Shown: positions 1 through 64,000 of the stretch, in pieces
Position numbering within the stretch: the stretch's first letter is position 1
Layout of the letters: every line of letters begins with the position of its first letter
NCBI RefSeq assembly: GCF_003148665.1
Contig: NZ_QGGQ01000002.1
Coordinates: 496,001-560,000, forward strand
Reading direction: 5' to 3'
DNA: 64,000 nt
Source: Maribacter polysiphoniae
GTDB lineage: Bacteria > Bacteroidota > Bacteroidia > Flavobacteriales > Flavobacteriaceae
Position numbers and translations under genes: made by a program
The notes under the pieces: model-generated
Database searches by the model: none
What the model saw: only the letters and a program-made list of their open reading frames with translations
Told to the model about the DNA's origin: nothing

Positions 1-1658
1 TTCGCCCCTTTAACAAAAAAGGACAGCTGATCGTTTACACGATAGCCCACATGGGCATTGGCATCAAAATAGCTATCGAGGGTCAACAAGGTTGCATTGG
101 CTATGCCAGGTGTCGGGGTTTCAACAACAGTCGCTGAAAAATCCTCCCGCTCACCCACAAAAAATAGATTTACCCCCATGTACCATTGTTCATCAATCTG
201 ATAATCCATAAACAAAGACCCTTTAATATCGGGTAGATTCCAAGCCGGGTTGTCGGTTTCGGTATCATAGTCATACACTTCGGCATTAATGCCCAAGGTA
301 AAATTGCGATTTACATCCACATTCAACTCTGCGAACAATCCCAATGTTTTTATATCATCATAGAACACCTGAAAGGAGTTCCCATAATAATATCCCTTAT
401 CATCGTCCCTAAAACTGTTTTCTGGATTTAGGTGGAACAATGGTCTACGGTTTTCGGCAGTATACGATCCTTTAATATTGTAACTTAAATTCGGCAGCAA
501 CTGGCCTTTAAATCCGATATAGGCATCATACTGTGCATCTGTAGGCTGAATGGCCAAGGTAGGTGACACATAGGGATTTTCCTCCACAAAACCGTAATAC
601 GAATTCTGTCTCAACTCCCCCTTTACCCCGCCATAGGCAATTACGTTCTCGTCCAACAAACGATAAGAAGCCGCAATAGCCGGATAAATATAAAAATTAC
701 TTTCACTTTCTTCCATATCCATACCGTAGACAAGGTTCAGGCCTAGGTCTACCGTAAGATCATCCCTCAACATGCGCAAATTCGGGTTTATCCCTACCTG
801 AAAATTACTATAGTCGATACCCTGGTCATTGGTCGGACTATTTACATCGGCATTGGCAAAACTACCCCCAACATAATCGAGCTTTACATTGACACCTAAA
901 GACTCATCCCCAACGGGCAATTCCAATCCGGCACCCAAAACGACCCTATTCTCCCCAGACTCAACAGCATCCCAAAACCGTCGGTATTGAATATTGGCAT
1001 TCTTAAAATAAGCATCCTCAACATTGACATAGGCACCCACCTCACCCATAAAGTAATTTTGTTTTGCATCGATACCGTTAATGGTTTCCGCATCATAAGT
1101 ATCCTCGGGCAGTCCGTACCAATTGTACAATTGATGTTGTAAACCAACATCAGCCCCCCAGTTTATATCGCGGTCCCTTTTGGAGTAAGAGGCGTCAATT
1201 TCGGTATTGGCATACTTGCTATCCAAGGCAACGCCATCGATATTGGCCAATGATGAATAATGATCAAAACCAAGATCCAAGCGTTCATCCCTGTTGATCA
1301 CCCTGCTGGTATAAAACTTCGCCATTAGATTACCCGGGTTTCCCAATCCGGCAGAAGCATAGGAATTATACAACTCCGGTGGCGGTAATTTCTTCACTGC
1401 AGAAGCCTTGCCCTTAGCCGGTGTAAAGGTGGAAGCCACAGGGACTGAAAAAATATTGTATTCAATCTGTTTTTTCTGCAAAACAATCGAATCGTTCAGG
1501 TTGGGAATCGATTTAAGCTTGAAGGCATCGGAAATCGTAGGCGAATAGGCCTTGGTAACCGTTACCGTTTCCGTACCAATGGAATCTTCCTCTTCCTGGG
1601 CCTGTACCAGTTGGGAAATTCCTAAAATTGCAATAAGAAGATATAGATGCTTCAACAT
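1..1658 (-). CDS. Outer-membrane beta-barrel / TonB-receptor-like protein, partial
   Basis: The reading frame is open from an ATG at 1658 to the window edge (552 codons), so the C-terminus is missing. A signal peptide covers about residues 1-20 (ends LVQAQ). It is followed by a short acidic segment and then alternating aromatic/polar strands with many Asp, Asn and Tyr residues, typical of an outer-membrane barrel. A TETVTVTKAYSPTISDAF stretch near the mature N-terminus recalls the first strands of TonB-dependent receptors, but no complete plug domain is seen. The gene lies 21 bases behind the TPR gene and is probably co-transcribed with it. The role is unknown; a partner of the TPR protein at the outer membrane is inference. 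Confidence 0.75.
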   Translation of the reverse strand, partial: MLKHLYLLIAILGISQLVQAQEEEDSIGTETVTVTKAYSPTISDAFKLKSIPNLNDSIVLQKKQIEYNIFSVPVASTFTPAKGKASAVKKLPPPELYNSYASAGLGNPGNLMAKFYTSRVINRDERLDLGFDHYSSLANIDGVALDSKYANTEIDASYSKRDRDINWGADVGLQHQLYNWYGLPEDTYDAETINGIDAKQNYFMGEVGAYVNVEDAYFKNANIQYRRFWDAVESGENRVVLGAGLELPVGDESLGVNVKLDYVGGSFANADVNSPTNDQGIDYSNFQVGINPNLRMLRDDLTVDLGLNLVYGMDMEESESNFYIYPAIAASYRLLDENVIAYGGVKGELRQNSYYGFVEENPYVSPTLAIQPTDAQYDAYIGFKGQLLPNLSYNIKGSYTAENRRPLFHLNPENSFRDDDKGYYYGNSFQVFYDDIKTLGLFAELNVDVNRNFTLGINAEVYDYDTETDNPAWNLPDIKGSLFMDYQIDEQWYMGVNLFFVGEREDFSATVVETPTPGIANATLLTLDSYFDANAHVGYRVNDQLSFFVKGA

Positions 1659-1679
1659 AATGTGTTCTTTATAGGGATA

Positions 1680-4600
1680 TTAATTTCCGTTGGGATCAAC
1701 CGATGAGTTACGCTGGGCCTCCTTGGACTTGATGATGGCCAATTCACCCTTCGCCTCAGCCACGATTTCAGGATATTGACTGAAATTGGTACTGATACTT
1801 TCCAATATATACGTCGCTTGATAGGCATCATCCAGGGCGTAAAAGTTCTTTGCCATAAGCACCAAGCCTTTACCACCCCATTCCTTATAACTCGAATAGT
1901 CCTTGGCCAATTTTTGTACCGACGTATTTGATGCCTCGTATTGCCCTGATTGGTTTTTAAAATAAGCATCGTAATACAGTGCCTCTGCCGCGGTTTCCCC
2001 ACTGGCAATTTTCAACACTTCTGCGTACGCTGCCTCTGCCCTTCCCATATCGTTGGTCTGAATGGCCGATCGGGCAATCATGATATGGGCATCACTTTTA
2101 ATACGGTCATCAATACTGGAGGTTCCCAAAACTTTTTCGGCATACGCCAAGGTTTGTCCGTAGTTACCTTGTTCGTAATACCCCTTCATTAAATTCGATT
2201 GGGCAAAGGTCCTGTTCTGTTGAATATCGGCCTGATCCTCCAAACGTTCCAAGTACGGTAATGCGGTATTGTAATCTTTATTTCCAAGATAGATTTCGCA
2301 AACCCTTGTCAATGCTTGTTCGGTATACTCGCTTCCTCCCAAGTCGGCTACTTTCCTAAAGTAGGGCAAGGCCTTTTCCTTTTGGTCTTTTGCAAAATAC
2401 AATTGCGCCAATTTAAAATTCGCGCTAACTGCATGCATCCCATTCGGGAATTGCTTCAGATAACTCTCGTACCCTCTAATGGCGGCATTCGTATTGCCCT
2501 CCATATGTTGTTTATCAGCGGATTCGAAACTGGCATTATCCAATTCGGTATCGGTGACCTCAACGAAATCCAAATCGCGTACCCATGCCGCATACTCATC
2601 TACACGTCCCAGATCCACATATACCAATTTGGCAGTGGCCACGGCTTGAATGGCTTCCTGTGTATTGGGAAAATCACGAACTACCTGCTTGAATTCCTCC
2701 AAGGCTTTTTCATTCCTATTGGCATTATAATGGACCAAACCCTGTCGCATAATAGCTTGGGGCACCAATGAACTTCCCTTATAGCCTTCGATAAGATGGT
2801 CATAGGTGACCAATCCTTTATTTTCCTGACCCGCGGAGATGTACGAATTACCCAACTCAAAAAGGGCATCATCCTTTAGGGTCGATTTTGGATATCTGGA
2901 AACAAACTTGTCCAACTCCTCGATTTTCGAATCACTTTTACCCACAAAACCATAGCTCAAGGCCTTTTGAAATGCGGCGTAATCCTTTTCGGGTCCTGTC
3001 AACGCCAAGGACTTGTTATACGTTTCAATGGCTGGCCAATATTTACTGGTCACAAAATAGCTATCACCCAATCGCAGATAAGCATCATTCAATTTTGCTT
3101 GATCAGTGACCCCTGATTTGGAAAAGCTATCAAAATAACTGATGGCATTGGCATAGTCCTTCAGTTTAAAATAGGTATACCCCATATTATAATCCACCTC
3201 CTTAGCCTCTTCCGTACGCTGGGCACTTGGGTTTTGTTTAAAATCGATATAATTGGCCAAAGCCTCCTCAAAACGGTTCAAGGTATATAAGGCCTCTGCA
3301 TTCCAATAATTTGCCCTTGCCTTAAAAAGCGCATCCTCGGCACTGGATAAGGACTTTGTGAAATTCTCATGGGCACGGGCATAATCCCCATCGATAAACA
3401 GTTCCACCCCACGGTAAAAGGCCACTTTCTGATAGGTGGACTTACTTGCATAATTGCGGTTTTTTTCGAGTAGCTCCATGGCCCCCTCAAAATTCTTTGA
3501 GGTAATATAGGAATCTACCAACAACCCTTGCATTTCCTGTGCATGGCCATCATTGGGATATTTTTCCAGATAGCTTGAAATTACCTGGGGAACGGGCTCA
3601 TACGCATTCCCGATCTCATAGCTTAAGCGCGCATAGTTCAAATAAGCATCTTTTTGAATCTCTTGGGAGAAATCCATTTGGGATGCATTACGGAACGCAT
3701 TCAAAGCTTCCTGTTTTTTGTCCAATTTCAAATAACACTCCGCCAAATGGTAATAGGCATTTTGGGAAACACTGTTCGTTCCCCCAATGATTTTATTGAA
3801 TTGCTGTATGGCATTCGCGAAATCACCCTGTTTATAAAAACAATATCCCAACAAGTAATAATCGGTATTGTTCCATTTTCCCCTTTTTCCTTTATACGCC
3901 TCCAAGTAGGGAATGGCATTTGCGTATTGTCCGAGGTTGAAATAGCTCTCCCCGATGATTTTATTGAGTTCGGAAACCTCATTCCTGTCCGATTTGGGCA
4001 ATTGTTTCTTGGCCACGGCAATGGCCTCTTCGAATTTCCCCAACTTAAAATTCATGTCGGCCTGATAATACGACAGTTTTTCATCCAACAATTCCGGGTC
4101 CGTAATTTGGTCGAAACGCTCATTGGCCGCCTCATAATCATCTTGTTGATAAGCGATATACCCAAGGTAATATTTAGCCTGTGAACCATAAACCGGTGAA
4201 CTGACCACCTTGTTCAGATATCTTTCGGCCTGTTTCCCCTTTCCTGAGGAAAACAATGAATATCCATAATTGAAATTGAACTTGTCCATCTCCTTACGGG
4301 ACATCGCACTTTGATCTACCTTATTGTACCATTTTAAGGCATAGGGATATTTTCCCGTTTCAAAATAGTAATCGGCCACATCGGAATACGCCGAGTTGCG
4401 TTTGGTTGACGTCGGGTATTTTTCCACGAAATCCTCCATGAGGCGATCCGCTCCCAATTGGTTCAGGCGTACGGCGGCATTGGCCGCATAATAGGCACTA
4501 TTTGCCTCGGTCTCATAATCTTTGGTCGACAGCCTTACCTTCTCGAAAATAGTTTGTGCAGCCTGGTATTGTTCATTGTTGTACAATGCCAGTGCATCTT

Positions 4601-4703
4601 GGTAATCCTTCTGTTCGTGGGTGTAGATTTTGGTCTCCTGGGCAGTGCCTAGACAAAACATTCCCATAAAAATGGGAATAAAAACGGTGATTCTTTTTAG
4701 CAT
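1680..4703 (-). CDS. Large secreted tetratricopeptide-repeat protein
   Basis: This is a 1007-aa protein with a signal peptide (about residues 1-21, ending GTAQ) followed by TPR units almost to the C-terminus. The repeats carry the usual small/aromatic spacing (for example YNMGYTYFKLKDYANAISYF). It has no catalytic domain and an Asn/Ser-rich tail. Such proteins act as periplasmic scaffolds for protein assembly. It is the first gene of a minus-strand operon, with the outer-membrane protein gene 21 bases downstream, so a scaffold for that barrel is plausible. The start is an ATG directly before a basic MLKRI segment. The exact function is not known. Confidence 0.85.
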   Translation of the reverse strand: MLKRITVFIPIFMGMFCLGTAQETKIYTHEQKDYQDALALYNNEQYQAAQTIFEKVRLSTKDYETEANSAYYAANAAVRLNQLGADRLMEDFVEKYPTSTKRNSAYSDVADYYFETGKYPYALKWYNKVDQSAMSRKEMDKFNFNYGYSLFSSGKGKQAERYLNKVVSSPVYGSQAKYYLGYIAYQQDDYEAANERFDQITDPELLDEKLSYYQADMNFKLGKFEEAIAVAKKQLPKSDRNEVSELNKIIGESYFNLGQYANAIPYLEAYKGKRGKWNNTDYYLLGYCFYKQGDFANAIQQFNKIIGGTNSVSQNAYYHLAECYLKLDKKQEALNAFRNASQMDFSQEIQKDAYLNYARLSYEIGNAYEPVPQVISSYLEKYPNDGHAQEMQGLLVDSYITSKNFEGAMELLEKNRNYASKSTYQKVAFYRGVELFIDGDYARAHENFTKSLSSAEDALFKARANYWNAEALYTLNRFEEALANYIDFKQNPSAQRTEEAKEVDYNMGYTYFKLKDYANAISYFDSFSKSGVTDQAKLNDAYLRLGDSYFVTSKYWPAIETYNKSLALTGPEKDYAAFQKALSYGFVGKSDSKIEELDKFVSRYPKSTLKDDALFELGNSYISAGQENKGLVTYDHLIEGYKGSSLVPQAIMRQGLVHYNANRNEKALEEFKQVVRDFPNTQEAIQAVATAKLVYVDLGRVDEYAAWVRDLDFVEVTDTELDNASFESADKQHMEGNTNAAIRGYESYLKQFPNGMHAVSANFKLAQLYFAKDQKEKALPYFRKVADLGGSEYTEQALTRVCEIYLGNKDYNTALPYLERLEDQADIQQNRTFAQSNLMKGYYEQGNYGQTLAYAEKVLGTSSIDDRIKSDAHIMIARSAIQTNDMGRAEAAYAEVLKIASGETAAEALYYDAYFKNQSGQYEASNTSVQKLAKDYSSYKEWGGKGLVLMAKNFYALDDAYQATYILESISTNFSQYPEIVAEAKGELAIIKSKEAQRNSSVDPNGN

Positions 4704-4760
4704 AGTGTTCTAACTATTATAAAAATTCCGTAGTGGAATTTAAAAACTCCTTAAACAAAA

Positions 4761-4776
4761 TTCCGCCTTGGCGGAA
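4761..4776. promoter_or_regulatory. 16-bp perfect palindrome upstream of the TPR operon
   Basis: TTCCGCC-TT-GGCGGAA is a perfect inverted repeat with a 2-base centre. It sits 58 bases upstream of the TPR gene start. The short centre suits a dimeric DNA-binding protein better than an RNA hairpin. A second inverted repeat (AATTCC/GGAATT) lies at about 4726-4741. Confidence 0.35.
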
Positions 4777-4892
4777 ATAACTTTTCAGTGATACCTTAAC
4801 GGTTAAAAACAATAACGACAAATATTATACCTAAGTATAACCTTAACATAATTGTAACAAGAACAAAGTAAAATATTTTTAACCGGGCGGCC

Positions 4893-4922
4893 TTTGATTT
4901 CATGTAGAACTTATTACTTTTA
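4893..4922 (+). promoter_or_regulatory. Bacteroidota-type promoter of the ftsE-like gene
   Basis: TTTG at 4893-4896 and TACTTTTA at 4915-4922 are 18 bases apart. This fits the Bacteroidota -33/-7 pattern (TTTG, TAnnTTTG) except for the last base. The predicted transcription start is near 4929, about 10 bases before the ATG, giving a very short leader. Confidence 0.5.
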
Positions 4923-4938
4923 TATCAACAATATAAAT

Positions 4939-5622
4939 ATGTCAGAATCTATTTTAGCATTGAAGGATGTCGGTGTTTTCCAAAAGGAGAATATGGTGTT
5001 GAACGAAGTAAGTTTAGACATTAAGAAAGGGGAATTCGTTTACCTGATAGGAAAGACCGGAAGCGGTAAGAGTAGTTTTATGAAAACCCTTTATGGTGAC
5101 TTACCCTTACGCCAAGGCGAAGGCAGCATCGTGGGGTTCGACTTAAAGACGCTAAAGGAGAAAGATATTCCGTATCTACGTCGAAAATTGGGCATTGTGT
5201 TCCAAGATTTTAAATTATTGCCCGACCGCAACATCAACAACAACCTACAATTTGTCCTTAAGGCCACCGGATGGAAAGACCAAGCCAAGATGAATGGGCA
5301 AATCGAAGATGTTCTGGATAAGGTTGGCATGAAAACCAAGGGATTCAAGTTTCCACACGAACTTTCAGGTGGGGAACAACAACGTATTGCCATTGCCCGA
5401 GCACTTCTGAACGACCCGGAACTCATCTTGGCCGATGAACCCACAGGGAACCTTGACCCCCAAACCAGTGTAGAGGTGATGAAAGTACTTCAGGATATCA
5501 ACAAATCAGGAAGGACTATACTGATGGCTACCCATGACTACGCCCTGATTTTAAAATACCCTTCAAAAACCCTGAAATGTGATGGCAGCAAGGTGTTTGA
5601 GGTCGTACAAAATGCCGTTTAA
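4939..5622 (+). CDS. ftsE: FtsE-like cell-division ABC transporter ATPase
   Basis: This 227-aa protein is the ATP-binding subunit expected to pair with membrane protein FtsX and regulate peptidoglycan hydrolases at the septum. It shows Walker A (GKTGSGKSS, about residues 38-46), Q-loop (GIVFQDFKLLPDRN), signature (LSGGEQQRIAIARAL) and Walker B (LILADEPTGNLD). The start is the ATG of MSESILALKDVG; an in-frame upstream ATG lies in the promoter region and is less likely. No ftsX is adjacent; the gene stands alone with its own promoter. LolD-type ATPases are similar, but the FQDFKLLPDR segment favours FtsE. Confidence 0.85.
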   Translation: MSESILALKDVGVFQKENMVLNEVSLDIKKGEFVYLIGKTGSGKSSFMKTLYGDLPLRQGEGSIVGFDLKTLKEKDIPYLRRKLGIVFQDFKLLPDRNINNNLQFVLKATGWKDQAKMNGQIEDVLDKVGMKTKGFKFPHELSGGEQQRIAIARALLNDPELILADEPTGNLDPQTSVEVMKVLQDINKSGRTILMATHDYALILKYPSKTLKCDGSKVFEVVQNAV

Positions 5623-5663
5623 GCAACCTACGATATAAACATCCCTTATCATATTCTTTACAC

Positions 5664-6851
5664 CTAATAGATTTGAATAGATTCAAACCTAGGCCTGTAA
5701 TCCTTATAATCTTCAAAAGTTTCAAGTATTTCCATGCTTTCCCGCTGTGCTACCCAATGCCTTAATTTATCCGATCCGTTGATGATATCCAAAGGCACGT
5801 TCGTATAATCATATTCATAAGGGGGATCCAACCATTGGAAATCCTCCCCCATCAGGTGGTACAACTCCCTCATAAGCCATTGCCCAACCCGCCAGGGTTG
5901 AAAAACCGTATGATCGGTCACATGAATTTGAAATCCCCCACATGCCGTATCGGCGTGTTTTTGGAAAGTAGGCATAAAAACTATGGGTCGAATGGCCACC
6001 CCCTTCAATTTTGTTGTTTTCAAGGCTTGTTTTAGGTGTCCCTCATACAAACCAAAGGGTTCAATTTTTGGGTGCCCCACAATCTCCAAGGGTTGGGTAG
6101 TTCCCCGACCTTCGCTAAACCGGGTCCCTTCAAACAAGACCGTTCCGGGAAAGGTTAAGGCACTTTCATGTCTGGCCAAATTTGGCGAAGGCAACAACCA
6201 CGGCAATCGGGTCTCTTCAAAAAACATGCCCCGTTCCCAGTTCCGCATTTTTATCACCCTATATGGTATTTGCTTGGCAGCCCAATATCTTTGGTGCATC
6301 AGACCAACTTCCCCAATGGTCATACCATGTCTAACAGGAATAGGATGGCGGCCGATGAAGGAAGCGAATCCAGGTTCCAAAACATTGCCTTCCAACGTTA
6401 TTCCGTTCAGGGGATTAGGACGATCCAGCACAATCACCTCAATATCCTTATCCATACATTTTTCCAACAAAAGTGTCAGCGAATAGATGTAGGTATACAT
6501 ACGACACCCCACATCTTGAAGATCCACGAAAAAATGATCTATTCCCTGTAGCATCTCATCCGTGGGCACACGCGTTTCAGAATACAGGGAATACACTGGG
6601 ATTTTAAAGAAAGGATGTTCACAATGGGCCGTTTCGATCATATTGTCCTGGGCATCGGTTGAAAATCCGTGTTGGGGACCAAAAAGTTTTACGAACCTAG
6701 GACCAAAAAGGGATTTGAATTTTAAGGCCGCATGTTCATATTCCCCATCGATGGATGCGTTATTACAAAGTAAGGCAACATTGCCCTTGAACTCTTTTTG
6801 AAGGTTCGGATCGCTCACCAAAACATCCAAACCTGTAGCGGTCTTCATCAT
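5664..6851 (-). CDS. DUF1343 protein, exo-beta-N-acetylmuramidase NamZ-like (cytoplasmic form)
   Basis: The predicted protein is 395 aa, starting at the first of two adjacent ATGs (6851, 6848); upstream codons look non-coding. Family hallmarks are FGPQHGFSTDAQD, FVDLQDVGCRMYTYIYSL, VLDRPNPLNG, a RHGMTIGE motif and FEGTRFSEGRGTTQPLEIVG. DUF1343 includes NamZ (GH171), which removes terminal MurNAc from peptidoglycan fragments. No signal peptide is seen, so it should act in the cytoplasm, unlike the lipoprotein paralog at the window end. It converges on ftsE with 41 bases between the stops. The family call is firm; substrate specificity is inferred. Confidence 0.85.
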   Translation of the reverse strand: MMKTATGLDVLVSDPNLQKEFKGNVALLCNNASIDGEYEHAALKFKSLFGPRFVKLFGPQHGFSTDAQDNMIETAHCEHPFFKIPVYSLYSETRVPTDEMLQGIDHFFVDLQDVGCRMYTYIYSLTLLLEKCMDKDIEVIVLDRPNPLNGITLEGNVLEPGFASFIGRHPIPVRHGMTIGEVGLMHQRYWAAKQIPYRVIKMRNWERGMFFEETRLPWLLPSPNLARHESALTFPGTVLFEGTRFSEGRGTTQPLEIVGHPKIEPFGLYEGHLKQALKTTKLKGVAIRPIVFMPTFQKHADTACGGFQIHVTDHTVFQPWRVGQWLMRELYHLMGEDFQWLDPPYEYDYTNVPLDIINGSDKLRHWVAQRESMEILETFEDYKDYRPRFESIQIY

Positions 6852-7190
6852 AATTACAATAATTAAAAAAGTCTTGCCCCCGTTAGCCCCCAAATTTCGG
6901 TCAATAGCATGTGCTTCACCCACTATGGCCCTACAGGGGTATCCAAGACGCTATGGACTGCGAACAACATCCAAATTTCCCCTATAAAATTACAATTAAT
7001 ACAACCGTTTATGGCAAGAACAATTCATCTATTGGAATGGTTTTCACTTTAATCCCATGAGTGTGAAACGGTTGACCCCAATTTCCCCATAATTCTTCGA
7101 ACAAAAAACACCAAGGATAGGCAAAATCAAACCAAGCTTACAGGATTTAGGGAACTTCCTACATTTTAAGTCCAATTCCTTTCCAACATA

Positions 7191-7206
7191 TACTAACTTG
7201 TTAGTA
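7191..7206. promoter_or_regulatory. Perfect inverted repeat upstream of the MBL gene
   Basis: TACTAAC-TT-GTTAGTA is a 7-bp perfect inverted repeat ending 13 bases before the ATG at 7220. Its position, where a promoter -7 box or leader would lie, suits a repressor operator. The rest of 6852-7219 holds no reading frame or RNA gene that I can recognise. Confidence 0.4.
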
Positions 7207-7219
7207 AACAATACAGGTT

Positions 7220-8725
7220 ATGCCACGATTCGAATATATTGGTTTCAAATATGCCGAATACCCCTTTGCATATTTATACAAGGATGAAAACGGCCAAAAA
7301 GGGGATAAAAAAATACATCAAATCATCTTTGGGGATTGGGTAGGGGTTTTGAAGCCCAAAAAGACAGACGGGGACTATTTGTTCGTTCGGGTACGTGGGG
7401 AAAATGGTTGGATGCACAAGGATGCCCTTCGGGACGAACGTGTTCTTGAAGTTGTTTTCCTGGATGTTGGACAAGGCGATGGGGCCTTGGTCGTAACCCC
7501 AGATGATGAGCATATCATAATCGATGCCGGATTGGGGGACAATATGTGGCGTTACCTAAAATGGAGGTATAATGAATTTAAAACCGAATGGGTCTTCAAA
7601 TACGCCATAGCTAGTCACCCTGACCAGGACCATTACGGGGGCTATCATTATTTGGCGGGAGAACCCAATGTGTTTTTCAATGAATTCTTACATAATGGAT
7701 TGCTGGAATACCAAAAAAACATAAAACCGTCCTATTTCGGGGAAACGGTAAAAACAGACCGCACGTACTATACCGACCTATTCGACAGCAAACAAAAAAT
7801 CATTGATTATTTGGCCCACGAACCCAATTGGAAGCACCCTTCGGGCAATGAACAATGGGATAAGAATTATGCCAAGCTATTAAAACGTATGCTCGACAAC
7901 AATAAAATCAATGGGGAGATACGCATGCTCAGTGAAGTCGATAAATATCTCGATGGGTTTGAACAGAACAAACCGCTTAACATACAAATCCTTGGGCCGG
8001 TCACTGAAACGGTCAACGGAAAAAAAGCATTGCGTTCCTTAGGCAACAAAGGCAAAACCAAAAACGGGCATTCCATTGTCTTTAAACTGAATTATAAGGA
8101 CATCAATATCTTCCTGGGTGGTGACCTGAACATCAAGGCCGAGGAATTCCTCATGGCAAAACATACGGACATGAAATTGGATTTCAACTCTGCTACCGAG
8201 GAAAACGAATTCATTGAAAATGCCCGACAGTTCTTTGAATCCGACATTGCCAAAGCGTGCCATCATGGTAGTGCGGATTTCACCAGCTTATTCCTGAGAT
8301 GCCTAAACTCGGTGGCTACGGTCATATCCAGTGGGGACGAAGAACAACATTCCCACCCCAGACCCGACACTTTAGGCGCAATAGGCGTAAACGGACGAGG
8401 GGATAGACCTTTGATCTTCAGTACGGAATTGGCCCGCTCGCATCGGGAAGATGAAAGAAAGACCTTGGCTGAGATCAATGAACTTGAAATTAAATTGGCA
8501 AAGGCGACAACCAATACCCGACGCCTACAACTCATCAATCAAATCCAAGAAAAGAACGAAAAGCTTAAGGAACGGAATGTCACGGTCTATGGCTCAATAA
8601 ACCTACGTACCGATGGGGAACGGTGTATCATTGCCCAAAAATTGGAAAAAGGTGGTGGAAGCAAGGTTTGGGATATTTATAAATTGGAAAAAAACAATAT
8701 AGGACGTTTCAAATACGTTCCTTAA
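7220..8725 (+). CDS. SH3b + ComEC-type metallo-beta-lactamase fold protein
   Basis: This is a 501-aa protein without signal peptide. Residues 1-72 look like a bacterial SH3 domain (FGDWVGVLKP, VRVRGENGWMHKDAL). From about 75 it is a metallo-beta-lactamase fold: FLDVGQGDGA, metal motif HPDQDH at 133-138, GGD at 300-302, and CHHGS plus HSHPRPD near 347-383. This is the set seen in the soluble hydrolase part of ComEC/Rec2 proteins, which cleave nucleic acid or phosphodiesters. A coiled-coil-like stretch (about 405-450) follows. No ComEC membrane domain is present. The next gene, a small membrane protein 5 bases downstream, is almost surely in the same operon. The substrate is unknown. Confidence 0.8.
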   Translation: MPRFEYIGFKYAEYPFAYLYKDENGQKGDKKIHQIIFGDWVGVLKPKKTDGDYLFVRVRGENGWMHKDALRDERVLEVVFLDVGQGDGALVVTPDDEHIIIDAGLGDNMWRYLKWRYNEFKTEWVFKYAIASHPDQDHYGGYHYLAGEPNVFFNEFLHNGLLEYQKNIKPSYFGETVKTDRTYYTDLFDSKQKIIDYLAHEPNWKHPSGNEQWDKNYAKLLKRMLDNNKINGEIRMLSEVDKYLDGFEQNKPLNIQILGPVTETVNGKKALRSLGNKGKTKNGHSIVFKLNYKDINIFLGGDLNIKAEEFLMAKHTDMKLDFNSATEENEFIENARQFFESDIAKACHHGSADFTSLFLRCLNSVATVISSGDEEQHSHPRPDTLGAIGVNGRGDRPLIFSTELARSHREDERKTLAEINELEIKLAKATTNTRRLQLINQIQEKNEKLKERNVTVYGSINLRTDGERCIIAQKLEKGGGSKVWDIYKLEKNNIGRFKYVP

Positions 8726-8730
8726 ATAGT

Positions 8731-9153
8731 ATGATAAAAAAAGAAAAAGACAACCGACCCGATCAAAAAACCAGTCCGTTTATAGGACTTTTACTATTCT
8801 GTATATCAATCCTCCTATTAGTGATTACAGGTCCTTTGGGCTTTATCTATGGTATTCTCCATTCTTTGTTCACAAAGGGATTTTCCGGTATTGGGGAGTT
8901 TTTATTGAAAATCGCCATATCCATAGATCAATTGGGCAATGTAATGATGCAGCATTTACTGAACCAACTCTGGATCAAAAAAGAAGGTTATCGATTTGGC
9001 AATCGGGATGAAACCATTTCCAGTGTACTCGGCAAGAACAAACAGAATGCCACATTGACCGGTTTTGGAAAGGCCATCGATAAAATCCTGGATATCATCG
9101 ACCCCAATCATTCCTTGAATTCCATAGATTATTACGTAGAACCCAACCATTAA
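8731..9153 (+). CDS. Small membrane protein paired with the MBL protein
   Basis: This 140-aa protein has a basic, polar N-terminus, a strong hydrophobic segment at about residues 17-47 (one long or two short helices) and a polar C-terminal half. I recognise no family. It starts 5 bases after the stop of the MBL gene, so the two are probably co-translated. A membrane partner or anchor for the soluble MBL protein is a reasonable inference, not shown. It converges on the epimerase gene with 10 bases between ends. Confidence 0.7.
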   Translation: MIKKEKDNRPDQKTSPFIGLLLFCISILLLVITGPLGFIYGILHSLFTKGFSGIGEFLLKIAISIDQLGNVMMQHLLNQLWIKKEGYRFGNRDETISSVLGKNKQNATLTGFGKAIDKILDIIDPNHSLNSIDYYVEPNH

Positions 9154-9163
9154 GACGATGGCA

Positions 9164-10228
9164 TCAAAAATCCAGCACACCTAAACCTGGCCGCTCAGAG
9201 GGGTACAACACCCCTTTCTCAAGGCGAAATATATCCTTGTAAGGATCAGAAACCAACTCTAAATGTCCGTCAAGATCCGCATACTTCACATTTTGTCTCG
9301 ACAAAGCAAAATGTAAGCCTGCCGCTATCCCGAGTCCACATTCATCGATACAACCGACCATGGCCTCCAACCGTGCCGCCTTGGCAACGGAATCAATGTG
9401 GGTACCGACCATAATACCACCTACTTTCTGCAGTTTTATGTTCACCATATCCACCCGTTCATTCTGTGCCAAACGAAAAGCGTCGGTCAAAGTCTTTAAG
9501 CTTTCGTCAGCCATCACAGGAATATGCACCTGATCTGTAACCTGTCCCAAACGCTCTTCCACTTCCTGCTTGGTAGGTTGTTCAAAGATCTCTATCCCAA
9601 TATCCTTTGTAGCCTTTACAAAAGCGACCGAATCCTTGACCGAATACCCTTGATTCCCATCAAAACGCAGGGTTATCTGCGGAAATTTCTCATGGATTTT
9701 GGTCATTTTATCAATATCATCCTGAAGGTTATCCCCTCCCTTTATCTTTAAAATGGAAAAACCTTGCCGTACATATTCCTGTGTATGCCTTAAGGTCTCT
9801 TCCACAGGCAAAATACCAATGGTAATGCTGGTGGCGATACTATTTCGATATCCTCCCAAAAATTTATACAGAGGCACTTCGGCCTTTTTGGAAATCAAAT
9901 CGTACAACGCCATATCGACCATGGCCAATGCAGAGGATCGCTTTCCCAGCAATTGCTTCAACTCCATCAACACAAAGGCATAGGAAAAAGGATCCTTACC
10001 AACTAAATATGGAGCTATTATGGTGGTAATGGCATGCTCAACATCCTTAGGATTCTCACCTGTCACCACCAAATCGGGTGCAGCACAACCATAGCCCAGC
10101 CATTTGCCATCGGTCTCCAATTTCAGGATAAAATTGGTCGTCTTGCTAATGGTCTCGTAAGCGATGGTATAAGGCACGGATAAATCAATATCCAAACGTT
10201 CGTATGTAACTGCCGTGATTCTCATCAA
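9164..10228 (-). CDS. Dipeptide epimerase / DgcA-like enolase-superfamily enzyme
   Basis: This 354-aa protein belongs to the muconate-lactonizing/L-Ala-D/L-Glu epimerase group. Visible catalytic elements are KIK at 161-163, metal ligands D190 (RFDGNQ), E216 (FEQP) and D241 (MADES), and the second acid/base Lys265 (NIKLQK). A C-terminal ADLDG motif is typical of dipeptide-binding members. Known relatives epimerize L-Ala-D/L-Glu from murein, and DgcA racemizes N-acetyl-Glu. It is the last gene of a five-gene operon and overlaps the creatininase gene by 4 bases. A DUF1611/DgcN homolog in the same operon makes the N-acetyl-D-Glu route a serious alternative. Confidence 0.85.
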   Translation of the reverse strand: MMRITAVTYERLDIDLSVPYTIAYETISKTTNFILKLETDGKWLGYGCAAPDLVVTGENPKDVEHAITTIIAPYLVGKDPFSYAFVLMELKQLLGKRSSALAMVDMALYDLISKKAEVPLYKFLGGYRNSIATSITIGILPVEETLRHTQEYVRQGFSILKIKGGDNLQDDIDKMTKIHEKFPQITLRFDGNQGYSVKDSVAFVKATKDIGIEIFEQPTKQEVEERLGQVTDQVHIPVMADESLKTLTDAFRLAQNERVDMVNIKLQKVGGIMVGTHIDSVAKAARLEAMVGCIDECGLGIAAGLHFALSRQNVKYADLDGHLELVSDPYKDIFRLEKGVLYPSERPGLGVLDF

Positions 10229-11025
10229 TATCTTTTTTGATACAATTCGTCCAAAGGTGTATTCTTGATCGACTCAACGAAACGTACCATATTCTTGATC
10301 ATAACCTCCCACATTTTCTCTCCTTTCTCCTTAGTCCCTTTTGTGGCATCCCCCATAATTCCACTTTCAGAGATCTTATCGGTACGTACATACCAGCTAA
10401 TACTACGGTCATCATCAAAATCAAGGTAATCACTACCAAATTTAAGGGTCGATTCCTGGGCCTTATCCATTTGTACCATATCCGGGCGAATCGCCAAGGT
10501 GGTACTCGTCTCTATTTCACCTGCATGGGCATCGTTAGGGGTCTCGACCATACCCGCCAAATCCACATCACTGGTCTCACCGGTATCCACACCCACAAAG
10601 ATCTTTGCATCGCGGTTGATCATTTGGGCCGCATAACTCAATGTTGGGGCATTATCCCCATGGCCGTTAAGAATAATTATCTTCTTTACACCGTTCTTTG
10701 CCAAGCTCATTCCCAAATCATAAACAAATTTGGACAAGGCATCATTGGTTACACTCAACGTCCCCTTAAAACCATCATGATGGTAAGATACTCCAAAGGG
10801 TATGGGCGGTAATACCAAGGGTTTGGGATCTTCACAGGCCTCAGCTACCTTATAGGCCATATATTTGGCATCAAAGTAATCCACATCCAATGGTAAATGT
10901 GGCCCATGTTGTTCTATGGCCCCACAGGGTAGGATAACCGTATCAACGGTTTTTAAATAAGCCTCAATTTCTGGCCAGGTAAATTCTTCCCAAAGAAAAC
11001 CAGCCTTTTTATTATTTGTGTTCAT
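10225..11025 (-). CDS. Creatininase-family amidohydrolase
   Basis: This 266-aa metal-dependent hydrolase shows the creatininase signature: VILPCGAIEQHGPHLPLDVDYFD (Glu, His and Asp ligands), YHHDGFKGTLSV, ILNGHGDNAP and DAHAGEIETS. The family includes creatininase, ArfB-type deformylases and the MftE peptidase, all cleaving an amide bond. It starts 2 bases after the PP-loop gene and overlaps the epimerase start by 4, so translation is coupled on both sides. In this operon it may open or trim an amide or peptide made by its neighbours (inference). No signal peptide is present. Confidence 0.85.
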   Translation of the reverse strand: MNTNNKKAGFLWEEFTWPEIEAYLKTVDTVILPCGAIEQHGPHLPLDVDYFDAKYMAYKVAEACEDPKPLVLPPIPFGVSYHHDGFKGTLSVTNDALSKFVYDLGMSLAKNGVKKIIILNGHGDNAPTLSYAAQMINRDAKIFVGVDTGETSDVDLAGMVETPNDAHAGEIETSTTLAIRPDMVQMDKAQESTLKFGSDYLDFDDDRSISWYVRTDKISESGIMGDATKGTKEKGEKMWEVMIKNMVRFVESIKNTPLDELYQKRY

Positions 11026-11027
11026 TG

Positions 11028-12533
11028 TTATTTTGTTAGAAAATAAGGGGTTTCGTAATCCTCATTTTGCAAGGTGAAGGTATGCCATTTTCGGTCACGT
11101 AACTTTACTGACCCATCGGAATATTTTGCTAAAATTCCAAAAAGCGGTTTTCGAACATGCATGGGTAGATCACGCATCATACTTCGCTCATTATCAAAGC
11201 GTAACTTTACGATCTCTGGATGTTCCTTGGCCAATTTCAAGGTGTGGTCGGTTTTATCGATCAACCCTTTTTCCATCAATAGGTAATACAAGTGGGATGC
11301 ATCGCTACCGATTTGTTTTATACTACGGGCCGACAATGCCTTCAACCCTTTTTCAATCTGCTCCTCGGTGTACCCACATCGTTTGGGATCCTCATCCAAT
11401 GCTTTCAACATACCCACGATACGTCTACACTTTTCACAATTGCCACAGGGCATCATTCTACCATTTTCCTCATGGGCAGCATGGCAAGACACTTGATGGG
11501 TCTGCAATTCGGGATAACGTTTTACCAAGATTTTCAATATCAATAGTTCAGAAGTACTTCTTAATATTGAGTATTGATACAGGTCCCAACCCTTCCTTTT
11601 ATAATATCTCGTAAGTGCGTTGTCAAAATATTTACTCTGATCGTACAAGGAATTATAGTGGGATATCCCCTCATGGTTTCCCTTTACCGTAGTATCATAC
11701 TCGTTCCCGATGAGTACATTACCAATATTTCGCTTTCGCACGATCGGGAGTGTTCCAAAAAGAAAAACCGCCACGGTCCATAAACGAATGGGATAGATAT
11801 CGGCCCTGATGTTCTGAAAGTTCTCTTTGATGAAGGGCATCTGTTTCACCATCCAATTAAAGATACGGTCGCTATTGCACCAGGGTTTTGCCGTATTCGG
11901 TTCAATTTCCTTATAGTATTTATGCGAATTGATCGCCGTAAACCAATGCCTACCTGATTCGTTGATAAATACCGGATGGGCCTCACCGATTTCCTTTATG
12001 ATTCCATAGGTCAAAAGGCTGTCCTTGCCCCCACTACTTAGAATCGCATATTTGTTTTTATCCGTTTCATTGATTTTCCCTTCAACCTTCAAATGGGCAT
12101 ATTCGGTATTTATAAATTCGATTTTAGCAGCGGTATACTGCTTTAATTTCTCGACTTTCAAACTATCAAAGGGCGGCTTTAAAAATTCATTTTTATGGAA
12201 GAATTTATTGACCACAATTTCCCGAGAGGTATTCTCCATCATATCCCTCAGAAAGCTTTTATCAATCTCGTCGAACAAACCATCAAATTGGATGGTTTCA
12301 AAAAAGAGTCCATAATTCAACGCGACCTGTGCCAACATCATGGAGGCCAAGTTAACATCCTCGGCATTCTTCCTATCAAAATACACTTGGTCATAGGAAT
12401 AAATCAACTCATTCGAAACATGGGAACCATCCTCTTTACCAACAGTATAAACCGCTTTCACCCTTTTGGGTTCAACAGTAATCTGGTGAACCGTAAGCTT
12501 GGGAAAAACAACAAGAGATCTTATCGATGTCAT
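11028..12533 (-). CDS. PP-loop ATP-pyrophosphatase with QueC-like Cys cluster
   Basis: This 501-aa protein has a roughly 160-residue N-terminal part that I do not recognise. It is followed by a PP-loop (AILSSGGKDSLLTYG, SGGKDS at 167-172) and a zinc-type cluster C350, C363, C366, C369 (CGNCEKCR). PP-loop enzymes adenylylate an acid or carbonyl group and then add a nucleophile, as in QueC, AsnB and beta-lactam synthetase. The Cys pattern resembles QueC, but the protein is about twice QueC's length and no queuosine genes are nearby. It overlaps the DUF1611 gene by 4 bases and leads the creatininase gene by 2. Amide or nitrile formation on an amino-acid substrate is inference. Confidence 0.75.
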   Translation of the reverse strand: MTSIRSLVVFPKLTVHQITVEPKRVKAVYTVGKEDGSHVSNELIYSYDQVYFDRKNAEDVNLASMMLAQVALNYGLFFETIQFDGLFDEIDKSFLRDMMENTSREIVVNKFFHKNEFLKPPFDSLKVEKLKQYTAAKIEFINTEYAHLKVEGKINETDKNKYAILSSGGKDSLLTYGIIKEIGEAHPVFINESGRHWFTAINSHKYYKEIEPNTAKPWCNSDRIFNWMVKQMPFIKENFQNIRADIYPIRLWTVAVFLFGTLPIVRKRNIGNVLIGNEYDTTVKGNHEGISHYNSLYDQSKYFDNALTRYYKRKGWDLYQYSILRSTSELLILKILVKRYPELQTHQVSCHAAHEENGRMMPCGNCEKCRRIVGMLKALDEDPKRCGYTEEQIEKGLKALSARSIKQIGSDASHLYYLLMEKGLIDKTDHTLKLAKEHPEIVKLRFDNERSMMRDLPMHVRKPLFGILAKYSDGSVKLRDRKWHTFTLQNEDYETPYFLTK

Positions 12534-13603
12534 TTCAAATGTTCCTTTAAAATTGCAATAAGGGGTTCCGCGCTGAATCGTAATACATCAAAGGCCGGCA
12601 ACTTGGTCTCCAAGGTAATGTTCTTGCAGGCTTCCAGAATTTCTTCATCACTTTCCATCAACTCGTGGTTCACCGTTACAGCAATTACCTTTTTACCGGA
12701 AATGACTTCCACGGCATTGATCTGTTCTTTAAGGGAATGCAATTTGTAGCCCGGAAAACCATCATACTCCACTCTTTTAGGGGCGTGTTGCATAATCACA
12801 AAGTCGGGACGCCCGGCAGCCAATATCTCGAATCCGCCAGGATATGCGGGATTCATAAGACTCCCCTGCCCTTCGATCACAATCACATCCGGATTTTCGT
12901 TTTCATAGGCACTTACAACAGCGTGTTCTATTTCCCCAGAAACAAAATCGTTGATACAACTGTCCATGACCATACTGTACTTAGCGCCTTGCATCCATGC
13001 CGTTTGCCCCGTACCGACCATTTCAGCCTTGAGGCCTGCATTGCGGAAAGCATGGACAATGATCCAGGCCGTGGTACGCTTGCCCAATGCGGAATCGGTA
13101 CCCAAGATGGCCAGTTTTAGGCAATCGACCTTTTCAATATCCCCTGTAAAAAAATGAAGCTTATCCCTATCCGGGGTTTTTCGTACATCACGGATCCTAC
13201 AGTTTTTCTCCTTGGCCAATGCTACCATTTCGGGGTCATTGGTCAAAAAATCGTGCAATCCACTATCTATGTTCCATCCCTTTTGCAGTGCCTTTATAAT
13301 GGTGCCCTTTGCCTCAAAAGGCAAACGTCCCCCATCGGGGGCCAAACCGATAACTAGGGTTTTCGGGGTATTTGCCTTGGGTAGTCCGGCAACAGCCTCA
13401 TCCATATTCCCGAAAATGGGAATATCGTTCGCTTTCCCATCCAATACAAGACCGGCATCATTTCCTGCATATTTTGTATCCAACACACCAACCACCTCAT
13501 AACGCTCGGTAAAACGTACCAATCCATGGGCTGTCTTACCATTTGGGGTATTGAATGCCCCTTCACAGTATACCAATGCCTTACCGTCTATTGTTTTTTT
13601 CAT
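12530..13603 (-). CDS. DUF1611 protein, D-glutamate N-acetyltransferase DgcN-like
   Basis: This 357-aa protein has the two-part DUF1611 layout: a Rossmann-like N-terminal half (VVGVLDTKYAGNDAG, PIFGNMDEA, LVIGLAPDGG) and a P-loop-like C-terminal half (AILGTDSALGKRTTAW, 165-180; VIVIEGQGSLMNPAYPGG). In marine bacteria a DUF1611 protein, DgcN, acetylates D-glutamate and works with the racemase DgcA, an enolase-superfamily protein. Both partners occur in this operon. The gap to the upstream PLP gene is 6 bases, and it overlaps the PP-loop gene by 4. The family is certain; the DgcN reaction is inferred. Confidence 0.85.
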   Translation of the reverse strand: MKKTIDGKALVYCEGAFNTPNGKTAHGLVRFTERYEVVGVLDTKYAGNDAGLVLDGKANDIPIFGNMDEAVAGLPKANTPKTLVIGLAPDGGRLPFEAKGTIIKALQKGWNIDSGLHDFLTNDPEMVALAKEKNCRIRDVRKTPDRDKLHFFTGDIEKVDCLKLAILGTDSALGKRTTAWIIVHAFRNAGLKAEMVGTGQTAWMQGAKYSMVMDSCINDFVSGEIEHAVVSAYENENPDVIVIEGQGSLMNPAYPGGFEILAAGRPDFVIMQHAPKRVEYDGFPGYKLHSLKEQINAVEVISGKKVIAVTVNHELMESDEEILEACKNITLETKLPAFDVLRFSAEPLIAILKEHLK

Positions 13604-13609
13604 ATCCGT

Positions 13610-14671
13610 TTATTTTTTAGCGGTCAATACCGCCACAAACCTACCAGGTTCAAAATTCAATTTTTCGTCCATTTCCAAAAGGGCAATAAGTCCGGCTGTC
13701 GCTGCCGGTAAAATTGTAAATCCTTCTTTTTTTGCCAACAAGGAAGTCATTTCCCTCATTTTCCGATCACTGATGTTAAATGCTTCCCCTTGTGATTCTT
13801 TCAAGGCATACAAAGCCTCCTCCCCATCAAAACTATGCCAGTTGATCAATGGTTCGTTGTATTTGGTCTCTTTAATGGCATCCGGTTTTAAATCCCTACA
13901 GTAATCCAGTCCCAAAATAAAGGACTGTACGATCGGATTTTTGCGACTCGAGGAAGCTGCTATCATTTTGGGAATCCTTGAGGTTTTACCTCGCTTATAA
14001 AGACTAACAAACCCCCTGTAGATTCCAGCGAACAACGTTCCGTTTGAAACCGGAACCGCACAATAATTGGGGGCATCCCCCAAATCCTCATATATTTCAT
14101 TTGCAATTTGCGAATAGGCTGAAATCTGTAGGGGGGTATTGGACCCTCCCGGGTTGGCATCGTACCAATCATTTTCAAGCGCTAATTCGCTACTCTGCAT
14201 AACTACGTCTTCATAATTGCCCGGAAGCCTTATAATCTCGGATCCAAGTGCCTCCATTTCAGCAATACGATCCGTATGATAACTTTCCGGTATATAAATC
14301 TTACATCTTATTCCCGCTAAATTGGCCGCCAAAGCCACTGCCACCCCATAATTGCCACAGGTTGCCAAAGAAACAACCCGATAATCCCTACGCAAGGCAT
14401 CATAAATCTGGGCAAAGGCAATACGGTCTTTTTGGGTACCAGTAGGGTTATCCCCTTCATACTTAATGTACAATTGCCGTATACCGAATTCGCGCTCCAT
14501 GGTCTTGGCACGGTTCAGTCCCGTGTCACCGACTTCCAAATTGATGATGTCTTCGAACGACTCGAGGCGATCGACCATCGATTTGCTCTTATCCTTGACA
14601 AAAGCACTCAACTCTCTTGCTTCCTCGGACACATTATTTTCCGAGGTTTTCACTCCGTCTTTAAGATTCAT
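13610..14671 (-). CDS. PLP-dependent enzyme, threonine-synthase-like (fold type II)
   Basis: This 353-aa protein has the PLP-lysine motif YEGDNPTGTQKDRIA, a substrate-loop-like LATCGNYGVAVALAA and a glycine-rich phosphate loop (VPVSNGTLFAGIYRG). This places it with threonine synthase, cysteine synthase and serine/threonine dehydratases. It is shorter than most threonine synthases, lacks their N-terminal domain, and starts with a charged 40-residue extension. It is the first gene of the five-gene operon, so it probably supplies or consumes the amino-acid substrate of the pathway. The actual reaction (beta/gamma replacement or elimination) cannot be read from sequence. Confidence 0.8.
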   Translation of the reverse strand: MNLKDGVKTSENNVSEEARELSAFVKDKSKSMVDRLESFEDIINLEVGDTGLNRAKTMEREFGIRQLYIKYEGDNPTGTQKDRIAFAQIYDALRRDYRVVSLATCGNYGVAVALAANLAGIRCKIYIPESYHTDRIAEMEALGSEIIRLPGNYEDVVMQSSELALENDWYDANPGGSNTPLQISAYSQIANEIYEDLGDAPNYCAVPVSNGTLFAGIYRGFVSLYKRGKTSRIPKMIAASSSRKNPIVQSFILGLDYCRDLKPDAIKETKYNEPLINWHSFDGEEALYALKESQGEAFNISDRKMREMTSLLAKKEGFTILPAATAGLIALLEMDEKLNFEPGRFVAVLTAKK

Positions 14672-14792
14672 TTGGCATTATTGGTTTACCTCTTTAAGGT
14701 ATGTAAAATTTTCAAGCGGGGCCTTGTATATTTAAATCTAAAATATAAGACCAAATAGGGTACATAGGTAGTATATTTATACATTCCCATTT

Positions 14793-14881
14793 AAATTTTA
14801 ACACACCTTTTTTTAAATACAGGGCAATGAAGCCATTTTATTATGATTGTCGTTATTTTGCACCAATGAAATTTTAACACA
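14793..14881. repeat. 13-bp direct repeat in the divergent promoter region
   Basis: AAATTTTAACACA occurs at 14793-14805 and again, identically and in the same orientation, at 14869-14881, 76 bases apart. Both lie in the 265-base gap between the five-gene minus-strand operon and the plus-strand hydrolase/transporter pair. The second copy covers the place where the -33 box of the promoter at 14902 should be. This layout suggests a shared regulator binding site. Confidence 0.5.
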
Positions 14882-14901
14882 TTACGGATCAGTCGTTTGT
14901 A

Positions 14902-14909
14902 TACTTTTG
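14902..14909 (+). promoter_or_regulatory. -7 promoter element of the serine hydrolase gene
   Basis: TACTTTTG matches the Bacteroidota -7 consensus TAnnTTTG exactly and lies 27 bases before the ATG at 14937. No good TTTG -33 box is seen at the right distance; that position is occupied by a direct-repeat copy, as expected for a regulated promoter. Confidence 0.5.
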
Positions 14910-14936
14910 GCTACATTTTAAATACATAAAGCAACA

Positions 14937-15854
14937 ATGAAAAATACCGTATCATTTTTTACTTTTTTAATGGTAGTCTCAATGGCCCTTAATGCCCAGA
15001 GTAAATTACCCATTCAAATAGATGATGCCAAAATAAAACCTTTACCTAGTTTGTTGGAAAGCTCCTTGCAAGCCGATTTGGAACGGGAATTAATGACAAA
15101 CACCCAATGGAGCCAATTGATCTCACAAAAGAAAATGGCGGTTGGTATTGTAGACCTTCGTGACCCTGAGAATGTAAGGTTTGCCCGAGTGAATGGAAAC
15201 CATATGATGTATGCTGCCAGTTTGCCTAAAATCGCGATTCTTTTATCCGCGATGGATGCTATTGAAAAGGGGGAATTGAAAGAAACCCCCGAAATTCGGA
15301 AAGACATGCGCCTTATGATAAGTAAATCGAACAACGCCGCATCGACGCGAATGATAGACCGTGTAGGTTATGAAAAAATAGAAGCGGTAATGACCGACCC
15401 GAAATATGAATTCTATGATGGAAACAAAGGTGGTGGACTCTGGGTCGGCAAACGATATGGTGGGGGTGGTGACACCCACAGGGAGCCTTTGAAAAATCTC
15501 AGTCATGCCGCAACCGTAACCCAAGTCTGTCGCTACTATTACCTTTTGGCCAATGGAAAGTTAGTCAATGAAAACCGTTCTAAGCAGATGTTGGCGATCA
15601 TGGAGAACCCCGAATTACACCATAAATTCGTAAATACGTTGGATAAAATCGCACCCAATGCACGATTGTTCCGCAAATCGGGTTCCTGGAAAACCTTTCA
15701 TTCCGATTCGATATTGGTCTGGGGAGAAAACCCAAACAGGCGGTATATATTGGTAGCGCTTATCGATGACCCCAATGGGGAACAGATAATCCGTGATTTG
15801 GTAAAACCGGTCGAAAAAGTTCTTATAAAGCGCATATCTTTAGCCAAAAACTAG
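14937..15854 (+). CDS. Exported class A beta-lactamase-fold serine hydrolase (1)
   Basis: This 305-aa protein has a signal peptide (about 1-21, ending ALNAQ) and the three active-site boxes of the penicillin-binding/beta-lactamase fold: SLPK at 95-98 (nucleophile Ser95), SNN at 131-133 and KSG at 248-250. The class A Glu166-type omega loop is not evident, so a peptidase or amidase role is as likely as beta-lactam resistance. It should act in the periplasm. The transporter-like gene follows after 19 bases. A second protein with the same three boxes lies at 18687-19949. Confidence 0.85.
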   Translation: MKNTVSFFTFLMVVSMALNAQSKLPIQIDDAKIKPLPSLLESSLQADLERELMTNTQWSQLISQKKMAVGIVDLRDPENVRFARVNGNHMMYAASLPKIAILLSAMDAIEKGELKETPEIRKDMRLMISKSNNAASTRMIDRVGYEKIEAVMTDPKYEFYDGNKGGGLWVGKRYGGGGDTHREPLKNLSHAATVTQVCRYYYLLANGKLVNENRSKQMLAIMENPELHHKFVNTLDKIAPNARLFRKSGSWKTFHSDSILVWGENPNRRYILVALIDDPNGEQIIRDLVKPVEKVLIKRISLAKN

Positions 15855-15873
15855 CTCAAGGGCCAAAAGAAGC

Positions 15874-18690
15874 ATGCTCCAAAATATAATCAAGAAAGTA
15901 TTTGATGTACGGGAAGGGGAATTCAAGGTTTCACTTCTGATGTTGTCCTATATTTTCTTGATTATAGCCGTTTTACTGATCATTAAGCCAACCGTTAATG
16001 CACTGTTTCTTTCTGAGCTTGGGGTAGAACAATTGCCTTATGCCTTTTTATGGGTCTCGATTGCCGCGGTAATTAGCTCTTTTTTCTATTCAAAGGCCTT
16101 GGCCCGATTTTCCCTTCATAAAATAGTGAAGATCACCCTGATCACCTCGGTAGTGGTTTTAATTGGCTTGGGTGTTCTTTTGAAATTAGGGATCGTGAGC
16201 GGATGGCTCTTGTATTTCTTTTATGTCTGGGTAGCTATTTATGCGGTTTTATCCGCCTCCCAATTCTGGGTTCTGGCCAATTTGGTTTACAATGTCAGGG
16301 AAGCCAAACGATTATTCGGTTTTATAGGCTCTGGAGCCATTTTAGGGGGGATTTTCGGAGGATACCTTACTTCTATCCTTGCCCCAATTATCGGTAATGA
16401 AAATCTGATTTTCTTGGCTGCCTTTCTACTTTTATCCTGCATTCCCCTTCTGGGCCGTATCTGGAAATCACGGGTGAAAAAACTGGGGAAATTCAAGGAA
16501 AAGAAGCGAACGGCGACTAGCCCTGAAAGGCCTTTAAGACGTATTCGGCAATCAAGACATCTTACCTACATAGCACTGATTGTCGCTATTAGCGTGCTGG
16601 TGGCCAAACTGGTGGATTACCTCTTTAGCGATTTTGCGGCCGCAGCGATTATAGATGCGGATGAATTGACATCGTTCTTTGCGTTTTGGTTTTCCACATT
16701 CAATTTACTCTCATTGGCGATACAGTTATTTTTCACCCATAGGATTGTTGGGGTTTGGGGGGTTGGTTTCTCCCTTCTTTTATTACCCCTGGGTATTTTT
16801 GGTGGATCACTGCTTTTCCTGATTCTTCCAGAGCTTTCCGCCGTAGTGGTGATAAAGGCAATGGATGGTATCTTAAAACAATCCGTCAACAAAAGTGCCA
16901 CCGAACTTTTGGCCCTGCCGTTGCCCTTTGAATTGAAGAACAAGACCAAATCGTTTATAGACGTTGTGGTTGATAGTATTGCAACGGGAATTGCCGGTTT
17001 TCTCCTGATTTTTGTAGTCCGTGGTCTTGATCTGCCTTCCTTCTATATTGCGGTACTCATTATTTTACTGGTGGGACTATGGCTTTTCTTTATTCTTCAG
17101 GTACGAAAGGAATACTACAAAACCTTTCGCGACAATTTGGAACTGATTACTGAACGGACAGGCAAAACCAATAAGCGTATCAAAAGAACTTCAGTTATAA
17201 CCGGCATGCGCACGGTTTTTAAGAATGGTACCGAAGGGCAAATCCTATTCATGCTCGAAAAATTAATGGAAATCAATGACAGGAGATTTGAAAATGATGT
17301 CCTCGAGCTTCTTGCACACCCTTCAACCAAAGTACGCACAGCGGCCATACAAAACCTTTATTTTTTAAATAATTCCACAATGGCCACCAATATTTCGGAC
17401 CTTCTAAATACCGATGATGAGGCATTGACATTGGCAAGTTTGGAATACCTTTTGTTACATGCCGAAAAAGATAGCCGATTGGTCTACGACCGGTATTTGG
17501 ATCACCCCAATGAAAAGATTGCCGCTGCCGCACTCTATTGCCTTGCACGTGAGGCACGTGACAACCATCCCTTGAGAATATCGTACAAACTAGAAGAGCG
17601 TATCCAACGAAGAATAGAACGTCTTGAAACGGCCTCGGACCAAACCGCTTCCCTGGGCATGCTCTTGCAAACCATTGGAATTGCAAATATTCCGGGTTTT
17701 TACCCTTTTATCCTATCCTATTTGAAGCATCATGACATTACCATTGTCCAAACGGCGATTGAAGCTTTGGGAAAGACCATGCACCCTTCATTTATCCCCG
17801 TCCTAATCGATTTCTTACCCAATAAATCATTACGCACCCCAGCAATTGTTTCCCTACATAATTATGGTTCAAATGTCATCGGGGTACTTCTCGACATATT
17901 GAAAGAACGAACAACACCTTTGAATACCTGCCGGTTTATCCCCCTTGTGATCAAATCGTTCAAAACACAGGAATCCGTACGCACCTTATTGCTACTTTTG
18001 AACGATACCGATTTGGGCATACGGTTGGAAACGATTCGGGCCTTAAGTGATATTCGAAAAACCAATCCAGAACTTCAATTCAACCGACACCAGGTGGTTA
18101 CCCAAATTTTCGAGGAATGCAAACTATATCACCAGACCCTAGCTGCCATGCATACCCAAATCATCATCTCGTATAGGAACCGTAAAAAATCCCGAAAAGA
18201 GATCAGTGACAAGGAGCGCGATGCCCGTACCAGTCTATTGGAACTCCTGGAACGTCGGTTGGATGCCGGACTCGAACGTATCTTTAAACTTTTAGGGTTG
18301 CGCTACCAACAAAAGGATGTTGAAATTGCGTACGAGGGATTACGCAGTGATAAACAGGAGGCCCAAACCAATGCCATTGAATTCTTGGACAATCTACTAA
18401 CCGGGGATTTGAAACGAAAATTATTGCCCATCATCGAGGATTCAGCATTGGAAATATCTTCCGAGGAGGAACTACAAAAAATAAAACATAAAATTCCCAC
18501 GGAAATGGAGTGTTTTCAATTTCTTCTACAGGGAAACGATCAAAAAATAAAACTGGCCGTTCTCTTTTTGATCAAGCATCAAAAAGACAAAAAATACCTT
18601 CCCATGGTCGAAAAGGAAGTTAAAAGTGATGATTTCAAATTACGGACGTTTGCCCAGGATGCCATTGAGGCGCTTCAATACCCGTCCTAG
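15874..18690 (+). CDS. Npt/Tlc-type nucleotide-transporter-like protein with HEAT-repeat domain
   Basis: In this 938-aa protein residues 1 to about 410 hold around a dozen hydrophobic helices of the ATP/ADP translocase (NTT, MFS-related) type, with a basic loop near 200-225. Residues about 440-930 are soluble alpha-helical HEAT-like repeats (LLAHPSTKVRTAAIQNL, LIDFLPNKSLRTPAIVSL). NTTs exchange ATP for ADP or other nucleotides; the transport activity of HEAT-fused members is not established. It is co-transcribed with the exported hydrolase 19 bases upstream. Its TAG stop shares the palindrome CTAG with the stop of the converging gene. Confidence 0.8.
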   Translation: MLQNIIKKVFDVREGEFKVSLLMLSYIFLIIAVLLIIKPTVNALFLSELGVEQLPYAFLWVSIAAVISSFFYSKALARFSLHKIVKITLITSVVVLIGLGVLLKLGIVSGWLLYFFYVWVAIYAVLSASQFWVLANLVYNVREAKRLFGFIGSGAILGGIFGGYLTSILAPIIGNENLIFLAAFLLLSCIPLLGRIWKSRVKKLGKFKEKKRTATSPERPLRRIRQSRHLTYIALIVAISVLVAKLVDYLFSDFAAAAIIDADELTSFFAFWFSTFNLLSLAIQLFFTHRIVGVWGVGFSLLLLPLGIFGGSLLFLILPELSAVVVIKAMDGILKQSVNKSATELLALPLPFELKNKTKSFIDVVVDSIATGIAGFLLIFVVRGLDLPSFYIAVLIILLVGLWLFFILQVRKEYYKTFRDNLELITERTGKTNKRIKRTSVITGMRTVFKNGTEGQILFMLEKLMEINDRRFENDVLELLAHPSTKVRTAAIQNLYFLNNSTMATNISDLLNTDDEALTLASLEYLLLHAEKDSRLVYDRYLDHPNEKIAAAALYCLAREARDNHPLRISYKLEERIQRRIERLETASDQTASLGMLLQTIGIANIPGFYPFILSYLKHHDITIVQTAIEALGKTMHPSFIPVLIDFLPNKSLRTPAIVSLHNYGSNVIGVLLDILKERTTPLNTCRFIPLVIKSFKTQESVRTLLLLLNDTDLGIRLETIRALSDIRKTNPELQFNRHQVVTQIFEECKLYHQTLAAMHTQIIISYRNRKKSRKEISDKERDARTSLLELLERRLDAGLERIFKLLGLRYQQKDVEIAYEGLRSDKQEAQTNAIEFLDNLLTGDLKRKLLPIIEDSALEISSEEELQKIKHKIPTEMECFQFLLQGNDQKIKLAVLFLIKHQKDKKYLPMVEKEVKSDDFKLRTFAQDAIEALQYPS

Positions 18691-19949
18691 TTCATTCGTA
18701 TCAACTTATCGATGTTCCCTGCCAAATACATATGGTCAGAAGCGGAATTTTTCCGTAGTACGTTGGTCATCAGTACCACCATATAATTGCAATTGTCAGG
18801 TTGTTCCACTATGGCCACCGAGTTCATGAAGTTCGTGACATTCCCCATATATTTACCGCAGGCCTCCCCCTTGCTTCGATCGCATTTATAAAGACTACCC
18901 GATTTGAAATATACGGCAGCCTCTTTTAAGGCGGGTGCCTGTGCGTATCGTATTCGACGATCGGTCATATACAGCAATCGTTTCATTTCCAAACTACTTT
19001 GTTCATCCACTACCTTACCCTGTTCCAATTGGATCAAGAATTTCATCAATCCGAAAGGGGTTCCTATACTTCCCCCCTTATCACCCACATAGGTGTTGGC
19101 CCCACGGGTAAAAAAACTTCCCAATCGCCATTCATCGGCGGTAATCCCTAAATCACGTAATGGGAGGTTTACGACATCATTACCTAGATCGGTCAATTCC
19201 TTTCTGGGGGTGTCCTTAAAATAGGCATCGCTTTCCTCCTGGGTCAGGTCGGGATACTTCTCCCCAAAAGCGGCCATTAGCAATACTTCGCGCCACACAA
19301 TGCTTGCCGCAGCGTTATTACTGACCGATAGCATATGGTCTGTCCATTCATAGAGGGAAAAAACATCACTGGCTATCACCTGTCTTTTTACCAGTGTATT
19401 CTTTTCTATATTGTAAATTGGAATGGTATGTTCGTCGGTAAGTCCCCAAACCCCAGCTTGTACCGATTTGTTCCGTAACAGCTCGGTGCGTTTATCCCAG
19501 GAATCCGGATATATTTTGGCCAGTTGTACAAAGAGTCCGTTCAATACGGCCAATTTACCAACGCTCCCAGGTTGATAGCCCGAAGTTTCATTTCGTTGGG
19601 CATACCTAAGGTGCTCCACATCAGAGATATCGACTACGGTCAAGGAATAGCTTTTATCCAACCCCCGGAATAAGTTGTTTATTTCCTTTTGGAAATCAGC
19701 GTCTATGGTCATTAAGGCCGTAGCACTATCCTGATTTCTCGAAAGGAGGTTCAATTCAATCTCACTGTATGCCTTCATAGCCCCCGCGGGCAATGGGGTG
19801 GCATTCTTTATCTCACCACTTTTGATGAGTTCCAAACGTTTTAAACGTTTTATCCCGGTCTGCCCGTAACCATCAATGGGGTAATAATGCAAGGTTGTGA
19901 ATGCGGAACAGACAACAAAAAGAACGATGTAAATAAAGGGTTTGGTCAT
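18687..19949 (-). CDS. Exported class A beta-lactamase-fold serine hydrolase (2)
   Basis: This 420-aa protein has an N-terminal hydrophobic signal or anchor (about residues 4-20) and a linker of about 100 residues. The penicillin-binding-fold boxes are SVGK at 129-132, SNN at 210-212 and KSG at 349-351. It is longer than hydrolase 1, with an insertion of about 80 residues between the second and third boxes and several Cys residues after KSG. It overlaps the upstream dikinase-like gene by 4 bases, so the two are translationally coupled. A periplasmic peptidase or amidase is likely; true beta-lactamase activity is not supported by an obvious general-base Glu. Confidence 0.8.
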   Translation of the reverse strand: MTKPFIYIVLFVVCSAFTTLHYYPIDGYGQTGIKRLKRLELIKSGEIKNATPLPAGAMKAYSEIELNLLSRNQDSATALMTIDADFQKEINNLFRGLDKSYSLTVVDISDVEHLRYAQRNETSGYQPGSVGKLAVLNGLFVQLAKIYPDSWDKRTELLRNKSVQAGVWGLTDEHTIPIYNIEKNTLVKRQVIASDVFSLYEWTDHMLSVSNNAAASIVWREVLLMAAFGEKYPDLTQEESDAYFKDTPRKELTDLGNDVVNLPLRDLGITADEWRLGSFFTRGANTYVGDKGGSIGTPFGLMKFLIQLEQGKVVDEQSSLEMKRLLYMTDRRIRYAQAPALKEAAVYFKSGSLYKCDRSKGEACGKYMGNVTNFMNSVAIVEQPDNCNYMVVLMTNVLRKNSASDHMYLAGNIDKLIRMN

Positions 19950-22861
19950 TTGAGGTTTTTTGAGAGTGAAATTTCTTTGGTCGCATCGATTTTTGGGGTA
20001 ATGGACTCCAAATACCCAGAACCCAATGCTTTTTTATTCTCAACAAATGGCCGAATCTGGAACAGCCATAATTTGTTGTTCTGAAAACCCAATTCTACGT
20101 CATAGGCCCCATTGTAATCCGATTTTGTTTCCTCTGGAAGGGTTTTACGGATAATCTGGGACAATTTTCGAATGTCATCGATATTCTGTTCATTGACGAC
20201 GGCCTTGTCAAAGGTTGCGGTTTTCTTTCCTGTGCCCCCGGTTTTCGGCAACCTGTTGAAATAGGTTTCCCGCGCCGGTGCCAAAAGTCGGTAGCCCCCA
20301 TCATGGAAAATGGTATAAGTTTCGGCAGACTGTCCATCTACCGCCCCGCCGGCCCCTCGGCTAAAAGCGATGGTAAGGTCCTGTTCGTCCCCCGAATTAA
20401 TTCCTTTGGTAATCAATACGCCTGAATAATCAACATCCACAGAAGGTATCACCAGAATTGACGGAAAAACATTCTCCGGGTTCAACAAATATTTTTGACG
20501 CCATTTGAAACTGCGTTCTGTATAGGGGGAAGCCCATACTTCCTTGATGCCATTTAAAATCCTATCCCGATCCAGGACATTGAACAATGTCAGATTCAAC
20601 CCTGCCCCAGTAAAATCCTTTAAATCCTCCATATTGGTGTCACTTCTAAGAAACACGGGGATTTCACCCAAGGACTGTCCGAAAACCGCATGGAAATCCG
20701 TATCCAATTGAGTCAAAAATCCAGGCTTTAGAGTCATCTTTTTAATGGCCTCCCTCAAGATTTCCAATTGTTCCAATTGATATTTTTCGACCTCGACCTC
20801 GGACATGTGGTTCCCAAGCAATCTTTCCGCATCGGCAAACATCTGATTTAAGAACTTCCAATAGGAAACAGATTGTCCTGGCATTTCCTGATCCATGTGT
20901 TCCCTAAAAATCCCAAATGGAATAACCAGACCTTCTACGACCTTATCTGGAAACATTTTTTTCAACTGCCCTAAATTAGCCGCTTTCGGCCCACACAGTT
21001 TACCCGAATCATGGGCATCAACACTCCTAAGGTTCAAAATTTCGGTTTGATCCAAACGGATTTGACCAATGGGAACCTCAATCTTTTCACTGCTTCGCTC
21101 TTTTTTTGTAAAAAGTCCATGTTCTTCCTGTGTCATTTGTGATTCTGGCTTCACGATTACATTTCCCTTATTGGAAACGGCGTAAAAAACCATCTGTCCA
21201 TTGTACTGCTTCAGGCTTTGTAAATTTTCACCGGACAAGGCCGCATTGGGTATCCCTAAGTTTCGTGCCAGTAATTGTACATGGGAGACCATATTCCCTT
21301 CTGCCACGGTGGCAATCCCCGCCACCGGTTTCAAATCGGAGGGAGACCTTTGAAAAATGTAAATTTTATCCGAGGATACCTCGACCTCTTCGGGCGATCC
21401 GGTCACCACGACCAACTCCCCGAAAGCATAACCTGGATTAAGCCCCCTTATGGCACTTTGATTGGGGATATCCATAACCTTATTGGCCAGGGCAGACGCA
21501 TTTGCAATAAAATCGCCCAATTCACCAACACTTTTTCCCAAATGCAATGCAATGGACCCGCGGATACGATCATCAATAAAACCATATGTCAAAGGTTCAA
21601 AGGACGCATAGGTATCCACTACTTGCTGATAATTTGCCTTTACCATGGCCGCACTCCATTCAACCGCACCACGGGCAGTTTCCAAAACAGTGGTCAATTC
21701 GGCAAGCGACATTGATGCCTTTTCCGACTGGCTTAGTGCCCCCTGTATCTGCGTCCATTCCCAAAGTTCCAAATAACCCGCTCCAGTTGATGCCGTTCCG
21801 AGGTAACATATTTTTTCCAGTTGCTCCTTTACATCCTTAGGCTGCCATTGTTGGGCGTTTTTAAAGATCAGTTCTTCCAACTTCAAGGAAACATCCAACA
21901 ACTGTAGTCGGGCCAATGGCCGTTTCTCGTTCAGAATTCCCTCACGGATATCAAGGATTAACTGGGAAGCTTCCGATACCATAATTGAGGGGGTTGTTTC
22001 TGTTAAAGTGTTGGCCACAAATTCATCCAAGGAATTTCCCAATAGCGTACCTTTAAGCAGCGGTACCTTTTGTTGAAGCTTCGCAAAATCAACGGGTTTG
22101 AAGAAGGTGGTCATCGTGGCCAAGAGTCCATCAAACTTTGCATTCAAAGCTGGGGTGATTTTTGCGCTATTCTTTTGTCGAAACGTTTTTACCTTATCAA
22201 TATCGGTTACTTCAGGTTGCCCATGGATCTTCACCCGTAAATCCATAAACCCATTCAACTCGTCCGAGATGACTTTGGACTGGCTACGCATTTTTTGGGC
22301 AAGATCATTGTCCCCACTATGGGGAATATCCTTCAAGGATTGCCGTATTAAAAAATATTCCGATTTCAAGACATCGTCTTTTGCCAACAACCATTCATAA
22401 AAGGCTATACCCCAAGCTTCCTCATCCTCTACTTGTATGGCACCGCGGTAAAATTGTCCCTTTCGGAGTATCCAACCATCATCGACAGACCTGAGATATT
22501 TATCAAGCTGGTACTGTTTTAATCGAGAGTGGTTAACATCGGTGTCCCAAAACACATCAACATCGGTATACGCCAAAATTTGACCCAAATAAATGTGGTG
22601 TTCCTTACCCAGAGCAATCACCTCGTCCTTATATCGGGCATGTTGTACTCCAGGACCTATATTGTCTGGGCAGGGATCCTTTGGGGCACGTATACTGCCA
22701 TCGGTACAAAACCAACGAATGTCCTTATAAGGTCCTCTCAAATCAGACTTGTATAATGCTACCTGCCCGGCAAGTTTATTCCTGGTGCCCGACTCTTGGG
22801 AAAAGAGGGAAAAGACACCAAAAAAAGTATAGATAAAAAGACAAAAATATTTTGATGCCAT
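19946..22861 (-). CDS. Exported PEP-synthase / water-dikinase-like protein
   Basis: This 971-aa protein has a signal peptide (about 1-22, ending SLFSQ). Residues 50-460 are an unrecognised helical region. Residues about 470-560 are a PEP-utilising swivel domain with the phospho-His motif MVSHVQLLARNLGIP (His527). Residues about 615-940 are a PEP/pyruvate-binding ATP-grasp domain (GPKAANLGQLKKMFP, FLRSDTNMEDLKDFTGAG, DVELGF, LFQIRP). The order, His domain before ATP-binding domain, is that of glucan water dikinases and the reverse of PEP synthase. An exported ATP-dependent dikinase is surprising. Its operon partner is hydrolase 2. The substrate is unknown. Confidence 0.8.
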   Translation of the reverse strand: MASKYFCLFIYTFFGVFSLFSQESGTRNKLAGQVALYKSDLRGPYKDIRWFCTDGSIRAPKDPCPDNIGPGVQHARYKDEVIALGKEHHIYLGQILAYTDVDVFWDTDVNHSRLKQYQLDKYLRSVDDGWILRKGQFYRGAIQVEDEEAWGIAFYEWLLAKDDVLKSEYFLIRQSLKDIPHSGDNDLAQKMRSQSKVISDELNGFMDLRVKIHGQPEVTDIDKVKTFRQKNSAKITPALNAKFDGLLATMTTFFKPVDFAKLQQKVPLLKGTLLGNSLDEFVANTLTETTPSIMVSEASQLILDIREGILNEKRPLARLQLLDVSLKLEELIFKNAQQWQPKDVKEQLEKICYLGTASTGAGYLELWEWTQIQGALSQSEKASMSLAELTTVLETARGAVEWSAAMVKANYQQVVDTYASFEPLTYGFIDDRIRGSIALHLGKSVGELGDFIANASALANKVMDIPNQSAIRGLNPGYAFGELVVVTGSPEEVEVSSDKIYIFQRSPSDLKPVAGIATVAEGNMVSHVQLLARNLGIPNAALSGENLQSLKQYNGQMVFYAVSNKGNVIVKPESQMTQEEHGLFTKKERSSEKIEVPIGQIRLDQTEILNLRSVDAHDSGKLCGPKAANLGQLKKMFPDKVVEGLVIPFGIFREHMDQEMPGQSVSYWKFLNQMFADAERLLGNHMSEVEVEKYQLEQLEILREAIKKMTLKPGFLTQLDTDFHAVFGQSLGEIPVFLRSDTNMEDLKDFTGAGLNLTLFNVLDRDRILNGIKEVWASPYTERSFKWRQKYLLNPENVFPSILVIPSVDVDYSGVLITKGINSGDEQDLTIAFSRGAGGAVDGQSAETYTIFHDGGYRLLAPARETYFNRLPKTGGTGKKTATFDKAVVNEQNIDDIRKLSQIIRKTLPEETKSDYNGAYDVELGFQNNKLWLFQIRPFVENKKALGSGYLESITPKIDATKEISLSKNLK

Positions 22862-23328
22862 AAGGTTTCCTTTTAATTCAGCCTAAAAGTAATGTCTATT
22901 TAAGGGCAAAAACCAACCAAAAGACACAACACCCAAAAATAGTGATATATCTTATTGAAAAACAATAATTTAAAGACTAATCTTTGCACACAAAAAAATC
23001 ATAAAAAAAAGTAATAATTCAAAAAATTGTATTTCATTTGTGGTACAAAAGCAACACTAATTTTGCTTTCGTCACAGTATGAAAACCATTGGGCCACACC
23101 TATCATTAGGTAGTTCGATTCGCACTTCACTGTCGTCCGGTTTTATTCAAGAAAACAGGATGCCGGCCACTTCCGTTTTAACGGATTTGATATATCACAT
23201 TCCCTTCCTTTCTAATTCCCAAGTGAGGTAAATTTCCTTAGTTGGGTTGGACTTCCGGAATGAGGTTTAACTTTCAATAGGATCCTATTCTCTTTTTATT
23301 AATCATTCATTATGTAATACCCATTATT
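22862..23328. other. 467-base intergenic region
   Basis: This divergent gap separates the exported dikinase from a small secreted protein. It is A+T-rich in its first half and more G+C-rich at 23085-23200. On the minus strand a near-consensus -7 box (TACTTTTA) lies at 22884-22891. A 50-codon frame at 23079-23231 has no supporting signal. I see no RNA gene. Confidence 0.4.
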
Positions 23329-23637
23329 ATGAAAACACTTTTTATAACCTTGTTTTTAATCGTCTCCAACCTTGGTGGTGCAACCCTTCAAGAAACAGAA
23401 AAAATGACCGCCACTTTTGATGGCATTGAAGACGGAATCTACTATTTCACCGATGCTGACGGATTTTCAAATGAATTTCAGCATATTAGTGAAGATGCCC
23501 TTAACAGTTTTGACCTCTCTGATGCCAAATACAAAGGGCAAACCTTTATCATTACCTATATATCCGAGACTGAAACTGATGACCTTGATGAGGAAATCAG
23601 TGTGAACACCATTACTGGATTAAAATTGAAACAATAA
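23329..23637 (+). CDS. Small acidic secreted protein of unknown function
   Basis: This 102-aa protein has a signal peptide (about residues 1-19) and an acidic mature part rich in Asp, Glu and Thr that alternates like beta strands (GIEDGIYYFTDADGF, KGQTFIITYIS). No family is recognised. It has its own terminator just downstream and no operon partner. Confidence 0.65.
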   Translation: MKTLFITLFLIVSNLGGATLQETEKMTATFDGIEDGIYYFTDADGFSNEFQHISEDALNSFDLSDAKYKGQTFIITYISETETDDLDEEISVNTITGLKLKQ

Positions 23638-23641
23638 TCAT

Positions 23642-23668
23642 AAGGGGCCTTGAGCCCCTTATTTTTTA
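23642..23668 (+). terminator. Rho-independent terminator
   Basis: AAGGGGC and GCCCCTT form a perfect 7-bp stem around a 5-base loop, followed by ATTTTTT. It begins 5 bases after the stop of the small secreted protein. Confidence 0.85.
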
Positions 23669-23771
23669 TCCATATTTTTCTAAAATCCCCATTCAAATCA
23701 ATTTCCAACAAACCTCTTTTCCTATCCCCGATTCTTTTTATTACTTTGCGAATGAAACGTAAAAAATAAAA

Positions 23772-24533
23772 ATGGTAGTTCTTGGTATTGATATTGGAGG
23801 TTCTGGAATGAAAGGTGCATTGGTTGATTCACTTACGGGTGAAATGCTGACAGAAAGGTATCGTATACCGACCCCACCTTCTAGAAAACCCAAGGAAATG
23901 GCCATCGTGGTCAATGAACTTGTTCAACATTTCAATCACAAAGGGCCGATAGGCGTAGGCTTCCCTACAGTGATAAAAAATGGCTACTGTAAATCACCCG
24001 GGAATCTCCATAAGAAATGGCTGGACATAAATGTTCAGGAATTGTTTGCCGAGGCTACCGGCCTACCCGTAACGGTCATCAATGATGCCGATGCCGCGGG
24101 ATATGCCACCATGAACTATGGTATTGGCAAAGGAAAATTAGGCCTGGTAATCATGATTACCATTGGTACCGGATTGGGCAGTGGGGCCTTCTTGGACGGA
24201 GAACTTATCCCCAATTTTGAACTCGGCCAAATACCCTATAAAAAGTTTAAAAAAATCGAGTCATGGGCAAGCGCTGCCGCTAAGGAACGTGAAGAACTCA
24301 GCTATGAAAAATGGGGGAAACGCTTTAATACCTTCTTGGGACTTGTAGAATTACTTGTCTCCCCTGACCTGATCATTTTAGGTGGTGGCACTTCAAAGAA
24401 ATTCAATCAATTTAAACAGTGCATCACTATCGGCACTCCTGTAATTCCTGCTGAACTGCGCAATGAAGCGGGCATTATAGGTGCAGCAGCAGCTGCCATG
24501 CACCATGCCCCGAAACACTTCATCAAGGAATAA
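23772..24533 (+). CDS. ppgK: ROK-family polyphosphate glucokinase
   Basis: This 253-aa protein would phosphorylate glucose, with polyphosphate (or ATP) as donor, in the cytoplasm. It shows the phosphate-1 motif GIDIGGSGMKGALVD at the N-terminus, catalytic Asp in VINDADAAG and the phosphate-2 loop TIGTGLGSGAF. The zinc-binding Cys cluster of other ROK kinases is absent, as in known polyphosphate glucokinases. A near-consensus -7 element (ATTACTTTG) lies about 20 bases upstream. It is monocistronic, ending at a bidirectional terminator. Confidence 0.85.
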   Translation: MVVLGIDIGGSGMKGALVDSLTGEMLTERYRIPTPPSRKPKEMAIVVNELVQHFNHKGPIGVGFPTVIKNGYCKSPGNLHKKWLDINVQELFAEATGLPVTVINDADAAGYATMNYGIGKGKLGLVIMITIGTGLGSGAFLDGELIPNFELGQIPYKKFKKIESWASAAAKEREELSYEKWGKRFNTFLGLVELLVSPDLIILGGGTSKKFNQFKQCITIGTPVIPAELRNEAGIIGAAAAAMHHAPKHFIKE

Positions 24534-24551
24534 AAAACAAATCAATCCATA

Positions 24552-24586
24552 AAAGAAAGGCTTTTTTTAAAGGCCTTTCTTTATAA
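24552..24586. terminator. Bidirectional terminator
   Basis: AAAGAAAGGC (24552-24561) pairs with GCCTTTCTTT (24573-24582) around an A/T-rich loop. U-rich tracts arise on both strands, so it can end the glucokinase gene and the convergent lipoprotein gene, whose stop codon lies inside it. Confidence 0.8.
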
Positions 24587-25472
24587 TTGCGTTTTCAGGA
24601 ACCGCAAAGAAAGCATCGTCTATATCTTTCACAAAATGGATATCGGTTATATCAATTTGAGTAACGTACTCACCTGGCATACCATCTTTTGTCGTCCAAT
24701 GGGTTTTCAATTCTTTTGGCAATAGTACTCCACTTACATCCGCCAATTCCCCTACTTCCATGAATTTTTCAGGATTGTGACCACCATTTTTAAAATATTC
24801 AGGATAGGAAACAATATACCTGTTTGCTGTCAATAAATGTGTTTCCTTATCAAATTGCAAAATATAATAATCATCCGGGGCATCTCCCGTACCTGCTTCG
24901 AAAGTTACCTTTACGACATCATTGGTCTTGTTCTTATAGGTCACTTCGGGCAACAATTCCAAATTCACACCTTCCCCATCCAAAACAAAAGGGTGGCCCA
25001 TTAAATAAAGTGGTGTCAATGCCCAAAACTTGGTATCGTATGCAAAGGCCGTGGAATCTTTCGCCACTACCCAAGCGGTTTTGCCATCCCAACCATATTT
25101 GGCCGTACTGTCGGTAACACTCGTATGAACAGCCTTATTACGCCATACATCCAGGACCTGATAACTATCTCGGGGCGTATTACCCCCTAAAGGCTGATAA
25201 TTGAAACGAAAGGATAACGCCCCATTACCATACCAATTATCCAATCCGCCATGTGCTTCCATCGCTGCCCAAACGATTTTTCCCGCCTCGGATTTTCCCA
25301 GTTTTACTTTCGCTTTTGAAACACGGTTCTTAACCCACGATTCAGGAATCGTATAATCTTGGACCATTACTTGATTTGTTTCCTGTACCGCCCGCTTTTC
25401 TTCTTTGGATTGTTCCTTACATGAAGACAGTAAAACTACCATGGCCAACACGCCCATTATCATTACTTTCAT
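24567..25472 (-). CDS. Lipoprotein of unknown function
   Basis: The predicted protein is 301 aa, with a signal peptide and lipobox LLSSC (Cys near residue 17). The mature part contains repeated beta-strand patterns (VVKVTFEAGTG, YYILQFDKETHLLTANRYIVSY, LKTHWTTKDGMPGEYVTQIDI) that recall LolA/LolB-like or outer-membrane-lipoprotein-sorting folds. I cannot name a family with confidence. The start is the ATG of MKVMIMGVLAM; three extra upstream codons are possible. It is a single gene between two terminators. Confidence 0.75.
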   Translation of the reverse strand: MKVMIMGVLAMVVLLSSCKEQSKEEKRAVQETNQVMVQDYTIPESWVKNRVSKAKVKLGKSEAGKIVWAAMEAHGGLDNWYGNGALSFRFNYQPLGGNTPRDSYQVLDVWRNKAVHTSVTDSTAKYGWDGKTAWVVAKDSTAFAYDTKFWALTPLYLMGHPFVLDGEGVNLELLPEVTYKNKTNDVVKVTFEAGTGDAPDDYYILQFDKETHLLTANRYIVSYPEYFKNGGHNPEKFMEVGELADVSGVLLPKELKTHWTTKDGMPGEYVTQIDITDIHFVKDIDDAFFAVPENAIIKKGL

Positions 25473-25540
25473 AAAAATCATTTATTATTTAAAGGATTCA
25501 GTCGTATCCAATCCTATTAGCTTTCAAATTATGGCAATAA

Positions 25541-25574
25541 AAAGGCCCTGACGGTATCATCAGGGCCTTTTTTA
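25541..25574 (-). terminator. Terminator of typA
   Basis: AAAGGCCCTGA (25541-25551) pairs with TCAGGGCCTTT (25560-25570), an 11-bp stem with an 8-base loop. T/A tracts lie on both sides, so it may work on both strands. Confidence 0.85.
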
Positions 25575-25594
25575 TGGTATAACACCAAGTAGCT

Positions 25595-27391
25595 CTAAGC
25601 GGTCTTATTCCGCTTACGATCCACTTCTGTCAAATATATTTTACGTAATCTCAAGAATTTTGGGGTCACCTCAACATATTCATCCTTCTGAATATATTCC
25701 AAGGCCTCTTCCAAAGAGAATTTAATGGCAGGCACAATTTTGGCCTTATCATCAGCTCCTGAGGAACGTACGTTGGATAATTTTTTGGTCTTGGTGATAT
25801 TGATGGTCATATCATCACCACGTGAATTTTCACCAATAACCTGTCCTTCATAGATATCTTCTCCCGGATCCACAAAAAACTTACCCCTATCCTGTAATTT
25901 ATCAATAGAGTAAGGAATGGCCTTTCCGGTCTCCATAGAGACCAAAGAACCATTTTGTCGCTGAGGCACATCACCTTTCATCGGTTGGTATTCGAAAAAC
26001 CTGTGCGCCATGATCGCCTCACCTGCTGTGGCGGTCAATAACTGGTTACGCAGTCCGATGATACCCCTTGATGGAATAATGAACTCACAATGCATACGGT
26101 TGCCTCTAGCTTCCATACTGGTCATTTCCCCTTTACGGATGGATACCATTTCAACAGCCCTACCCGAAACTTCGTCTGGTAGATCAATGGTCAAACGCTC
26201 AACGGGCTCACATTTAACACCATCGATTTCCTTTATGATCACTTGGGGTTGTCCAATCTGTAATTCATAACCTTCCCTTCTCATGGTTTCAATCAATACC
26301 GAAAGGTGCAATACCCCACGGCCGAATACCATGAACTTATCAGCACTATCGGTTTCTTCAACACGAAGCGCCAAATTCTTTTCCAATTCCCTTTCCAGAC
26401 GCTCCTTGATATGTCTTGAAGTCACAAATTTACCATCCTTCCCGAAAAACGGACTATCGTTTATAGTGAAAAGCATACTCATGGTAGGCTCATCAATAGC
26501 AATTGTTTTTAAAGCTTCAGGATTTTCAAAATCGGCAATGGTATCCCCAATTTCAAAACCTTCAAGACCAACAATCGCACAGATATCACCGGTTATTACT
26601 TCCTTAACCTTTAATCTTCCAAGGCCTTCAAAAGTGAATAATTCCTTTATTCTTGATTTTACGATACTACCATCACGTTTTACCAAAGAAATCTGTTGCC
26701 CTTCCTTTAGGCTTCCCCGTTGTAACCTACCGATCGCGATCCTACCCGTAAAGGAAGAAAAGTCCAATGAGGTAATCAACAACTGGGTATTCCCTTCTTT
26801 TGGTTCAAATGTGGGTATATGTTCTACCACCATATCCAATAACGGCTCAATGGAATCTGTTTCATTTCTCCAATCATCGCTCATCCAGTTATTCTTGGCT
26901 GAACCATACACTGTTGGAAAATCCAATTGCCATTCCTCGGCACCCAATTCGTACATCAAATCAAATACCTTTTCATGCACTTCCTCAGGGGTACAGTTTT
27001 CCTTATCTACCTTGTTGATCACCACACAAGGTTTCAAACCAAGGTCGATAGCCTTTTGCAATACAAATCGCGTTTGTGGCATAGGCCCTTCAAAAGCATC
27101 AACCAATAACAACACACCGTCGGCCATGTTCAATACACGCTCTACCTCACCACCAAAATCGGCGTGACCAGGGGTATCGATAATATTGATCTTGGAACCT
27201 TTATAGACTACAGAAACATTTTTTGAAACAATGGTTATTCCACGTTCACGTTCCAAATCATTATTGTCCAAAATCAGGTCTCCTGTGTCCTGATTGTCCC
27301 TAAACAGGTGACAATGATGCATAATTTTATCCACCAAGGTGGTCTTACCGTGGTCTACGTGTGCGATTATCGCGATATTCTTTGTTGACAT
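25595..27391 (-). CDS. typA: Ribosome-binding GTPase TypA/BipA
   Basis: This 598-aa translational GTPase of the EF-G family associates with the ribosome during stress and assembly. G1 is AHVDHGKTTLVDK, G2 lies in RERGITI, G3 is DTPGHADFGGEVE and G4 is NKVDKENC. It is followed by EF-Tu-like domain 2, EF-G-like domains and the BipA-specific C-terminus (AHRFFEYQPMKGDVPQRQNG). The length equals the usual 590-610 aa. It is monocistronic, with a -7 box TATCTTTG (minus strand) at 27427-27434 and a strong terminator downstream. Confidence 0.95.
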   Translation of the reverse strand: MSTKNIAIIAHVDHGKTTLVDKIMHHCHLFRDNQDTGDLILDNNDLERERGITIVSKNVSVVYKGSKINIIDTPGHADFGGEVERVLNMADGVLLLVDAFEGPMPQTRFVLQKAIDLGLKPCVVINKVDKENCTPEEVHEKVFDLMYELGAEEWQLDFPTVYGSAKNNWMSDDWRNETDSIEPLLDMVVEHIPTFEPKEGNTQLLITSLDFSSFTGRIAIGRLQRGSLKEGQQISLVKRDGSIVKSRIKELFTFEGLGRLKVKEVITGDICAIVGLEGFEIGDTIADFENPEALKTIAIDEPTMSMLFTINDSPFFGKDGKFVTSRHIKERLERELEKNLALRVEETDSADKFMVFGRGVLHLSVLIETMRREGYELQIGQPQVIIKEIDGVKCEPVERLTIDLPDEVSGRAVEMVSIRKGEMTSMEARGNRMHCEFIIPSRGIIGLRNQLLTATAGEAIMAHRFFEYQPMKGDVPQRQNGSLVSMETGKAIPYSIDKLQDRGKFFVDPGEDIYEGQVIGENSRGDDMTINITKTKKLSNVRSSGADDKAKIVPAIKFSLEEALEYIQKDEYVEVTPKFLRLRKIYLTEVDRKRNKTA

Positions 27392-27426
27392 AACTTTTAT
27401 TTAATAGCTTGGCTATTTTCAGCGCG

Positions 27427-27434
27427 CAAAGATA
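27427..27434 (-). promoter_or_regulatory. -7 promoter element of typA
   Basis: Read on the minus strand the sequence is TATCTTTG, an exact match to TAnnTTTG. It is 36 bases upstream of the typA ATG. The -33 TTTG candidate (27458-27461) is farther away than usual. Confidence 0.5.
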
Positions 27435-27529
27435 CTGCTATTTTTTATAGTTCATCACAAAAGAACCTTAATTCTTATTTAATTGATTCTGAGTGAGTTC
27501 AATCAAGAATATTTAGTACCAAAAACCCG

Positions 27530-27537
27530 TATCTTTG
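27530..27537 (+). promoter_or_regulatory. -7 promoter element of kdsA
   Basis: TATCTTTG, an exact consensus match, lies 20 bases before the kdsA ATG at 27557. It is divergent from the typA promoter, with about 95 bases between the two elements. Confidence 0.55.
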
Positions 27538-27556
27538 GACCGATAATTTGTATGCC

Positions 27557-28378
27557 ATGAAACTTGACGCAATTCCACAATTAAAATATACCACAAACAA
27601 CAATTTCTTTCTACTTGCCGGTCCCTGTGCAATTGAGGGTGAGGATATGGCCTTGCGCATAGCCGAAAAGGTCGTTACGATAACCGATAAACTGGAAATC
27701 CCTTATGTTTTCAAAGGAAGTTTCAAAAAGGCAAACCGCAGTCGAGTGGATTCCTTTACCGGAATAGGCGATGAAAAAGCGCTAAAGATTTTGCGAAAGG
27801 TATCAGAGACTTTCAAAGTGCCTACGGTAACCGACATCCACGAAATATCAGACGCCCAAATGGCGGCCGAATATGTTGATGTCTTACAGATTCCCGCTTT
27901 TTTGGTTCGCCAGACCGATTTGGTAGTGGCAGCAGCCCAAACAGGTAAGGTGGTGAACTTGAAAAAGGGACAGTTCATGAGTCCGGAAAGCATGCAACAC
28001 GCTGTTAAGAAAGTTACGGATTCGGGGAATGAACAGGTTATGCTTACCGATCGGGGAACCATGTTTGGTTATCAGGATATGATCGTTGATTTTCGGGGAA
28101 TCCCCACCATGAAACAATACGCCCCCGTAGTCTTGGATGTAACACACTCCTTGCAACAACCCAACCAATCTTCCGGGGTTACAGGAGGCAGACCCAATAT
28201 GATAGAGACCATTGCCCGGGCAGGTATTGCCACGGGGGTAGACGGACTCTTTCTAGAAACGCATTTTGATCCTGCCAATGCCAAAAGCGATGGGGCCAAT
28301 ATGCTACATTTAGACCATTTGGAAAAATTATTGACCAATTTAATGGCACTTCGGAAGACCGTTAATGCTCTAAAATAA
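27557..28378 (+). CDS. kdsA: 3-deoxy-8-phosphooctulonate (KDO-8-P) synthase
   Basis: This 273-aa enzyme condenses PEP with D-arabinose-5-phosphate for lipopolysaccharide core synthesis. AGPCAIE near residue 20 carries the Cys ligand of metal-dependent (class II) enzymes. Further motifs are FKGSFKKANRSR, TDIHE, QIPAFLVRQTDL, KKGQFMSP, LTDRGTMFGY and DVTHSLQQP. The ATG at 27557 fits the family N-terminus better than a TTG three codons upstream. The preceding promoter element supports a short leader. The sulfatase gene follows after 39 bases. Confidence 0.95.
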   Translation: MKLDAIPQLKYTTNNNFFLLAGPCAIEGEDMALRIAEKVVTITDKLEIPYVFKGSFKKANRSRVDSFTGIGDEKALKILRKVSETFKVPTVTDIHEISDAQMAAEYVDVLQIPAFLVRQTDLVVAAAQTGKVVNLKKGQFMSPESMQHAVKKVTDSGNEQVMLTDRGTMFGYQDMIVDFRGIPTMKQYAPVVLDVTHSLQQPNQSSGVTGGRPNMIETIARAGIATGVDGLFLETHFDPANAKSDGANMLHLDHLEKLLTNLMALRKTVNALK

Positions 28379-28417
28379 TACAAATTGCGTACATTGAGGC
28401 ATCTAATAAACCAGCCC

Positions 28418-30028
28418 ATGAAACGCTTTTGTGCCTATTCAATTTTTATTCTTTTCCTTTTTCTGGCCAATGCCTGCGCACAACCAAAAACGGATCTACC
28501 CAAGACAGACAGACCCAATATTGTGTTTATCATGTCCGATGATCATGCCTACCAGGCAATAAGCGCCTATAACGACCAACTTATACAAACACCGAACATC
28601 GATCGGATTGCCGATGAGGGAATGCTATTCGGCAATGCCTGCGTCACCAACTCCATTTGCGCTCCATCACGTGCCGTAATCCTGACAGGAAAACATTCGC
28701 ATATGAATGGGAAAATCGACAATCGCTCCCCTTTTGACACCACCAATGTCACCTTTCCACAAATTCTCCAAAAATCGGGCTACCAGACCGCCATGTTCGG
28801 GAAACTTCATTTTGGCAATAACCCAAAAGGATTTGATGAATTCAAGATACTTCCCGGGCAGGGAGATTACTACAACCCAAAATTCATCACTTCAAAAGGC
28901 GACACGACGATTACGGGGTATGTTACCGATATCATTACCGACTTGACCTTGGACTGGCTAAAGAAACGAAGAAACCCTGACCAACCTTTTCTATTGATGT
29001 ACTTGCACAAAGCCCCCCATAGATCATGGTTGCCGGCTGAGCGACATTACAAGGAATTCACCCAAAAGACCTTTCCTTTGCCCGAAACCTTGTTCGATGA
29101 TTATAAAACACGTGGTGAGGCAGCCAAAACGGCCGAGATGAATATCCTGAACCATATGGTCTTGAATTACGACAACAAAGTACTCCCCGAGGTTATAGAG
29201 GAATTACAGATTGAAGACCGCAAATTGCACGACCCCTTGGAAAGAATGAACCCCACCCAGAAAGCCGCCTGGGATGCCATATACAACCCGATAAACGAGG
29301 AATTCAAAAATACTTATCCGACCATGAACGATTCGACCCTTATGGTTTGGAAATACCAACGCTACATGCAGGATTATCTAGGAACCATTGCAGCCGTTGA
29401 TGAAAATGTCGGTCGTTTATTGGATTACCTTGATGAAGAAAAACTTTCTGACAATACCATTGTCGTTTATACTTCGGACCAAGGTTTTTATTTGGGGGAG
29501 CACGGATGGTTCGACAAACGTTTTATGTACGACGAATCATTCAAAACGCCTTTGTTGATCCGGTGGCCCAATGAAATCACCCCAGGGACCACCTCGGATG
29601 AAATGGTACAAAATTTGGATTTTGCCCAGACCTTTCTGGAGATTGCGGGCGTAATACCCCCCAGCGATATGCAAGGTGAAAGCCTCGTTCCTTTACTAAT
29701 GGGCCAAAAGGAAAAATGGGACCGTGATGCCGTGTACTACCATTACTATGAATACCCGGCCGAACATGCCGTAAAAAGACATTACGGTATTGCCACAAAA
29801 AAGTACAAGTTGATTCATTTTTATTATGATGTGGATGAATGGGAATTGTACGATCGCGAAAAAGACCCCAATGAAACCCATAATGTCTATGACCAACCTG
29901 GGTATTCAAAGATCCAAACGGACATGAAATTGAAATTGGATGCCATCCGAGAAAAATACAAGGATTCTGATTCACTTAGCAATGGCTACCTACAATTGTA
30001 CAAGGATGAAGGTTGGATTGAACCTTAG
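28418..30028 (+). CDS. Lipoprotein sulfatase (formylglycine type, S1 family)
   Basis: This 536-aa protein has lipobox ANAC at Cys20, so it is a membrane-anchored periplasmic or surface sulfatase. The formylglycine motif is C81-A-P-S-R85, needing a sulfatase-maturing enzyme, none of which lies in this window. Asp41-Asp42 and the later SDQGFYLGEHGWFDKRFMYD and KTPLLIRWP stretches complete the metal and sulfate site. The C-terminus (YLQLYKDEGWIEP) is duplicated in a broken copy near 32.2 kb. The natural substrate is probably a sulfated algal polysaccharide, inferred from family and habitat. Confidence 0.9.
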   Translation: MKRFCAYSIFILFLFLANACAQPKTDLPKTDRPNIVFIMSDDHAYQAISAYNDQLIQTPNIDRIADEGMLFGNACVTNSICAPSRAVILTGKHSHMNGKIDNRSPFDTTNVTFPQILQKSGYQTAMFGKLHFGNNPKGFDEFKILPGQGDYYNPKFITSKGDTTITGYVTDIITDLTLDWLKKRRNPDQPFLLMYLHKAPHRSWLPAERHYKEFTQKTFPLPETLFDDYKTRGEAAKTAEMNILNHMVLNYDNKVLPEVIEELQIEDRKLHDPLERMNPTQKAAWDAIYNPINEEFKNTYPTMNDSTLMVWKYQRYMQDYLGTIAAVDENVGRLLDYLDEEKLSDNTIVVYTSDQGFYLGEHGWFDKRFMYDESFKTPLLIRWPNEITPGTTSDEMVQNLDFAQTFLEIAGVIPPSDMQGESLVPLLMGQKEKWDRDAVYYHYYEYPAEHAVKRHYGIATKKYKLIHFYYDVDEWELYDREKDPNETHNVYDQPGYSKIQTDMKLKLDAIREKYKDSDSLSNGYLQLYKDEGWIEP

Positions 30029-30222
30029 ATTGTGTGGATGGTTTTAGTAAAACCAATACCTCCAAACCCTTTCAATATGGAAAAGCACCACTACGGGGAT
30101 ACCTCATCCTAGAACCATAGGGTAACATACTGCGTAAACTGATGGCAAAGTTTTCGATAATTGACCAAAATTTACAATAATCGAGGCCAAATATAGTTAT
30201 CGATTATAGCAAAACCATCGAT

Positions 30223-32184
30223 ATGCAAATTCGGTACACCTTACTACTATTTTTATTTTCAATAGCCCTTCTCCAATCCCAACAGCCCGATACTTTCGGA
30301 AAAGTCACTCCGGAAGAAATCGCGATGACCACCTACCCAAAAGACCCTACGGCCAATGCTGTAGTCCTTTATGAGCGGGGTGACAATTATTTTGAAGTCA
30401 TTAACCGTTCAATAAAAGTGGTAAAGGAGTACCATGTGAAAATCAAAATCCTCAATGAAAAAGGTTATGACCAAGCAGATATTTCCATTCCGTTAAGAAG
30501 AACGGAAAAATCTTCAGAAAAACTCGAAGAACTGAAGGCGATTACCCACAATGGACTCAGTCAAACAAGATTACAATCCAGTCATATTTACACCAAGGAT
30601 GTGCATGAGTTCAAGAGCGAATGCAGCTTTACTTTCCCTAAACTGAAAAAAGGGAGCATTTTAGAATATCGATACAAATTAATATCTCCCTTTATCTATA
30701 ATTTCAAGGGTTGGGATTTTCAATCGGACATACCGAAAATATACAGCGAATTCAATGCTAAAATACCTGGCAATTACCTCTATAATCGAGCCTTGACGGG
30801 AAACTTAAAACTGGACACCAACGATTCCAAGGTCAAAAAAAACTGTTTCCATATTGATGGATACAGTAGTGCCGATTGTGAAATCGTAAAATATGCGATG
30901 AAAGATATTCCCGCCTTTAAGATTGCGGAGGAATATATGTTGGCTTCATCGAACTATATTTCACGTATTGATTTTGAACTCTCCGAATATAGAGGTTTGG
31001 ATGGCACCACCGATAAATACACTAAAAGCTGGGAAGATGTTGACAAAGAATTTAGGTCAGACAAAAATATAGGCAGGCAACTGACTAAAAAAGGCTTTTT
31101 CGAGAACCATGTACCCGAATCTTTATTGACCGAAGAAAATGAATTGGTTCGTGCAAAGAACATTTTTGCCTTTGTTCAAGACCATTTCACTTGGAACGAA
31201 AAGTTCGGGATTTACGGAAAATCCCGTGTCAAAGAGGCCTTTGAGGAAGGTAAGGGAAACGTATCAGAAATAAACATGTCCCTCATCAATCTTTTGAATG
31301 CGGCTGGCCTAAAGACCAATTTAATGTTGCTATCTACCCGTGAAATCGGACTTCCCAAAAAAACGCACCCCGTAATGAGTGATTTTAACTACTGTATTGG
31401 GAAACTAGATGTAAACGGAAAGACTTACCTATTGGATGCCACCGATAAATATGTCGCTTTTGGCATGTTACCCTATAGGGCACTAAATTATTACGGAAGG
31501 GTAATGGATTTCAAGAACGAGAGTTACTGGTATGATATTGAGCCCGAAAAAAACAATTTGCACCAAGTGCGCATGCATCTGCAATTCAACCTTGAAAACA
31601 ACAATGCATCCGGTATGTTGGACATTACCAATTTAGGATATAACGCAATTAATGTCAGGGAAGAAATAAACTCCCAAAGTGATGAAGATTATCTTGCCCA
31701 TTTTGAGGAAAACATAGAAGGTGATTTTTCAATATTATCGTACCAAAGAAAAAAAGAACTTCAAGAAGACACAAAAACAATCGAACGTTTTGAATTTGAG
31801 ATACAAAATGCCTTGAACGGGGATATGGTTTACCTCAATCCGTTTCTGATCCGTTTTTTCAAAGAAAATCCTTTCACACTGGAAAAGCGCACCTACCCTG
31901 TAGATTTTGGATATCCTAGGAAATATAAATTTTTCATGATTGTTGATGTGCCCGAAGGCTATGTCGTGCATGAACTACCCAAACCACAAGTTATACAAAT
32001 GGGCGATGAAATCGTAGAGATGAAATTCCAAAGTAAAGGCACGGAGAAGAATGTACTCATAACCTTTGAACTAGCATTAAACGACACACATATCCCTGCA
32101 GAGAATTATGACGGTTTAAAAGAGGTCTTCAAATATGTTACCGATGTCCAGAACAATTCACTATTGATATTTAAAAAAATATAG
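30223..32184 (+). CDS. DUF3857 / transglutaminase-like secreted protein
   Basis: This 653-aa protein has a signal peptide (about 1-20, ending LLQSQ). Residues 25-260 are DUF3857-like (VVLYERGDNYFEVINRSI, ECSFTFPKLKKGSILEYRYKL). A transglutaminase-like core follows (VRAKNIFAFVQDHFTWNEKFG, GNVSEINMSLINLLNAAGL, YLLDATDKYVAFGMLPYRALN), with a C-terminal beta domain. The usual catalytic Cys position reads Ser/Asn (GNVSEIN), so the enzyme activity may be lost, which is common in this Bacteroidota family. It sits between the sulfatase gene and a broken sulfatase tail. Confidence 0.85.
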   Translation: MQIRYTLLLFLFSIALLQSQQPDTFGKVTPEEIAMTTYPKDPTANAVVLYERGDNYFEVINRSIKVVKEYHVKIKILNEKGYDQADISIPLRRTEKSSEKLEELKAITHNGLSQTRLQSSHIYTKDVHEFKSECSFTFPKLKKGSILEYRYKLISPFIYNFKGWDFQSDIPKIYSEFNAKIPGNYLYNRALTGNLKLDTNDSKVKKNCFHIDGYSSADCEIVKYAMKDIPAFKIAEEYMLASSNYISRIDFELSEYRGLDGTTDKYTKSWEDVDKEFRSDKNIGRQLTKKGFFENHVPESLLTEENELVRAKNIFAFVQDHFTWNEKFGIYGKSRVKEAFEEGKGNVSEINMSLINLLNAAGLKTNLMLLSTREIGLPKKTHPVMSDFNYCIGKLDVNGKTYLLDATDKYVAFGMLPYRALNYYGRVMDFKNESYWYDIEPEKNNLHQVRMHLQFNLENNNASGMLDITNLGYNAINVREEINSQSDEDYLAHFEENIEGDFSILSYQRKKELQEDTKTIERFEFEIQNALNGDMVYLNPFLIRFFKENPFTLEKRTYPVDFGYPRKYKFFMIVDVPEGYVVHELPKPQVIQMGDEIVEMKFQSKGTEKNVLITFELALNDTHIPAENYDGLKEVFKYVTDVQNNSLLIFKKI

Positions 32185-32200
32185 TGCTTGGTATTGTTTG

Positions 32201-32282
32201 GATTCCTTCCGAAAAAAATACAAGGATTCTGACTCACTGGACCATGGTTTCCTCCAATTGTAGAAGGATGAAGGTTGGATAA
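32201..32282 (+). pseudogene. 3' remnant of a second sulfatase gene
   Basis: About 82 bases match the end of the sulfatase gene at 29940-30022. The shared stretch AAATACAAGGATTCTGA is followed by a near-identical reading of the last codons. Translated, it gives KKYKDSDSLDHGFLQL, a TAG stop where the intact gene has Tyr, then KDEGWI and a stop. It is therefore a decayed copy of the C-terminal 27 or so codons, starting just after the DUF3857 gene. The rest of 32283-32386 shows nothing recognisable. Confidence 0.8.
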
Positions 32283-32386
32283 ATTAGTTGCCGGCCACTG
32301 AAAAAAATAGCCACTGTACCCTGTTCACATTAAATGGAAATAAACGGTAAAAGACGATTTATCTGAATTTTCGCTTTCCATAGCCC

Positions 32387-32854
32387 CTATTCACAGATGG
32401 GCAGTGTAAAAGAGCCCTCAAAAACACTTTCTTCCGCAATGGAGCTTGCTGCCCGGTTCAATTTCATTTTTCCTTTGACTTCCGTGGCACTCAATGCAAT
32501 AATTTCCACAGTATTATCGATATTATTGAAAGGTATGTCATCCCCATCTTGGTCAACGATATTTATATCCTTGAAAACACCTACCCTATTGGGGACAACT
32601 GCGCTTATTCTTAATTCAAAATCAAAAATCGAATCATCACAATCGGCTATGACATTCGTAATATTGAGACTAATGCCAGGTTCATCATCAAAAGTAGTCG
32701 TATTAAAGGCTTTCCCTCCTTTGAAGGTAAATGGCTTTCCCTGTACAGTACCCGTCAATACTTCATCCTTAATGCCCTCCGAGTCATTATCATTGTCTTT
32801 GGAACAACCTAGGGTAACCGCAGTTAACAGTAAAAGCAATACTATTTTTTTCAT
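32387..32854 (-). CDS. Small lipoprotein of unknown function
   Basis: The predicted protein is 155 aa, with signal peptide and lipobox TLGC (Cys near residue 17) followed by an Asp/Asn/Glu-rich linker. The mature part has beta-strand-like segments and ends with a Cys pair (ADCDDS, LPICE) that could form a disulfide. It resembles the many flavobacterial lipoproteins that have only one domain and no assigned role. ATG 32854 is chosen over one two codons upstream because of the MKKIVLLLLL start. Confidence 0.7.
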   Translation of the reverse strand: MKKIVLLLLLTAVTLGCSKDNDNDSEGIKDEVLTGTVQGKPFTFKGGKAFNTTTFDDEPGISLNITNVIADCDDSIFDFELRISAVVPNRVGVFKDINIVDQDGDDIPFNNIDNTVEIIALSATEVKGKMKLNRAASSIAEESVFEGSFTLPICE

Positions 32855-33175
32855 GATCAAGGATTTAACATTTTGTAATTAACGTAAAACCCCATCTAAA
32901 AGTATGGATGTTCTTGATTTCCGTATTTCACAACCCTACATGTACCCCCTTCATTCTGTAATATGCCCCTATACGAAACTTCAATATACAACAGGTGCCA
33001 TCCATGGGCGGGAGTATAAAACGTTCACGGTAATCAGCGATAGATAAATTGTTGTTTGTTGTATTTGAATAAATTACGCCCTCTTGGTAGGAAGCATAGG
33101 CCTGTTCATCATCTTGGGAATCGTCATGTTCTCCTCTAAGAAAATTGATTGGTCCAATCAATGATCCCATCCCAT

Positions 33176-33214
33176 AAAAAAACCGCTAATCCATACGTAT
33201 TAGCGGTTTTTTTT
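33176..33214 (-). terminator. Strong terminator of the dehydrogenase-like gene
   Basis: ACCGCTAAT (33182-33190) pairs with ATTAGCGGT (33199-33207), flanked by an A tract and a T tract, so it is active on either strand. It follows the stop at 33231 on the minus strand. Confidence 0.85.
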
Positions 33215-33230
33215 ATTGTATAACAACAAA

Positions 33231-34436
33231 TCACTCCTTCCCATCAACATAGTCCTGTAAATAGGCATATCGTTCGGTCAATTTTCCGTTTTGAGTCATT
33301 CGGGCACGTTCGAGAACCCCATCCTTATCCTTATTGAAAAGGGCGGGAATCACGTGTCTTACAAAGGCCTCCCCAAAACCACCACTAGCGTCCCTCGGGA
33401 GTTCAGCAGGCAGGTTGTCCACTGCCATAACCGCTATGGCATTTCCATTCCTGAAATCGGTTTCCGATTCCGATTGGGGGTCATAACCATAAATAGGGTC
33501 TTCAATCGTGGAAGCCCGCAGGGTACTAGCTACCGGTCCATCAATATCACAACTGATATCAGCCACCGTGTTTATCTTGAACTCCGGTTGTTTGGCATCA
33601 TCCCTTGTAAAAAGATAAGGAGCCCCCTGTCCGTGAAAATGACCGGCAATATAAAAATCGGTTACTTTAGCGAAGCGAAAGAAATTCGATCTATACTCTC
33701 CGGGATTTGTAAAAAAATCGGCTTTATTACCCCGTACACCATCTTTGCGCTTATTGTATTCCGATGCATCAATTTGACAATATACCGGTTCCTTAAAATC
33801 CTCCTCCAAATATTCATGGACATTGACTTTTCGCAAGCCCATACCATCGAGCATTTCCCGGGCCCCGTTACCAACCCTACCCCTACCGGTGAGCAACACC
33901 TTTATATTGGGTAAGGACAATTTGCCCAGTTCATCGATCAAGGCCTTCTGGTCTTTCAGCTGATCGGCTTTCGGCATCTTATACAAGTTGTTTCTTAAAC
34001 CATAGGCACGAAAACCATTATAGGCCCCTACAATTCCTGCATACCTTCCAAAGGCAACCAAGCGTACTCCCTTATTATTGGTAATGACCTCATGGTCGTA
34101 CATTTCAATATTCTTGTCAAGTATGGCCCGTAACAAGTTTCTGTTGTATGGCTGCTTTTTAATGGTATGGGAAAAGAAAAAATACTTCTTATTTGCGATA
34201 AGATTTTTAATAGGCACTTCCTTTACCCCCAAAAGAACGTCACAATCTTCCATTTTGGAAGCTACTTGAATACCGGCATCCAGATATTCGGCATCGGTAA
34301 AGACCCGAATAGGGGAAGGTTCTACCACGATTTGCGCCTCCCGATAGCGGGAAAGGACTTTTTGACAGGCCTCTGGCGACAGTACTACGCGCCTATCTGG
34401 TGGATTTTTACGTTCTCGAATGATTCCTATTCTCAT
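33231..34436 (-). CDS. Saccharopine/alanine-dehydrogenase-like NAD(P)-binding protein
   Basis: The predicted protein is 401 aa, starting at the ATG of MRIGIIRERKNPPDRRV, the family-typical N-terminus; an upstream TTG would add 19 unlikely residues. The N-terminal AlaDh/PNT domain shows RRVVLSPEACQKVL, DCDVLLGVKEVP and FFSHTIKKQPYN; a Rossmann region follows (VLLTGRGRVGNGAREML). Relatives include LYS1-type saccharopine dehydrogenase (lysine-forming). A biosynthetic lysine role is unusual for bacteria, so the substrate is uncertain. It is a single gene with its own terminator. Confidence 0.75.
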   Translation of the reverse strand: MRIGIIRERKNPPDRRVVLSPEACQKVLSRYREAQIVVEPSPIRVFTDAEYLDAGIQVASKMEDCDVLLGVKEVPIKNLIANKKYFFFSHTIKKQPYNRNLLRAILDKNIEMYDHEVITNNKGVRLVAFGRYAGIVGAYNGFRAYGLRNNLYKMPKADQLKDQKALIDELGKLSLPNIKVLLTGRGRVGNGAREMLDGMGLRKVNVHEYLEEDFKEPVYCQIDASEYNKRKDGVRGNKADFFTNPGEYRSNFFRFAKVTDFYIAGHFHGQGAPYLFTRDDAKQPEFKINTVADISCDIDGPVASTLRASTIEDPIYGYDPQSESETDFRNGNAIAVMAVDNLPAELPRDASGGFGEAFVRHVIPALFNKDKDGVLERARMTQNGKLTERYAYLQDYVDGKE

Positions 34437-34520
34437 ATATCGTAATTGGTATAAATTTTGTTCTAAATTAAGCGGAATAGTATGGGTACGCAAATTTTTC
34501 GGGCATTGCCAGATAAATGT

Positions 34521-34528
34521 TATCTTTG
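34521..34528 (+). promoter_or_regulatory. Exact -7 promoter element upstream of ssrA leader region
   Basis: TATCTTTG matches TAnnTTTG exactly and points toward ssrA, 413 bases downstream. No coding frame follows. Either a long tmRNA precursor or a separate small RNA starts near 34535. A clear -33 box is not visible. Confidence 0.4.
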
Positions 34529-34582
34529 CAGGCCGCGTTAGGGATTGAGGTGAGTACCGTGTACTCCCGAAAGCCCGACCTG

Positions 34583-34617
34583 AATACCTGCAAGGTTTTC
34601 AAAACCTTGTAGGTATT
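34583..34617. repeat. 35-base near-perfect palindrome
   Basis: AATACCTGCAAGGTTTT is followed, after one base, by its reverse complement with a single mismatch. It lacks a T tract, so it is not a usual terminator. An 11-base half (ACCTGCAAGGT) recurs at 37060-37070. It resembles dispersed intergenic palindromes of Flavobacteriaceae. Confidence 0.6.
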
Positions 34618-34677
34618 GAAGGGAACGCCCAGATAATCTCGATTCACCATTTGAAAACGAGGTACTCAAAGCTGTTT

Positions 34678-34826
34678 AAGTTCCTTGAAGGGGGAACCGA
34701 AAAAGGTTCCTTGAAAGGGGACAGAAAAAGATTCCTTGAAAAGGGAACCGAAAAAGGTTTCTTGAAAAGGAAACAGAAAAGTTCCTTGAAAAGGGAACAG
34801 AAATAAGTTCATTGAAAAAAAAGATG
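34678..34826. repeat. Six-copy tandem hairpin repeat (24-26 bp period)
   Basis: The core TTCCTTGAA, with small variations, starts at 34681, 34707, 34732, 34758, 34782 and 34808. Most units read GGTTCC-TTGAAAA-GGGAACC and can fold as a 6-bp stem with a 6-7-base loop. The units are separated by A-rich linkers (CGAAAAA, CAGAAAA). Units diverge toward the right end. No reading frame crosses the array convincingly. Confidence 0.75.
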
Positions 34827-34835
34827 AGAAAATCC

Positions 34836-34899
34836 AATCCTGACGTTATTTCAGGAATGTATTTGATCCTGACGTTCGCCTAAAGGCTCAGTCAGGATT
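34836..34899. repeat. Nested inverted repeats before ssrA
   Basis: AATCCTGAC occurs at 34836, a close copy (ATCCTGACGTT) at 34866, and the complement GTCAGGATT at 34891-34899. ATCCTGAC/GTCAGGAT can form an 8-bp stem enclosing a smaller GCC/GGC hairpin. It lies 42 bases upstream of the tmRNA 5' end and may be part of its leader. Confidence 0.5.
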
Positions 34900-34940
34900 C
34901 AATTCGATAACGGCCCGCAAAGCGAGCCTATCTCATTGAA

Positions 34941-35339
34941 GGGGCCGACTGGTTTTGACAGCGAGACCAATGGCAATGTAAGCATGTCGAGCGCTGGGAT
35001 ACAGCTCGTTAATCTCATTTTCCACACTTTTAATTGGCGAAAATAATTACGCTCTTGCCGCTTAATCTGAATTATAGTAGGATTAGCCTCGTCCCTACTA
35101 GGTAGGGAAGCGAGATGTTCCTGAATAGCCTCTGTCGACGGCGATTCAATCCGGAGCACCATAAATGTCGATATAAGGGTGGTATTCGCTTTGGTACCAT
35201 CACCAAAATCTTAAGAAGCTAAGTATGTATTAGGCTGTTTCCGGTCAGGTACATATCGAAAACCAATTGGAAACTAAACATGTAGAAAGCTTTGTAATTG
35301 CTTGTTTGGACGAGGGTTCGACTCCCTCCGGCTCCACTC
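34941..35339 (+). ncRNA. ssrA: tmRNA (ssrA), tag GENNYALAA
   Basis: This is the transfer-messenger RNA that rescues stalled ribosomes. The 5' end GGGGCCGACTGGTTTTGACAG and the 3' end GGTTCGACTCCCTCCGGCTCC form the tRNA-Ala-like half. GGGGCCG at 34941-34947 pairs with CGGCTCC at 35329-35335, and A35336 is the discriminator. CCA is not encoded (CTC follows). The tag frame runs GGC at 35036 to the TAA at 35063-35065 and gives GENNYALAA, the usual Bacteroidota tag. It is in one piece, not permuted. A terminator hairpin starts directly after it. Confidence 0.95.
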
Positions 35340-35843
35340 CAAAAACCACCTTATGGGTGGTTTTTTGCGTTACGCCTACGGGAGTCGAAGGCCAATGCGC
35401 CAGCTCGCGCCTTCGTTAAAAAGGTCTACTAGACCTTTTCTTTACACTCGGCCGTCTCCGGCTCCACTCTAAAAAGCTACCTTATGGGTGGTTTTTTTTA
35501 CTCATTATTCTTTGTATTGATTTCTTATCGGTATTCGTGAACCTCCTAACGTCGGTTTCATTACGCCTACGGTCGTCGAACGCCTGCACACCAGCTCGCT
35601 CCTTCGTTAAAAAGGTCTACTAGACCTTTTCTTTACACTCGGCCGTCTCCGGCTCCACTCTAAAAAGCTACCTTATGGGTAGCTTTTTTTACTCATTATT
35701 CTTTGTATTGATTATTTATCGGTATTCGTGAACCTCCTAACGTCGGTTTCATTACGCCTGCGGTCGTCGAAAGCCAGCGCACCAGCCCGCGCCTTGGCTT
35801 CGAATAGTCTTTATTCCAGTATTTCGTTAAACGAAGTAGGGTA
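35327..35843. repeat. Tandem repeats containing copies of the ssrA 3' end
   Basis: The segment TCCGGCTCCACTC, plus a hairpin terminator, starts at 35327 (the real tmRNA end), 35457 and 35648. A second segment (CGTTAAAAAGGTCTACTAG, itself a hairpin) occurs at about 35414 and 35605, 191 bases apart, and a third (ATTACGCCT.CGG) at about 35370, 35561 and 35752. The unit is 191 bases; the first unit lacks about 61 bases. The last unit fades out by about 35800. No gene lies in this 500-base stretch. Confidence 0.8.
35340..35367 (+). terminator. ssrA terminator
   Basis: AAAAACCACC-TTAT-GGGTGGTTTTTT is a hairpin with T tract immediately downstream of the tmRNA 3' end. Two further copies of this end plus terminator follow in the tandem repeats. 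Confidence 0.85.
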
Positions 35844-37034
35844 TTAATTGCACCCAACACCAATATTTGTCCTTAAGAATAGAACACCCCCATTTCCCGA
35901 TTGTAGATCACAAACACTCTGTGGTACATTCCACAATGGATTATTCCATAGGTTCAAATAAAGTAAATTAGTCATCAACCCCATTTCCTTGGGGATTTCA
36001 AGTATGGCATTATCCTCTAAAGATAAGGACTCAAGGTTTGTTAATTGCCCGATTTCGGGTGGCACGGAAACAATATTATTACTGTCGAAGCTCATTGATA
36101 CCATGTTGCTCATTTGTCCTATTTCCGGCGGTAGTGTAATAAGTCGATTTCCATCGGCAAATAATAATTCAAGATTATTCAATTGCCCAAGTACAGATAA
36201 TATTGTATCCAGTTCATTTTCTCTCAAATCCAATTGACTCAAACGTTTTAACCGACCTATTGCAGTAGGAAGATTGGTAAGTTCGTTACCAAACAAGTTC
36301 AAGTATTCAAGATTCTCCAACTGCCCTATTTCTGTTGGGAGCGAAGCTATTTGATTGGAAGAAAGGTTCAAATTGCTCAAATTAACCAACTTTCCTATTT
36401 CTGGCGGTAAAGTAGAAAGTTGGTTTCCTTTAATTACCAAAAGATCGAGACTTACCAACTCCCCGATTTCCTTGGGCAAAACACTGATATTTTTTGAATG
36501 GATATAAAGCTCTACCACACTCCCATTATCTGTACTAACCCCATCCAGGTTACCTAAATCAACAGCATTATCCATATCCCAACCTAAGGTATTCCCGGGG
36601 TTGGCATCTAAAATAGCCTGCAAAACCTGTTTTTGACTTAAAGGTGCAGATATATTCACCGTATATACGGCCTTACTACCATCTTCGGCTGTAATCGTAT
36701 AATCTACCGGATCTGTAAAATCCCGTGCCGTATCAAAATCAATGGTCGCTTGTTTAGATATTTTTATTTCTGGCAACAGACCTTTAATATTAGTCCCTCG
36801 TGGCATGGTTGCTGAAATGGTTTTACTTACTTCATCTATAGTTGCAACCACATTGACATCGATTGGGTTATTGGTCAATAGAAACACAAAGCTGGTAATT
36901 TTCTTTTCAGAACTTTTTTCGGGTATTGGGTCATCCCCTTTACTGCAACCAAAGCTAACTAAAACCACTATTAAGCACAGTAATCTGAAGACATGTTTAG
37001 GTGTAATATAATTTGTCAAGTATATATTTCTCAT
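35844..37034 (-). CDS. Leucine-rich-repeat lipoprotein with DUF5018-like domain
   Basis: This 396-aa protein has signal peptide and lipobox SFGC near residue 30. Residues about 45-130 form a small Ig-like domain of the DUF5018 type (EDGSKAVYTVNIS). From about 155 there are nine 23-residue leucine-rich repeats of the LPxEIGxLxNLxxLxLxxN form, ending in a Cys pair cap. LRR lipoproteins of this kind are surface adhesion or recognition proteins. The gene starts the A+T-rich block next to the ssrA repeats. Confidence 0.85.
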   Translation of the reverse strand: MRNIYLTNYITPKHVFRLLCLIVVLVSFGCSKGDDPIPEKSSEKKITSFVFLLTNNPIDVNVVATIDEVSKTISATMPRGTNIKGLLPEIKISKQATIDFDTARDFTDPVDYTITAEDGSKAVYTVNISAPLSQKQVLQAILDANPGNTLGWDMDNAVDLGNLDGVSTDNGSVVELYIHSKNISVLPKEIGELVSLDLLVIKGNQLSTLPPEIGKLVNLSNLNLSSNQIASLPTEIGQLENLEYLNLFGNELTNLPTAIGRLKRLSQLDLRENELDTILSVLGQLNNLELLFADGNRLITLPPEIGQMSNMVSMSFDSNNIVSVPPEIGQLTNLESLSLEDNAILEIPKEMGLMTNLLYLNLWNNPLWNVPQSVCDLQSGNGGVLFLRTNIGVGCN

Positions 37035-37134
37035 TTTTATTATTCTCGATTATACAAAAACCTGCAAGGTGTTGACACAATCAAAAGCTTACTTAAATAA
37101 CTTGGCAGGGCTATTATAAATCAGTGATTATTTA

Positions 37135-39081
37135 TTATTCTACGCGAATAGTAATATACCAAACACTTTGCCCTAATACATTGGTAATATACAGGCGTGT
37201 TTCTATCTGATTATTACTATTTAAAGATTTACCAATATGTAAAAGATTAGGGAAATTTAAACGGGACTCTCCTGGTGCGCCACCAATATTCCCAGTAGTC
37301 TGATATTGACCTGCCGTTACCAGTGAACCTGCAAAAACGCCTCCAACATCTGAAAGATGATATAAAACATGGTTACTTCTGTCGGTTAGGTAAAAGCTAC
37401 CATCGTTTGCTAGGTCATCTACAGCTATTCCTGCTGAGTAATTTAAAACTTGAGAACCGGGTAAATCAACCGTTAATGTAGTTGTTTGTGTGCTTGTTAC
37501 AGCACGAACAAAACCAGTACCAGCGGGATTAGTATCTGTTATTAATAATCGGTCGTTAGTTGGGTCGTAAGCTATGTCTCTTGGTCCTAAAAAAGAAGCA
37601 CTAGCATTAGCTCCATCCACAAAGTTGATAGTTCCGTTACCTGCATAGGTACTCACGGTTCGTAAACTAGGGTCATCATTCATAGCAATGGCACGAATAC
37701 TACCATTTTCCGTATCTGCAACATACATTATATTATTACGGATAAGCAAACCTGTAGGATACCTAAATTGCGCAACACTTGCATCACCATCAATAAATCC
37801 TCCTGAACCGCCTATACCTGCATAGGTAGTTACTTGTCCGTCGGCAATTTTACGTATGATGTGGTTGCCTGAATCTGAAATGTAAATATTTCCTGCATCA
37901 TCTAAAGCAATATCTCCAAAACTACTAAAGCGAGCAGTAGCATACGCACCATCTTGATAGCCTTCGGCATTGCCTCCTAAAAGCGTGGTAACTTCTTTAT
38001 TTACTGGATTTACCATGCGTATGGATTTTGAACCACTATCGGCAATATATACTACGGTACCATCTGTTGAAGTGGCTACGGCTTGCGGATAGTTAAGCTG
38101 CCCAAAGGTACCATTGGCATTGCCTTGTGTGCCATCACCAGCGAGTAACTGCATATTTACGGGTAGGTTTGAAACCGGTTGGTCGCAATTAGAGCCTGTA
38201 AAACCAGGTTCGCAATTACAGAAACAATCTCCATTATCGGCTGTTTGTTGGGTGCCGTTTGCGCAGTTTAAGGTGTCGCAAGGGTCTATGTTTGCACAAT
38301 ACGTAAATTTTGCTCTGGTATCGAGAGGTAAATCTAAAAAAACAGGATTGTTTGCAGAAATAACACCGAATCTATAACGTTTACGTTGAAAATCACCAAG
38401 TTCGATATCTGAATTCTCATAGCTGTTAGGTACTGGAACAGCAAATGGCTCTCCGAAATGATATTTCACTTCTAGTTGAGAAAGATATTTGCTTCCTCTA
38501 CTTTTGCTAAGTGTTGTTCCCCCTTCTGGATGTCTTACCATAAAGCCATATAATCCATTTAATTCTAAAATATTTGCTTCTTCATACTCCATTACCTTTT
38601 GTATAAAATACAAATTAGAACTTTCGTTTAATTCTATTGTAGGAATGCAATAGCCATCGTATCTTTTATTGTTAGATACAGTATGACTTACGATGCCTTC
38701 ACCCATATTCCAAGGGATAGTTTCTGTGTATAATATATCATCTCTACACTCCTTTAACTCTAAAGTATTATCCTCTAAAAAAGAAATGGATAACGTGTAA
38801 GAATCAGCAAAATTAGTTTCATTAGGAAACCATTGAAAAGCAGGTGTTGTATAATTTGACCCAGTAATGTATCCACGACCAACATGGTACTTCGAAAATA
38901 TTCCATCAGGTTCTTCTGTAAGAAACTGCACTAAAAAAAAGGGGCTGTTATTGATTAGCCATTGACGATTTCTTTCTGCAAAATTGTTTTCAACTTCTAA
39001 TAATTCAGGGTTTGTTGGTATACACGCTGAGAATAACGAAATGACCACAAAAAATAGCAGTAATATTTTTAAATTTTTCAT
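37135..39081 (-). CDS. EGF-like and NHL-repeat surface lipoprotein
   Basis: This 648-aa protein has lipobox FSAC near residue 20. The first 270 residues are unrecognised. Residues about 275-315 hold a Cys-rich EGF-like module (DPCDTLNCANGTQ, CFCNCEPGFTGSNCD). The rest is an NHL-type beta-propeller with repeats such as YPQAVATSTDGTVVYIADSG and DIALDDAGNIYISDSGNHIIR. It is likely a cell-surface binding protein. It has noticeably A+T-rich codon usage compared with flanking genes. The outer-membrane protein gene lies 4 bases upstream in the same operon. Confidence 0.85.
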   Translation of the reverse strand: MKNLKILLLFFVVISLFSACIPTNPELLEVENNFAERNRQWLINNSPFFLVQFLTEEPDGIFSKYHVGRGYITGSNYTTPAFQWFPNETNFADSYTLSISFLEDNTLELKECRDDILYTETIPWNMGEGIVSHTVSNNKRYDGYCIPTIELNESSNLYFIQKVMEYEEANILELNGLYGFMVRHPEGGTTLSKSRGSKYLSQLEVKYHFGEPFAVPVPNSYENSDIELGDFQRKRYRFGVISANNPVFLDLPLDTRAKFTYCANIDPCDTLNCANGTQQTADNGDCFCNCEPGFTGSNCDQPVSNLPVNMQLLAGDGTQGNANGTFGQLNYPQAVATSTDGTVVYIADSGSKSIRMVNPVNKEVTTLLGGNAEGYQDGAYATARFSSFGDIALDDAGNIYISDSGNHIIRKIADGQVTTYAGIGGSGGFIDGDASVAQFRYPTGLLIRNNIMYVADTENGSIRAIAMNDDPSLRTVSTYAGNGTINFVDGANASASFLGPRDIAYDPTNDRLLITDTNPAGTGFVRAVTSTQTTTLTVDLPGSQVLNYSAGIAVDDLANDGSFYLTDRSNHVLYHLSDVGGVFAGSLVTAGQYQTTGNIGGAPGESRLNFPNLLHIGKSLNSNNQIETRLYITNVLGQSVWYITIRVE

Positions 39082-39085
39082 ATTA

Positions 39086-39757
39086 TTATTTTTTAAACTG
39101 GTAGGTCAATTTTAAAGGCATAAATACTTGCCATAAGCGGTTTTTATTGTTTAGCTGTACGACACCATCATTAGTTTTCAAGAAGTTAGACAATGGAATA
39201 TCTGCTGTTAACCCTACAGAAACAATTAATTTATCAGTAAATGGTTTACTGAATTCCACACCTAGGTTACTAGATATATATCCTTTATTATACCAAGGAT
39301 ATTGCTGTGCTTTGTACAAATCATTGTCTTTACTACCTAAATAGAAATGGTATTGCATACCTGCCATAAGATTAATGCCTATATTTTTTGAAGACAGTTT
39401 ATAAACCGCTTGCACAGGCACAGACAAATAATAAATTGGAATAGCGTATTTTACTGTGGTTGTTTCAACAGTTTCTTCTTCTGGCGAATTAGAAAAAACT
39501 CCAACTTCGTGATAACGTGTAGTTAGCCAATTTACTCCTAATCTTGCTCCCCAAGTAGCGTCAAAGAAATAAGTCGCTTCCAATCCACCACGAAATGCAA
39601 AAGAAACAGGGATTGTTGTGTTATCATAAACAGCATTATCAATAGCTCCACGAGATAAACCTGGTTGTAGGTTGAGTGCAACCTCTATAGATTGTGCGTG
39701 GAGCAAAGTGCTACATGAGAATAAAAGTAGCATGCCCAATGTTTTTATAGTATTCAT
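39086..39757 (-). CDS. Outer-membrane beta-barrel protein
   Basis: This 223-aa protein has a signal peptide (about 1-21, ending LLHAQ) followed by eight or so amphipathic strands (VALNLQPGLSRG, EATYFFDATWGARLGVNWL, IPIYYLSVPVQAVYKL) and an aromatic/basic C-terminus (LTYQFKK). This fits the PorT-like outer-membrane barrel group. It precedes the NHL lipoprotein by 4 bases, suggesting a barrel/lipoprotein pair at the outer membrane. A+T-rich coding. Confidence 0.8.
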   Translation of the reverse strand: MNTIKTLGMLLLFSCSTLLHAQSIEVALNLQPGLSRGAIDNAVYDNTTIPVSFAFRGGLEATYFFDATWGARLGVNWLTTRYHEVGVFSNSPEEETVETTTVKYAIPIYYLSVPVQAVYKLSSKNIGINLMAGMQYHFYLGSKDNDLYKAQQYPWYNKGYISSNLGVEFSKPFTDKLIVSVGLTADIPLSNFLKTNDGVVQLNNKNRLWQVFMPLKLTYQFKK

Positions 39758-39852
39758 TTATGTTTTTTTAATATTTTTTTTAGTGATTGTCCTTGTATTT
39801 ACTCAGTAATATCAATGTGAGAACTAGCCTTGTTTATGATTGACTTTTTAAC

Positions 39853-40416
39853 TTATTTGTATTTTGTTGGATTTCTGTTTTCATCGTCTATTGTATTTAT
39901 TAAAGATGTTATTACTTTATCTAATTTTAATACAATTTCATTGTCAGTTAGTTTTCCATTTTTATTGATTTTTCCTTTCACTCCTTGAATTAGTAATTTC
40001 GAATTTTCAGGAAGAATTGTTTCTACTGTTGTTAAAACAAGGTCTAGAGATTCAAATGCCTTTTCTCCAGATGATGCAGCAACAATCATTGCTACAGGTT
40101 TACTGGAAAATAGTGTGGTTGAAACATTCCATTCAATTACATTTTTTAGACATCCTGGAAGACTAAAAACATATTCGGGTGTACAAAAAAGGATACCCTC
40201 TGATTTTTTGATTAGTTCCCTCAATTCACATACAGAACTTGGAAGCTGTTCTTCTAATTCAGGGTTAAAGTGTGGTAAATCGCTTATTTTATCATAAATA
40301 CATAATTCGATGCTATCATGATATTTTTCTTTAATAAATTCTAAGATTGATAGACTTGAAGATATTGATTTTGTACTACCAGAAATCCCTAAAACTTTTA
40401 CCTTTTGTTTTTTCAT
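39853..40416 (-). CDS. NAD(P)H-dependent FMN reductase
   Basis: This 187-aa cytoplasmic flavoprotein has a flavodoxin-like fold. The FMN phosphate loop is GISGSTKSISSSLSI near the N-terminus, with FCTPEYVFSLPGCLKNVIEW as the typical second motif. It reduces FMN or related acceptors such as quinones or azo compounds. The reading frame is very A+T-rich (14 G/C in the 60 bases from 39841), unlike most genes here. It has no obvious partner; a small membrane protein gene lies 27 bases upstream. Confidence 0.85.
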   Translation of the reverse strand: MKKQKVKVLGISGSTKSISSSLSILEFIKEKYHDSIELCIYDKISDLPHFNPELEEQLPSSVCELRELIKKSEGILFCTPEYVFSLPGCLKNVIEWNVSTTLFSSKPVAMIVAASSGEKAFESLDLVLTTVETILPENSKLLIQGVKGKINKNGKLTDNEIVLKLDKVITSLINTIDDENRNPTKYK

Positions 40417-40443
40417 CTTTCTTTTTGTTTAACTAGATGTTGG

Positions 40444-41073
40444 TTAATCAACAATTACACTAAAGTCTTTTCCTATAACATAAGAGGTACCGCCACTGCT
40501 ACCACTACCTATGCCTGTGTAGCTGTTCCGATAAAAAGAAGTGCCCGATTGTTTTGCTAATTGATAAAGATTAAAAGAAGCGTATTGCCCTTCGTAACCA
40601 CCATTGCCTTGTGCATCTACCCAGTATCTCCCTGGTATAACCTTAAAGAATTGTTGTAAATAGGCAACGTCTTTCCAATGGAGCTCCCTATTGTTTACAA
40701 ATACATTTGTATTGCCGTTTGAGGCATTGGCTTTAAGTGTGCCATTAAATGGCATATTAGGCAAGACGAAACCTAATCCCGGACCTCCTTTTAGGCCCCA
40801 AGCCCCTGTATATTTATCGTACCAATAACTACCGCTGACCACCTTAATATTGTAATATGACGAAAGTTGATTCAATGTTTTCTGAGGAACCCGAACATCG
40901 TTTACATATACGTTATCCTGTACTGGTGAGGTAGCCGACATCAACAACATAAGAAACAGTACTATAGCGAAAAATCCGGTTACAAAAGCCATTACCAAAA
41001 AGAATGGGTAATGCTTTCTTTTTTTTCGGGTTCCCGGGCTTTTACAATAATAGGTCAATGTAATCGTATTCAT
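40444..41073 (-). CDS. Single-span membrane protein with two internal repeats, unknown function
   Basis: This 209-aa protein has a basic N-terminus with a KKRKHY stretch, one membrane helix (about 24-48), then two related modules. The first reads NVYVNDVRVPQKTLNQLSSY and then GSYWYDKYTGAWG; the second reads NVFVNNRELHWKDVAYLQQF and then GRYWVDAQGNGGYEG. A Gly/Ser-rich tail follows. The shared V.VN....-L-G.YW.D..G pattern indicates an internal duplication of about 60 residues. I recognise no named family. Confidence 0.7.
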   Translation of the reverse strand: MNTITLTYYCKSPGTRKKRKHYPFFLVMAFVTGFFAIVLFLMLLMSATSPVQDNVYVNDVRVPQKTLNQLSSYYNIKVVSGSYWYDKYTGAWGLKGGPGLGFVLPNMPFNGTLKANASNGNTNVFVNNRELHWKDVAYLQQFFKVIPGRYWVDAQGNGGYEGQYASFNLYQLAKQSGTSFYRNSYTGIGSGSSGGTSYVIGKDFSVIVD

Positions 41074-41106
41074 TTGTTTTCGTTTTTATTTGGTGTTATT
41101 TTAAAA

Positions 41107-42912
41107 TCAGTTTACTTTGAATCCTTCCCTAAACCAAGTGTTTATGGTAGGCACATCATAATCGGTATTCCAATTGAATTTTGATTGTTTCATTATGGCC
41201 GTCATAAACCCGTCGATACTTGCCGATCCCCCCACCGAAGTTTGATATACCTCAAGTGTCCTATCTGGGGAATTAAATGCGGGAAGTGTACTGGAAGCAC
41301 CATCATTGGTAAGATTTTCCCAAGTGGCTAAACTTGCATAAGTTGTACCTATTTGAAACCATTTATCCGTTGTTAAAAAACTATAATAGCTATTCTGCGA
41401 AAACGTATAATTGCTTACGTTTGTGGGAAACCCCATTAAAACCGCATTGAAGTTAGAGGCGACAACGGTGTTCTTTTTGAAAAGAATATTGGATTTATCG
41501 CTATTGCTATCAATGGACCCCAATAAAGGTAGTCCAGACCTTAGGTTGTATATGGTATTATCCTGAATAGTAACATCCTTAGACACCCCCGAAACACGGA
41601 TAGCGAAGGTATTGCCGATCTGTGCATCGGGCTGATTCAAGAACAGGTTGTTTTGTACATTTCCGGTATCCCAATCATCGATGTCGAGATACCAAGCCAA
41701 ACCCCTTGTGGTAGGTTTAGATCTTCCTATATTGAGCATGACATTATTCACGATACCAATATCCTTGAAACGGTATGAGGCAATTGGATCATTTCCTCCC
41801 ATGCTAATCCCTATTTCACCATCGACATACAGATTGTCTTCCAAAGTGATTGCAGAAGCACTTCCTGGTCCGTTATCGGCAGTGAACTTGGTTCCAATAC
41901 TTGATCCCCTTGAGAAAAAATTCCCCTTAAAAGTGGCATTGTGCAAACTAGTACCATAAAAATTATGATTAAAAAAGGTGGCCTGCCCCCCTGCTTCTGC
42001 ATTATTAAAAGGGGGAATGGCCTGTACCAACCAACCATTGTGATCAAAGACATTTCCCTCTATCAGTACCGACTCGCAAAAAGCCATATAAATTCCCTGA
42101 CTATGGGCATTATCCGAATAGTTATTAGTAATTATATTTCTACGGATGCTAATGTTCTGCGGAGGTTGTTCCCCTTGAACAATATTGTTCTCATAAAAAT
42201 CAAAAGCGCAATCCTCAATAGTCAAATTATTCCCGGGGTTATCCGCCTTCCTAAAAAAGTAAAAACCCGGACTACCTGAATAAGAAACAAATTCATTTGT
42301 TTGCGGATTGCGCGTATGGGCATAAAAAGCTATCCCTGAAACAATGATGTTTTGGAAGCTAAGCACTTGAGGTATGCCCGGGTTTCCTCCGGTTTTAAGC
42401 AACGGCCTTTCTTTACTATCACCATAACTGGCTACAACAAAAGGTTCATTGATCAAAGCACCCGATTTTATGACCAAACTTTCGTTAAAAACATCCCCTC
42501 TTTTCAACAAGACCCAATCGGATGAATGGTCCCTGGCCAAGGCCATAGCCGAGGCAATTGTTTTTTTTGGGGTGACGGGACTTTCACCATCATTTTGATC
42601 ATTCCCTTCCGAGGAGCTAACATAATAGATACGGGTATCAGAAGCCGGTTCTATAACGGTCCAACCATTTTCGAGACTTCCTGTGGCAAGTCCGCCCTCG
42701 GTACAATCATCGATTCCGGTACAACCTAGATCGTTGGACCAATCCACAAGTCCGTCACCGTCATTGTCTATACCATCATTGCATTCGCATTCGTTATTAA
42801 TTGGATCGACCTTTGGATCGTTCTTTTTTGGTGCATTGGGGCTATCATCATGTGAACATGACCATGCTAAAATGAATACACCTATCAGGATAGTGATTTT
42901 TTGTTTCTTCAT
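41107..42912 (-). CDS. Right-handed beta-helix lipoprotein
   Basis: This 601-aa protein has lipobox AWSC at Cys19 followed by a Cys- and Asp-rich segment with a MopE/thrombospondin-like calcium motif (DGIDNDGDGLVDW, 46-58). From about residue 95 it is a parallel beta-helix (NDGESPVTPKKTIASAMALA, then many N/G-rich turns such as RRNIITNNYSDNAHSQGIY). The fold is used by polysaccharide lyases and adhesins; no catalytic site is evident. Composition is closer to the host genes than to the A+T-rich block downstream. Confidence 0.85.
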   Translation of the reverse strand: MKKQKITILIGVFILAWSCSHDDSPNAPKKNDPKVDPINNECECNDGIDNDGDGLVDWSNDLGCTGIDDCTEGGLATGSLENGWTVIEPASDTRIYYVSSSEGNDQNDGESPVTPKKTIASAMALARDHSSDWVLLKRGDVFNESLVIKSGALINEPFVVASYGDSKERPLLKTGGNPGIPQVLSFQNIIVSGIAFYAHTRNPQTNEFVSYSGSPGFYFFRKADNPGNNLTIEDCAFDFYENNIVQGEQPPQNISIRRNIITNNYSDNAHSQGIYMAFCESVLIEGNVFDHNGWLVQAIPPFNNAEAGGQATFFNHNFYGTSLHNATFKGNFFSRGSSIGTKFTADNGPGSASAITLEDNLYVDGEIGISMGGNDPIASYRFKDIGIVNNVMLNIGRSKPTTRGLAWYLDIDDWDTGNVQNNLFLNQPDAQIGNTFAIRVSGVSKDVTIQDNTIYNLRSGLPLLGSIDSNSDKSNILFKKNTVVASNFNAVLMGFPTNVSNYTFSQNSYYSFLTTDKWFQIGTTYASLATWENLTNDGASSTLPAFNSPDRTLEVYQTSVGGSASIDGFMTAIMKQSKFNWNTDYDVPTINTWFREGFKVN

Positions 42913-43051
42913 AACAGATTGATTTGGGAACAGTTATGAAACAAATTTCAAAAAAAAACCTTGGCTATTTGTACTTACAACCAGCCAATCCTAAAAATGG
43001 CTGAAAACTACTAAAACGAAAAAAGCGGATACTAATATTACAGGTTTGCGC

Positions 43052-43672
43052 CTAAGCCCATCCTTTTTGAATGGCATATCGCACCAATTCCGCACTATTT
43101 TTAAGATGTAATTTTGATAATATATTCTGTCGATGCGATTCGATGGTATGTTTACTTAAAAACAGTTTTTCGGCAATCTCTTTGGTAGTGTTCCCTGCTA
43201 CAATAAGCTGAACGACTTCCTTTTCACGAGGAGATATATTGGAGTTCTGGTTCAGCCCCCTTAAATCATCCAACATTAAGGTAGCCACTTCGGGGGTATA
43301 ATAACTTCCCTTTTCATGCAACTGGGCAATTGCTTGGATCAGCGTTTCCTTGCCCGTATCTTTTTGCAAGTAACCATCTGCCCCGGCCTTAATTATATTT
43401 TTAATGAATTCAGCCGTTTTGTGCATGGTGAGTGCCAACACCTTAATATTAAATCCCCGTTTTTTCAAGGTTCTCAATACCTCAAAACCATCCATATCGG
43501 GCATTTCTATATCCAACAAAAGAATATCCGGAAGTCGATCATCCAGAAGTTCCAAAATTTCCTTACCCGTAGAAGCTTCTCCCATGATGTGGATGTCCTT
43601 TTCTTCCTTCAACAAGGAAATAAGGCCTTCCCTGAACATCCTGTGGTCGTCGGCAATAAGTAGGTTGATCAT
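43052..43672 (-). CDS. NarL/LuxR-type response regulator
   Basis: This 206-aa protein has an N-terminal receiver domain with acidic pocket Asp8-Asp9 and phospho-acceptor Asp54 (LLLDIEMPDMDG), then Lys near 104. The C-terminal LuxR helix-turn-helix (ISPREKEVVQLIVAGNTTKEIAEKLFLSKHTIESHR) binds DNA. It begins 2 bases after the histidine kinase gene, its evident cognate. The target promoters are unknown. Confidence 0.95.
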   Translation of the reverse strand: MINLLIADDHRMFREGLISLLKEEKDIHIMGEASTGKEILELLDDRLPDILLLDIEMPDMDGFEVLRTLKKRGFNIKVLALTMHKTAEFIKNIIKAGADGYLQKDTGKETLIQAIAQLHEKGSYYTPEVATLMLDDLRGLNQNSNISPREKEVVQLIVAGNTTKEIAEKLFLSKHTIESHRQNILSKLHLKNSAELVRYAIQKGWA

Positions 43673-43674
43673 TG

Positions 43675-45579
43675 TTATACCGGTATTTGTATATTAAACG
43701 TTGTTCCCCTTCCTTGTGAGGAATCAATATCAAGCGTACCCTTTAACTGTTCTATACGATTCTTGATATTACTGATTCCCATACCTCCATTACTGGCATG
43801 ATCATAACCCTTACCATCATCTTCCAACATTAAGCTTACATGTTTGGCATACTTGTTCAAATAAATGGTCAGGTTTTTGGCTTGGGCATGTTTCAGTACA
43901 TTCTGTATCACTTCTTGGGTAATCCTATATAATTGTATTTCTTTGGTAGGATCAATTCTTTGCTCCATATTATGGGCGTATAATTGGGCGTTGATGTGAT
44001 CTTTATCTATTTGGTCCAAGATCGATTGAATACCAGAGACCAATCCGAACTTAATAAGTTCGCTCGGCATTAGGTTATGTGAAATACGCCTTACCTTATC
44101 ACTGGTTTTCGAAACTGTTTCAATGGTTCCCAAAAGGTCCTGTTTGGAAATATTCTCTTTGTCCGAAGCGACTTCCAATTTATTTTTTATCAACGCCAAA
44201 GAACCTCCAATACTATCGTGAAGATCTTGGGCAATACGTTTTCTTTCCATGTTCTGTGTTTCTGAAATCGCATCGATCAGCTCATTTTGTCTTTTGTTTT
44301 TCGTACGCTGTTTAAACAATAAGAAAACGAGCACTGACATAGCAACGACCCCCATGGCAGTAGCGCCAAGCCATTTCACCTGTTGCCTTTGTTCTTTTAT
44401 AAGGGTTTCGTTTTTTAATTTTTGCTCTGAAAGGGTCGCTATTTCCTTCTCCTTTTTTTCGGTTTCGTATTTTGCTTCCAACTCGCTTATATTTTTAAGA
44501 TAGTTTTCATTTGAAATACTATCCTTCCATTTTTCGAAATATGTCCTGTTCTCATATGCAGCTTTATAATTTCCCATTCTAGAATAGGTTTCGGCATAAG
44601 CCAAATAAATATGTTTATAAGCATCTTTATAATCAATTTTTTCTGCTCTGGCCTTTGCCGAATCTAACAGGGATATTGCTTTTTTATATTGGTTTGTTTT
44701 CGCCTCAAGAACCGCCAAATTATTTAACGTAAGTACAACTCCAATGTCATCTTTTATTTGACTACTGATTTTTTTGGATTCCAATTGACACTTTTTAGCA
44801 TCTTCATATTTTTCTAAAGATTCATAAAGTATTCCCAGATTCATTAAACCTATAGCTACATGAAATTTTTCACCCATTTCTCGGTGCATTTCTATAGATT
44901 TTTTATAGACTTCAAGGGCTTTTTCGGGTTCATTATTAGCTCGATAAACAATACCCAAATTGCCGTAACTATTAGCTATATAATTTTTATAGTTGTTCTT
45001 TAAGCTAATCGCTAAAGCTTTGTTATAAAATTCCAAAGCTTTATTTTTTTCGTCCAAGTATCTATATATATTCCCTAAGTTGCTGAGAGAAACTACAGCA
45101 CGATAACTATTTCCGTTTTTTTCTGATACAGCCAATGCTTTTAAATGTGCTTCAGCTGCTTCATCATGTCGAGATAAACTATGCAGTATCAATCCATAAT
45201 TGTCCAAGGTTTTTGTTTTTTCTAAATCACTTGCCTTATCTATAAAGTCTAATGCAATTGTTATTACTTCCATGGATTTTTTAGTGTTCCCTCTATCAAA
45301 CCAATACATGGCTAATAAATTAAGCCCTTGGTGTTCTTTTTTATCTAATTTTAAATATGTACTTAAATCTATACCTTTATGAATATACTCTAAAGAAGAA
45401 TCCGGCTCATTCCTATATGCCGTACTTAATTGATAGTTAAGGTTTACCCTAGTACTATCTTTCCCTTGTTTTTTCAACAAGTTCTTTAGACTATCGATTT
45501 CAGTCCCTTGTGAGCATACGTTACAAATGCTAAAAAGAACAAAAGCAAATAGCATTAATATTTTAAAGAGTTTATTCAC
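43675..45579 (-). CDS. TPR-containing NarX-type sensor histidine kinase
   Basis: The predicted protein is 634 aa if the GTG at 45579 is used. This gives a clean signal peptide MNKLFKILMLFAF...VCSQ; a TTG eight codons upstream is the only alternative. Residues about 25-370 are periplasmic TPR units and a coiled coil; one membrane helix lies near 395-415. The HisKA_3 phospho-acceptor is in ERKRIAQDLHDSIGGSLALI and the HATPase box in LMLEDDGKGYD and GGMGISNIKNRIEQL. Such kinases often sense envelope or nutrient signals. It is co-transcribed with the response regulator 2 bases downstream. Confidence 0.9.
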   Translation of the reverse strand: MNKLFKILMLFAFVLFSICNVCSQGTEIDSLKNLLKKQGKDSTRVNLNYQLSTAYRNEPDSSLEYIHKGIDLSTYLKLDKKEHQGLNLLAMYWFDRGNTKKSMEVITIALDFIDKASDLEKTKTLDNYGLILHSLSRHDEAAEAHLKALAVSEKNGNSYRAVVSLSNLGNIYRYLDEKNKALEFYNKALAISLKNNYKNYIANSYGNLGIVYRANNEPEKALEVYKKSIEMHREMGEKFHVAIGLMNLGILYESLEKYEDAKKCQLESKKISSQIKDDIGVVLTLNNLAVLEAKTNQYKKAISLLDSAKARAEKIDYKDAYKHIYLAYAETYSRMGNYKAAYENRTYFEKWKDSISNENYLKNISELEAKYETEKKEKEIATLSEQKLKNETLIKEQRQQVKWLGATAMGVVAMSVLVFLLFKQRTKNKRQNELIDAISETQNMERKRIAQDLHDSIGGSLALIKNKLEVASDKENISKQDLLGTIETVSKTSDKVRRISHNLMPSELIKFGLVSGIQSILDQIDKDHINAQLYAHNMEQRIDPTKEIQLYRITQEVIQNVLKHAQAKNLTIYLNKYAKHVSLMLEDDGKGYDHASNGGMGISNIKNRIEQLKGTLDIDSSQGRGTTFNIQIPV

Positions 45580-45821
45580 TACTATTTTTCCATGAAAATA
45601 CAAATTGTTTTGAAATTCGATTTTTTATAAGGGTTTCCTAAGCAATGCATATAGAAACTTAGGCTTCAAAAAGTACCAAAGACGGCTGTCCTCCAGGGTA
45701 GATCATCACATACCCGCCTTTATCCCATCATAAATGCCGTGAACCCTCTTTTAAGTTTCCAAGGCACCAATAGGCTTTCCTTTGGAACTCGGAAAAAGGA
45801 AGTGAATAATTTGTCGTGCGG

Positions 45822-46232
45822 TTAGGCAACGTCCTCCTGTTCTATGGTCTTGAACAGATCACTAAGAACGGCGTCTGACAAGGGTTTCACAATAAAGTCC
45901 TTTACAATATCATAGGTATGTGCCTTTTCAATGTCCCGACTATCTATTGATGAACTCACTATATAGATCCTTGGAATATTTTCGAGGGGTAATTTCACAA
46001 ATTCATCCAAGAATTCCCATCCATCCATAATGGGCATATTCAAATCCAAGAAAATAACATCGGGTAATTTCTCTCCCCTGTTGATCATTGATGTAAGGTT
46101 CTCCATGGCCTCTTGCCCATCCTCATGTACAATAACCGAGGTACAAAAACTACAGTTGTAGTTTAATAAAACCTTTGTTCCGTAAACAAAAATGGGATCA
46201 TCATCTATAATGCATATTGTATCAATTTTCAT
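45822..46232 (-). CDS. Stand-alone receiver-domain response regulator
   Basis: This 136-aa protein is a receiver domain without output domain: IIDDDP acidic pocket and phospho-acceptor Asp in VIFLDLNMPIMDGWEF. The KPL motif carries the conserved Lys. It is typical of Bacteroidota single-domain regulators that relay phosphate by contact. It lies 242 bases upstream of the kinase gene on the same strand, so common regulation is possible, but the gap is too large to assume an operon. The ATG of MKIDTICIIDDD is chosen over an upstream one. Confidence 0.9.
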   Translation of the reverse strand: MKIDTICIIDDDPIFVYGTKVLLNYNCSFCTSVIVHEDGQEAMENLTSMINRGEKLPDVIFLDLNMPIMDGWEFLDEFVKLPLENIPRIYIVSSSIDSRDIEKAHTYDIVKDFIVKPLSDAVLSDLFKTIEQEDVA

Positions 46233-46727
46233 AACCTTAAAAAGTGTAAAAGGTCCGTACAAATCAATTGTGAACTAATTATGGCGATGGGGGAAGGTCG
46301 CTAATATTCAACCTTCAACATCCTTTTAAGCATTACAAAAGATTTGGAAGTTCCTATTGTGGTAAGTCTATAATTTTAAATTGTAGTATTTTTCTTATTT
46401 ATTTCGCTTTTTGGCAAATGTAACATAAAATTAAATACCAGTGCTGATTTTTTTACGCTAACCCCTTTAATTCCAACAACAAAGCCTGCTTTTTGACTAA
46501 ATACAACCACCACGTACCCTACACACCTCTATAAAAACACAAAACGCCCCCAAAAGGTGGCGTTTTTGATATGTCTTTATTGGTTAAAGTATCGGAGAAT
46601 ACTAGCTAAGGTCGATTTAAGGGCTTATTTCGTAATGGATTTATCCCTTTGACGTTTGGAGCATGCAAACGTTATTTCCTTTTCCGTTTCCTCAAATACC
46701 ATAATACTTTATTGACCAGAGTCAAGG
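46233..46727. other. 495-base intergenic region with one terminator
   Basis: The region is A+T-rich and carries the terminator at 46541-46568. No reading frame or RNA gene is supported. Confidence 0.5.
46541..46568 (-). terminator. Terminator of the phosphatase pair
   Basis: AAAACGCC pairs with GGCGTTTT around a loop containing AAAA, with A/T tracts on both sides. On the minus strand it follows the alkaline-phosphatase-like gene by about 160 bases. Confidence 0.7.
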
Positions 46728-47813
46728 TTAGTTCAATTTCAATACCTTTCCGGGCATGTCCCCTGTAGGCACCTTCAAATCCAATGTTTTTAAAATGGTA
46801 GGGGCTATCTGATTGCTAAACAATTGTTCTTCATGGGCAACCTCCCCTTTATCGGAAACACCCTTCCCAAAAAGAATCATCCAAACACTACCTGAGCCAT
46901 TAATCTCATCCCCATGGCTTTTCCAGGTTTTCAAAGGCATGGTGCCACGCCCATGATCCGTCGTGACAATAAACAATGTGTTATCCTTATAAAAAGGATC
47001 TTGCTGTGTGAATTCCCAAACCTTTTTTATAAAGGCATCCGTGGTATGGGCTGAATTCAAATAGGCTTCATAGTCCCCATCGTGGGCAAAATCATCGGTC
47101 TCCCCATAGGCTATGTATAAGAGTTCAGGATGATTTTTCTTCATTTCCTCCATCGCATAATGATGGGTAAAGGCATCTAAGCGAACAGAACTCCATGGAC
47201 TCGGAACACTAGGTTGCAATTCATTCAGGAATTGTTCCCTTTCGGTAAGATCGTCCCCTTTGGCCAATTCAAAACCTGCATTTACCGGTACACCCGACCG
47301 CTCTTCATTAATAATGAACGGAAACACATCCCAACTACCAAAAGCAGCTACCTTTCCTTTATATCGCCCATCGTTATTGGCGATTTCCAAAAAGGTGGTA
47401 TTCGGGTTATTGATCTTTTTATTACTTGTTATTCGGATATCATCGGCCTTACCCGTCAATATTTCATTATACCCCGGAAAGGAAAACCACATTGTATTGG
47501 TCAGATCCACCTTACTACCCAAGGCCCTATTCCCATGAATTTGACCTTGGTCAACGATTTGGGTCCATACAAATGGTAGCAATGCCTCCCTGCGTTGTTC
47601 GGCTGTTTCCCTCCAGAATTTTGTCTTTAAGCCCGTGGTATCATGTACATAGGTTTTATTGGAGATCAATGATGCATCGGCCCCGGTAAACAGTTCCTGC
47701 CAACGAAAACCATCCAAGGTGATCAGCACTACTTTGGTATTATCCTTTTGGGCATGTAACCCCAGTAAACCCAATTGCAGGAATAGATAAGCGAAAACTA
47801 ATTTATTCTTCAT
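46728..47813 (-). CDS. Secreted alkaline-phosphatase-superfamily protein
   Basis: This 361-aa protein has a signal peptide (about 1-21, ending GLHAQ). The superfamily metal site appears in VLITLDGFRWQELF, the nucleophile loop in SFPGYNEILTG, and later metal ligands in GETDDFAHDGDYEAYL and TTDHGRGTMPLKTW. It belongs to the type I phosphodiesterase/nucleotide-pyrophosphatase side of the family. It overlaps the upstream metallophosphatase gene by 4 bases (ATGA), so the two secreted phosphatases are made together. The substrate is unknown. Confidence 0.85.
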   Translation of the reverse strand: MKNKLVFAYLFLQLGLLGLHAQKDNTKVVLITLDGFRWQELFTGADASLISNKTYVHDTTGLKTKFWRETAEQRREALLPFVWTQIVDQGQIHGNRALGSKVDLTNTMWFSFPGYNEILTGKADDIRITSNKKINNPNTTFLEIANNDGRYKGKVAAFGSWDVFPFIINEERSGVPVNAGFELAKGDDLTEREQFLNELQPSVPSPWSSVRLDAFTHHYAMEEMKKNHPELLYIAYGETDDFAHDGDYEAYLNSAHTTDAFIKKVWEFTQQDPFYKDNTLFIVTTDHGRGTMPLKTWKSHGDEINGSGSVWMILFGKGVSDKGEVAHEEQLFSNQIAPTILKTLDLKVPTGDMPGKVLKLN

Positions 47814-49405
47814 TTCATATTTGTTTTAAAAGTTGCCGATTTCGACCATTTGCTCCAATTCAAATGCTGGTCACGGTATCTCACCCGCCAAAAATAGATC
47901 GTATTTGGTTTCAGTCTATTGGTAGGCTCATCGGTTAGGTCATCCCCTTTTTGTCGATCTTCCAAATAATACCAATTTTCAGATTGTTTCCAACTATCGA
48001 AAACCAAGGCCGTAAAATCAGCGGTAGTGGATACTTGCCAATGCGAAGCGGCATGATAGGCCCCCATAAACGTACTCTTGAAGGGACCTGCCTTTAATAA
48101 GGCCCCTGTGATGGGGACTTCCAAATCAATGGGAGCGACCAATGTAGGCGTTTCCGGCAGATGGTCTTTTGCGTAGATGGTAATCTCATCGGTCTGTTCA
48201 TTTTCCCGAAATACATTTTCGTTACCCCTACTTATTCTTTTAAGGGTAAATTTCGGATGTTCCTTGCTGCCATCAACCTCTACCATCACAAAACCATATT
48301 CATCCTGGGTCACAGAAAATTCATCATAGTCCCTACCTTCAAATTCACCCCAATTATCAATGGCCCCACCAGCCGAAGCCACATTGACCCATAAATGTTT
48401 ATGGTCTTTGGATTGACCACGGGAGTAACCATGGGTATGCCCAAAAAAGTGAATACTGGGCTTTCCTGTCGCTGTGGTGAAATCCTCCAACATCTTAACC
48501 ACCTTACCCGTGGATTCCTCTTCCCCGGGAATCCATAATTCGGATTTATGTGGATGGTGCAACTGTGCAAACACAAAATCGATATCTTCATTCTGGGCTG
48601 TTTCCGCCAACACTTTTTCAAGCCATTCATATTGCAACCCTATATCGCGATAACCATCATTCGAATTCAATCCGATGATACGTGTATTGCCATAATCCTT
48701 ATACCACCAATGTTCCGCATAGGCCGGTGTTCCATTCTTTGGAAGGCTGAAATACTTAAAATAAAAGGTGGAATTGCGTTCATGATTCCCCAAGACCGGA
48801 TAAACCGGTACTTCCGCTAACAGTTTTTGGGCCGGACCGAAAAAATCATCCTGCCATTGTTCATAGGTAGAGCCTCGGTCAACCAAATCACCTGGTATCA
48901 TTACCAATGCCAGATTATCAGGTACCGAATTGCCGTATTCCTTATTCAAGTATGGAATAATACCCTCATTGACGATCTCACTGAATTTATCGGGATTCTG
49001 GCGATCTTTTTGCATATCACTCATGGCCAACATATTAAAGGATTGATGGTCACTGGCAAAGGGCGGGGTCTTAAACTGGAAAACATCAGAGACCAACTTC
49101 CCCGTACGCACCCTATAATAGTATTCGGTAAATCGTTTTAAGCCGGTAATTTTGACTTCATGGATGCGTGCATCGGTAAAATTCACATCGAATGAAATAC
49201 CGGTTTGCTTTTTACCCAACTTGGGTGATGCTCCCCATTCCACCAGACTTTCCTCTCCTTTGGAGGTTTCCCACATGATCGTCATTTTGTCGGGGCCAGC
49301 ATCCTGCAGATAAGGCTGCACTAAAAATTCAGCATCGTTGCCCTGTGCCAAACAAAATACGCTGGTGATTATACCCATAAAACTAAAAATACCTCTTGTT
49401 CCCAT
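47810..49405 (-). CDS. Secreted purple-acid-phosphatase-like metallophosphoesterase
   Basis: This 531-aa protein has a signal peptide (about 1-22). Residues about 30-115 are the fibronectin-like N-terminal domain of purple acid phosphatases (PYLQDAGPDKMTIMWET, YYYRVRTG). The metallophosphatase core follows: MSDMQKDRQNPD, MIPGDLVDRG, VLGNHERNSTF, FAQLHHPHKSE and FFGHTHGYSRGQ. A C-terminal fibronectin-like module (PNTIYFWRVRYRDQHLNWSKW) completes it. It is coupled to the alkaline-phosphatase-like gene. It likely frees phosphate from organic esters. Confidence 0.9.
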   Translation of the reverse strand: MGTRGIFSFMGIITSVFCLAQGNDAEFLVQPYLQDAGPDKMTIMWETSKGEESLVEWGASPKLGKKQTGISFDVNFTDARIHEVKITGLKRFTEYYYRVRTGKLVSDVFQFKTPPFASDHQSFNMLAMSDMQKDRQNPDKFSEIVNEGIIPYLNKEYGNSVPDNLALVMIPGDLVDRGSTYEQWQDDFFGPAQKLLAEVPVYPVLGNHERNSTFYFKYFSLPKNGTPAYAEHWWYKDYGNTRIIGLNSNDGYRDIGLQYEWLEKVLAETAQNEDIDFVFAQLHHPHKSELWIPGEEESTGKVVKMLEDFTTATGKPSIHFFGHTHGYSRGQSKDHKHLWVNVASAGGAIDNWGEFEGRDYDEFSVTQDEYGFVMVEVDGSKEHPKFTLKRISRGNENVFRENEQTDEITIYAKDHLPETPTLVAPIDLEVPITGALLKAGPFKSTFMGAYHAASHWQVSTTADFTALVFDSWKQSENWYYLEDRQKGDDLTDEPTNRLKPNTIYFWRVRYRDQHLNWSKWSKSATFKTNMK

Positions 49406-49775
49406 TATTTCCTTTTAATTAATCCCATGGGCCAAAACGAACCCAATTTTAGTATATGTTTGCCGGCTGGGACAATTTAGCCCGACCGACCATTGTTTAT
49501 GCTTCTAAATTAAAAAAATCATTCTTCCAACCACCACGGAATTTCACGAATCTTATGATTTCCTGTCCCAAACTGTATTTCAATGGTTGGCAGCTACATG
49601 CACCGTATTATTATTGCATTCCGAAATGGGATACATCCATTGGGTAGGAGATGTAGTTCCTGGCTAATCCTATGAAATGATCGCAATGATTTGGATTGTC
49701 TTGTCAAACAAAAATCAACCCCACGAAAAGAACATAAAATGAAGAAAAAGAACGGAACCCAAATAAAGGAATAGA
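49406..49775. other. 370-base intergenic region
   Basis: A 63-codon frame (49456-49647, plus) has a Trp/Cys/Tyr-rich product and no ribosome site or relative that I recognise, so I leave it as non-coding. No hairpin terminator is obvious. Confidence 0.4.
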
Positions 49776-51866
49776 CTACTTTGTAAGCACCCCAACCTCG
49801 GCAAAAGACGTCTGGTAGTCTTCCCCAGCGACTTTAATCCCCCTTAATTTGATATATCTTGCCCGGGAAGGTTTGAACTTCACTTTTTGTTCTACGCGAT
49901 GGTTGACAATATTCGGGAATTTACCGCGAACAACCCTTTTCCAACTTCTATTGTCGGGACTCACATAAAACTCAAAGTTGGTAATGATACCAAAAGGATA
50001 ACGTTCTTGCATGGGCCAATAGGTAAACCCTTTTAGATCATAAATCCTGCCTAGGTCAATAATCACTTCCTGTATGGTCGATACCCCTTCATCCGTTGCC
50101 CAATAGGTAATCGGGTCATCATCGAAGGCTTTATCCGCCTCGAACATATTCCCCGTGGTCGTATATACGATATTCCAATTCGATTTTGCAATATCGTACT
50201 CCTTCATAGACACTTCGGTCCTGGCATTTGTTTTGGCATCATAGGCAAAATACTTGACCAGGGTGGGTTGGCTTACCCGAAATGGTTTTTTGTATTTCTT
50301 TGAGGAGGTTGTAGGTTCCCTCCCATCCAAGGTATAATAAATCTCAACCTCCTCATCAGGAACCGTAAGACTCACCATACCTTCCCGAGATCTTTTAATA
50401 ACCGGGGTGGTCAATAAATTGGGAGCCCTGTACAATGCAATGTTCGAAAGGGCTATTGGCCCTTTTGCATCCATAATCTGTACCTTGATCTTATCCGCCT
50501 CAACGGTTTTGAACCTGAGAATGCGTTTGTTACCTATGGTCGTCTGCCCATCGATTTCGTGCCATTTGCCATCGATTTCGGCCGATACGATAAAATTCTT
50601 TACGCGCTGGCCCAAGGGAATATACTCTTGCAATAGGATGCGGTTCACTTTGGTGGGGGCATCGAATTCCAAAATAACCGAAGCTCTTGTAACCCCATCA
50701 TTAGTCGCCCAATAGGTCTCTGGATCACCATCATTTACATTGGCAGCTTTATACTCGGCTTTATCACCCCGTTCATCGGTGGCCGTCACCTTGATCCCTT
50801 GGGCAAGTTCGGTACCAAATTCCAAGTCCAATCGCCTTCGAAAATCCATTAAGACCTCAACTTCCCTTTCATGAACCAATCCACGTTTATCAACCGGTAG
50901 GTTCAATAGCAGGGAGGTGTTTCTTCCCACGGAATTATAATAGATATCCAATAACTGGGGTAAGGTCTTTACCTGATGATCCTCGGCAGGATGATAGTAC
51001 CACCCTGGACGCATGGAAACATCGGCTTCAGCAGGCAACCAATGTGTACCATCCTCATGGCCAGAACGCAATTCCATATAGCGGGGCCAACCCGGGTACA
51101 TCCCATCCCTGCGCATGATGCTCCAATTGGTTTCCTCGGCCCAACCTTGTTCATTGCCCACCCAGCGCACATCTGGACCTCCATCACTGAAAATTACCGC
51201 ATTGGGTTGCAATTCACGTACAATGGCAACAGTCTTATCCCATGCGTAATAGGTTTTATTGTCGACCTTACGGGTCTCATTGGCGCCGCCATAATATCCT
51301 GACCCCCCATTGGCCCCATCGAACCAAACTTCAAAGACCTCTCCGTAATTGGTCAACAGTTCCCGAAGTTGTTCATGGAATACATCAATATATTCCAACT
51401 GGCCGTATGCGGCATGGTTTCTATCCCAAGGGGAAAGATATACCCCAAATTTAAGTCCGTATTCCTTACAGGCTTCCGAAAGATCCTTGAGCACATCGCC
51501 CTTACCTTCTTTCCAAGGTGAATTCTTAACGGAGTGCTCGGTAGTCTTGGTTGGCCAAAGACAAAAACCATCATGGTGTTTGGCCGTAAGGATGATGCCC
51601 TTCATGCCCGCATCCTTTACCACTTTGGCCCATTGTCGGGTATCCAATTCCGTTGGATTGAACTGCTGTGGGGATTCCCCCCCAGTACCCCACTCCATAT
51701 TCGTGAAGGTATTCATGTTGAAATGAACAAAGGCATAATATTCCAAGCCATGCCATGCCAATTGCCGTTCCGAAGGTGTAGGTCTTATGGGTTCAGGTGA
51801 TTCTATTTCATTACAGGCCTGAACACAGACCATAAGCAACAAAACCAATATTCTAAATTTTACCAT
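49776..51866 (-). CDS. Lipoprotein alpha-L-fucosidase (GH29) with F5/8-type C domains
   Basis: This 696-aa protein has lipobox VQAC near residue 18. The GH29 barrel spans about 30-370, with HFNMNTFTNMEWG, TAKHHDGFCLWPT and the nucleophile Asp in VFEVWFDGANGGSG. Then follow a discoidin/CBM32-like domain (NDGDPETYWATNDGVTRASV), a chitobiase-type beta domain (YYTLDGREPTTSS) and a second discoidin domain (DDDPITYWATDEGVSTIQEV). It releases alpha-linked fucose from glycans or fucoidan at the cell surface. It stands alone with no SusCD neighbours. Confidence 0.93.
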   Translation of the reverse strand: MVKFRILVLLLMVCVQACNEIESPEPIRPTPSERQLAWHGLEYYAFVHFNMNTFTNMEWGTGGESPQQFNPTELDTRQWAKVVKDAGMKGIILTAKHHDGFCLWPTKTTEHSVKNSPWKEGKGDVLKDLSEACKEYGLKFGVYLSPWDRNHAAYGQLEYIDVFHEQLRELLTNYGEVFEVWFDGANGGSGYYGGANETRKVDNKTYYAWDKTVAIVRELQPNAVIFSDGGPDVRWVGNEQGWAEETNWSIMRRDGMYPGWPRYMELRSGHEDGTHWLPAEADVSMRPGWYYHPAEDHQVKTLPQLLDIYYNSVGRNTSLLLNLPVDKRGLVHEREVEVLMDFRRRLDLEFGTELAQGIKVTATDERGDKAEYKAANVNDGDPETYWATNDGVTRASVILEFDAPTKVNRILLQEYIPLGQRVKNFIVSAEIDGKWHEIDGQTTIGNKRILRFKTVEADKIKVQIMDAKGPIALSNIALYRAPNLLTTPVIKRSREGMVSLTVPDEEVEIYYTLDGREPTTSSKKYKKPFRVSQPTLVKYFAYDAKTNARTEVSMKEYDIAKSNWNIVYTTTGNMFEADKAFDDDPITYWATDEGVSTIQEVIIDLGRIYDLKGFTYWPMQERYPFGIITNFEFYVSPDNRSWKRVVRGKFPNIVNHRVEQKVKFKPSRARYIKLRGIKVAGEDYQTSFAEVGVLTK

Positions 51867-52116
51867 ATCCCCCTAAATATCATGTATAATCCACCCCTAC
51901 GTATTTCTCCCACGCAAATCCACCTTTCAAAAACCTAGGGAAGGAACCATTATGATTTCAATGTAATAAATTAATGTGAATTTTACACTTATAAAAGTCC
52001 ATAATCCAATTCCAGTGTCCTTTAAGTGTATAAAGAAATCCCAAAAACGATAAGGAACACTACCCGATTAAAAACTTTGCCATAACTTTAAAGTCCCATT
52101 ATAATTTGAGCAATAC

Positions 52117-53490
52117 TTGTACACCATAGTCGATATAGAGACCACCGGAAACGGTATAAAAGGAAATAAAATCACGGAAATCTCCATTTTTAAATATGAT
52201 GGATATAAAATAGTGGATGAATTTACCTCATTGGTCAATCCCGAATGTGAAATTCCGTATTTCATTACGGGGTTAACGGGCATTGACAATGATATGGTCC
52301 GCAATGCACCTAAATTGGTCGAGATTGCCGATAAGATATTAGAAATAACGGAAGAGACCATATTCGTGGCCCACAGTGTGGGATTCGACTACAATGTGAT
52401 AAAAAATGAATTCAATTCCCTTGGACTGGATTTTGTGCGCAAAAAGCTATGCACGGTACGATTATCACGAAAACTTATTCCAGGATACAATTCGTACAGT
52501 CTTGGCAAACTTTGTTCCGCATTACATATTCCCTTGACCGACAGGCATAGGGCCAGGGGTGATGCCCATGCCACTACCCTTCTGTTTCAAAAATTATTGC
52601 GGACCGATGGGGCGGAAGCCGTTTTCAAAACATTTCTGAATGCCCGATCACAGGAGACCACCCTTCCTCCGGCACTGCCTAAAAGCATTTATGATGATTT
52701 ACCCAATGCACCGGGTATTTATTATTTTAAAAATGCCAAAGGAAAGATCATTTATATCGGTAAGGCCATAAACATTAAAAAACGGGTTTTAAGCCATTTC
52801 TACGATAAGGCAACCAAAGAAATACAAATGTGTACCGAAACGGCCGATATTGACCATGAACTCGCAGGAAGTGACCTTGTTGCCCTTTTGATGGAATCGG
52901 CCGCTATAAAACACCATTACCCAGACTACAACCGTTCACAAAAAAGAAATATACAACGGTATGGCATATTTACCTACGAGGATCGCAATGGCATTCTTCA
53001 TTTGGCTTTCAACAAAATTAAACTGGCCCCTAACCCTATTGCCATTTTTTACAACACAACGGACTGTCGCTTGTACCTGGAGGAGTTATGCAAAACCTTT
53101 TCACTATGCGCCAAATTCTGTCATTTGCAGGAAAACGTGGATACGTGTTCCCACTATCGCATCAAAAAATGCGATGGAATTTGTAGTGGGGAGGAAAGCG
53201 TAAAGGACTACAATAGTAAGGTGGAAGAAGCCATAACCTATGCACGCAATACAGAGGAAAGCCTATTTATTTTGGAGAAAGGCCGGAATTTTGATGAAAA
53301 TGCCTTCGTGATGATCAAAAATGGGATTTATGCGGGGTATGGATTTGTGGACAAGGACATCCAAATCGCCACTACCGAGGATTTGGAAGCTTTTTTAATT
53401 CCCCAAAAAAGCACCTTGGAAAGCGAACGTATCGTTAAATCATACCTTACCAGAAATCCACAAAAACTACAGGTATTGCCGACTACTTAG
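52117..53490 (+). CDS. DnaQ-type exonuclease fused to GIY-YIG (UvrC/Cho-like) nuclease
   Basis: This 457-aa protein starts at TTG (52117); a stop lies five codons upstream and no ATG fits. Residues 1-165 are a DEDDh 3'-5' exonuclease (Asp6, Glu8 in VDIETTG; HRARGDAHAT at 144-153). Residues 195-275 are a GIY-YIG nuclease (GIYYFKNAKGKIIYIGKA). Cys331, 335, 344, 352 and 356 resemble the UvrC cysteine cluster that binds iron-sulfur. It lacks the UvrC RNase H and HhH domains, as in Cho-like proteins. A DNA-repair role is likely. A promoter-like TATAATTTG lies about 10 bases before the start. Confidence 0.85.
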   Translation: MYTIVDIETTGNGIKGNKITEISIFKYDGYKIVDEFTSLVNPECEIPYFITGLTGIDNDMVRNAPKLVEIADKILEITEETIFVAHSVGFDYNVIKNEFNSLGLDFVRKKLCTVRLSRKLIPGYNSYSLGKLCSALHIPLTDRHRARGDAHATTLLFQKLLRTDGAEAVFKTFLNARSQETTLPPALPKSIYDDLPNAPGIYYFKNAKGKIIYIGKAINIKKRVLSHFYDKATKEIQMCTETADIDHELAGSDLVALLMESAAIKHHYPDYNRSQKRNIQRYGIFTYEDRNGILHLAFNKIKLAPNPIAIFYNTTDCRLYLEELCKTFSLCAKFCHLQENVDTCSHYRIKKCDGICSGEESVKDYNSKVEEAITYARNTEESLFILEKGRNFDENAFVMIKNGIYAGYGFVDKDIQIATTEDLEAFLIPQKSTLESERIVKSYLTRNPQKLQVLPTT

Positions 53491-53504
53491 TAGTACTGCA
53501 GCAT

Positions 53505-53600
53505 CTAATCGTCCAATTTGTTGTACATACGGATGATAAATAGAATCCATATCACAAAAAAGATAGTAACGATAATAGAGTAAATAAGGATGAACTCCAT
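53505..53600 (-). CDS. 31-aa membrane microprotein
   Basis: The frame MEFILIYSIIVTIFFVIWIL continues FIIRMYNKLDD. It is one hydrophobic helix with a short charged tail. Its ATG overlaps the TAA of the 60-aa gene upstream (TAATG), which strongly suggests translational coupling. It is too short for a family call; I list it because of the overlap and the clear one-helix composition. Confidence 0.55.
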   Translation of the reverse strand: MEFILIYSIIVTIFFVIWILFIIRMYNKLDD

Positions 53601-53782
53601 TACTTTTTATATTTAAGATAGTTCATGAAGCCCAAAATAGTTGGAGCCCAAAAAGCAATGAAAATAGCATCCAACTTATCCCCAGTAAGAAAGATTATCT
53701 CCGAAACTATGATTATTGATAGAACGACGAGCAGCATTACGAAGTTCATAACACCGATGCGCTCAATAAAATTTTTTATCAT
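53600..53782 (-). CDS. 60-aa two-helix membrane protein
   Basis: There are two hydrophobic helices (about 12-32 and 40-53) with charged ends (MIKNFIERIG, NYLKYKK). No family is recognised. It is coupled to the 31-aa frame by TAATG and lies 160 bases after the small genes of the sulfur operon on the same strand, so it may or may not belong to that transcript. Confidence 0.6.
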   Translation of the reverse strand: MIKNFIERIGVMNFVMLLVVLSIIIVSEIIFLTGDKLDAIFIAFWAPTILGFMNYLKYKK

Positions 53783-53942
53783 TACAAGTGTATTACAGCA
53801 ATCAATATAGCCAATAAAAATATATTAGCGCAATATAAATTACCTAAAACCAAAGAAAATAAGGATGCAGGATGCACTATACATCCATCAAAAAACACTT
53901 AGGGGAAAAAGCTATCCAGGATTCACAAATACAGACAAAATC

Positions 53943-54074
53943 TTAGTTTTCGTCCTTTTTTCCACTATTCATGAATATCAAGAGTGTAACGACCAAACCT
54001 ATTACCACGGCGCCAAAAACGCCGATCATGATGATTCCGTTACTCCAGTTTACCAAGGGTAGTATTAATGCCAT
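53943..54074 (-). CDS. 43-aa membrane microprotein of the sulfur operon
   Basis: The frame reads MALILPLVNWSNGIIMIGVF, then a hydrophobic stretch, and ends in a charged NSGKKDEN tail. It is a single membrane helix with a Gly-rich centre. It lies 108 bases after the DUF2892 gene on the same strand and has typical host codon usage. Such tails and lengths are common in flavobacterial small membrane proteins, but I cannot assign a role. Confidence 0.6.
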   Translation of the reverse strand: MALILPLVNWSNGIIMIGVFGAVVIGLVVTLLIFMNSGKKDEN

Positions 54075-54182
54075 ACTCTTCTGTTTTAAATCAAGATGTT
54101 GTAAATATAACAGTCAATAGCGATACAAAATATGACAAAAATCAGCTATATACAAATGGAACACTTCCGAAAAAACCGAAGA

Positions 54183-54389
54183 TTACTTTTTTCTATGGCA
54201 CGTATCTACGCCGAAAATACCGTACAATGGACAGAAGCCCACCAAGCTTGTCAGCACAAAAACCGAGGCAAGCGCCAACAAAATATAGGATATGGTACCA
54301 TCAACCACCCCAAAATAAACCAAAAGTCCTGCTATTAGGGCCAAAATTACCCGAACCATCTTGTCGATACCTCCCATATTCTTTTTCAT
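54183..54389 (-). CDS. DUF2892 (YgaP-type) membrane protein
   Basis: This 68-aa protein reads MKKNMGGIDKMVRVILAL at the start, the hallmark of DUF2892, followed by two membrane helices and a C-terminal CPLYGIFGVDTC motif. DUF2892 proteins are often fused to or encoded beside rhodaneses; YgaP of E. coli is a rhodanese with this membrane part. Here it follows the rhodanese-fusion gene, separated only by a 34-aa frame. Likely role: inner-membrane sulfur or thiocyanate handling (inference). Confidence 0.85.
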   Translation of the reverse strand: MKKNMGGIDKMVRVILALIAGLLVYFGVVDGTISYILLALASVFVLTSLVGFCPLYGIFGVDTCHRKK

Positions 54390-54394
54390 ACTAC

Positions 54395-54499
54395 TCAATT
54401 AAAAGTTACTGCATATTCTATGGCCAACACGACCACAGATACCAATGCGACACATAACATACATGCCATTAAAATCCTGATTCCCTTGGGTACCTTCAT
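54395..54499 (-). CDS. 34-aa membrane microprotein between PDO and DUF2892
   Basis: The frame reads MKVPKGIRILMACMLCVALV and goes on as one helix to EYAVTFN. The ATG lies directly after the TAA of the dioxygenase fusion gene with no gap, and its TGA ends 5 bases before the DUF2892 ATG, so it fits exactly into the operon. It has two Cys in the helix. No family is recognised. Confidence 0.6.
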   Translation of the reverse strand: MKVPKGIRILMACMLCVALVSVVVLAIEYAVTFN

Positions 54500-55909
54500 T
54501 TACAATGTGGTTGGACACACATAATTTGTGACTTTAATACCGGATTCCTTTATAGCCGAAAAACCTTCAGCTATATCAATTATATTATGGATACCCCTAC
54601 TTTTCAGTATCGATCCCGCAATTACAGAGCGATAACCCCCTGCACAATGCAGTAAAAAGGTACGGTCTTTTGGGAAATCCGCCAAATGTTGATTCAATAA
54701 CTCCAGCGGGGCATTAATGGCATTTACCACATGTTCCGATCGGTATTCACTCTCTTTGCGTACATCAAATACGGGTACTTCATTTGCATTGATCATTTCA
54801 CTTACCTCATGTGCCGTAACCGCGGTAATCTTATCATAATCCTTGCCTTCATCCTTCCAAGCCTCGAATCCCCCTTTCAAATATCCAAGGGTACCATCAA
54901 AACCTACCCGTGATAAACGAATTACGGCCTCCTTTTCCTTACCTAAAGGGGCAACCAACAATATAGGCTGTTTCACATCGGCGATCAAAGCGCCTACCCA
55001 AGGTGCAAAATCACCATTCAAACCAATGAAAATGGAACGCGGAATATGTCCTTTTACAAAATCATCTTGATGCCGAACATCCAAGACCAGTGCACCGGTT
55101 CCGTTGGCGGCCAACTCAAAAGCATCAGGGGTCAAAGCGGTATTTCCACGTTCGAGCACATCCCCAATATCCTCATAGCCTTCCTTATTCATCTTTACAT
55201 TCAAAGGAAAGTACTTTGGTGGGGGCATCAGTCCTGCTGTCACCTCCTCTACGAACTCCGCCTTGGTCATATCGGCACGCAGTGCGTAGTTCATCTTTTT
55301 CTGGTTGCCCAAGGTATCCACGGTTTCCTTCATCATATTCTTACCACAGGCCGAACCCGCACCGTGGGCCGGATAAACGATAATATCATCTGCCAATGTC
55401 ATTATTTTGGTCCTAAGACTATCGAACAAAATACCCGCCAAATCCTCTTGGGTCATATCAGCTGCCTTCTGTGCTAGATCTGGGCGGCCAACATCACCTA
55501 AGAAAAGGGTATCCCCTGAAAAGATGGCATGATCTTTTCCATCCTTATCCCTTAAAAGATAGGTGGTACTCTCCATGGTATGCCCAGGGGTGTGAAGCAC
55601 TTTAATAGTAAGGTCCCCAATTTTGAATTCCTGGTTATCCTCGGCTATAATCGCATCAAAGGAAGGGTTTGCCAAGGGTCCGTAAACAATGGACGCCCCG
55701 GTATTCTTGGCCAAGGTTACATGGCCACTGACAAAATCGGCATGAAAATGGGTCTCGAAAATGTACTTGATTTTCGCATTATCAGCCTTTGCCCGCTGTA
55801 TATAGGGCTCTACCTCCCGCAATGGATCAAAAATCGCAGCTTCCCCATTACTTTCTATATAATATGCCCCTTGGGCCAAACAACCCGTATATATCTGTTC
55901 TATTTTCAT
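54500..55909 (-). CDS. Persulfide dioxygenase / rhodanese fusion
   Basis: This 469-aa protein has a metallo-beta-lactamase domain of the ETHE1/persulfide dioxygenase type at 1-245 (HFHAD at 54-58, His63, His110, SGDTLFLGDVGRPD). Two rhodanese domains follow. The first (about 260-355) lacks the catalytic Cys (LLVAPLGKEKEA). The second (about 360-455) has it: Cys422 in HCAGGYRS. Such fusions oxidize glutathione persulfide to sulfite and move sulfane sulfur. The ATG at 55909 is preferred over a TTG four codons earlier. It is second in the sulfur operon. Confidence 0.9.
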   Translation of the reverse strand: MKIEQIYTGCLAQGAYYIESNGEAAIFDPLREVEPYIQRAKADNAKIKYIFETHFHADFVSGHVTLAKNTGASIVYGPLANPSFDAIIAEDNQEFKIGDLTIKVLHTPGHTMESTTYLLRDKDGKDHAIFSGDTLFLGDVGRPDLAQKAADMTQEDLAGILFDSLRTKIMTLADDIIVYPAHGAGSACGKNMMKETVDTLGNQKKMNYALRADMTKAEFVEEVTAGLMPPPKYFPLNVKMNKEGYEDIGDVLERGNTALTPDAFELAANGTGALVLDVRHQDDFVKGHIPRSIFIGLNGDFAPWVGALIADVKQPILLVAPLGKEKEAVIRLSRVGFDGTLGYLKGGFEAWKDEGKDYDKITAVTAHEVSEMINANEVPVFDVRKESEYRSEHVVNAINAPLELLNQHLADFPKDRTFLLHCAGGYRSVIAGSILKSRGIHNIIDIAEGFSAIKESGIKVTNYVCPTTL

Positions 55910-55972
55910 TTTTTCTTTCAAAATACGTTCAAAAATAAGGTTTTATCCTTCTCTATTTTGTAACATAGGTTA

Positions 55973-57697
55973 CTATCGGGGTTTCCTTTGATGCGCTATT
56001 TTACGATCAGTATCCTGTATACTTTCTGGGTCATCAAAACAGGCCACCGCCTCTTTAGTCCTTACAAAAAGGAAATCCTTACCCAATACATCGGCAATGC
56101 CACTATTGAAAATGATATCCCGGGTAGGACCAATGGCACCTGCAATATAGAACTGTATATCCCTATTGTGCAAGTCCTCAATTACCGAGATCAACATATT
56201 CGCAGCAGTGGAATCGATGTAATTTATTGGTTCTGCATTTAAGATAACACCTTTTAGTGACTTTCCCTTTGCATTGACTTCCTCCAACAGATGTTTCTTG
56301 AAAAAATTCTTGTTCCCGAAATATAGTTGTGAATCGAAACGTATGATAAGCAGATCGTCCCGCTGTTCTATATCCTCCCCGAATCGGTTTATGTTCTTGT
56401 AATATTCCGACCCCCGAACCTTTCCCAAAACAGCATAATGGGGTTTTGAAGTACGGTACACCATCAACAGCAAAGAAATGAGCACCCCGATAAGCACCCC
56501 TTCCTTTATCCCCACAAAAAGGGTGATCAGAAAAGTAAGCATCAAAATAATATATTCATCCTTGCGATATTTAAGGAGTGTTTTGGGATACTCAAAATCT
56601 ATCAGGCCAAATACCGAAACCATGATGATACTTGCCAGTACCGCGTTGGGCAAATAATAGAACAAAGGCGTCAAAAACAAGAGGGTCACTACGACCATAA
56701 TAACACTGAACAAGGCAAAACCCTTGGTTTTACCTCCAGCATCATTACTGATTGCGGAGCGGGAAAAACTAGCGGTAATGGGATAGGCCTGAAAAAACGA
56801 ACCGACAATATTGGATGTACCCAAAGCAACAAGTTCCTGATTGGCATCTATCTTGTCTTCCTTGATTTTTTCTTCCATGGATTTCCCTATTGATATCGTC
56901 TCGAGATACCCGATCAAGGCCAAGGTCAAGGCTATGGGCCATAGATCCATACCCTTTTTTAAATCAAAATCGGGGAATTGGAAACTAGGCAGTCCTTGCG
57001 GAATATCCCCCACAATCCGAACACCGTATTGTTCGAGGCCCAATACATAAACGGCCAAGACACCCAATACGACCACCACCAATATGGACGGTATTTTCCT
57101 GTTCCATTTTTTCAGTAGTACAATGATAAAAATCCCGAGGATCCCAATGGCGAAATCATAGGGATTGGTATCCCCAACTTTTTCCAAGGCGTATACGACC
57201 AACTCATGCATTTTACTGCTTTTTTCAATATCGACACCCAGCAGATGCTTTAATTGACTAAGGATTATAATACATGCGGCCCCAGAGGTAAAACCACTGA
57301 TTACGGGCTTGGACAAAAAATTGACCAAAAATCCCATTCTCAAAAAACCCAGTAACAATTGGATTGACCCTACCATAAAGGCCAGAAAGATGGCCATGGC
57401 GATATAATTCTCAACCCCGGTAATCGCCAAAGTACCCAAACCGGCAGCCACCAAGAGGGAATCCATGGCGACGGGACCTATGGCCAATTGCCGGGAGGTT
57501 CCCAAAAACATGTACACCAAAACTGGAAATACAGATGCATACAGCCCGTATACAGGAGGGAGTCCGGCCACCATGGCATAGGCCATACCCTGAGGCACGA
57601 GAATGATACCCACCGTAAGTCCGGCAATCAGATCCTTTAACAGATAGCTTTTTTTGTAGTTGAAAATCCAATCTACAATTGGGAAAAACTTTTGCAT
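55973..57697 (-). CDS. SulP-family anion transporter with STAS domain
   Basis: This 574-aa protein has about 12 membrane helices in the SulP arrangement (LTVGIILVPQGMAYAMVAGLPPVYGLYA near the N-terminus, QAYPITASFSRSAISNDAGG mid-way) and a C-terminal STAS domain (about 430-550, with YIDSTAANMLISVIEDL). Members move sulfate, bicarbonate or similar anions. Placed 63 bases upstream of the persulfide dioxygenase gene, sulfate or sulfite is the likeliest cargo: export of the oxidation product or uptake cannot be told apart by sequence. It is the first gene of the operon. Confidence 0.9.
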   Translation of the reverse strand: MQKFFPIVDWIFNYKKSYLLKDLIAGLTVGIILVPQGMAYAMVAGLPPVYGLYASVFPVLVYMFLGTSRQLAIGPVAMDSLLVAAGLGTLAITGVENYIAMAIFLAFMVGSIQLLLGFLRMGFLVNFLSKPVISGFTSGAACIIILSQLKHLLGVDIEKSSKMHELVVYALEKVGDTNPYDFAIGILGIFIIVLLKKWNRKIPSILVVVVLGVLAVYVLGLEQYGVRIVGDIPQGLPSFQFPDFDLKKGMDLWPIALTLALIGYLETISIGKSMEEKIKEDKIDANQELVALGTSNIVGSFFQAYPITASFSRSAISNDAGGKTKGFALFSVIMVVVTLLFLTPLFYYLPNAVLASIIMVSVFGLIDFEYPKTLLKYRKDEYIILMLTFLITLFVGIKEGVLIGVLISLLLMVYRTSKPHYAVLGKVRGSEYYKNINRFGEDIEQRDDLLIIRFDSQLYFGNKNFFKKHLLEEVNAKGKSLKGVILNAEPINYIDSTAANMLISVIEDLHNRDIQFYIAGAIGPTRDIIFNSGIADVLGKDFLFVRTKEAVACFDDPESIQDTDRKIAHQRKPR

Positions 57698-57916
57698 TGT
57701 CCAAAATTAAACAAATCGCCCAGCATTACTGAAAAATTATTCCATCAGTAAAAACCACATCGGGGAATATCGCCTTAATACTCCTATCGTTAGACCGCTA
57801 TATGACCAAAAGGCAAACCGGTTCCTTTAGGCCGTACATCACGATATTGCCCTATGGAAACCTCGAATTATTCAACAATCAAACAAATGCAACCCGAAAT
57901 GCAGTATTTAAACCCG

Positions 57917-59731
57917 CTAGGCCATTTCCTTCATTTCCACCAATTTCCCTATTTCAAGTGATAACAGTTGTAAGCGCTCTTGACAATTATCCAATTCAGC
58001 CAAAATCTTGTCCTTGGAATCCTTAAAGGCTTCTGTTGAGGCATTGAACATTGATTCGTAGTACGCTATACCCTGATTTAGGTTCTTGACAAAAGTGGTA
58101 AAATAATTCTCCTGCTTTTTATTGGCAATCGCTTTGACCTCATCAATCTTTCCTTTCAGGTAATCGAGATAGATCGATAGTTCCTTAACGAACATATTCG
58201 GACGTACGCCATCGGCAATCACATTGACCCTTCCATAAATATGGTCCGTAATCTCCTTGAGGCTCATCAATTTTGAAAAATAGGCCATATTGGGTCCGGG
58301 ACAGACCGAAACCCCTTCGCCCTCAACCTTGTGATCGATATGGTTGACCATTAAGGCCGATGCACTCAAACCTACACAGATACAGGATTTTTCAACGATC
58401 TTATCAAACTGTTCCTGATATGCTTCTTTGGGCAAGTCCTGCGCTTCCAATTCCTTCAATTTCAGACGTTGATACTGTCTCGAAGCTACACAGATATCCT
58501 TTTCGGTAAACTCGTGGTTTAGGGATAAATATTGGCGTGGGCACGAACTTCCCGGTCTTCCCTTGGCTATCAATGCATCTTTTTCCAAATCCTTGGTATT
58601 TCCCCTAAGGCTATTGAAAGGAACCCCTAAAGGTGAAATATTACTCAAATACAAATCCTCTTCCTTGGCTTGTACCAATTTGTCCAAGGTAACCTTGTCG
58701 ACCGTTGTGACCTCGGGTACCAAAAGAAAAGGAGTACCCCAACCTACGGAGTCCAACTCATAAGTATCAAGTAGGAATTGATGCTCCTCTGCCGTACCTA
58801 CACCACCTTGGGCCGTAACCTTAAGCGGTAAGGCCGTCTCGGGAAAAATACGATCCTTATTTTTTAAGGCCTGAACCAGGACTTCATGGGTCGATGCAAT
58901 AAGTTCATCCCTTTTTTCCTTGAATTCCTGTAATATGGGACCTAGCAAATACCCATCACTGGCAAAGGCGTGACCGCCACAATTCAATCCAGACTCAATA
59001 CGGTATTCAGATACCCAAAGCCCTTTCTTAGCCAAGAACTTTCCTTGGATCATGGCTGAACGGAAATCACTTACCTTTAAAATGATCTTCTTTTTCATTT
59101 CCCCATTTTCATTGGGGTAAAAATCCTCAAAACGCTCCATGTACCCATATAACCTAGGGTTCATACCCGCGGAAAGAATTACGGAAGACTGTAGGTCACT
59201 TTCCGCAAACCCCCTTAGTGCGGCATGGGCATCATTGTACTCGGAAGGCAATTTTTCGCCATTCCAATAATTCACCTTATCCACTTTGGTCATGATATTC
59301 ACATCGATGCTACCTAGGGACAAATGATCCTTGATCCAATTCCCTGCCTCACTGATATGCATTTTTTCGGTAAGGTTCTTAAATTCCTTTTTCAAAGAAT
59401 TCCCATCGGGCAACATACTGATGTATTGTTTCAGTTCATTGCCTTTGTTAATGGTCGTATTTTTTAATTCCTCGAATTTCTGCTCTGTCAGGTTATTGAT
59501 CAGATTGAGATAAGAGGTTATGCGCTTGGCCCTAAAATCCTCTATTTTATCCGTAATTTCCTTATAGGGTATTTCATGTAGTTCACAGTACATTTTCCTC
59601 AATTTCTCAAGAAGTACATCATCGACAATGGAAATAACCGAATCGATACCATATTGGGCTACTTTCAAAGGAGTATCCACTGTAAATCCTATGCCCATTA
59701 CAGGAATATGGAAAGAATGTGCTTTTTTCAT
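57917..59731 (-). CDS. 604-aa TIM-barrel-like protein, unknown function
   Basis: A large cytoplasmic protein that I cannot name. Segments HIPVMGIGFTVDTPLKVAQY, SGLNCGGHAFASDGYLLGPI and KVTAQGGVGTAEEHQFLLD look like the FMN-binding TIM barrel of nitronate-monooxygenase/enoyl-reductase relatives. Cysteines in GSSCPRQYL, DICVAS, KSCICVGLS and VSVCPGPNM could bind a metal or cluster. The C-terminal 80 residues are helical and charged. Single gene. A flavin-dependent oxidoreductase is a reasonable guess, unproven. Confidence 0.65.
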   Translation of the reverse strand: MKKAHSFHIPVMGIGFTVDTPLKVAQYGIDSVISIVDDVLLEKLRKMYCELHEIPYKEITDKIEDFRAKRITSYLNLINNLTEQKFEELKNTTINKGNELKQYISMLPDGNSLKKEFKNLTEKMHISEAGNWIKDHLSLGSIDVNIMTKVDKVNYWNGEKLPSEYNDAHAALRGFAESDLQSSVILSAGMNPRLYGYMERFEDFYPNENGEMKKKIILKVSDFRSAMIQGKFLAKKGLWVSEYRIESGLNCGGHAFASDGYLLGPILQEFKEKRDELIASTHEVLVQALKNKDRIFPETALPLKVTAQGGVGTAEEHQFLLDTYELDSVGWGTPFLLVPEVTTVDKVTLDKLVQAKEEDLYLSNISPLGVPFNSLRGNTKDLEKDALIAKGRPGSSCPRQYLSLNHEFTEKDICVASRQYQRLKLKELEAQDLPKEAYQEQFDKIVEKSCICVGLSASALMVNHIDHKVEGEGVSVCPGPNMAYFSKLMSLKEITDHIYGRVNVIADGVRPNMFVKELSIYLDYLKGKIDEVKAIANKKQENYFTTFVKNLNQGIAYYESMFNASTEAFKDSKDKILAELDNCQERLQLLSLEIGKLVEMKEMA

Positions 59732-59853
59732 AAATTCATTGATTGTTAGATTGAACGGGAATCAAAACCCGTCTATGGCATCCATAAAAATTGCCAAAAA
59801 GGAAACAAATCTAATTAGTGAAAATGAAAAAAAACATGATAAATATCATGCAA

Positions 59854-60312
59854 TCAGGGCTTGTGCAAAACTTTTTCAAAACACACACTATTCTCAATAT
59901 CGATATATGGCCCATAGTTGGGAATGATCTTATAGTCGTTTCTTTTGTATAATTGGATAGCTTCCGGTTGCTTTTTCCCGGTTTCCAATACACATTTTCC
60001 ATAAGACATCCCGGCCGCCCATCTTTCAAGTTCTGTCAATATCTTGGTTGCGAAACCTTTGCCACGGCAGGCTGGCAAGGTATACATACGCTTAACCTCC
60101 ATAACTTCGGGAGTCATCTCCTTGATGGCACCACAACCACATGGTCTTTCATCCTCATACAACACTACAACGTGTTTTAGGGCATCTATTTTATTGAATT
60201 GGTGATAAAAATCATGGTCTTCCCCATCACGAACGGCCAAATCGGCATCGAGAAGCTTTACGAGGTTCTTGAAATCGACATTCTCCGAATTTGTCCTTAC
60301 CAGTCGTACCAT
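59854..60312 (-). CDS. GNAT-family N-acetyltransferase
   Basis: This 152-aa protein has the acetyl-CoA signature VKRMYTLPACRGKGFATKIL (about 90-110) and the C-terminal LETGKKQPEAIQLYKRNDYK motif. The acceptor is unknown. It starts 7 bases after the DinB-like gene's stop, so it is the last gene of the minus-strand run that begins at 63165. Confidence 0.9.
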   Translation of the reverse strand: MVRLVRTNSENVDFKNLVKLLDADLAVRDGEDHDFYHQFNKIDALKHVVVLYEDERPCGCGAIKEMTPEVMEVKRMYTLPACRGKGFATKILTELERWAAGMSYGKCVLETGKKQPEAIQLYKRNDYKIIPNYGPYIDIENSVCFEKVLHKP

Positions 60313-60319
60313 AGCATAC

Positions 60320-60910
60320 CTATTCCCTTAATTTTCCTGTGAACAAACTCGCCTTTGCATTGAAGGGATTACCTGCAGAACGACGCATTAAGGCAATTTG
60401 ACCGGCATGCCATACCGCATCTTCGATAGGGCCGTTTATTTGGAACCAAAACGGAAACTCGGTCGTACCATTTTCCTTTTTATATATGATTTTATGGTCC
60501 GATAAATCCTCCGAAATCCTGAATAGATCACTAGCTGTTTTCAGATTTATCAGGGTCATTGCCCGTAATTCATGGGATGATGGCTTTATTTCCTCCTTTG
60601 TTTTATCATTGGGGACTTTCTTGGCGGAGTTTAGGATGAGAACCGACAGTCCGTACACATGCTCCATGGTCTCACTTATGCTCCTACCCTCCGAATTGGG
60701 TCTAAAATCCAGGTTTTCCTGGGTCAACCCTTCCGTCGCCCAATAATAACGAAAACCCAAGCCATCTACCATTCTAGCCGTAACCGTACCTGCCGTATAG
60801 GCTTTGGGAGTATTGGGTATGGAAGCGTAGGGTACTTCTTCTTTCATGGTTTCTTGTGCATTTAAAGTAGTTACCAAAAGTAAAACAAGAAGACCAATAT
60901 ACCTTTTCAT
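60320..60910 (-). CDS. Exported DinB-superfamily protein
   Basis: The predicted protein is 196 aa, starting at the ATG of MKRYIGLLVLLLV, which gives a signal peptide ending TLNAQ; an upstream in-frame start would bury it. It is a four-helix DinB/YfiT-type bundle with metal-ligand histidines in TMEHVYG and VWHAGQIALMRR. The family includes thiol transferases and hydrolases, often with no known substrate; export is less usual. It follows the epimerase-like gene by 10 bases. Confidence 0.85.
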   Translation of the reverse strand: MKRYIGLLVLLLVTTLNAQETMKEEVPYASIPNTPKAYTAGTVTARMVDGLGFRYYWATEGLTQENLDFRPNSEGRSISETMEHVYGLSVLILNSAKKVPNDKTKEEIKPSSHELRAMTLINLKTASDLFRISEDLSDHKIIYKKENGTTEFPFWFQINGPIEDAVWHAGQIALMRRSAGNPFNAKASLFTGKLRE

Positions 60911-60920
60911 AAGCTTGATT

Positions 60921-61700
60921 TTAATGTAGTGGATGCAAATGGACTTTGAAGATCGTATTTTTATCATTCAACCCAAGAAAACCATGATGTAACTTTACCT
61001 GTTCCACGGCATATGGATAAAAGGTGACAGGCTCAATACAAACCATGTTCATGACTTCGGTCCAAAGCATAAAATTGCCAAACCCTTCCGTGGTAATCCT
61101 TAAATCCTTTTGGTCTTTCAAGGTGATGGATTTACAATCGCGAATTGGCATCGCCCTATTACCCACCTCGATTATGGCGGGTATCCCTATAGTACTTCCA
61201 TGGGCTTCAATTCGTGCATTTTCGCTATGTAACTTAAATGCAGGATGGTATCCCAACATAAAAGGCATTCCATTCTCCCCCTCAATTTCAAAAGCAATAT
61301 GCAATCCGTCTTTTTTAAGTTGGAAGGATTTTTGAAATTTAAAATCATAGGGCCAGAATAATTCAGCCGCTGTGGATTTATCAGGGAATTTAGCGTTCTT
61401 CACCTTGGTATTGGCCTTATATTCCTTCACCAAGACTACCGTGTCCCCGGACTTATCCATAACTTTATAGTCGAGTTCCCGAAGCAATCCATGTTGATCT
61501 TGAACGGCATTCCCTTTTGGTGTTTTGACTAAAAAACCGGCATCGGCCGTTGGACCTATTATCGGAAACATTTCGGTGTCTGCATTTCTCCAACCGGGAC
61601 TCCCCTTTTGATGGATATACTCATAACCACCAACATTGTAACTTACCAGTTCGCCTTTTTCGATTTTTACTGTTTGATTCTCTAATTTTAAGTCCACCAT
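60921..61700 (-). CDS. Aldose-1-epimerase-like protein
   Basis: This 259-aa cytoplasmic beta-sandwich of the galactose-mutarotase fold has GSPGWRNADTEMFPIIGPTA, LLRELDYKV, FMLGYHPAFKLHS (His) and CIEPVTFYPYA (Glu). It probably interconverts sugar anomers; specificity is unknown. It is in a tight run: 10 bases after the 67-aa frame, 10 bases before the DinB-like gene. Confidence 0.85.
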   Translation of the reverse strand: MVDLKLENQTVKIEKGELVSYNVGGYEYIHQKGSPGWRNADTEMFPIIGPTADAGFLVKTPKGNAVQDQHGLLRELDYKVMDKSGDTVVLVKEYKANTKVKNAKFPDKSTAAELFWPYDFKFQKSFQLKKDGLHIAFEIEGENGMPFMLGYHPAFKLHSENARIEAHGSTIGIPAIIEVGNRAMPIRDCKSITLKDQKDLRITTEGFGNFMLWTEVMNMVCIEPVTFYPYAVEQVKLHHGFLGLNDKNTIFKVHLHPLH

Positions 61701-61710
61701 CTTCTACTGA

Positions 61711-61914
61711 TTAATAGTCTATACATAAATGTGCGTTGGCCTGATTGACGTTCCGGACCGTAAGGGCACTCACGGTTTCCTTTGGTGTTTTTCCCCAGCA
61801 CTCATCGTTTCCTTCTAGTTTCGCAAGCGGATATTCCGCCCATATGATTTTTAAATCAATGGTCTTCAACAATCCGGTACACATAAGTATCCGATTTAAT
61901 CGTGCCATGGTCAT
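61711..61914 (-). CDS. Small protein of unknown function in operon gap
   Basis: A 67-aa frame that fills the gap between the permease and epimerase-like genes, with 12 bases before and 10 after, in the same direction. The product is soluble, with IDLKIIWAEYPLAKLEG and KTPKETVSALTVRNVNQ segments. No family is recognised. The tight fit and host-like codons support it; the exact start (ATG at 61914 or 61908) is open. Confidence 0.5.
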   Translation of the reverse strand: MTMARLNRILMCTGLLKTIDLKIIWAEYPLAKLEGNDECWGKTPKETVSALTVRNVNQANAHLCIDY

Positions 61915-61926
61915 TTGCAAACATGA

Positions 61927-63165
61927 TCATTCAAATTTAATGGCCTTGACAGGACTTATTCTTGTTATGATATATGAAGGCACCAACAGCATCAACAAAC
62001 ATAAAAGCAACACACCGATATTGAGCAATACCACAGTGAACACATCAATATGTACGGGTATATACTCCATATAATATTCTTGGGGATTAGGGAATTTCAG
62101 CAACCGGTATTTCCCTTGTATCCATATAAAACCCAATCCCAACACATTGCCCCAAAACAGTCCAATGGCAATCAAATAGGCCGCATTGTAAAGGAAGATC
62201 TTACGTATACTCCAATTCACGGTACCCAAAGCCTTTAAAATCCCGATCATTTGGGTGCGTTCCAAAATCAATACCAAAAGGGCCGTAATCATATTTATGC
62301 CCCCAACGATAATCATTATCCCAATAATCAAGGCAATGTTGAAGTCGAACAACCCGATCCATTCGAAGATCTTGTAGTACTTATCGGTTATCGTCTGTGT
62401 ATCCAAGGTGGATAATATCTGCCCATAAATCTCTCGATTCTTTTGCTCCAAATCATCAAAACCATTCAAAAACACCTCGAAGTTGCCTACTTGGTTGGCA
62501 TCCCATTTGTTCATTCGTTGAATATGGCGAATATCGACAAATACATACATACCATCAATTTCCTCAAAACCACTATCGTAAATACCCACTACCTGAAAAC
62601 GTCTTTGGTTCGGCTTTAACGGATCTTCCTCTTTGGGAAAAAAAGCCGAAAAGGTATCACCAACCTTCAATTTTAGCCGATTGGCCATTAATCGTGATAA
62701 TAAAACCTCCGTATTCAATTCCCCTGAATAATCGGGCAATGTACCCTCGACCAAGTATTCCCTAAGAACCTCCCAGTCGTAATCCGCCCCCACCCCTTTG
62801 GCGATAAAGCCTTCAAAAGTATCCTCGGTACGGATTATCCCCCCTTTGGTCGCAACGGCCTGTATGTGTTCAATACCGTCTACCGTAGTAAACTTGGGGT
62901 AAAAATCCTGCTCTTTCGAAACGGGGACCACGGATACATCCGATGTATTGTTATCATAATTATATATCTGGATATGCCCGTTGAAGGCAGCGACTTTTTC
63001 ACGTATTTTGTGTTTAAGTCCGACCCCCGTGGCAATAGCGATCAGCATCATAAATACACTAATGGCAATAGCAGCGATCGCTATTTTTATTATTGGTGCA
63101 GATATGCTAATTTTATGCTCCTTTCCCTTAATGAGTCGTTTGGCTATAAAATATTCTAAATTCAA
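61927..63165 (-). CDS. LolC/LolE-type ABC transporter permease
   Basis: This 412-aa permease has four membrane helices (about 27-50, 280-305, 325-350, 375-400) and a large periplasmic MacB-type domain between the first two. MNLEYFIAKRLIKGKEHKIS is the usual family N-terminus, so the start is TTG at 63165; an in-frame stop lies five codons upstream and no ATG fits. Family members extract lipoproteins from the inner membrane for transport to the outer one. The next gene on the plus strand starts 4 bases away. The ATPase partner is not here. Confidence 0.85.
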   Translation of the reverse strand: MNLEYFIAKRLIKGKEHKISISAPIIKIAIAAIAISVFMMLIAIATGVGLKHKIREKVAAFNGHIQIYNYDNNTSDVSVVPVSKEQDFYPKFTTVDGIEHIQAVATKGGIIRTEDTFEGFIAKGVGADYDWEVLREYLVEGTLPDYSGELNTEVLLSRLMANRLKLKVGDTFSAFFPKEEDPLKPNQRRFQVVGIYDSGFEEIDGMYVFVDIRHIQRMNKWDANQVGNFEVFLNGFDDLEQKNREIYGQILSTLDTQTITDKYYKIFEWIGLFDFNIALIIGIMIIVGGINMITALLVLILERTQMIGILKALGTVNWSIRKIFLYNAAYLIAIGLFWGNVLGLGFIWIQGKYRLLKFPNPQEYYMEYIPVHIDVFTVVLLNIGVLLLCLLMLLVPSYIITRISPVKAIKFE

Positions 63166-63168
63166 ATT

Positions 63169-64000
63169 ATGGCATTTTTATCCAGTTTCAAAAGTACAGT
63201 TTTCTTGTGGTTTTTAATTGTGTCATCCTGTGGAAACACTGAAAAACAACCTAAAAACAATACGGTATCGCAAAACAATCCTATCGAAACGCCCCAAAAT
63301 AAGCCGATTATTGTTGGTGCCAACAGCATTGATGAATACATAGGCATGTTACAAGGGAAGAAAGTAGGGGTGGTCGCAAACCTAACCAGTGTGATTTTCA
63401 AAAAAAATGGACACACCCATATCGTCGATTCCTTATTGGCCTTGGACATCGATATCAAGAAAGTATTTGCTCCTGAACACGGATTTCGCGGACAGGCCGA
63501 TGCAGGGGAAAAGGTAAAGGATGGATTGGACACGAAAACGGGATTACCCCTAATTTCACTCTATGGAAAAAATCGCAAACCTTCTTCAGCATTGCTTAAG
63601 GATGTCGATGTTGTCCTCTTCGATATCCAGGATGTCGGTGTTCGCTTTTATACCTACATCGCTACGTTACAATTGGTCATGGAAGCCTGCGCAGAGAACA
63701 ACATTCCTGTTCTGGTCTTAGACCGACCCAATCCGAACGCCCATTATGTTGACGGCCCAACCATGGAAAAAGAACATACCGGTTTTTTAGGCATGACCAC
63801 CATTCCATTGGTCTATGGAATGACCATAGGGGAATATGCCAAAATGATCAATGAAGAAGGTTGGTTAGCAGATAACGCCAAGGCAGACCTGACCATCATT
63901 CCTTTAAAAAACTACAGTCACGATTTGGAATACAGCCTTCCTATCCGACCTTCCCCCAACCTGCCCAACGATACGGCCATCAACCTTTACCCCAGTCTTG
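63169..64000 (+). CDS. Lipoprotein DUF1343, exo-N-acetylmuramidase NamZ-like, partial
   Basis: The frame is open from the ATG at 63169 to the window end (277 codons). The signal peptide ends in lipobox IVSSC (Cys21). DUF1343 hallmarks: VGVVANLTSV, FAPEHGFRGQADAGE, LFDIQDVGVRFYTYIATL, VLDRPNPNAHYVDG, LVYGMTIGEYAKM and IRPSPNLPND. It is a lipid-anchored paralog of the cytoplasmic member at 5664-6851, suggesting a periplasmic step in cell-wall turnover. The start is only 4 bases from the divergent permease start. Confidence 0.88.
   Translation, partial: MAFLSSFKSTVFLWFLIVSSCGNTEKQPKNNTVSQNNPIETPQNKPIIVGANSIDEYIGMLQGKKVGVVANLTSVIFKKNGHTHIVDSLLALDIDIKKVFAPEHGFRGQADAGEKVKDGLDTKTGLPLISLYGKNRKPSSALLKDVDVVLFDIQDVGVRFYTYIATLQLVMEACAENNIPVLVLDRPNPNAHYVDGPTMEKEHTGFLGMTTIPLVYGMTIGEYAKMINEEGWLADNAKADLTIIPLKNYSHDLEYSLPIRPSPNLPNDTAINLYPSL

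Follow-up and report, generated by a model that had tools for sequence, protein, structure and literature searches.

Five adjacent genes of Maribacter polysiphoniae (Flavobacteriaceae) form an operon whose best explanation as a whole, held tentatively and short of an even chance, is that of a self-contained, horizontally spread unit found in several phyla. We suggest, with less than even confidence, that its enzymes produce a single small N-acylated amino acid or dipeptide, or convert forms of it into each other. The five enzymes probably work on small amino-acid derivatives, and the product may be unusual, possibly salt-protective. The operon lies in a window of 64,000 nucleotides (contig NZ_QGGQ01000002.1, positions 496,001 to 560,000), where its five open reading frames run on the minus strand from 14671 to 9164 (Table 1). 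The gene set and its gaps of 6, -4, 2 and -4 bases in transcription order, described in an earlier sequence-only reading of the window, are confirmed by the ORF coordinates and the family matches. Gene 5 opens with TTG and an ATG follows directly (gene 4/gene 5 junction ...TATTGATGAGAATC), so genes 4 and 5 may in truth overlap by 1 base, not by 4. A NamZ gene (5664-6923) and a beta-lactamase-like gene (14937-15854) are found near the operon in the same window.

Table 1. The five genes of the operon, in transcription order, with positions counted from the first letter of the window.
Gene	Position	Strand	Length	Predicted product
1	13610..14671	-	353 aa	fold-type II PLP enzyme (PALP), threonine-synthase-like
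2	12530..13603	-	357 aa	DUF1611/DgcN-like protein
3	11028..12533	-	501 aa	PP-loop ATPase, distant MurL relative
4	10225..11025	-	266 aa	creatininase-family metal-dependent amidohydrolase, predicted from sequence
5	9164..10228	-	354 aa	dipeptide-epimerase-like enolase-superfamily enzyme

The five families recur well beyond the window, in support of the sequence-only reading. A neighbourhood search seeded with the PP-loop protein alone yielded 49 loci, 34 of which hold all five genes in the same order, while the creatininase gene adjoins or is fused to the PP-loop gene in 48. Their joint occurrence in so many genomes indicates an arrangement beyond chance. Among 395 Bacteroidota genomes, the PP-loop and creatininase genes occupy an identical set of 11, all within the identical set of 20 that carry the PLP and DgcN-like orthologues; the probabilities of these set identities were computed regardless of shared ancestry, and the DgcN-like orthologue cut (E 1e-160) was chosen after seeing a gap between 1e-167 and 1e-131. 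The PLP, DgcN-like and epimerase genes stand together in all seven of the PP-less loci fetched. The PLP–DgcN–epimerase trio is the base module, with the PP-loop–creatininase pair an addition to it. What the sequences themselves show is the linkage of the genes, their modularity and fusion, the folds and the active-site residues. Three Muriicola/Eudoraea loci have a cluster of PP-loop, creatininase and epimerase genes with the PLP–DgcN pair elsewhere in the genome, and a fourth locus, cut at a contig end, comes from a genome that likewise has this pair elsewhere.

Of 66 loci tallied, 14 have the PP-loop and creatininase genes as a fusion. The fusion is seen in 4 of the 49 PP-loop-seeded loci, 6 of the 11 Bacteroidota genomes and 4 of 5 Desulfobacterota genomes, which argues for a shared substrate of the two enzymes; one natural fusion is the protein of Flexithrix dorotheae (L037). 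Across 37 full loci and the window, several near-identical Maribacter loci among them, the pairwise identities of one protein track those of the others (r 0.76-0.94), a correlation that shared ancestry alone would also raise. At 11 of 49 loci no epimerase gene adjoins the cluster, and two of these (L018, L021) stop at a contig end; in the Lewinella-type loci L020 and L022 the PP-loop–creatininase pair is followed by another, longer enolase-superfamily gene, which was not counted as the epimerase. Genes of fetched loci were taken as the longest non-overlapping ORFs, a rule that hid the creatininase of L044 until it was restored from the seeded-locus survey, and the tree leaves out L005, L010, L048 and L052. 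A GNAT plus nitrilase-type gene was considered as a fixed sixth partner and rejected: it adjoins three Muriicola/Eudoraea loci and elsewhere lies 1-3 genes off in a few.

The first two proteins fall into recognisable families. The PLP enzyme matches PALP of Pfam (198 bits) and lies above the cut-off of NCBIfam NF004996 (threonine synthase PRK06381; 401.9 bits against 266), which predicts its activity; it carries the motifs GTQKDR, in which K81 is presumed to be the PLP lysine, and TCGNYG. The gene 2 protein matches DUF1611_C (209 bits) and DUF1611_N (88 bits; PF07755/PF17396), and its P-loop, GTDSALGKRT at 168-177, is intact and does not vary among the 20 sequences compared. Its predicted model (pLDDT 82.8) is closest to the folds 2obn and 2g0t, followed by 7xrj (DgcN; Foldseek E 1.4e-20, with a sequence match as well) and then BioD. 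Against the DgcN profile NF041892 it scores 153.1 bits (E 8.6e-45), below the curated cut-off of 480.

The gene 5 protein is an enolase-superfamily enzyme (MR_MLE_C 143 bits, MR_MLE_N 51 bits in Pfam) in which K161, K163, D190, E216, D241, K265, K268, D318 and D320 are kept in 24 of 24 cluster members. These correspond to the KxK motif with an opposite lysine, the Asp/Glu/Asp metal ligands and the DxD motif; the general catalytic residues and DxD are shared with the dipeptide epimerases 1jpm, 3jva and 3rit. The nearest relative by sequence is the L-Ala-D/L-Glu epimerase (AEE) of B. subtilis (E 3e-65). The gene 5 protein differs in having, at the position of Arg24, which holds the Glu side chain in AEE, a glutamate (Glu25) that is invariant in 24 of 24 cluster members. 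This replacement argues against a Glu substrate, and the substrate probably lacks an acidic side chain of the Glu kind. Asp295 is common to M. capsulatus 3rit, which we take to be an epimerase specific for cationic dipeptides; 3rit has Arg at position 25, and positions 25 and 295 do not point one way on the substrate. One PP-less PLP-type locus (L143) has Gln at position 25.

These residues bear on the D-Glu/dipeptide chemistry that the sequence-only reading had assigned to the operon. In the DgcN/DgcA system (an N-acetyltransferase and an N-acetyl-Glu racemase), too, a DUF1611 protein is encoded together with an epimerase of the MR/MLE enolase superfamily. The cluster differs in that both of its counterparts fall well short of the curated cut-offs (for DgcA, NF042940, 134.1 bits against 400), in the added PLP enzyme and, often, PP-loop and creatininase enzymes, and in E25 and D295 of the epimerase. 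A second DUF1611 plus enolase pair, on contig C14 of the same genome, is nearer to DgcN/DgcA than the cluster pair. On the strength of the low scores, the loss of Arg24 and this nearer pair, D-Glu salvage as carried out by DgcN/DgcA was rejected, and the earlier assignment lacks support in the form given.

Peptidoglycan recycling was weighed as well. Here the epimerase and its partners would process cell-wall L-Ala-D-Glu beside the NamZ muramidase and beta-lactamase-like genes, a reading that fits the presence of both genes near the operon in the window and the closeness of the epimerase to AEE. A related beta-lactamase-like gene is present at 9 of 49 loci, all in Flavobacteriaceae, and NamZ at 3 of 49, all in Maribacter; neither occurs within the stretch examined in 38 of the 49, and on these low counts this reading was rejected. 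Glu25 in place of the Glu-binding Arg also stands against it, as does the fact that, to our knowledge, PLP, DUF1611, PP-loop and creatininase enzymes have no place in peptidoglycan recycling, and we consider it very unlikely.

The gene 3 protein matches no Pfam family at E 0.001. Its SSGGKDS motif at 166-172 is present in all 36 aligned sequences that reach the site, and PP-loop folds are among the best structural matches of its confident predicted model; its membership in the PP-loop superfamily, as judged from the SGGxDS motif and the modelled fold, holds up. The protein shares the core fold of QueC and Cap9 (TM-score over target 0.72 and 0.65) and a QueC-like four-Cys site (C350, C363, C366, C369), and differs from both in its extra N- and C-terminal regions and in lacking sequence-family membership. 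PDB sequence searches with the protein or its profile found nothing credible, and plasmid searches gave no match to the protein or to its relative from locus L100.

The best family match of the PP-loop enzyme, which the sequence-only reading had called ligase-like, is MurL (NF041275), an ATP-dependent epimerase. The window protein matches this profile over 272-372 with E 8.6e-5 and 21.2 bits against a curated cut-off of 700, and 32 of 37 family members match it with E values of 1 or less, the lowest being 1.4e-5. A bridging MurL-like protein of L100, with SFGKDS and SCH...C..C..C, matches both the MurL and the PP-loop profile (hhalign 96% for the latter). The PP-loop protein thus appears distantly related to MurL, a relation judged from the family profile and the bridging protein rather than from a true MurL sequence; it differs in its low score and in the creatininase that is fused or adjacent to it. 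The MurL model found no match in 59 Desulfobacterota genomes and 14 controls, and MurD2, the partner of MurL, is absent from the 25 of 140 neighbour families listed at cluster loci. According to two reports, MurL converts ATP to AMP while epimerizing a peptidyl Glu (PMC8788868, PMC5808125). Our PP-loop family has no characterised member as far as the literature searches show.

It is extremely unlikely that gene 3 encodes an ordinary tRNA or queuosine PP-loop enzyme standing next to unrelated genes, even though the fold and the four-Cys site would suit one and Cap9 and QueC rank near the top of the fold search. QueC (PF06508, >22 bits) has no match at E 0.001 in the organism's own genome, and of 4 other cluster genomes examined, 3 have separate QueC genes. 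Even with E values of up to 10 allowed, QueC matches only 3 of 37 family members, with 0.011 as the best value, and the profile-match probability is 12%. A queuosine identity is rejected on these results. The case against a tRNA enzyme is weaker: no tRNA-enzyme family matches well (the tRNA thiolase NcsA matches 1 of 37 members, E 0.12), yet tRNA-modifying PP-loop enzymes such as TtuA and MnmA turn up lower in the fold search, making such a role unlikely rather than excluded. The fixed link to creatininase in 48 of 49 loci also counts against it.

Members of the creatininase family are amide hydrolases. The gene 4 protein scores 236.9 bits against Creatininase (PF02633; cut-off 31.3), and residues including E38, H40, D49, H122 and E172 are invariant in 24 of 24 sequences, with metal ligands among them. 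It lies below the cut-offs for creatininase proper (TIGR04448; 114.4 bits against 235) and for MftE (TIGR03964; 139.7 against 172).

We infer every chemical step of the pathway proposed here, as well as their order, the substrate and the role. First, an amino acid would be formed or consumed by the PLP enzyme. Second, the DUF1611 protein would put an acyl or aminoacyl group on the amine, as DgcN acetylates D-Glu; the P-loop resembles that of the ATP-binding BioD as well as that of DgcN, so this acyl transfer may be wrong. Third, the enolase-superfamily enzyme would reversibly epimerize the alpha-carbon of the N-blocked compound, as do DgcA and the dipeptide epimerases. Fourth, in the extended form seen in the window, the PP-loop enzyme would adenylate the N-blocked compound at its carboxylate, at the expense of ATP, a step modelled on the proposed chemistry of MurL and the known chemistry of other PP-loop enzymes, and the creatininase-family enzyme would hydrolyse the resulting amide, a cyclic intermediate or a later amide.

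The added pair can also be read as a synthetase and amidase producing a neutral osmolyte with both amino-acid charges masked. DUF1611 would acylate the amine, the PP-loop enzyme would amidate the carboxylate or couple it with ammonia or an amine, the creatininase would remove the amide on turnover, and the epimerase would set the stereochemistry. The PP-loop core resembles QueC, which makes a nitrile with the use of ATP and ammonia (PMC13060819); the fusion suits a bifunctional synthetase/amidase, and the MscS neighbours described below agree with an osmolyte. A parallel in make-up and osmotic role is offered by the N-acetylglutaminylglutamine amide (NAGGN) operon (PA3459-PA3461; PMC8070244), which has a like logic of carboxylate activation, N-acyl transfer and hydrolase in one operon, built from asparagine synthase, a GNAT acetyltransferase and an aminopeptidase. 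The cluster differs in using other families for all three parts, in its added epimerase and PLP enzyme, and in that its osmotic role is an extrapolation. At E 0.001, Pfam finds none of the three NAGGN families among the five proteins, nor glutamine amidotransferase, and neither asparagine synthase nor glutamine amidotransferase is among 18 weak family matches of the PP-loop set. The best PP-loop profile, moreover, is that of an epimerase, and PP-less clusters keep the rest of the genes, so amidation would have to be optional; we regard this reading as rather unlikely.

Degradation of a D-amino acid or an environmental amide is, in our estimate, unlikely. The DgcN-like protein and epimerase would turn D to L through an N-blocked intermediate; opening of an amide or lactam would fall to the PP-loop and creatininase enzymes, and removal or elimination of a side group to the PLP enzyme. 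The patchy, accessory distribution (11 of 395 genomes), the amide hydrolases of the creatininase family and the second pair on contig C14 agree with this. DgcN/DgcA is itself a D-Glu utilisation route (PMC10845958). ATP outlay on a substrate is unusual in catabolism, and among the 25 of 140 neighbour families listed, no transporter, porin or regulator family occurs in more than 3 of 97 neighbours, MscS excepted.

MscS, a family of mechanosensitive channels, accounts for 5 of the 97 neighbours against an expected 0.135, a figure that assumes 0.9 genes per kb and becomes ~0.155 with 111 neighbours. For the tally, manual removal of 13 near-duplicate loci left 59, with 111 immediate neighbours; 19 of these (short or unclear genes, genes with N gaps and a number of near-duplicates) were left out and include no MscS, and the remaining 92 plus 5 second neighbours make up the 97, from 54 loci. 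In a search seeded from cluster-adjoining genes, MscS makes up 10 of 215 genes within two of the cluster and 2 of 311 farther out (p 0.003). It lies within two genes at 9 of 59 loci, the same number as the beta-lactamase-like gene in its differently drawn set. All five MscS and three TerC matches are immediate neighbours, and one of three CorA matches (L051) is a second neighbour; in the same-locus control neither CorA nor TerC reaches significance by itself (p 0.19 each). Of the five adjoining MscS genes, two lie on the opposite strand, one of them coding for just 182 aa (L034); several of the hits come from one island (L051), and no osmotic gene adjoins the cluster in the window itself. MscS genes are known in ectoine clusters (PMC13342039), and their over-representation here hints at an osmolyte. 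The role of the operon is likely osmotic or ionic adaptation.

The earlier statement that no pathway of this composition has been described agrees with our search of open-licence PubMed Central literature, which found none. No paper there joins creatininase, PP-loop and epimerase, or dipeptide epimerase and enolase superfamily with cationic substrates, and the DUF1611 papers deal with other matters, to judge by title and the opening of the abstract. It is possible, though we would not expect it, that the operon is a compatible-solute pathway of a kind not described before: a stereo-inverted, N-blocked, carboxylate-modified amino acid would be made with a new PP-loop family of MurL/QueC-like type, firmly tied to a hydrolase of the creatininase family, and released through the MscS channels beside some copies, by a cassette that moved between Bacteroidota, Desulfobacterota, Calditrichota and SAR324.

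The cluster is a testable unit with strong genomic evidence in its identical presence sets, fusion and co-transfer. If the PP-loop and creatininase enzymes carry out ATP-driven epimerization, they would represent a second kind of a chemistry so far known from MurL. Should the product be an osmolyte, the gain would be a stereo-inverted compound together with its genomic marker.

The window is part of contig C2 in the 5.1-Mb Maribacter polysiphoniae genome (G000) and carries a five-gene operon encoding a PLP enzyme (PLP), a DUF1611/DgcN-like protein (DgcN), a PP-loop enzyme (PP), a creatininase-family hydrolase (Creat) and a dipeptide-epimerase-like enolase (Epim). Coordinates, family assignments and intergenic gaps of 6, -4, 2 and -4 bases bear out the operon as first described; the last gap is perhaps -1, not -4, if gene 5 uses the ATG after its TTG.

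Features in the window and at two further loci (window positions unless a contig or locus is named)
Feature	Position	Strand	Assignment
Operon, genes 1-5	14671 to 9164	-	
Gene 1, PLP		-	fold-type II PLP enzyme; threonine-synthase model 401.9 bits, cut-off 266
Gene 2, DgcN		-	DUF1611, DgcN-like; 153 bits, far under the DgcN cut-off of 480
Gene 3, PP		-	PP-loop enzyme; no family match in the Pfam scan
Gene 4, Creat		-	creatininase-family hydrolase
Gene 5, Epim		-	enolase superfamily; closest solved structure B. subtilis L-Ala-D/L-Glu epimerase (AEE) 1jpm, E 3e-65
Exo-muramidase	5664-6923	-	NamZ-type
ComEC-like protein	7220-8725	+	ComEC-like, metallo-beta-lactamase fold; resembles LmuA (PADLOC E 8.4e-16) and Avs1a
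Small gene	8731-9153	+	no assigned family; directly after the ComEC-like gene
Beta-lactamase-like	14937-15854	+	
Beta-lactamase-like	18687-19949	-	
Second DUF1611 + enolase-superfamily pair	G000 contig C14 73944-74543; L001 1486-3600	- (L001)	nearer DgcN (245 bits) and DgcA (174 bits) than the operon pair, both still under cut-offs
MurL-like PP-loop protein	L100 3085-4443	-	453 residues; Desulfobacterota genome

The ComEC-like gene is possibly an orphan defence-type hydrolase. NamZ accompanies three of the 49 loci described below, all from Maribacter.

Those 49 loci came from a pattern-based scan with the PP-loop protein alone, covering one genome per species for 84,980 species. The sequence-only reading had proposed co-occurrence of the five families elsewhere as a check, and this was strongly confirmed: 34 of the 49 loci hold the complete PLP-DgcN-PP-Creat-Epim order, counting L008, L040 and L045, each with one gene cut at a contig end. 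The remainder comprise PLP-DgcN-PP-Creat (seven), PLP-PP-Creat (one), PP-Creat-Epim (four, of which L052 is interrupted by a 100-N gap), PP-Creat alone (two) and PP alone at a contig end (one). In 48 of the 49, the creatininase either adjoins the PP-loop gene or is fused with it; Epim is missing in 11. A separate PLP-DgcN pair lies elsewhere in the genome for the PP-Creat-Epim loci L014, L017 and L019, and for the cut locus L021. A fixed sample of 395 Bacteroidota genomes has the PP-loop gene and a creatininase orthologue (E up to 1e-60) in the identical 11 genomes, all of them among the identical 20 that hold PLP (E up to 1e-60) and DgcN (E below 1e-160) orthologues; a further 30 hold only more distant DUF1611 proteins. 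The Desulfobacterota sample gave a full-length PP-loop match in 5 of 247 genomes and a distant match in a sixth. Across 37 full loci plus the window, the five proteins are correlated in their pairwise identities (r 0.76 to 0.94). Searches of open-licence PubMed Central papers, on which the claims of novelty rest, turned up none that describes such a gene set.

The operon looks modular. Clusters that lack the PP-loop gene (L140-L146, from nine PLP-positive, PP-negative genomes with G038 and G100 left out) hold PLP, DgcN and Epim together in all seven cases, with PLP oriented away from DgcN-Epim in L141 and L142; PP-Creat therefore looks like a pair inserted between DgcN and Epim. Of 66 loci tallied, 14 encode PP and creatininase as a single protein. 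In a 56-row tree of PP-loop proteins, all 42 unfused rows group together with support (98/97), leaving the 14 fused rows as the complement, so that a single fusion or a single split is enough. The row closest to the window protein is from Maribacter aquimaris (95% identity). Calditrichota, SAR324 and Desulfobacula fall with seven Bacteroidota proteins in a ten-row supported group (99/92), whereas four other Desulfobacterota proteins are placed elsewhere, which argues for transfer between phyla. Common flanking genes (families c8 and c9, mostly c6 as well, then BLA2a) occur at L005, L006, L014, L017, L019 and L021, adjoining the full operon in Maribacter and the PP-starting version in Muriicola/Eudoraea, the pattern that would result if PLP-DgcN had left, or entered, one locus. 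Other loci hold DgcN-Epim only (L150-L153, L155) or DgcN alone (L154). At L147-L149, a class-II DAHP synthase gene (assigned in L149 by clustering with the other two) takes the PLP gene's place, overlapping or abutting a DgcN-like gene that is followed by an epimerase-like gene; here DUF1611 and an epimerase are again combined, this time with an enzyme of aromatic-pathway type.

Gene 3 appears to represent a new, distantly related branch of a MurL/QueC-like PP-loop group. Its predicted structure is confident (pLDDT 92.4, pTM 0.91), and its SSGGKDS motif and four-Cys site (C350, C363, C366, C369) are invariant wherever the alignment covers them. Foldseek placed QueC-like Cap9 first (E 9.7e-4, TM 0.65 over target; the sole match under 0.001), then an oxidoreductase, a predicted tRNA-methyltransferase subunit and, fourth, QueC (E 6.8e-3, TM 0.72), followed by TtuA, MnmA and GMP synthetase. 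The NCBIfam MurL model is matched at E up to 1 by 32 of 37 scanned members, with 1.4e-5 as the best value; for the window protein E is 8.6e-5, and its 21 bits fall far short of the 700-bit cut-off. The L100 protein bridges the two, matching MurL (E 1.1e-5 over 116-336) and the PP-loop profile (96% probability). The L100 protein is another uncharacterised branch of the same group; it adjoins an acetoacetyl-CoA-synthetase-like ORF (assigned without a family scan), and the other four operon genes are absent from its 7.3-kb contig. MurL is an ATP-dependent peptide epimerase that acts on peptidyl Glu in one direction, consuming one ATP and releasing AMP (PMC8788868, PMC5808125). An ordinary tRNA or queuosine enzyme was one alternative. 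QueC was matched weakly by three of the 37 members, and three true QueC proteins reached 12% probability against the PP-loop profile. QueC gave no match in G000 at E 0.001; of four further cluster genomes that were tested, three have QueC as a separate gene. Weak profile support and separate QueC genes exclude a queuosine enzyme; another tRNA enzyme is unlikely.

The DUF1611 protein (pLDDT 82.8) has an invariant P-loop. Its model resembles 2obn (TM over query 0.83) and 2g0t (0.77), both listed without a stated function, then DgcN 7xrj (0.68) and ATP-using BioD. N-acyl transfer is a guess inherited from DgcN; ATP-dependent ligation is possible.

Epim still has its catalytic lysines, its metal-binding residues and its DxD motif, and so should epimerize. 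The D-Glu chemistry first proposed is not supported: the DgcN score is far too low, and all 24 members have Glu at position 25, in place of Arg24 of B. subtilis AEE, the residue that binds the Glu side chain there. Position 295 is Asp, likewise in M. capsulatus 3rit, a cationic-specific enzyme; 3rit has Arg at 25, so the two positions give no single clear answer. Plain DgcN-Epim pairs of other Bacteroidota carry Lys (L150, L151, L153), Tyr (L152) or Arg (L155) at position 25, the PP-less L143 Gln, and the epimerases beside DAHP synthase Glu (two) or Val (one). These residues argue against Glu as the substrate and mildly favour one that is cationic or polar.

Neighbouring genes give a hint of an osmotic function. 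The neighbour tally took in 97 genes at 54 loci, 92 of them immediate and 5 second neighbours; the commonest Pfam families were MscS channel (5), DUF2807 (4), CorA (3) and TerC (3). The MscS genes, probably those that a separate MscS search placed at L034, L038, L047, L051 and L106, lie on the cluster's strand in three of five cases. From 148 MscS and 26 TerC genes in 20 cluster genomes (117.8 Mb), 0.135 and 0.024 are expected among 97 (Poisson 3.4e-7 and 2.2e-6). In a same-locus control of 59 loci, MscS made up 10 of 215 genes within two genes versus 2 of 311 at greater distance (p 0.003); CorA alone and TerC alone were not significant (p 0.19 each), and the three pooled gave 16 near versus 4 far (p 3e-4). 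At L051, four MscS-like genes flank the cluster on one side, and TerC and CorA genes stand on the opposite side. The literature describes ectoine clusters that include MscS channels (PMC13342039), uncharged amino-acid osmolytes with both charges masked (PMC1224877) and a NAGGN osmolyte operon of asparagine synthase, GNAT acetyltransferase and aminopeptidase (PMC8070244), which is alike in logic but different in protein families. A gene of ~509 aa with GNAT and carbon-nitrogen hydrolase domains occurs near the cluster, one or two genes away: after Epim in L014, L017 and L019 and nearby in L029, L031 and L102. At the PP-less cluster L144, a Nit6803-like nitrilase is found two genes away; L145 and L146 have relatives. 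The osmotic link stays a hint because no MscS-, TerC- or CorA-type gene adjoins the operon in the window and a relative of the 14937-15854 beta-lactamase-like gene accompanies 9 of the 49 loci, all Flavobacteriaceae.

The earlier interpretation holds for co-occurrence, and a queuosine enzyme is excluded; its D-Glu chemistry is not supported. We infer both a mechanism and a product, each with modest confidence, for a gene set that is real and mobile.
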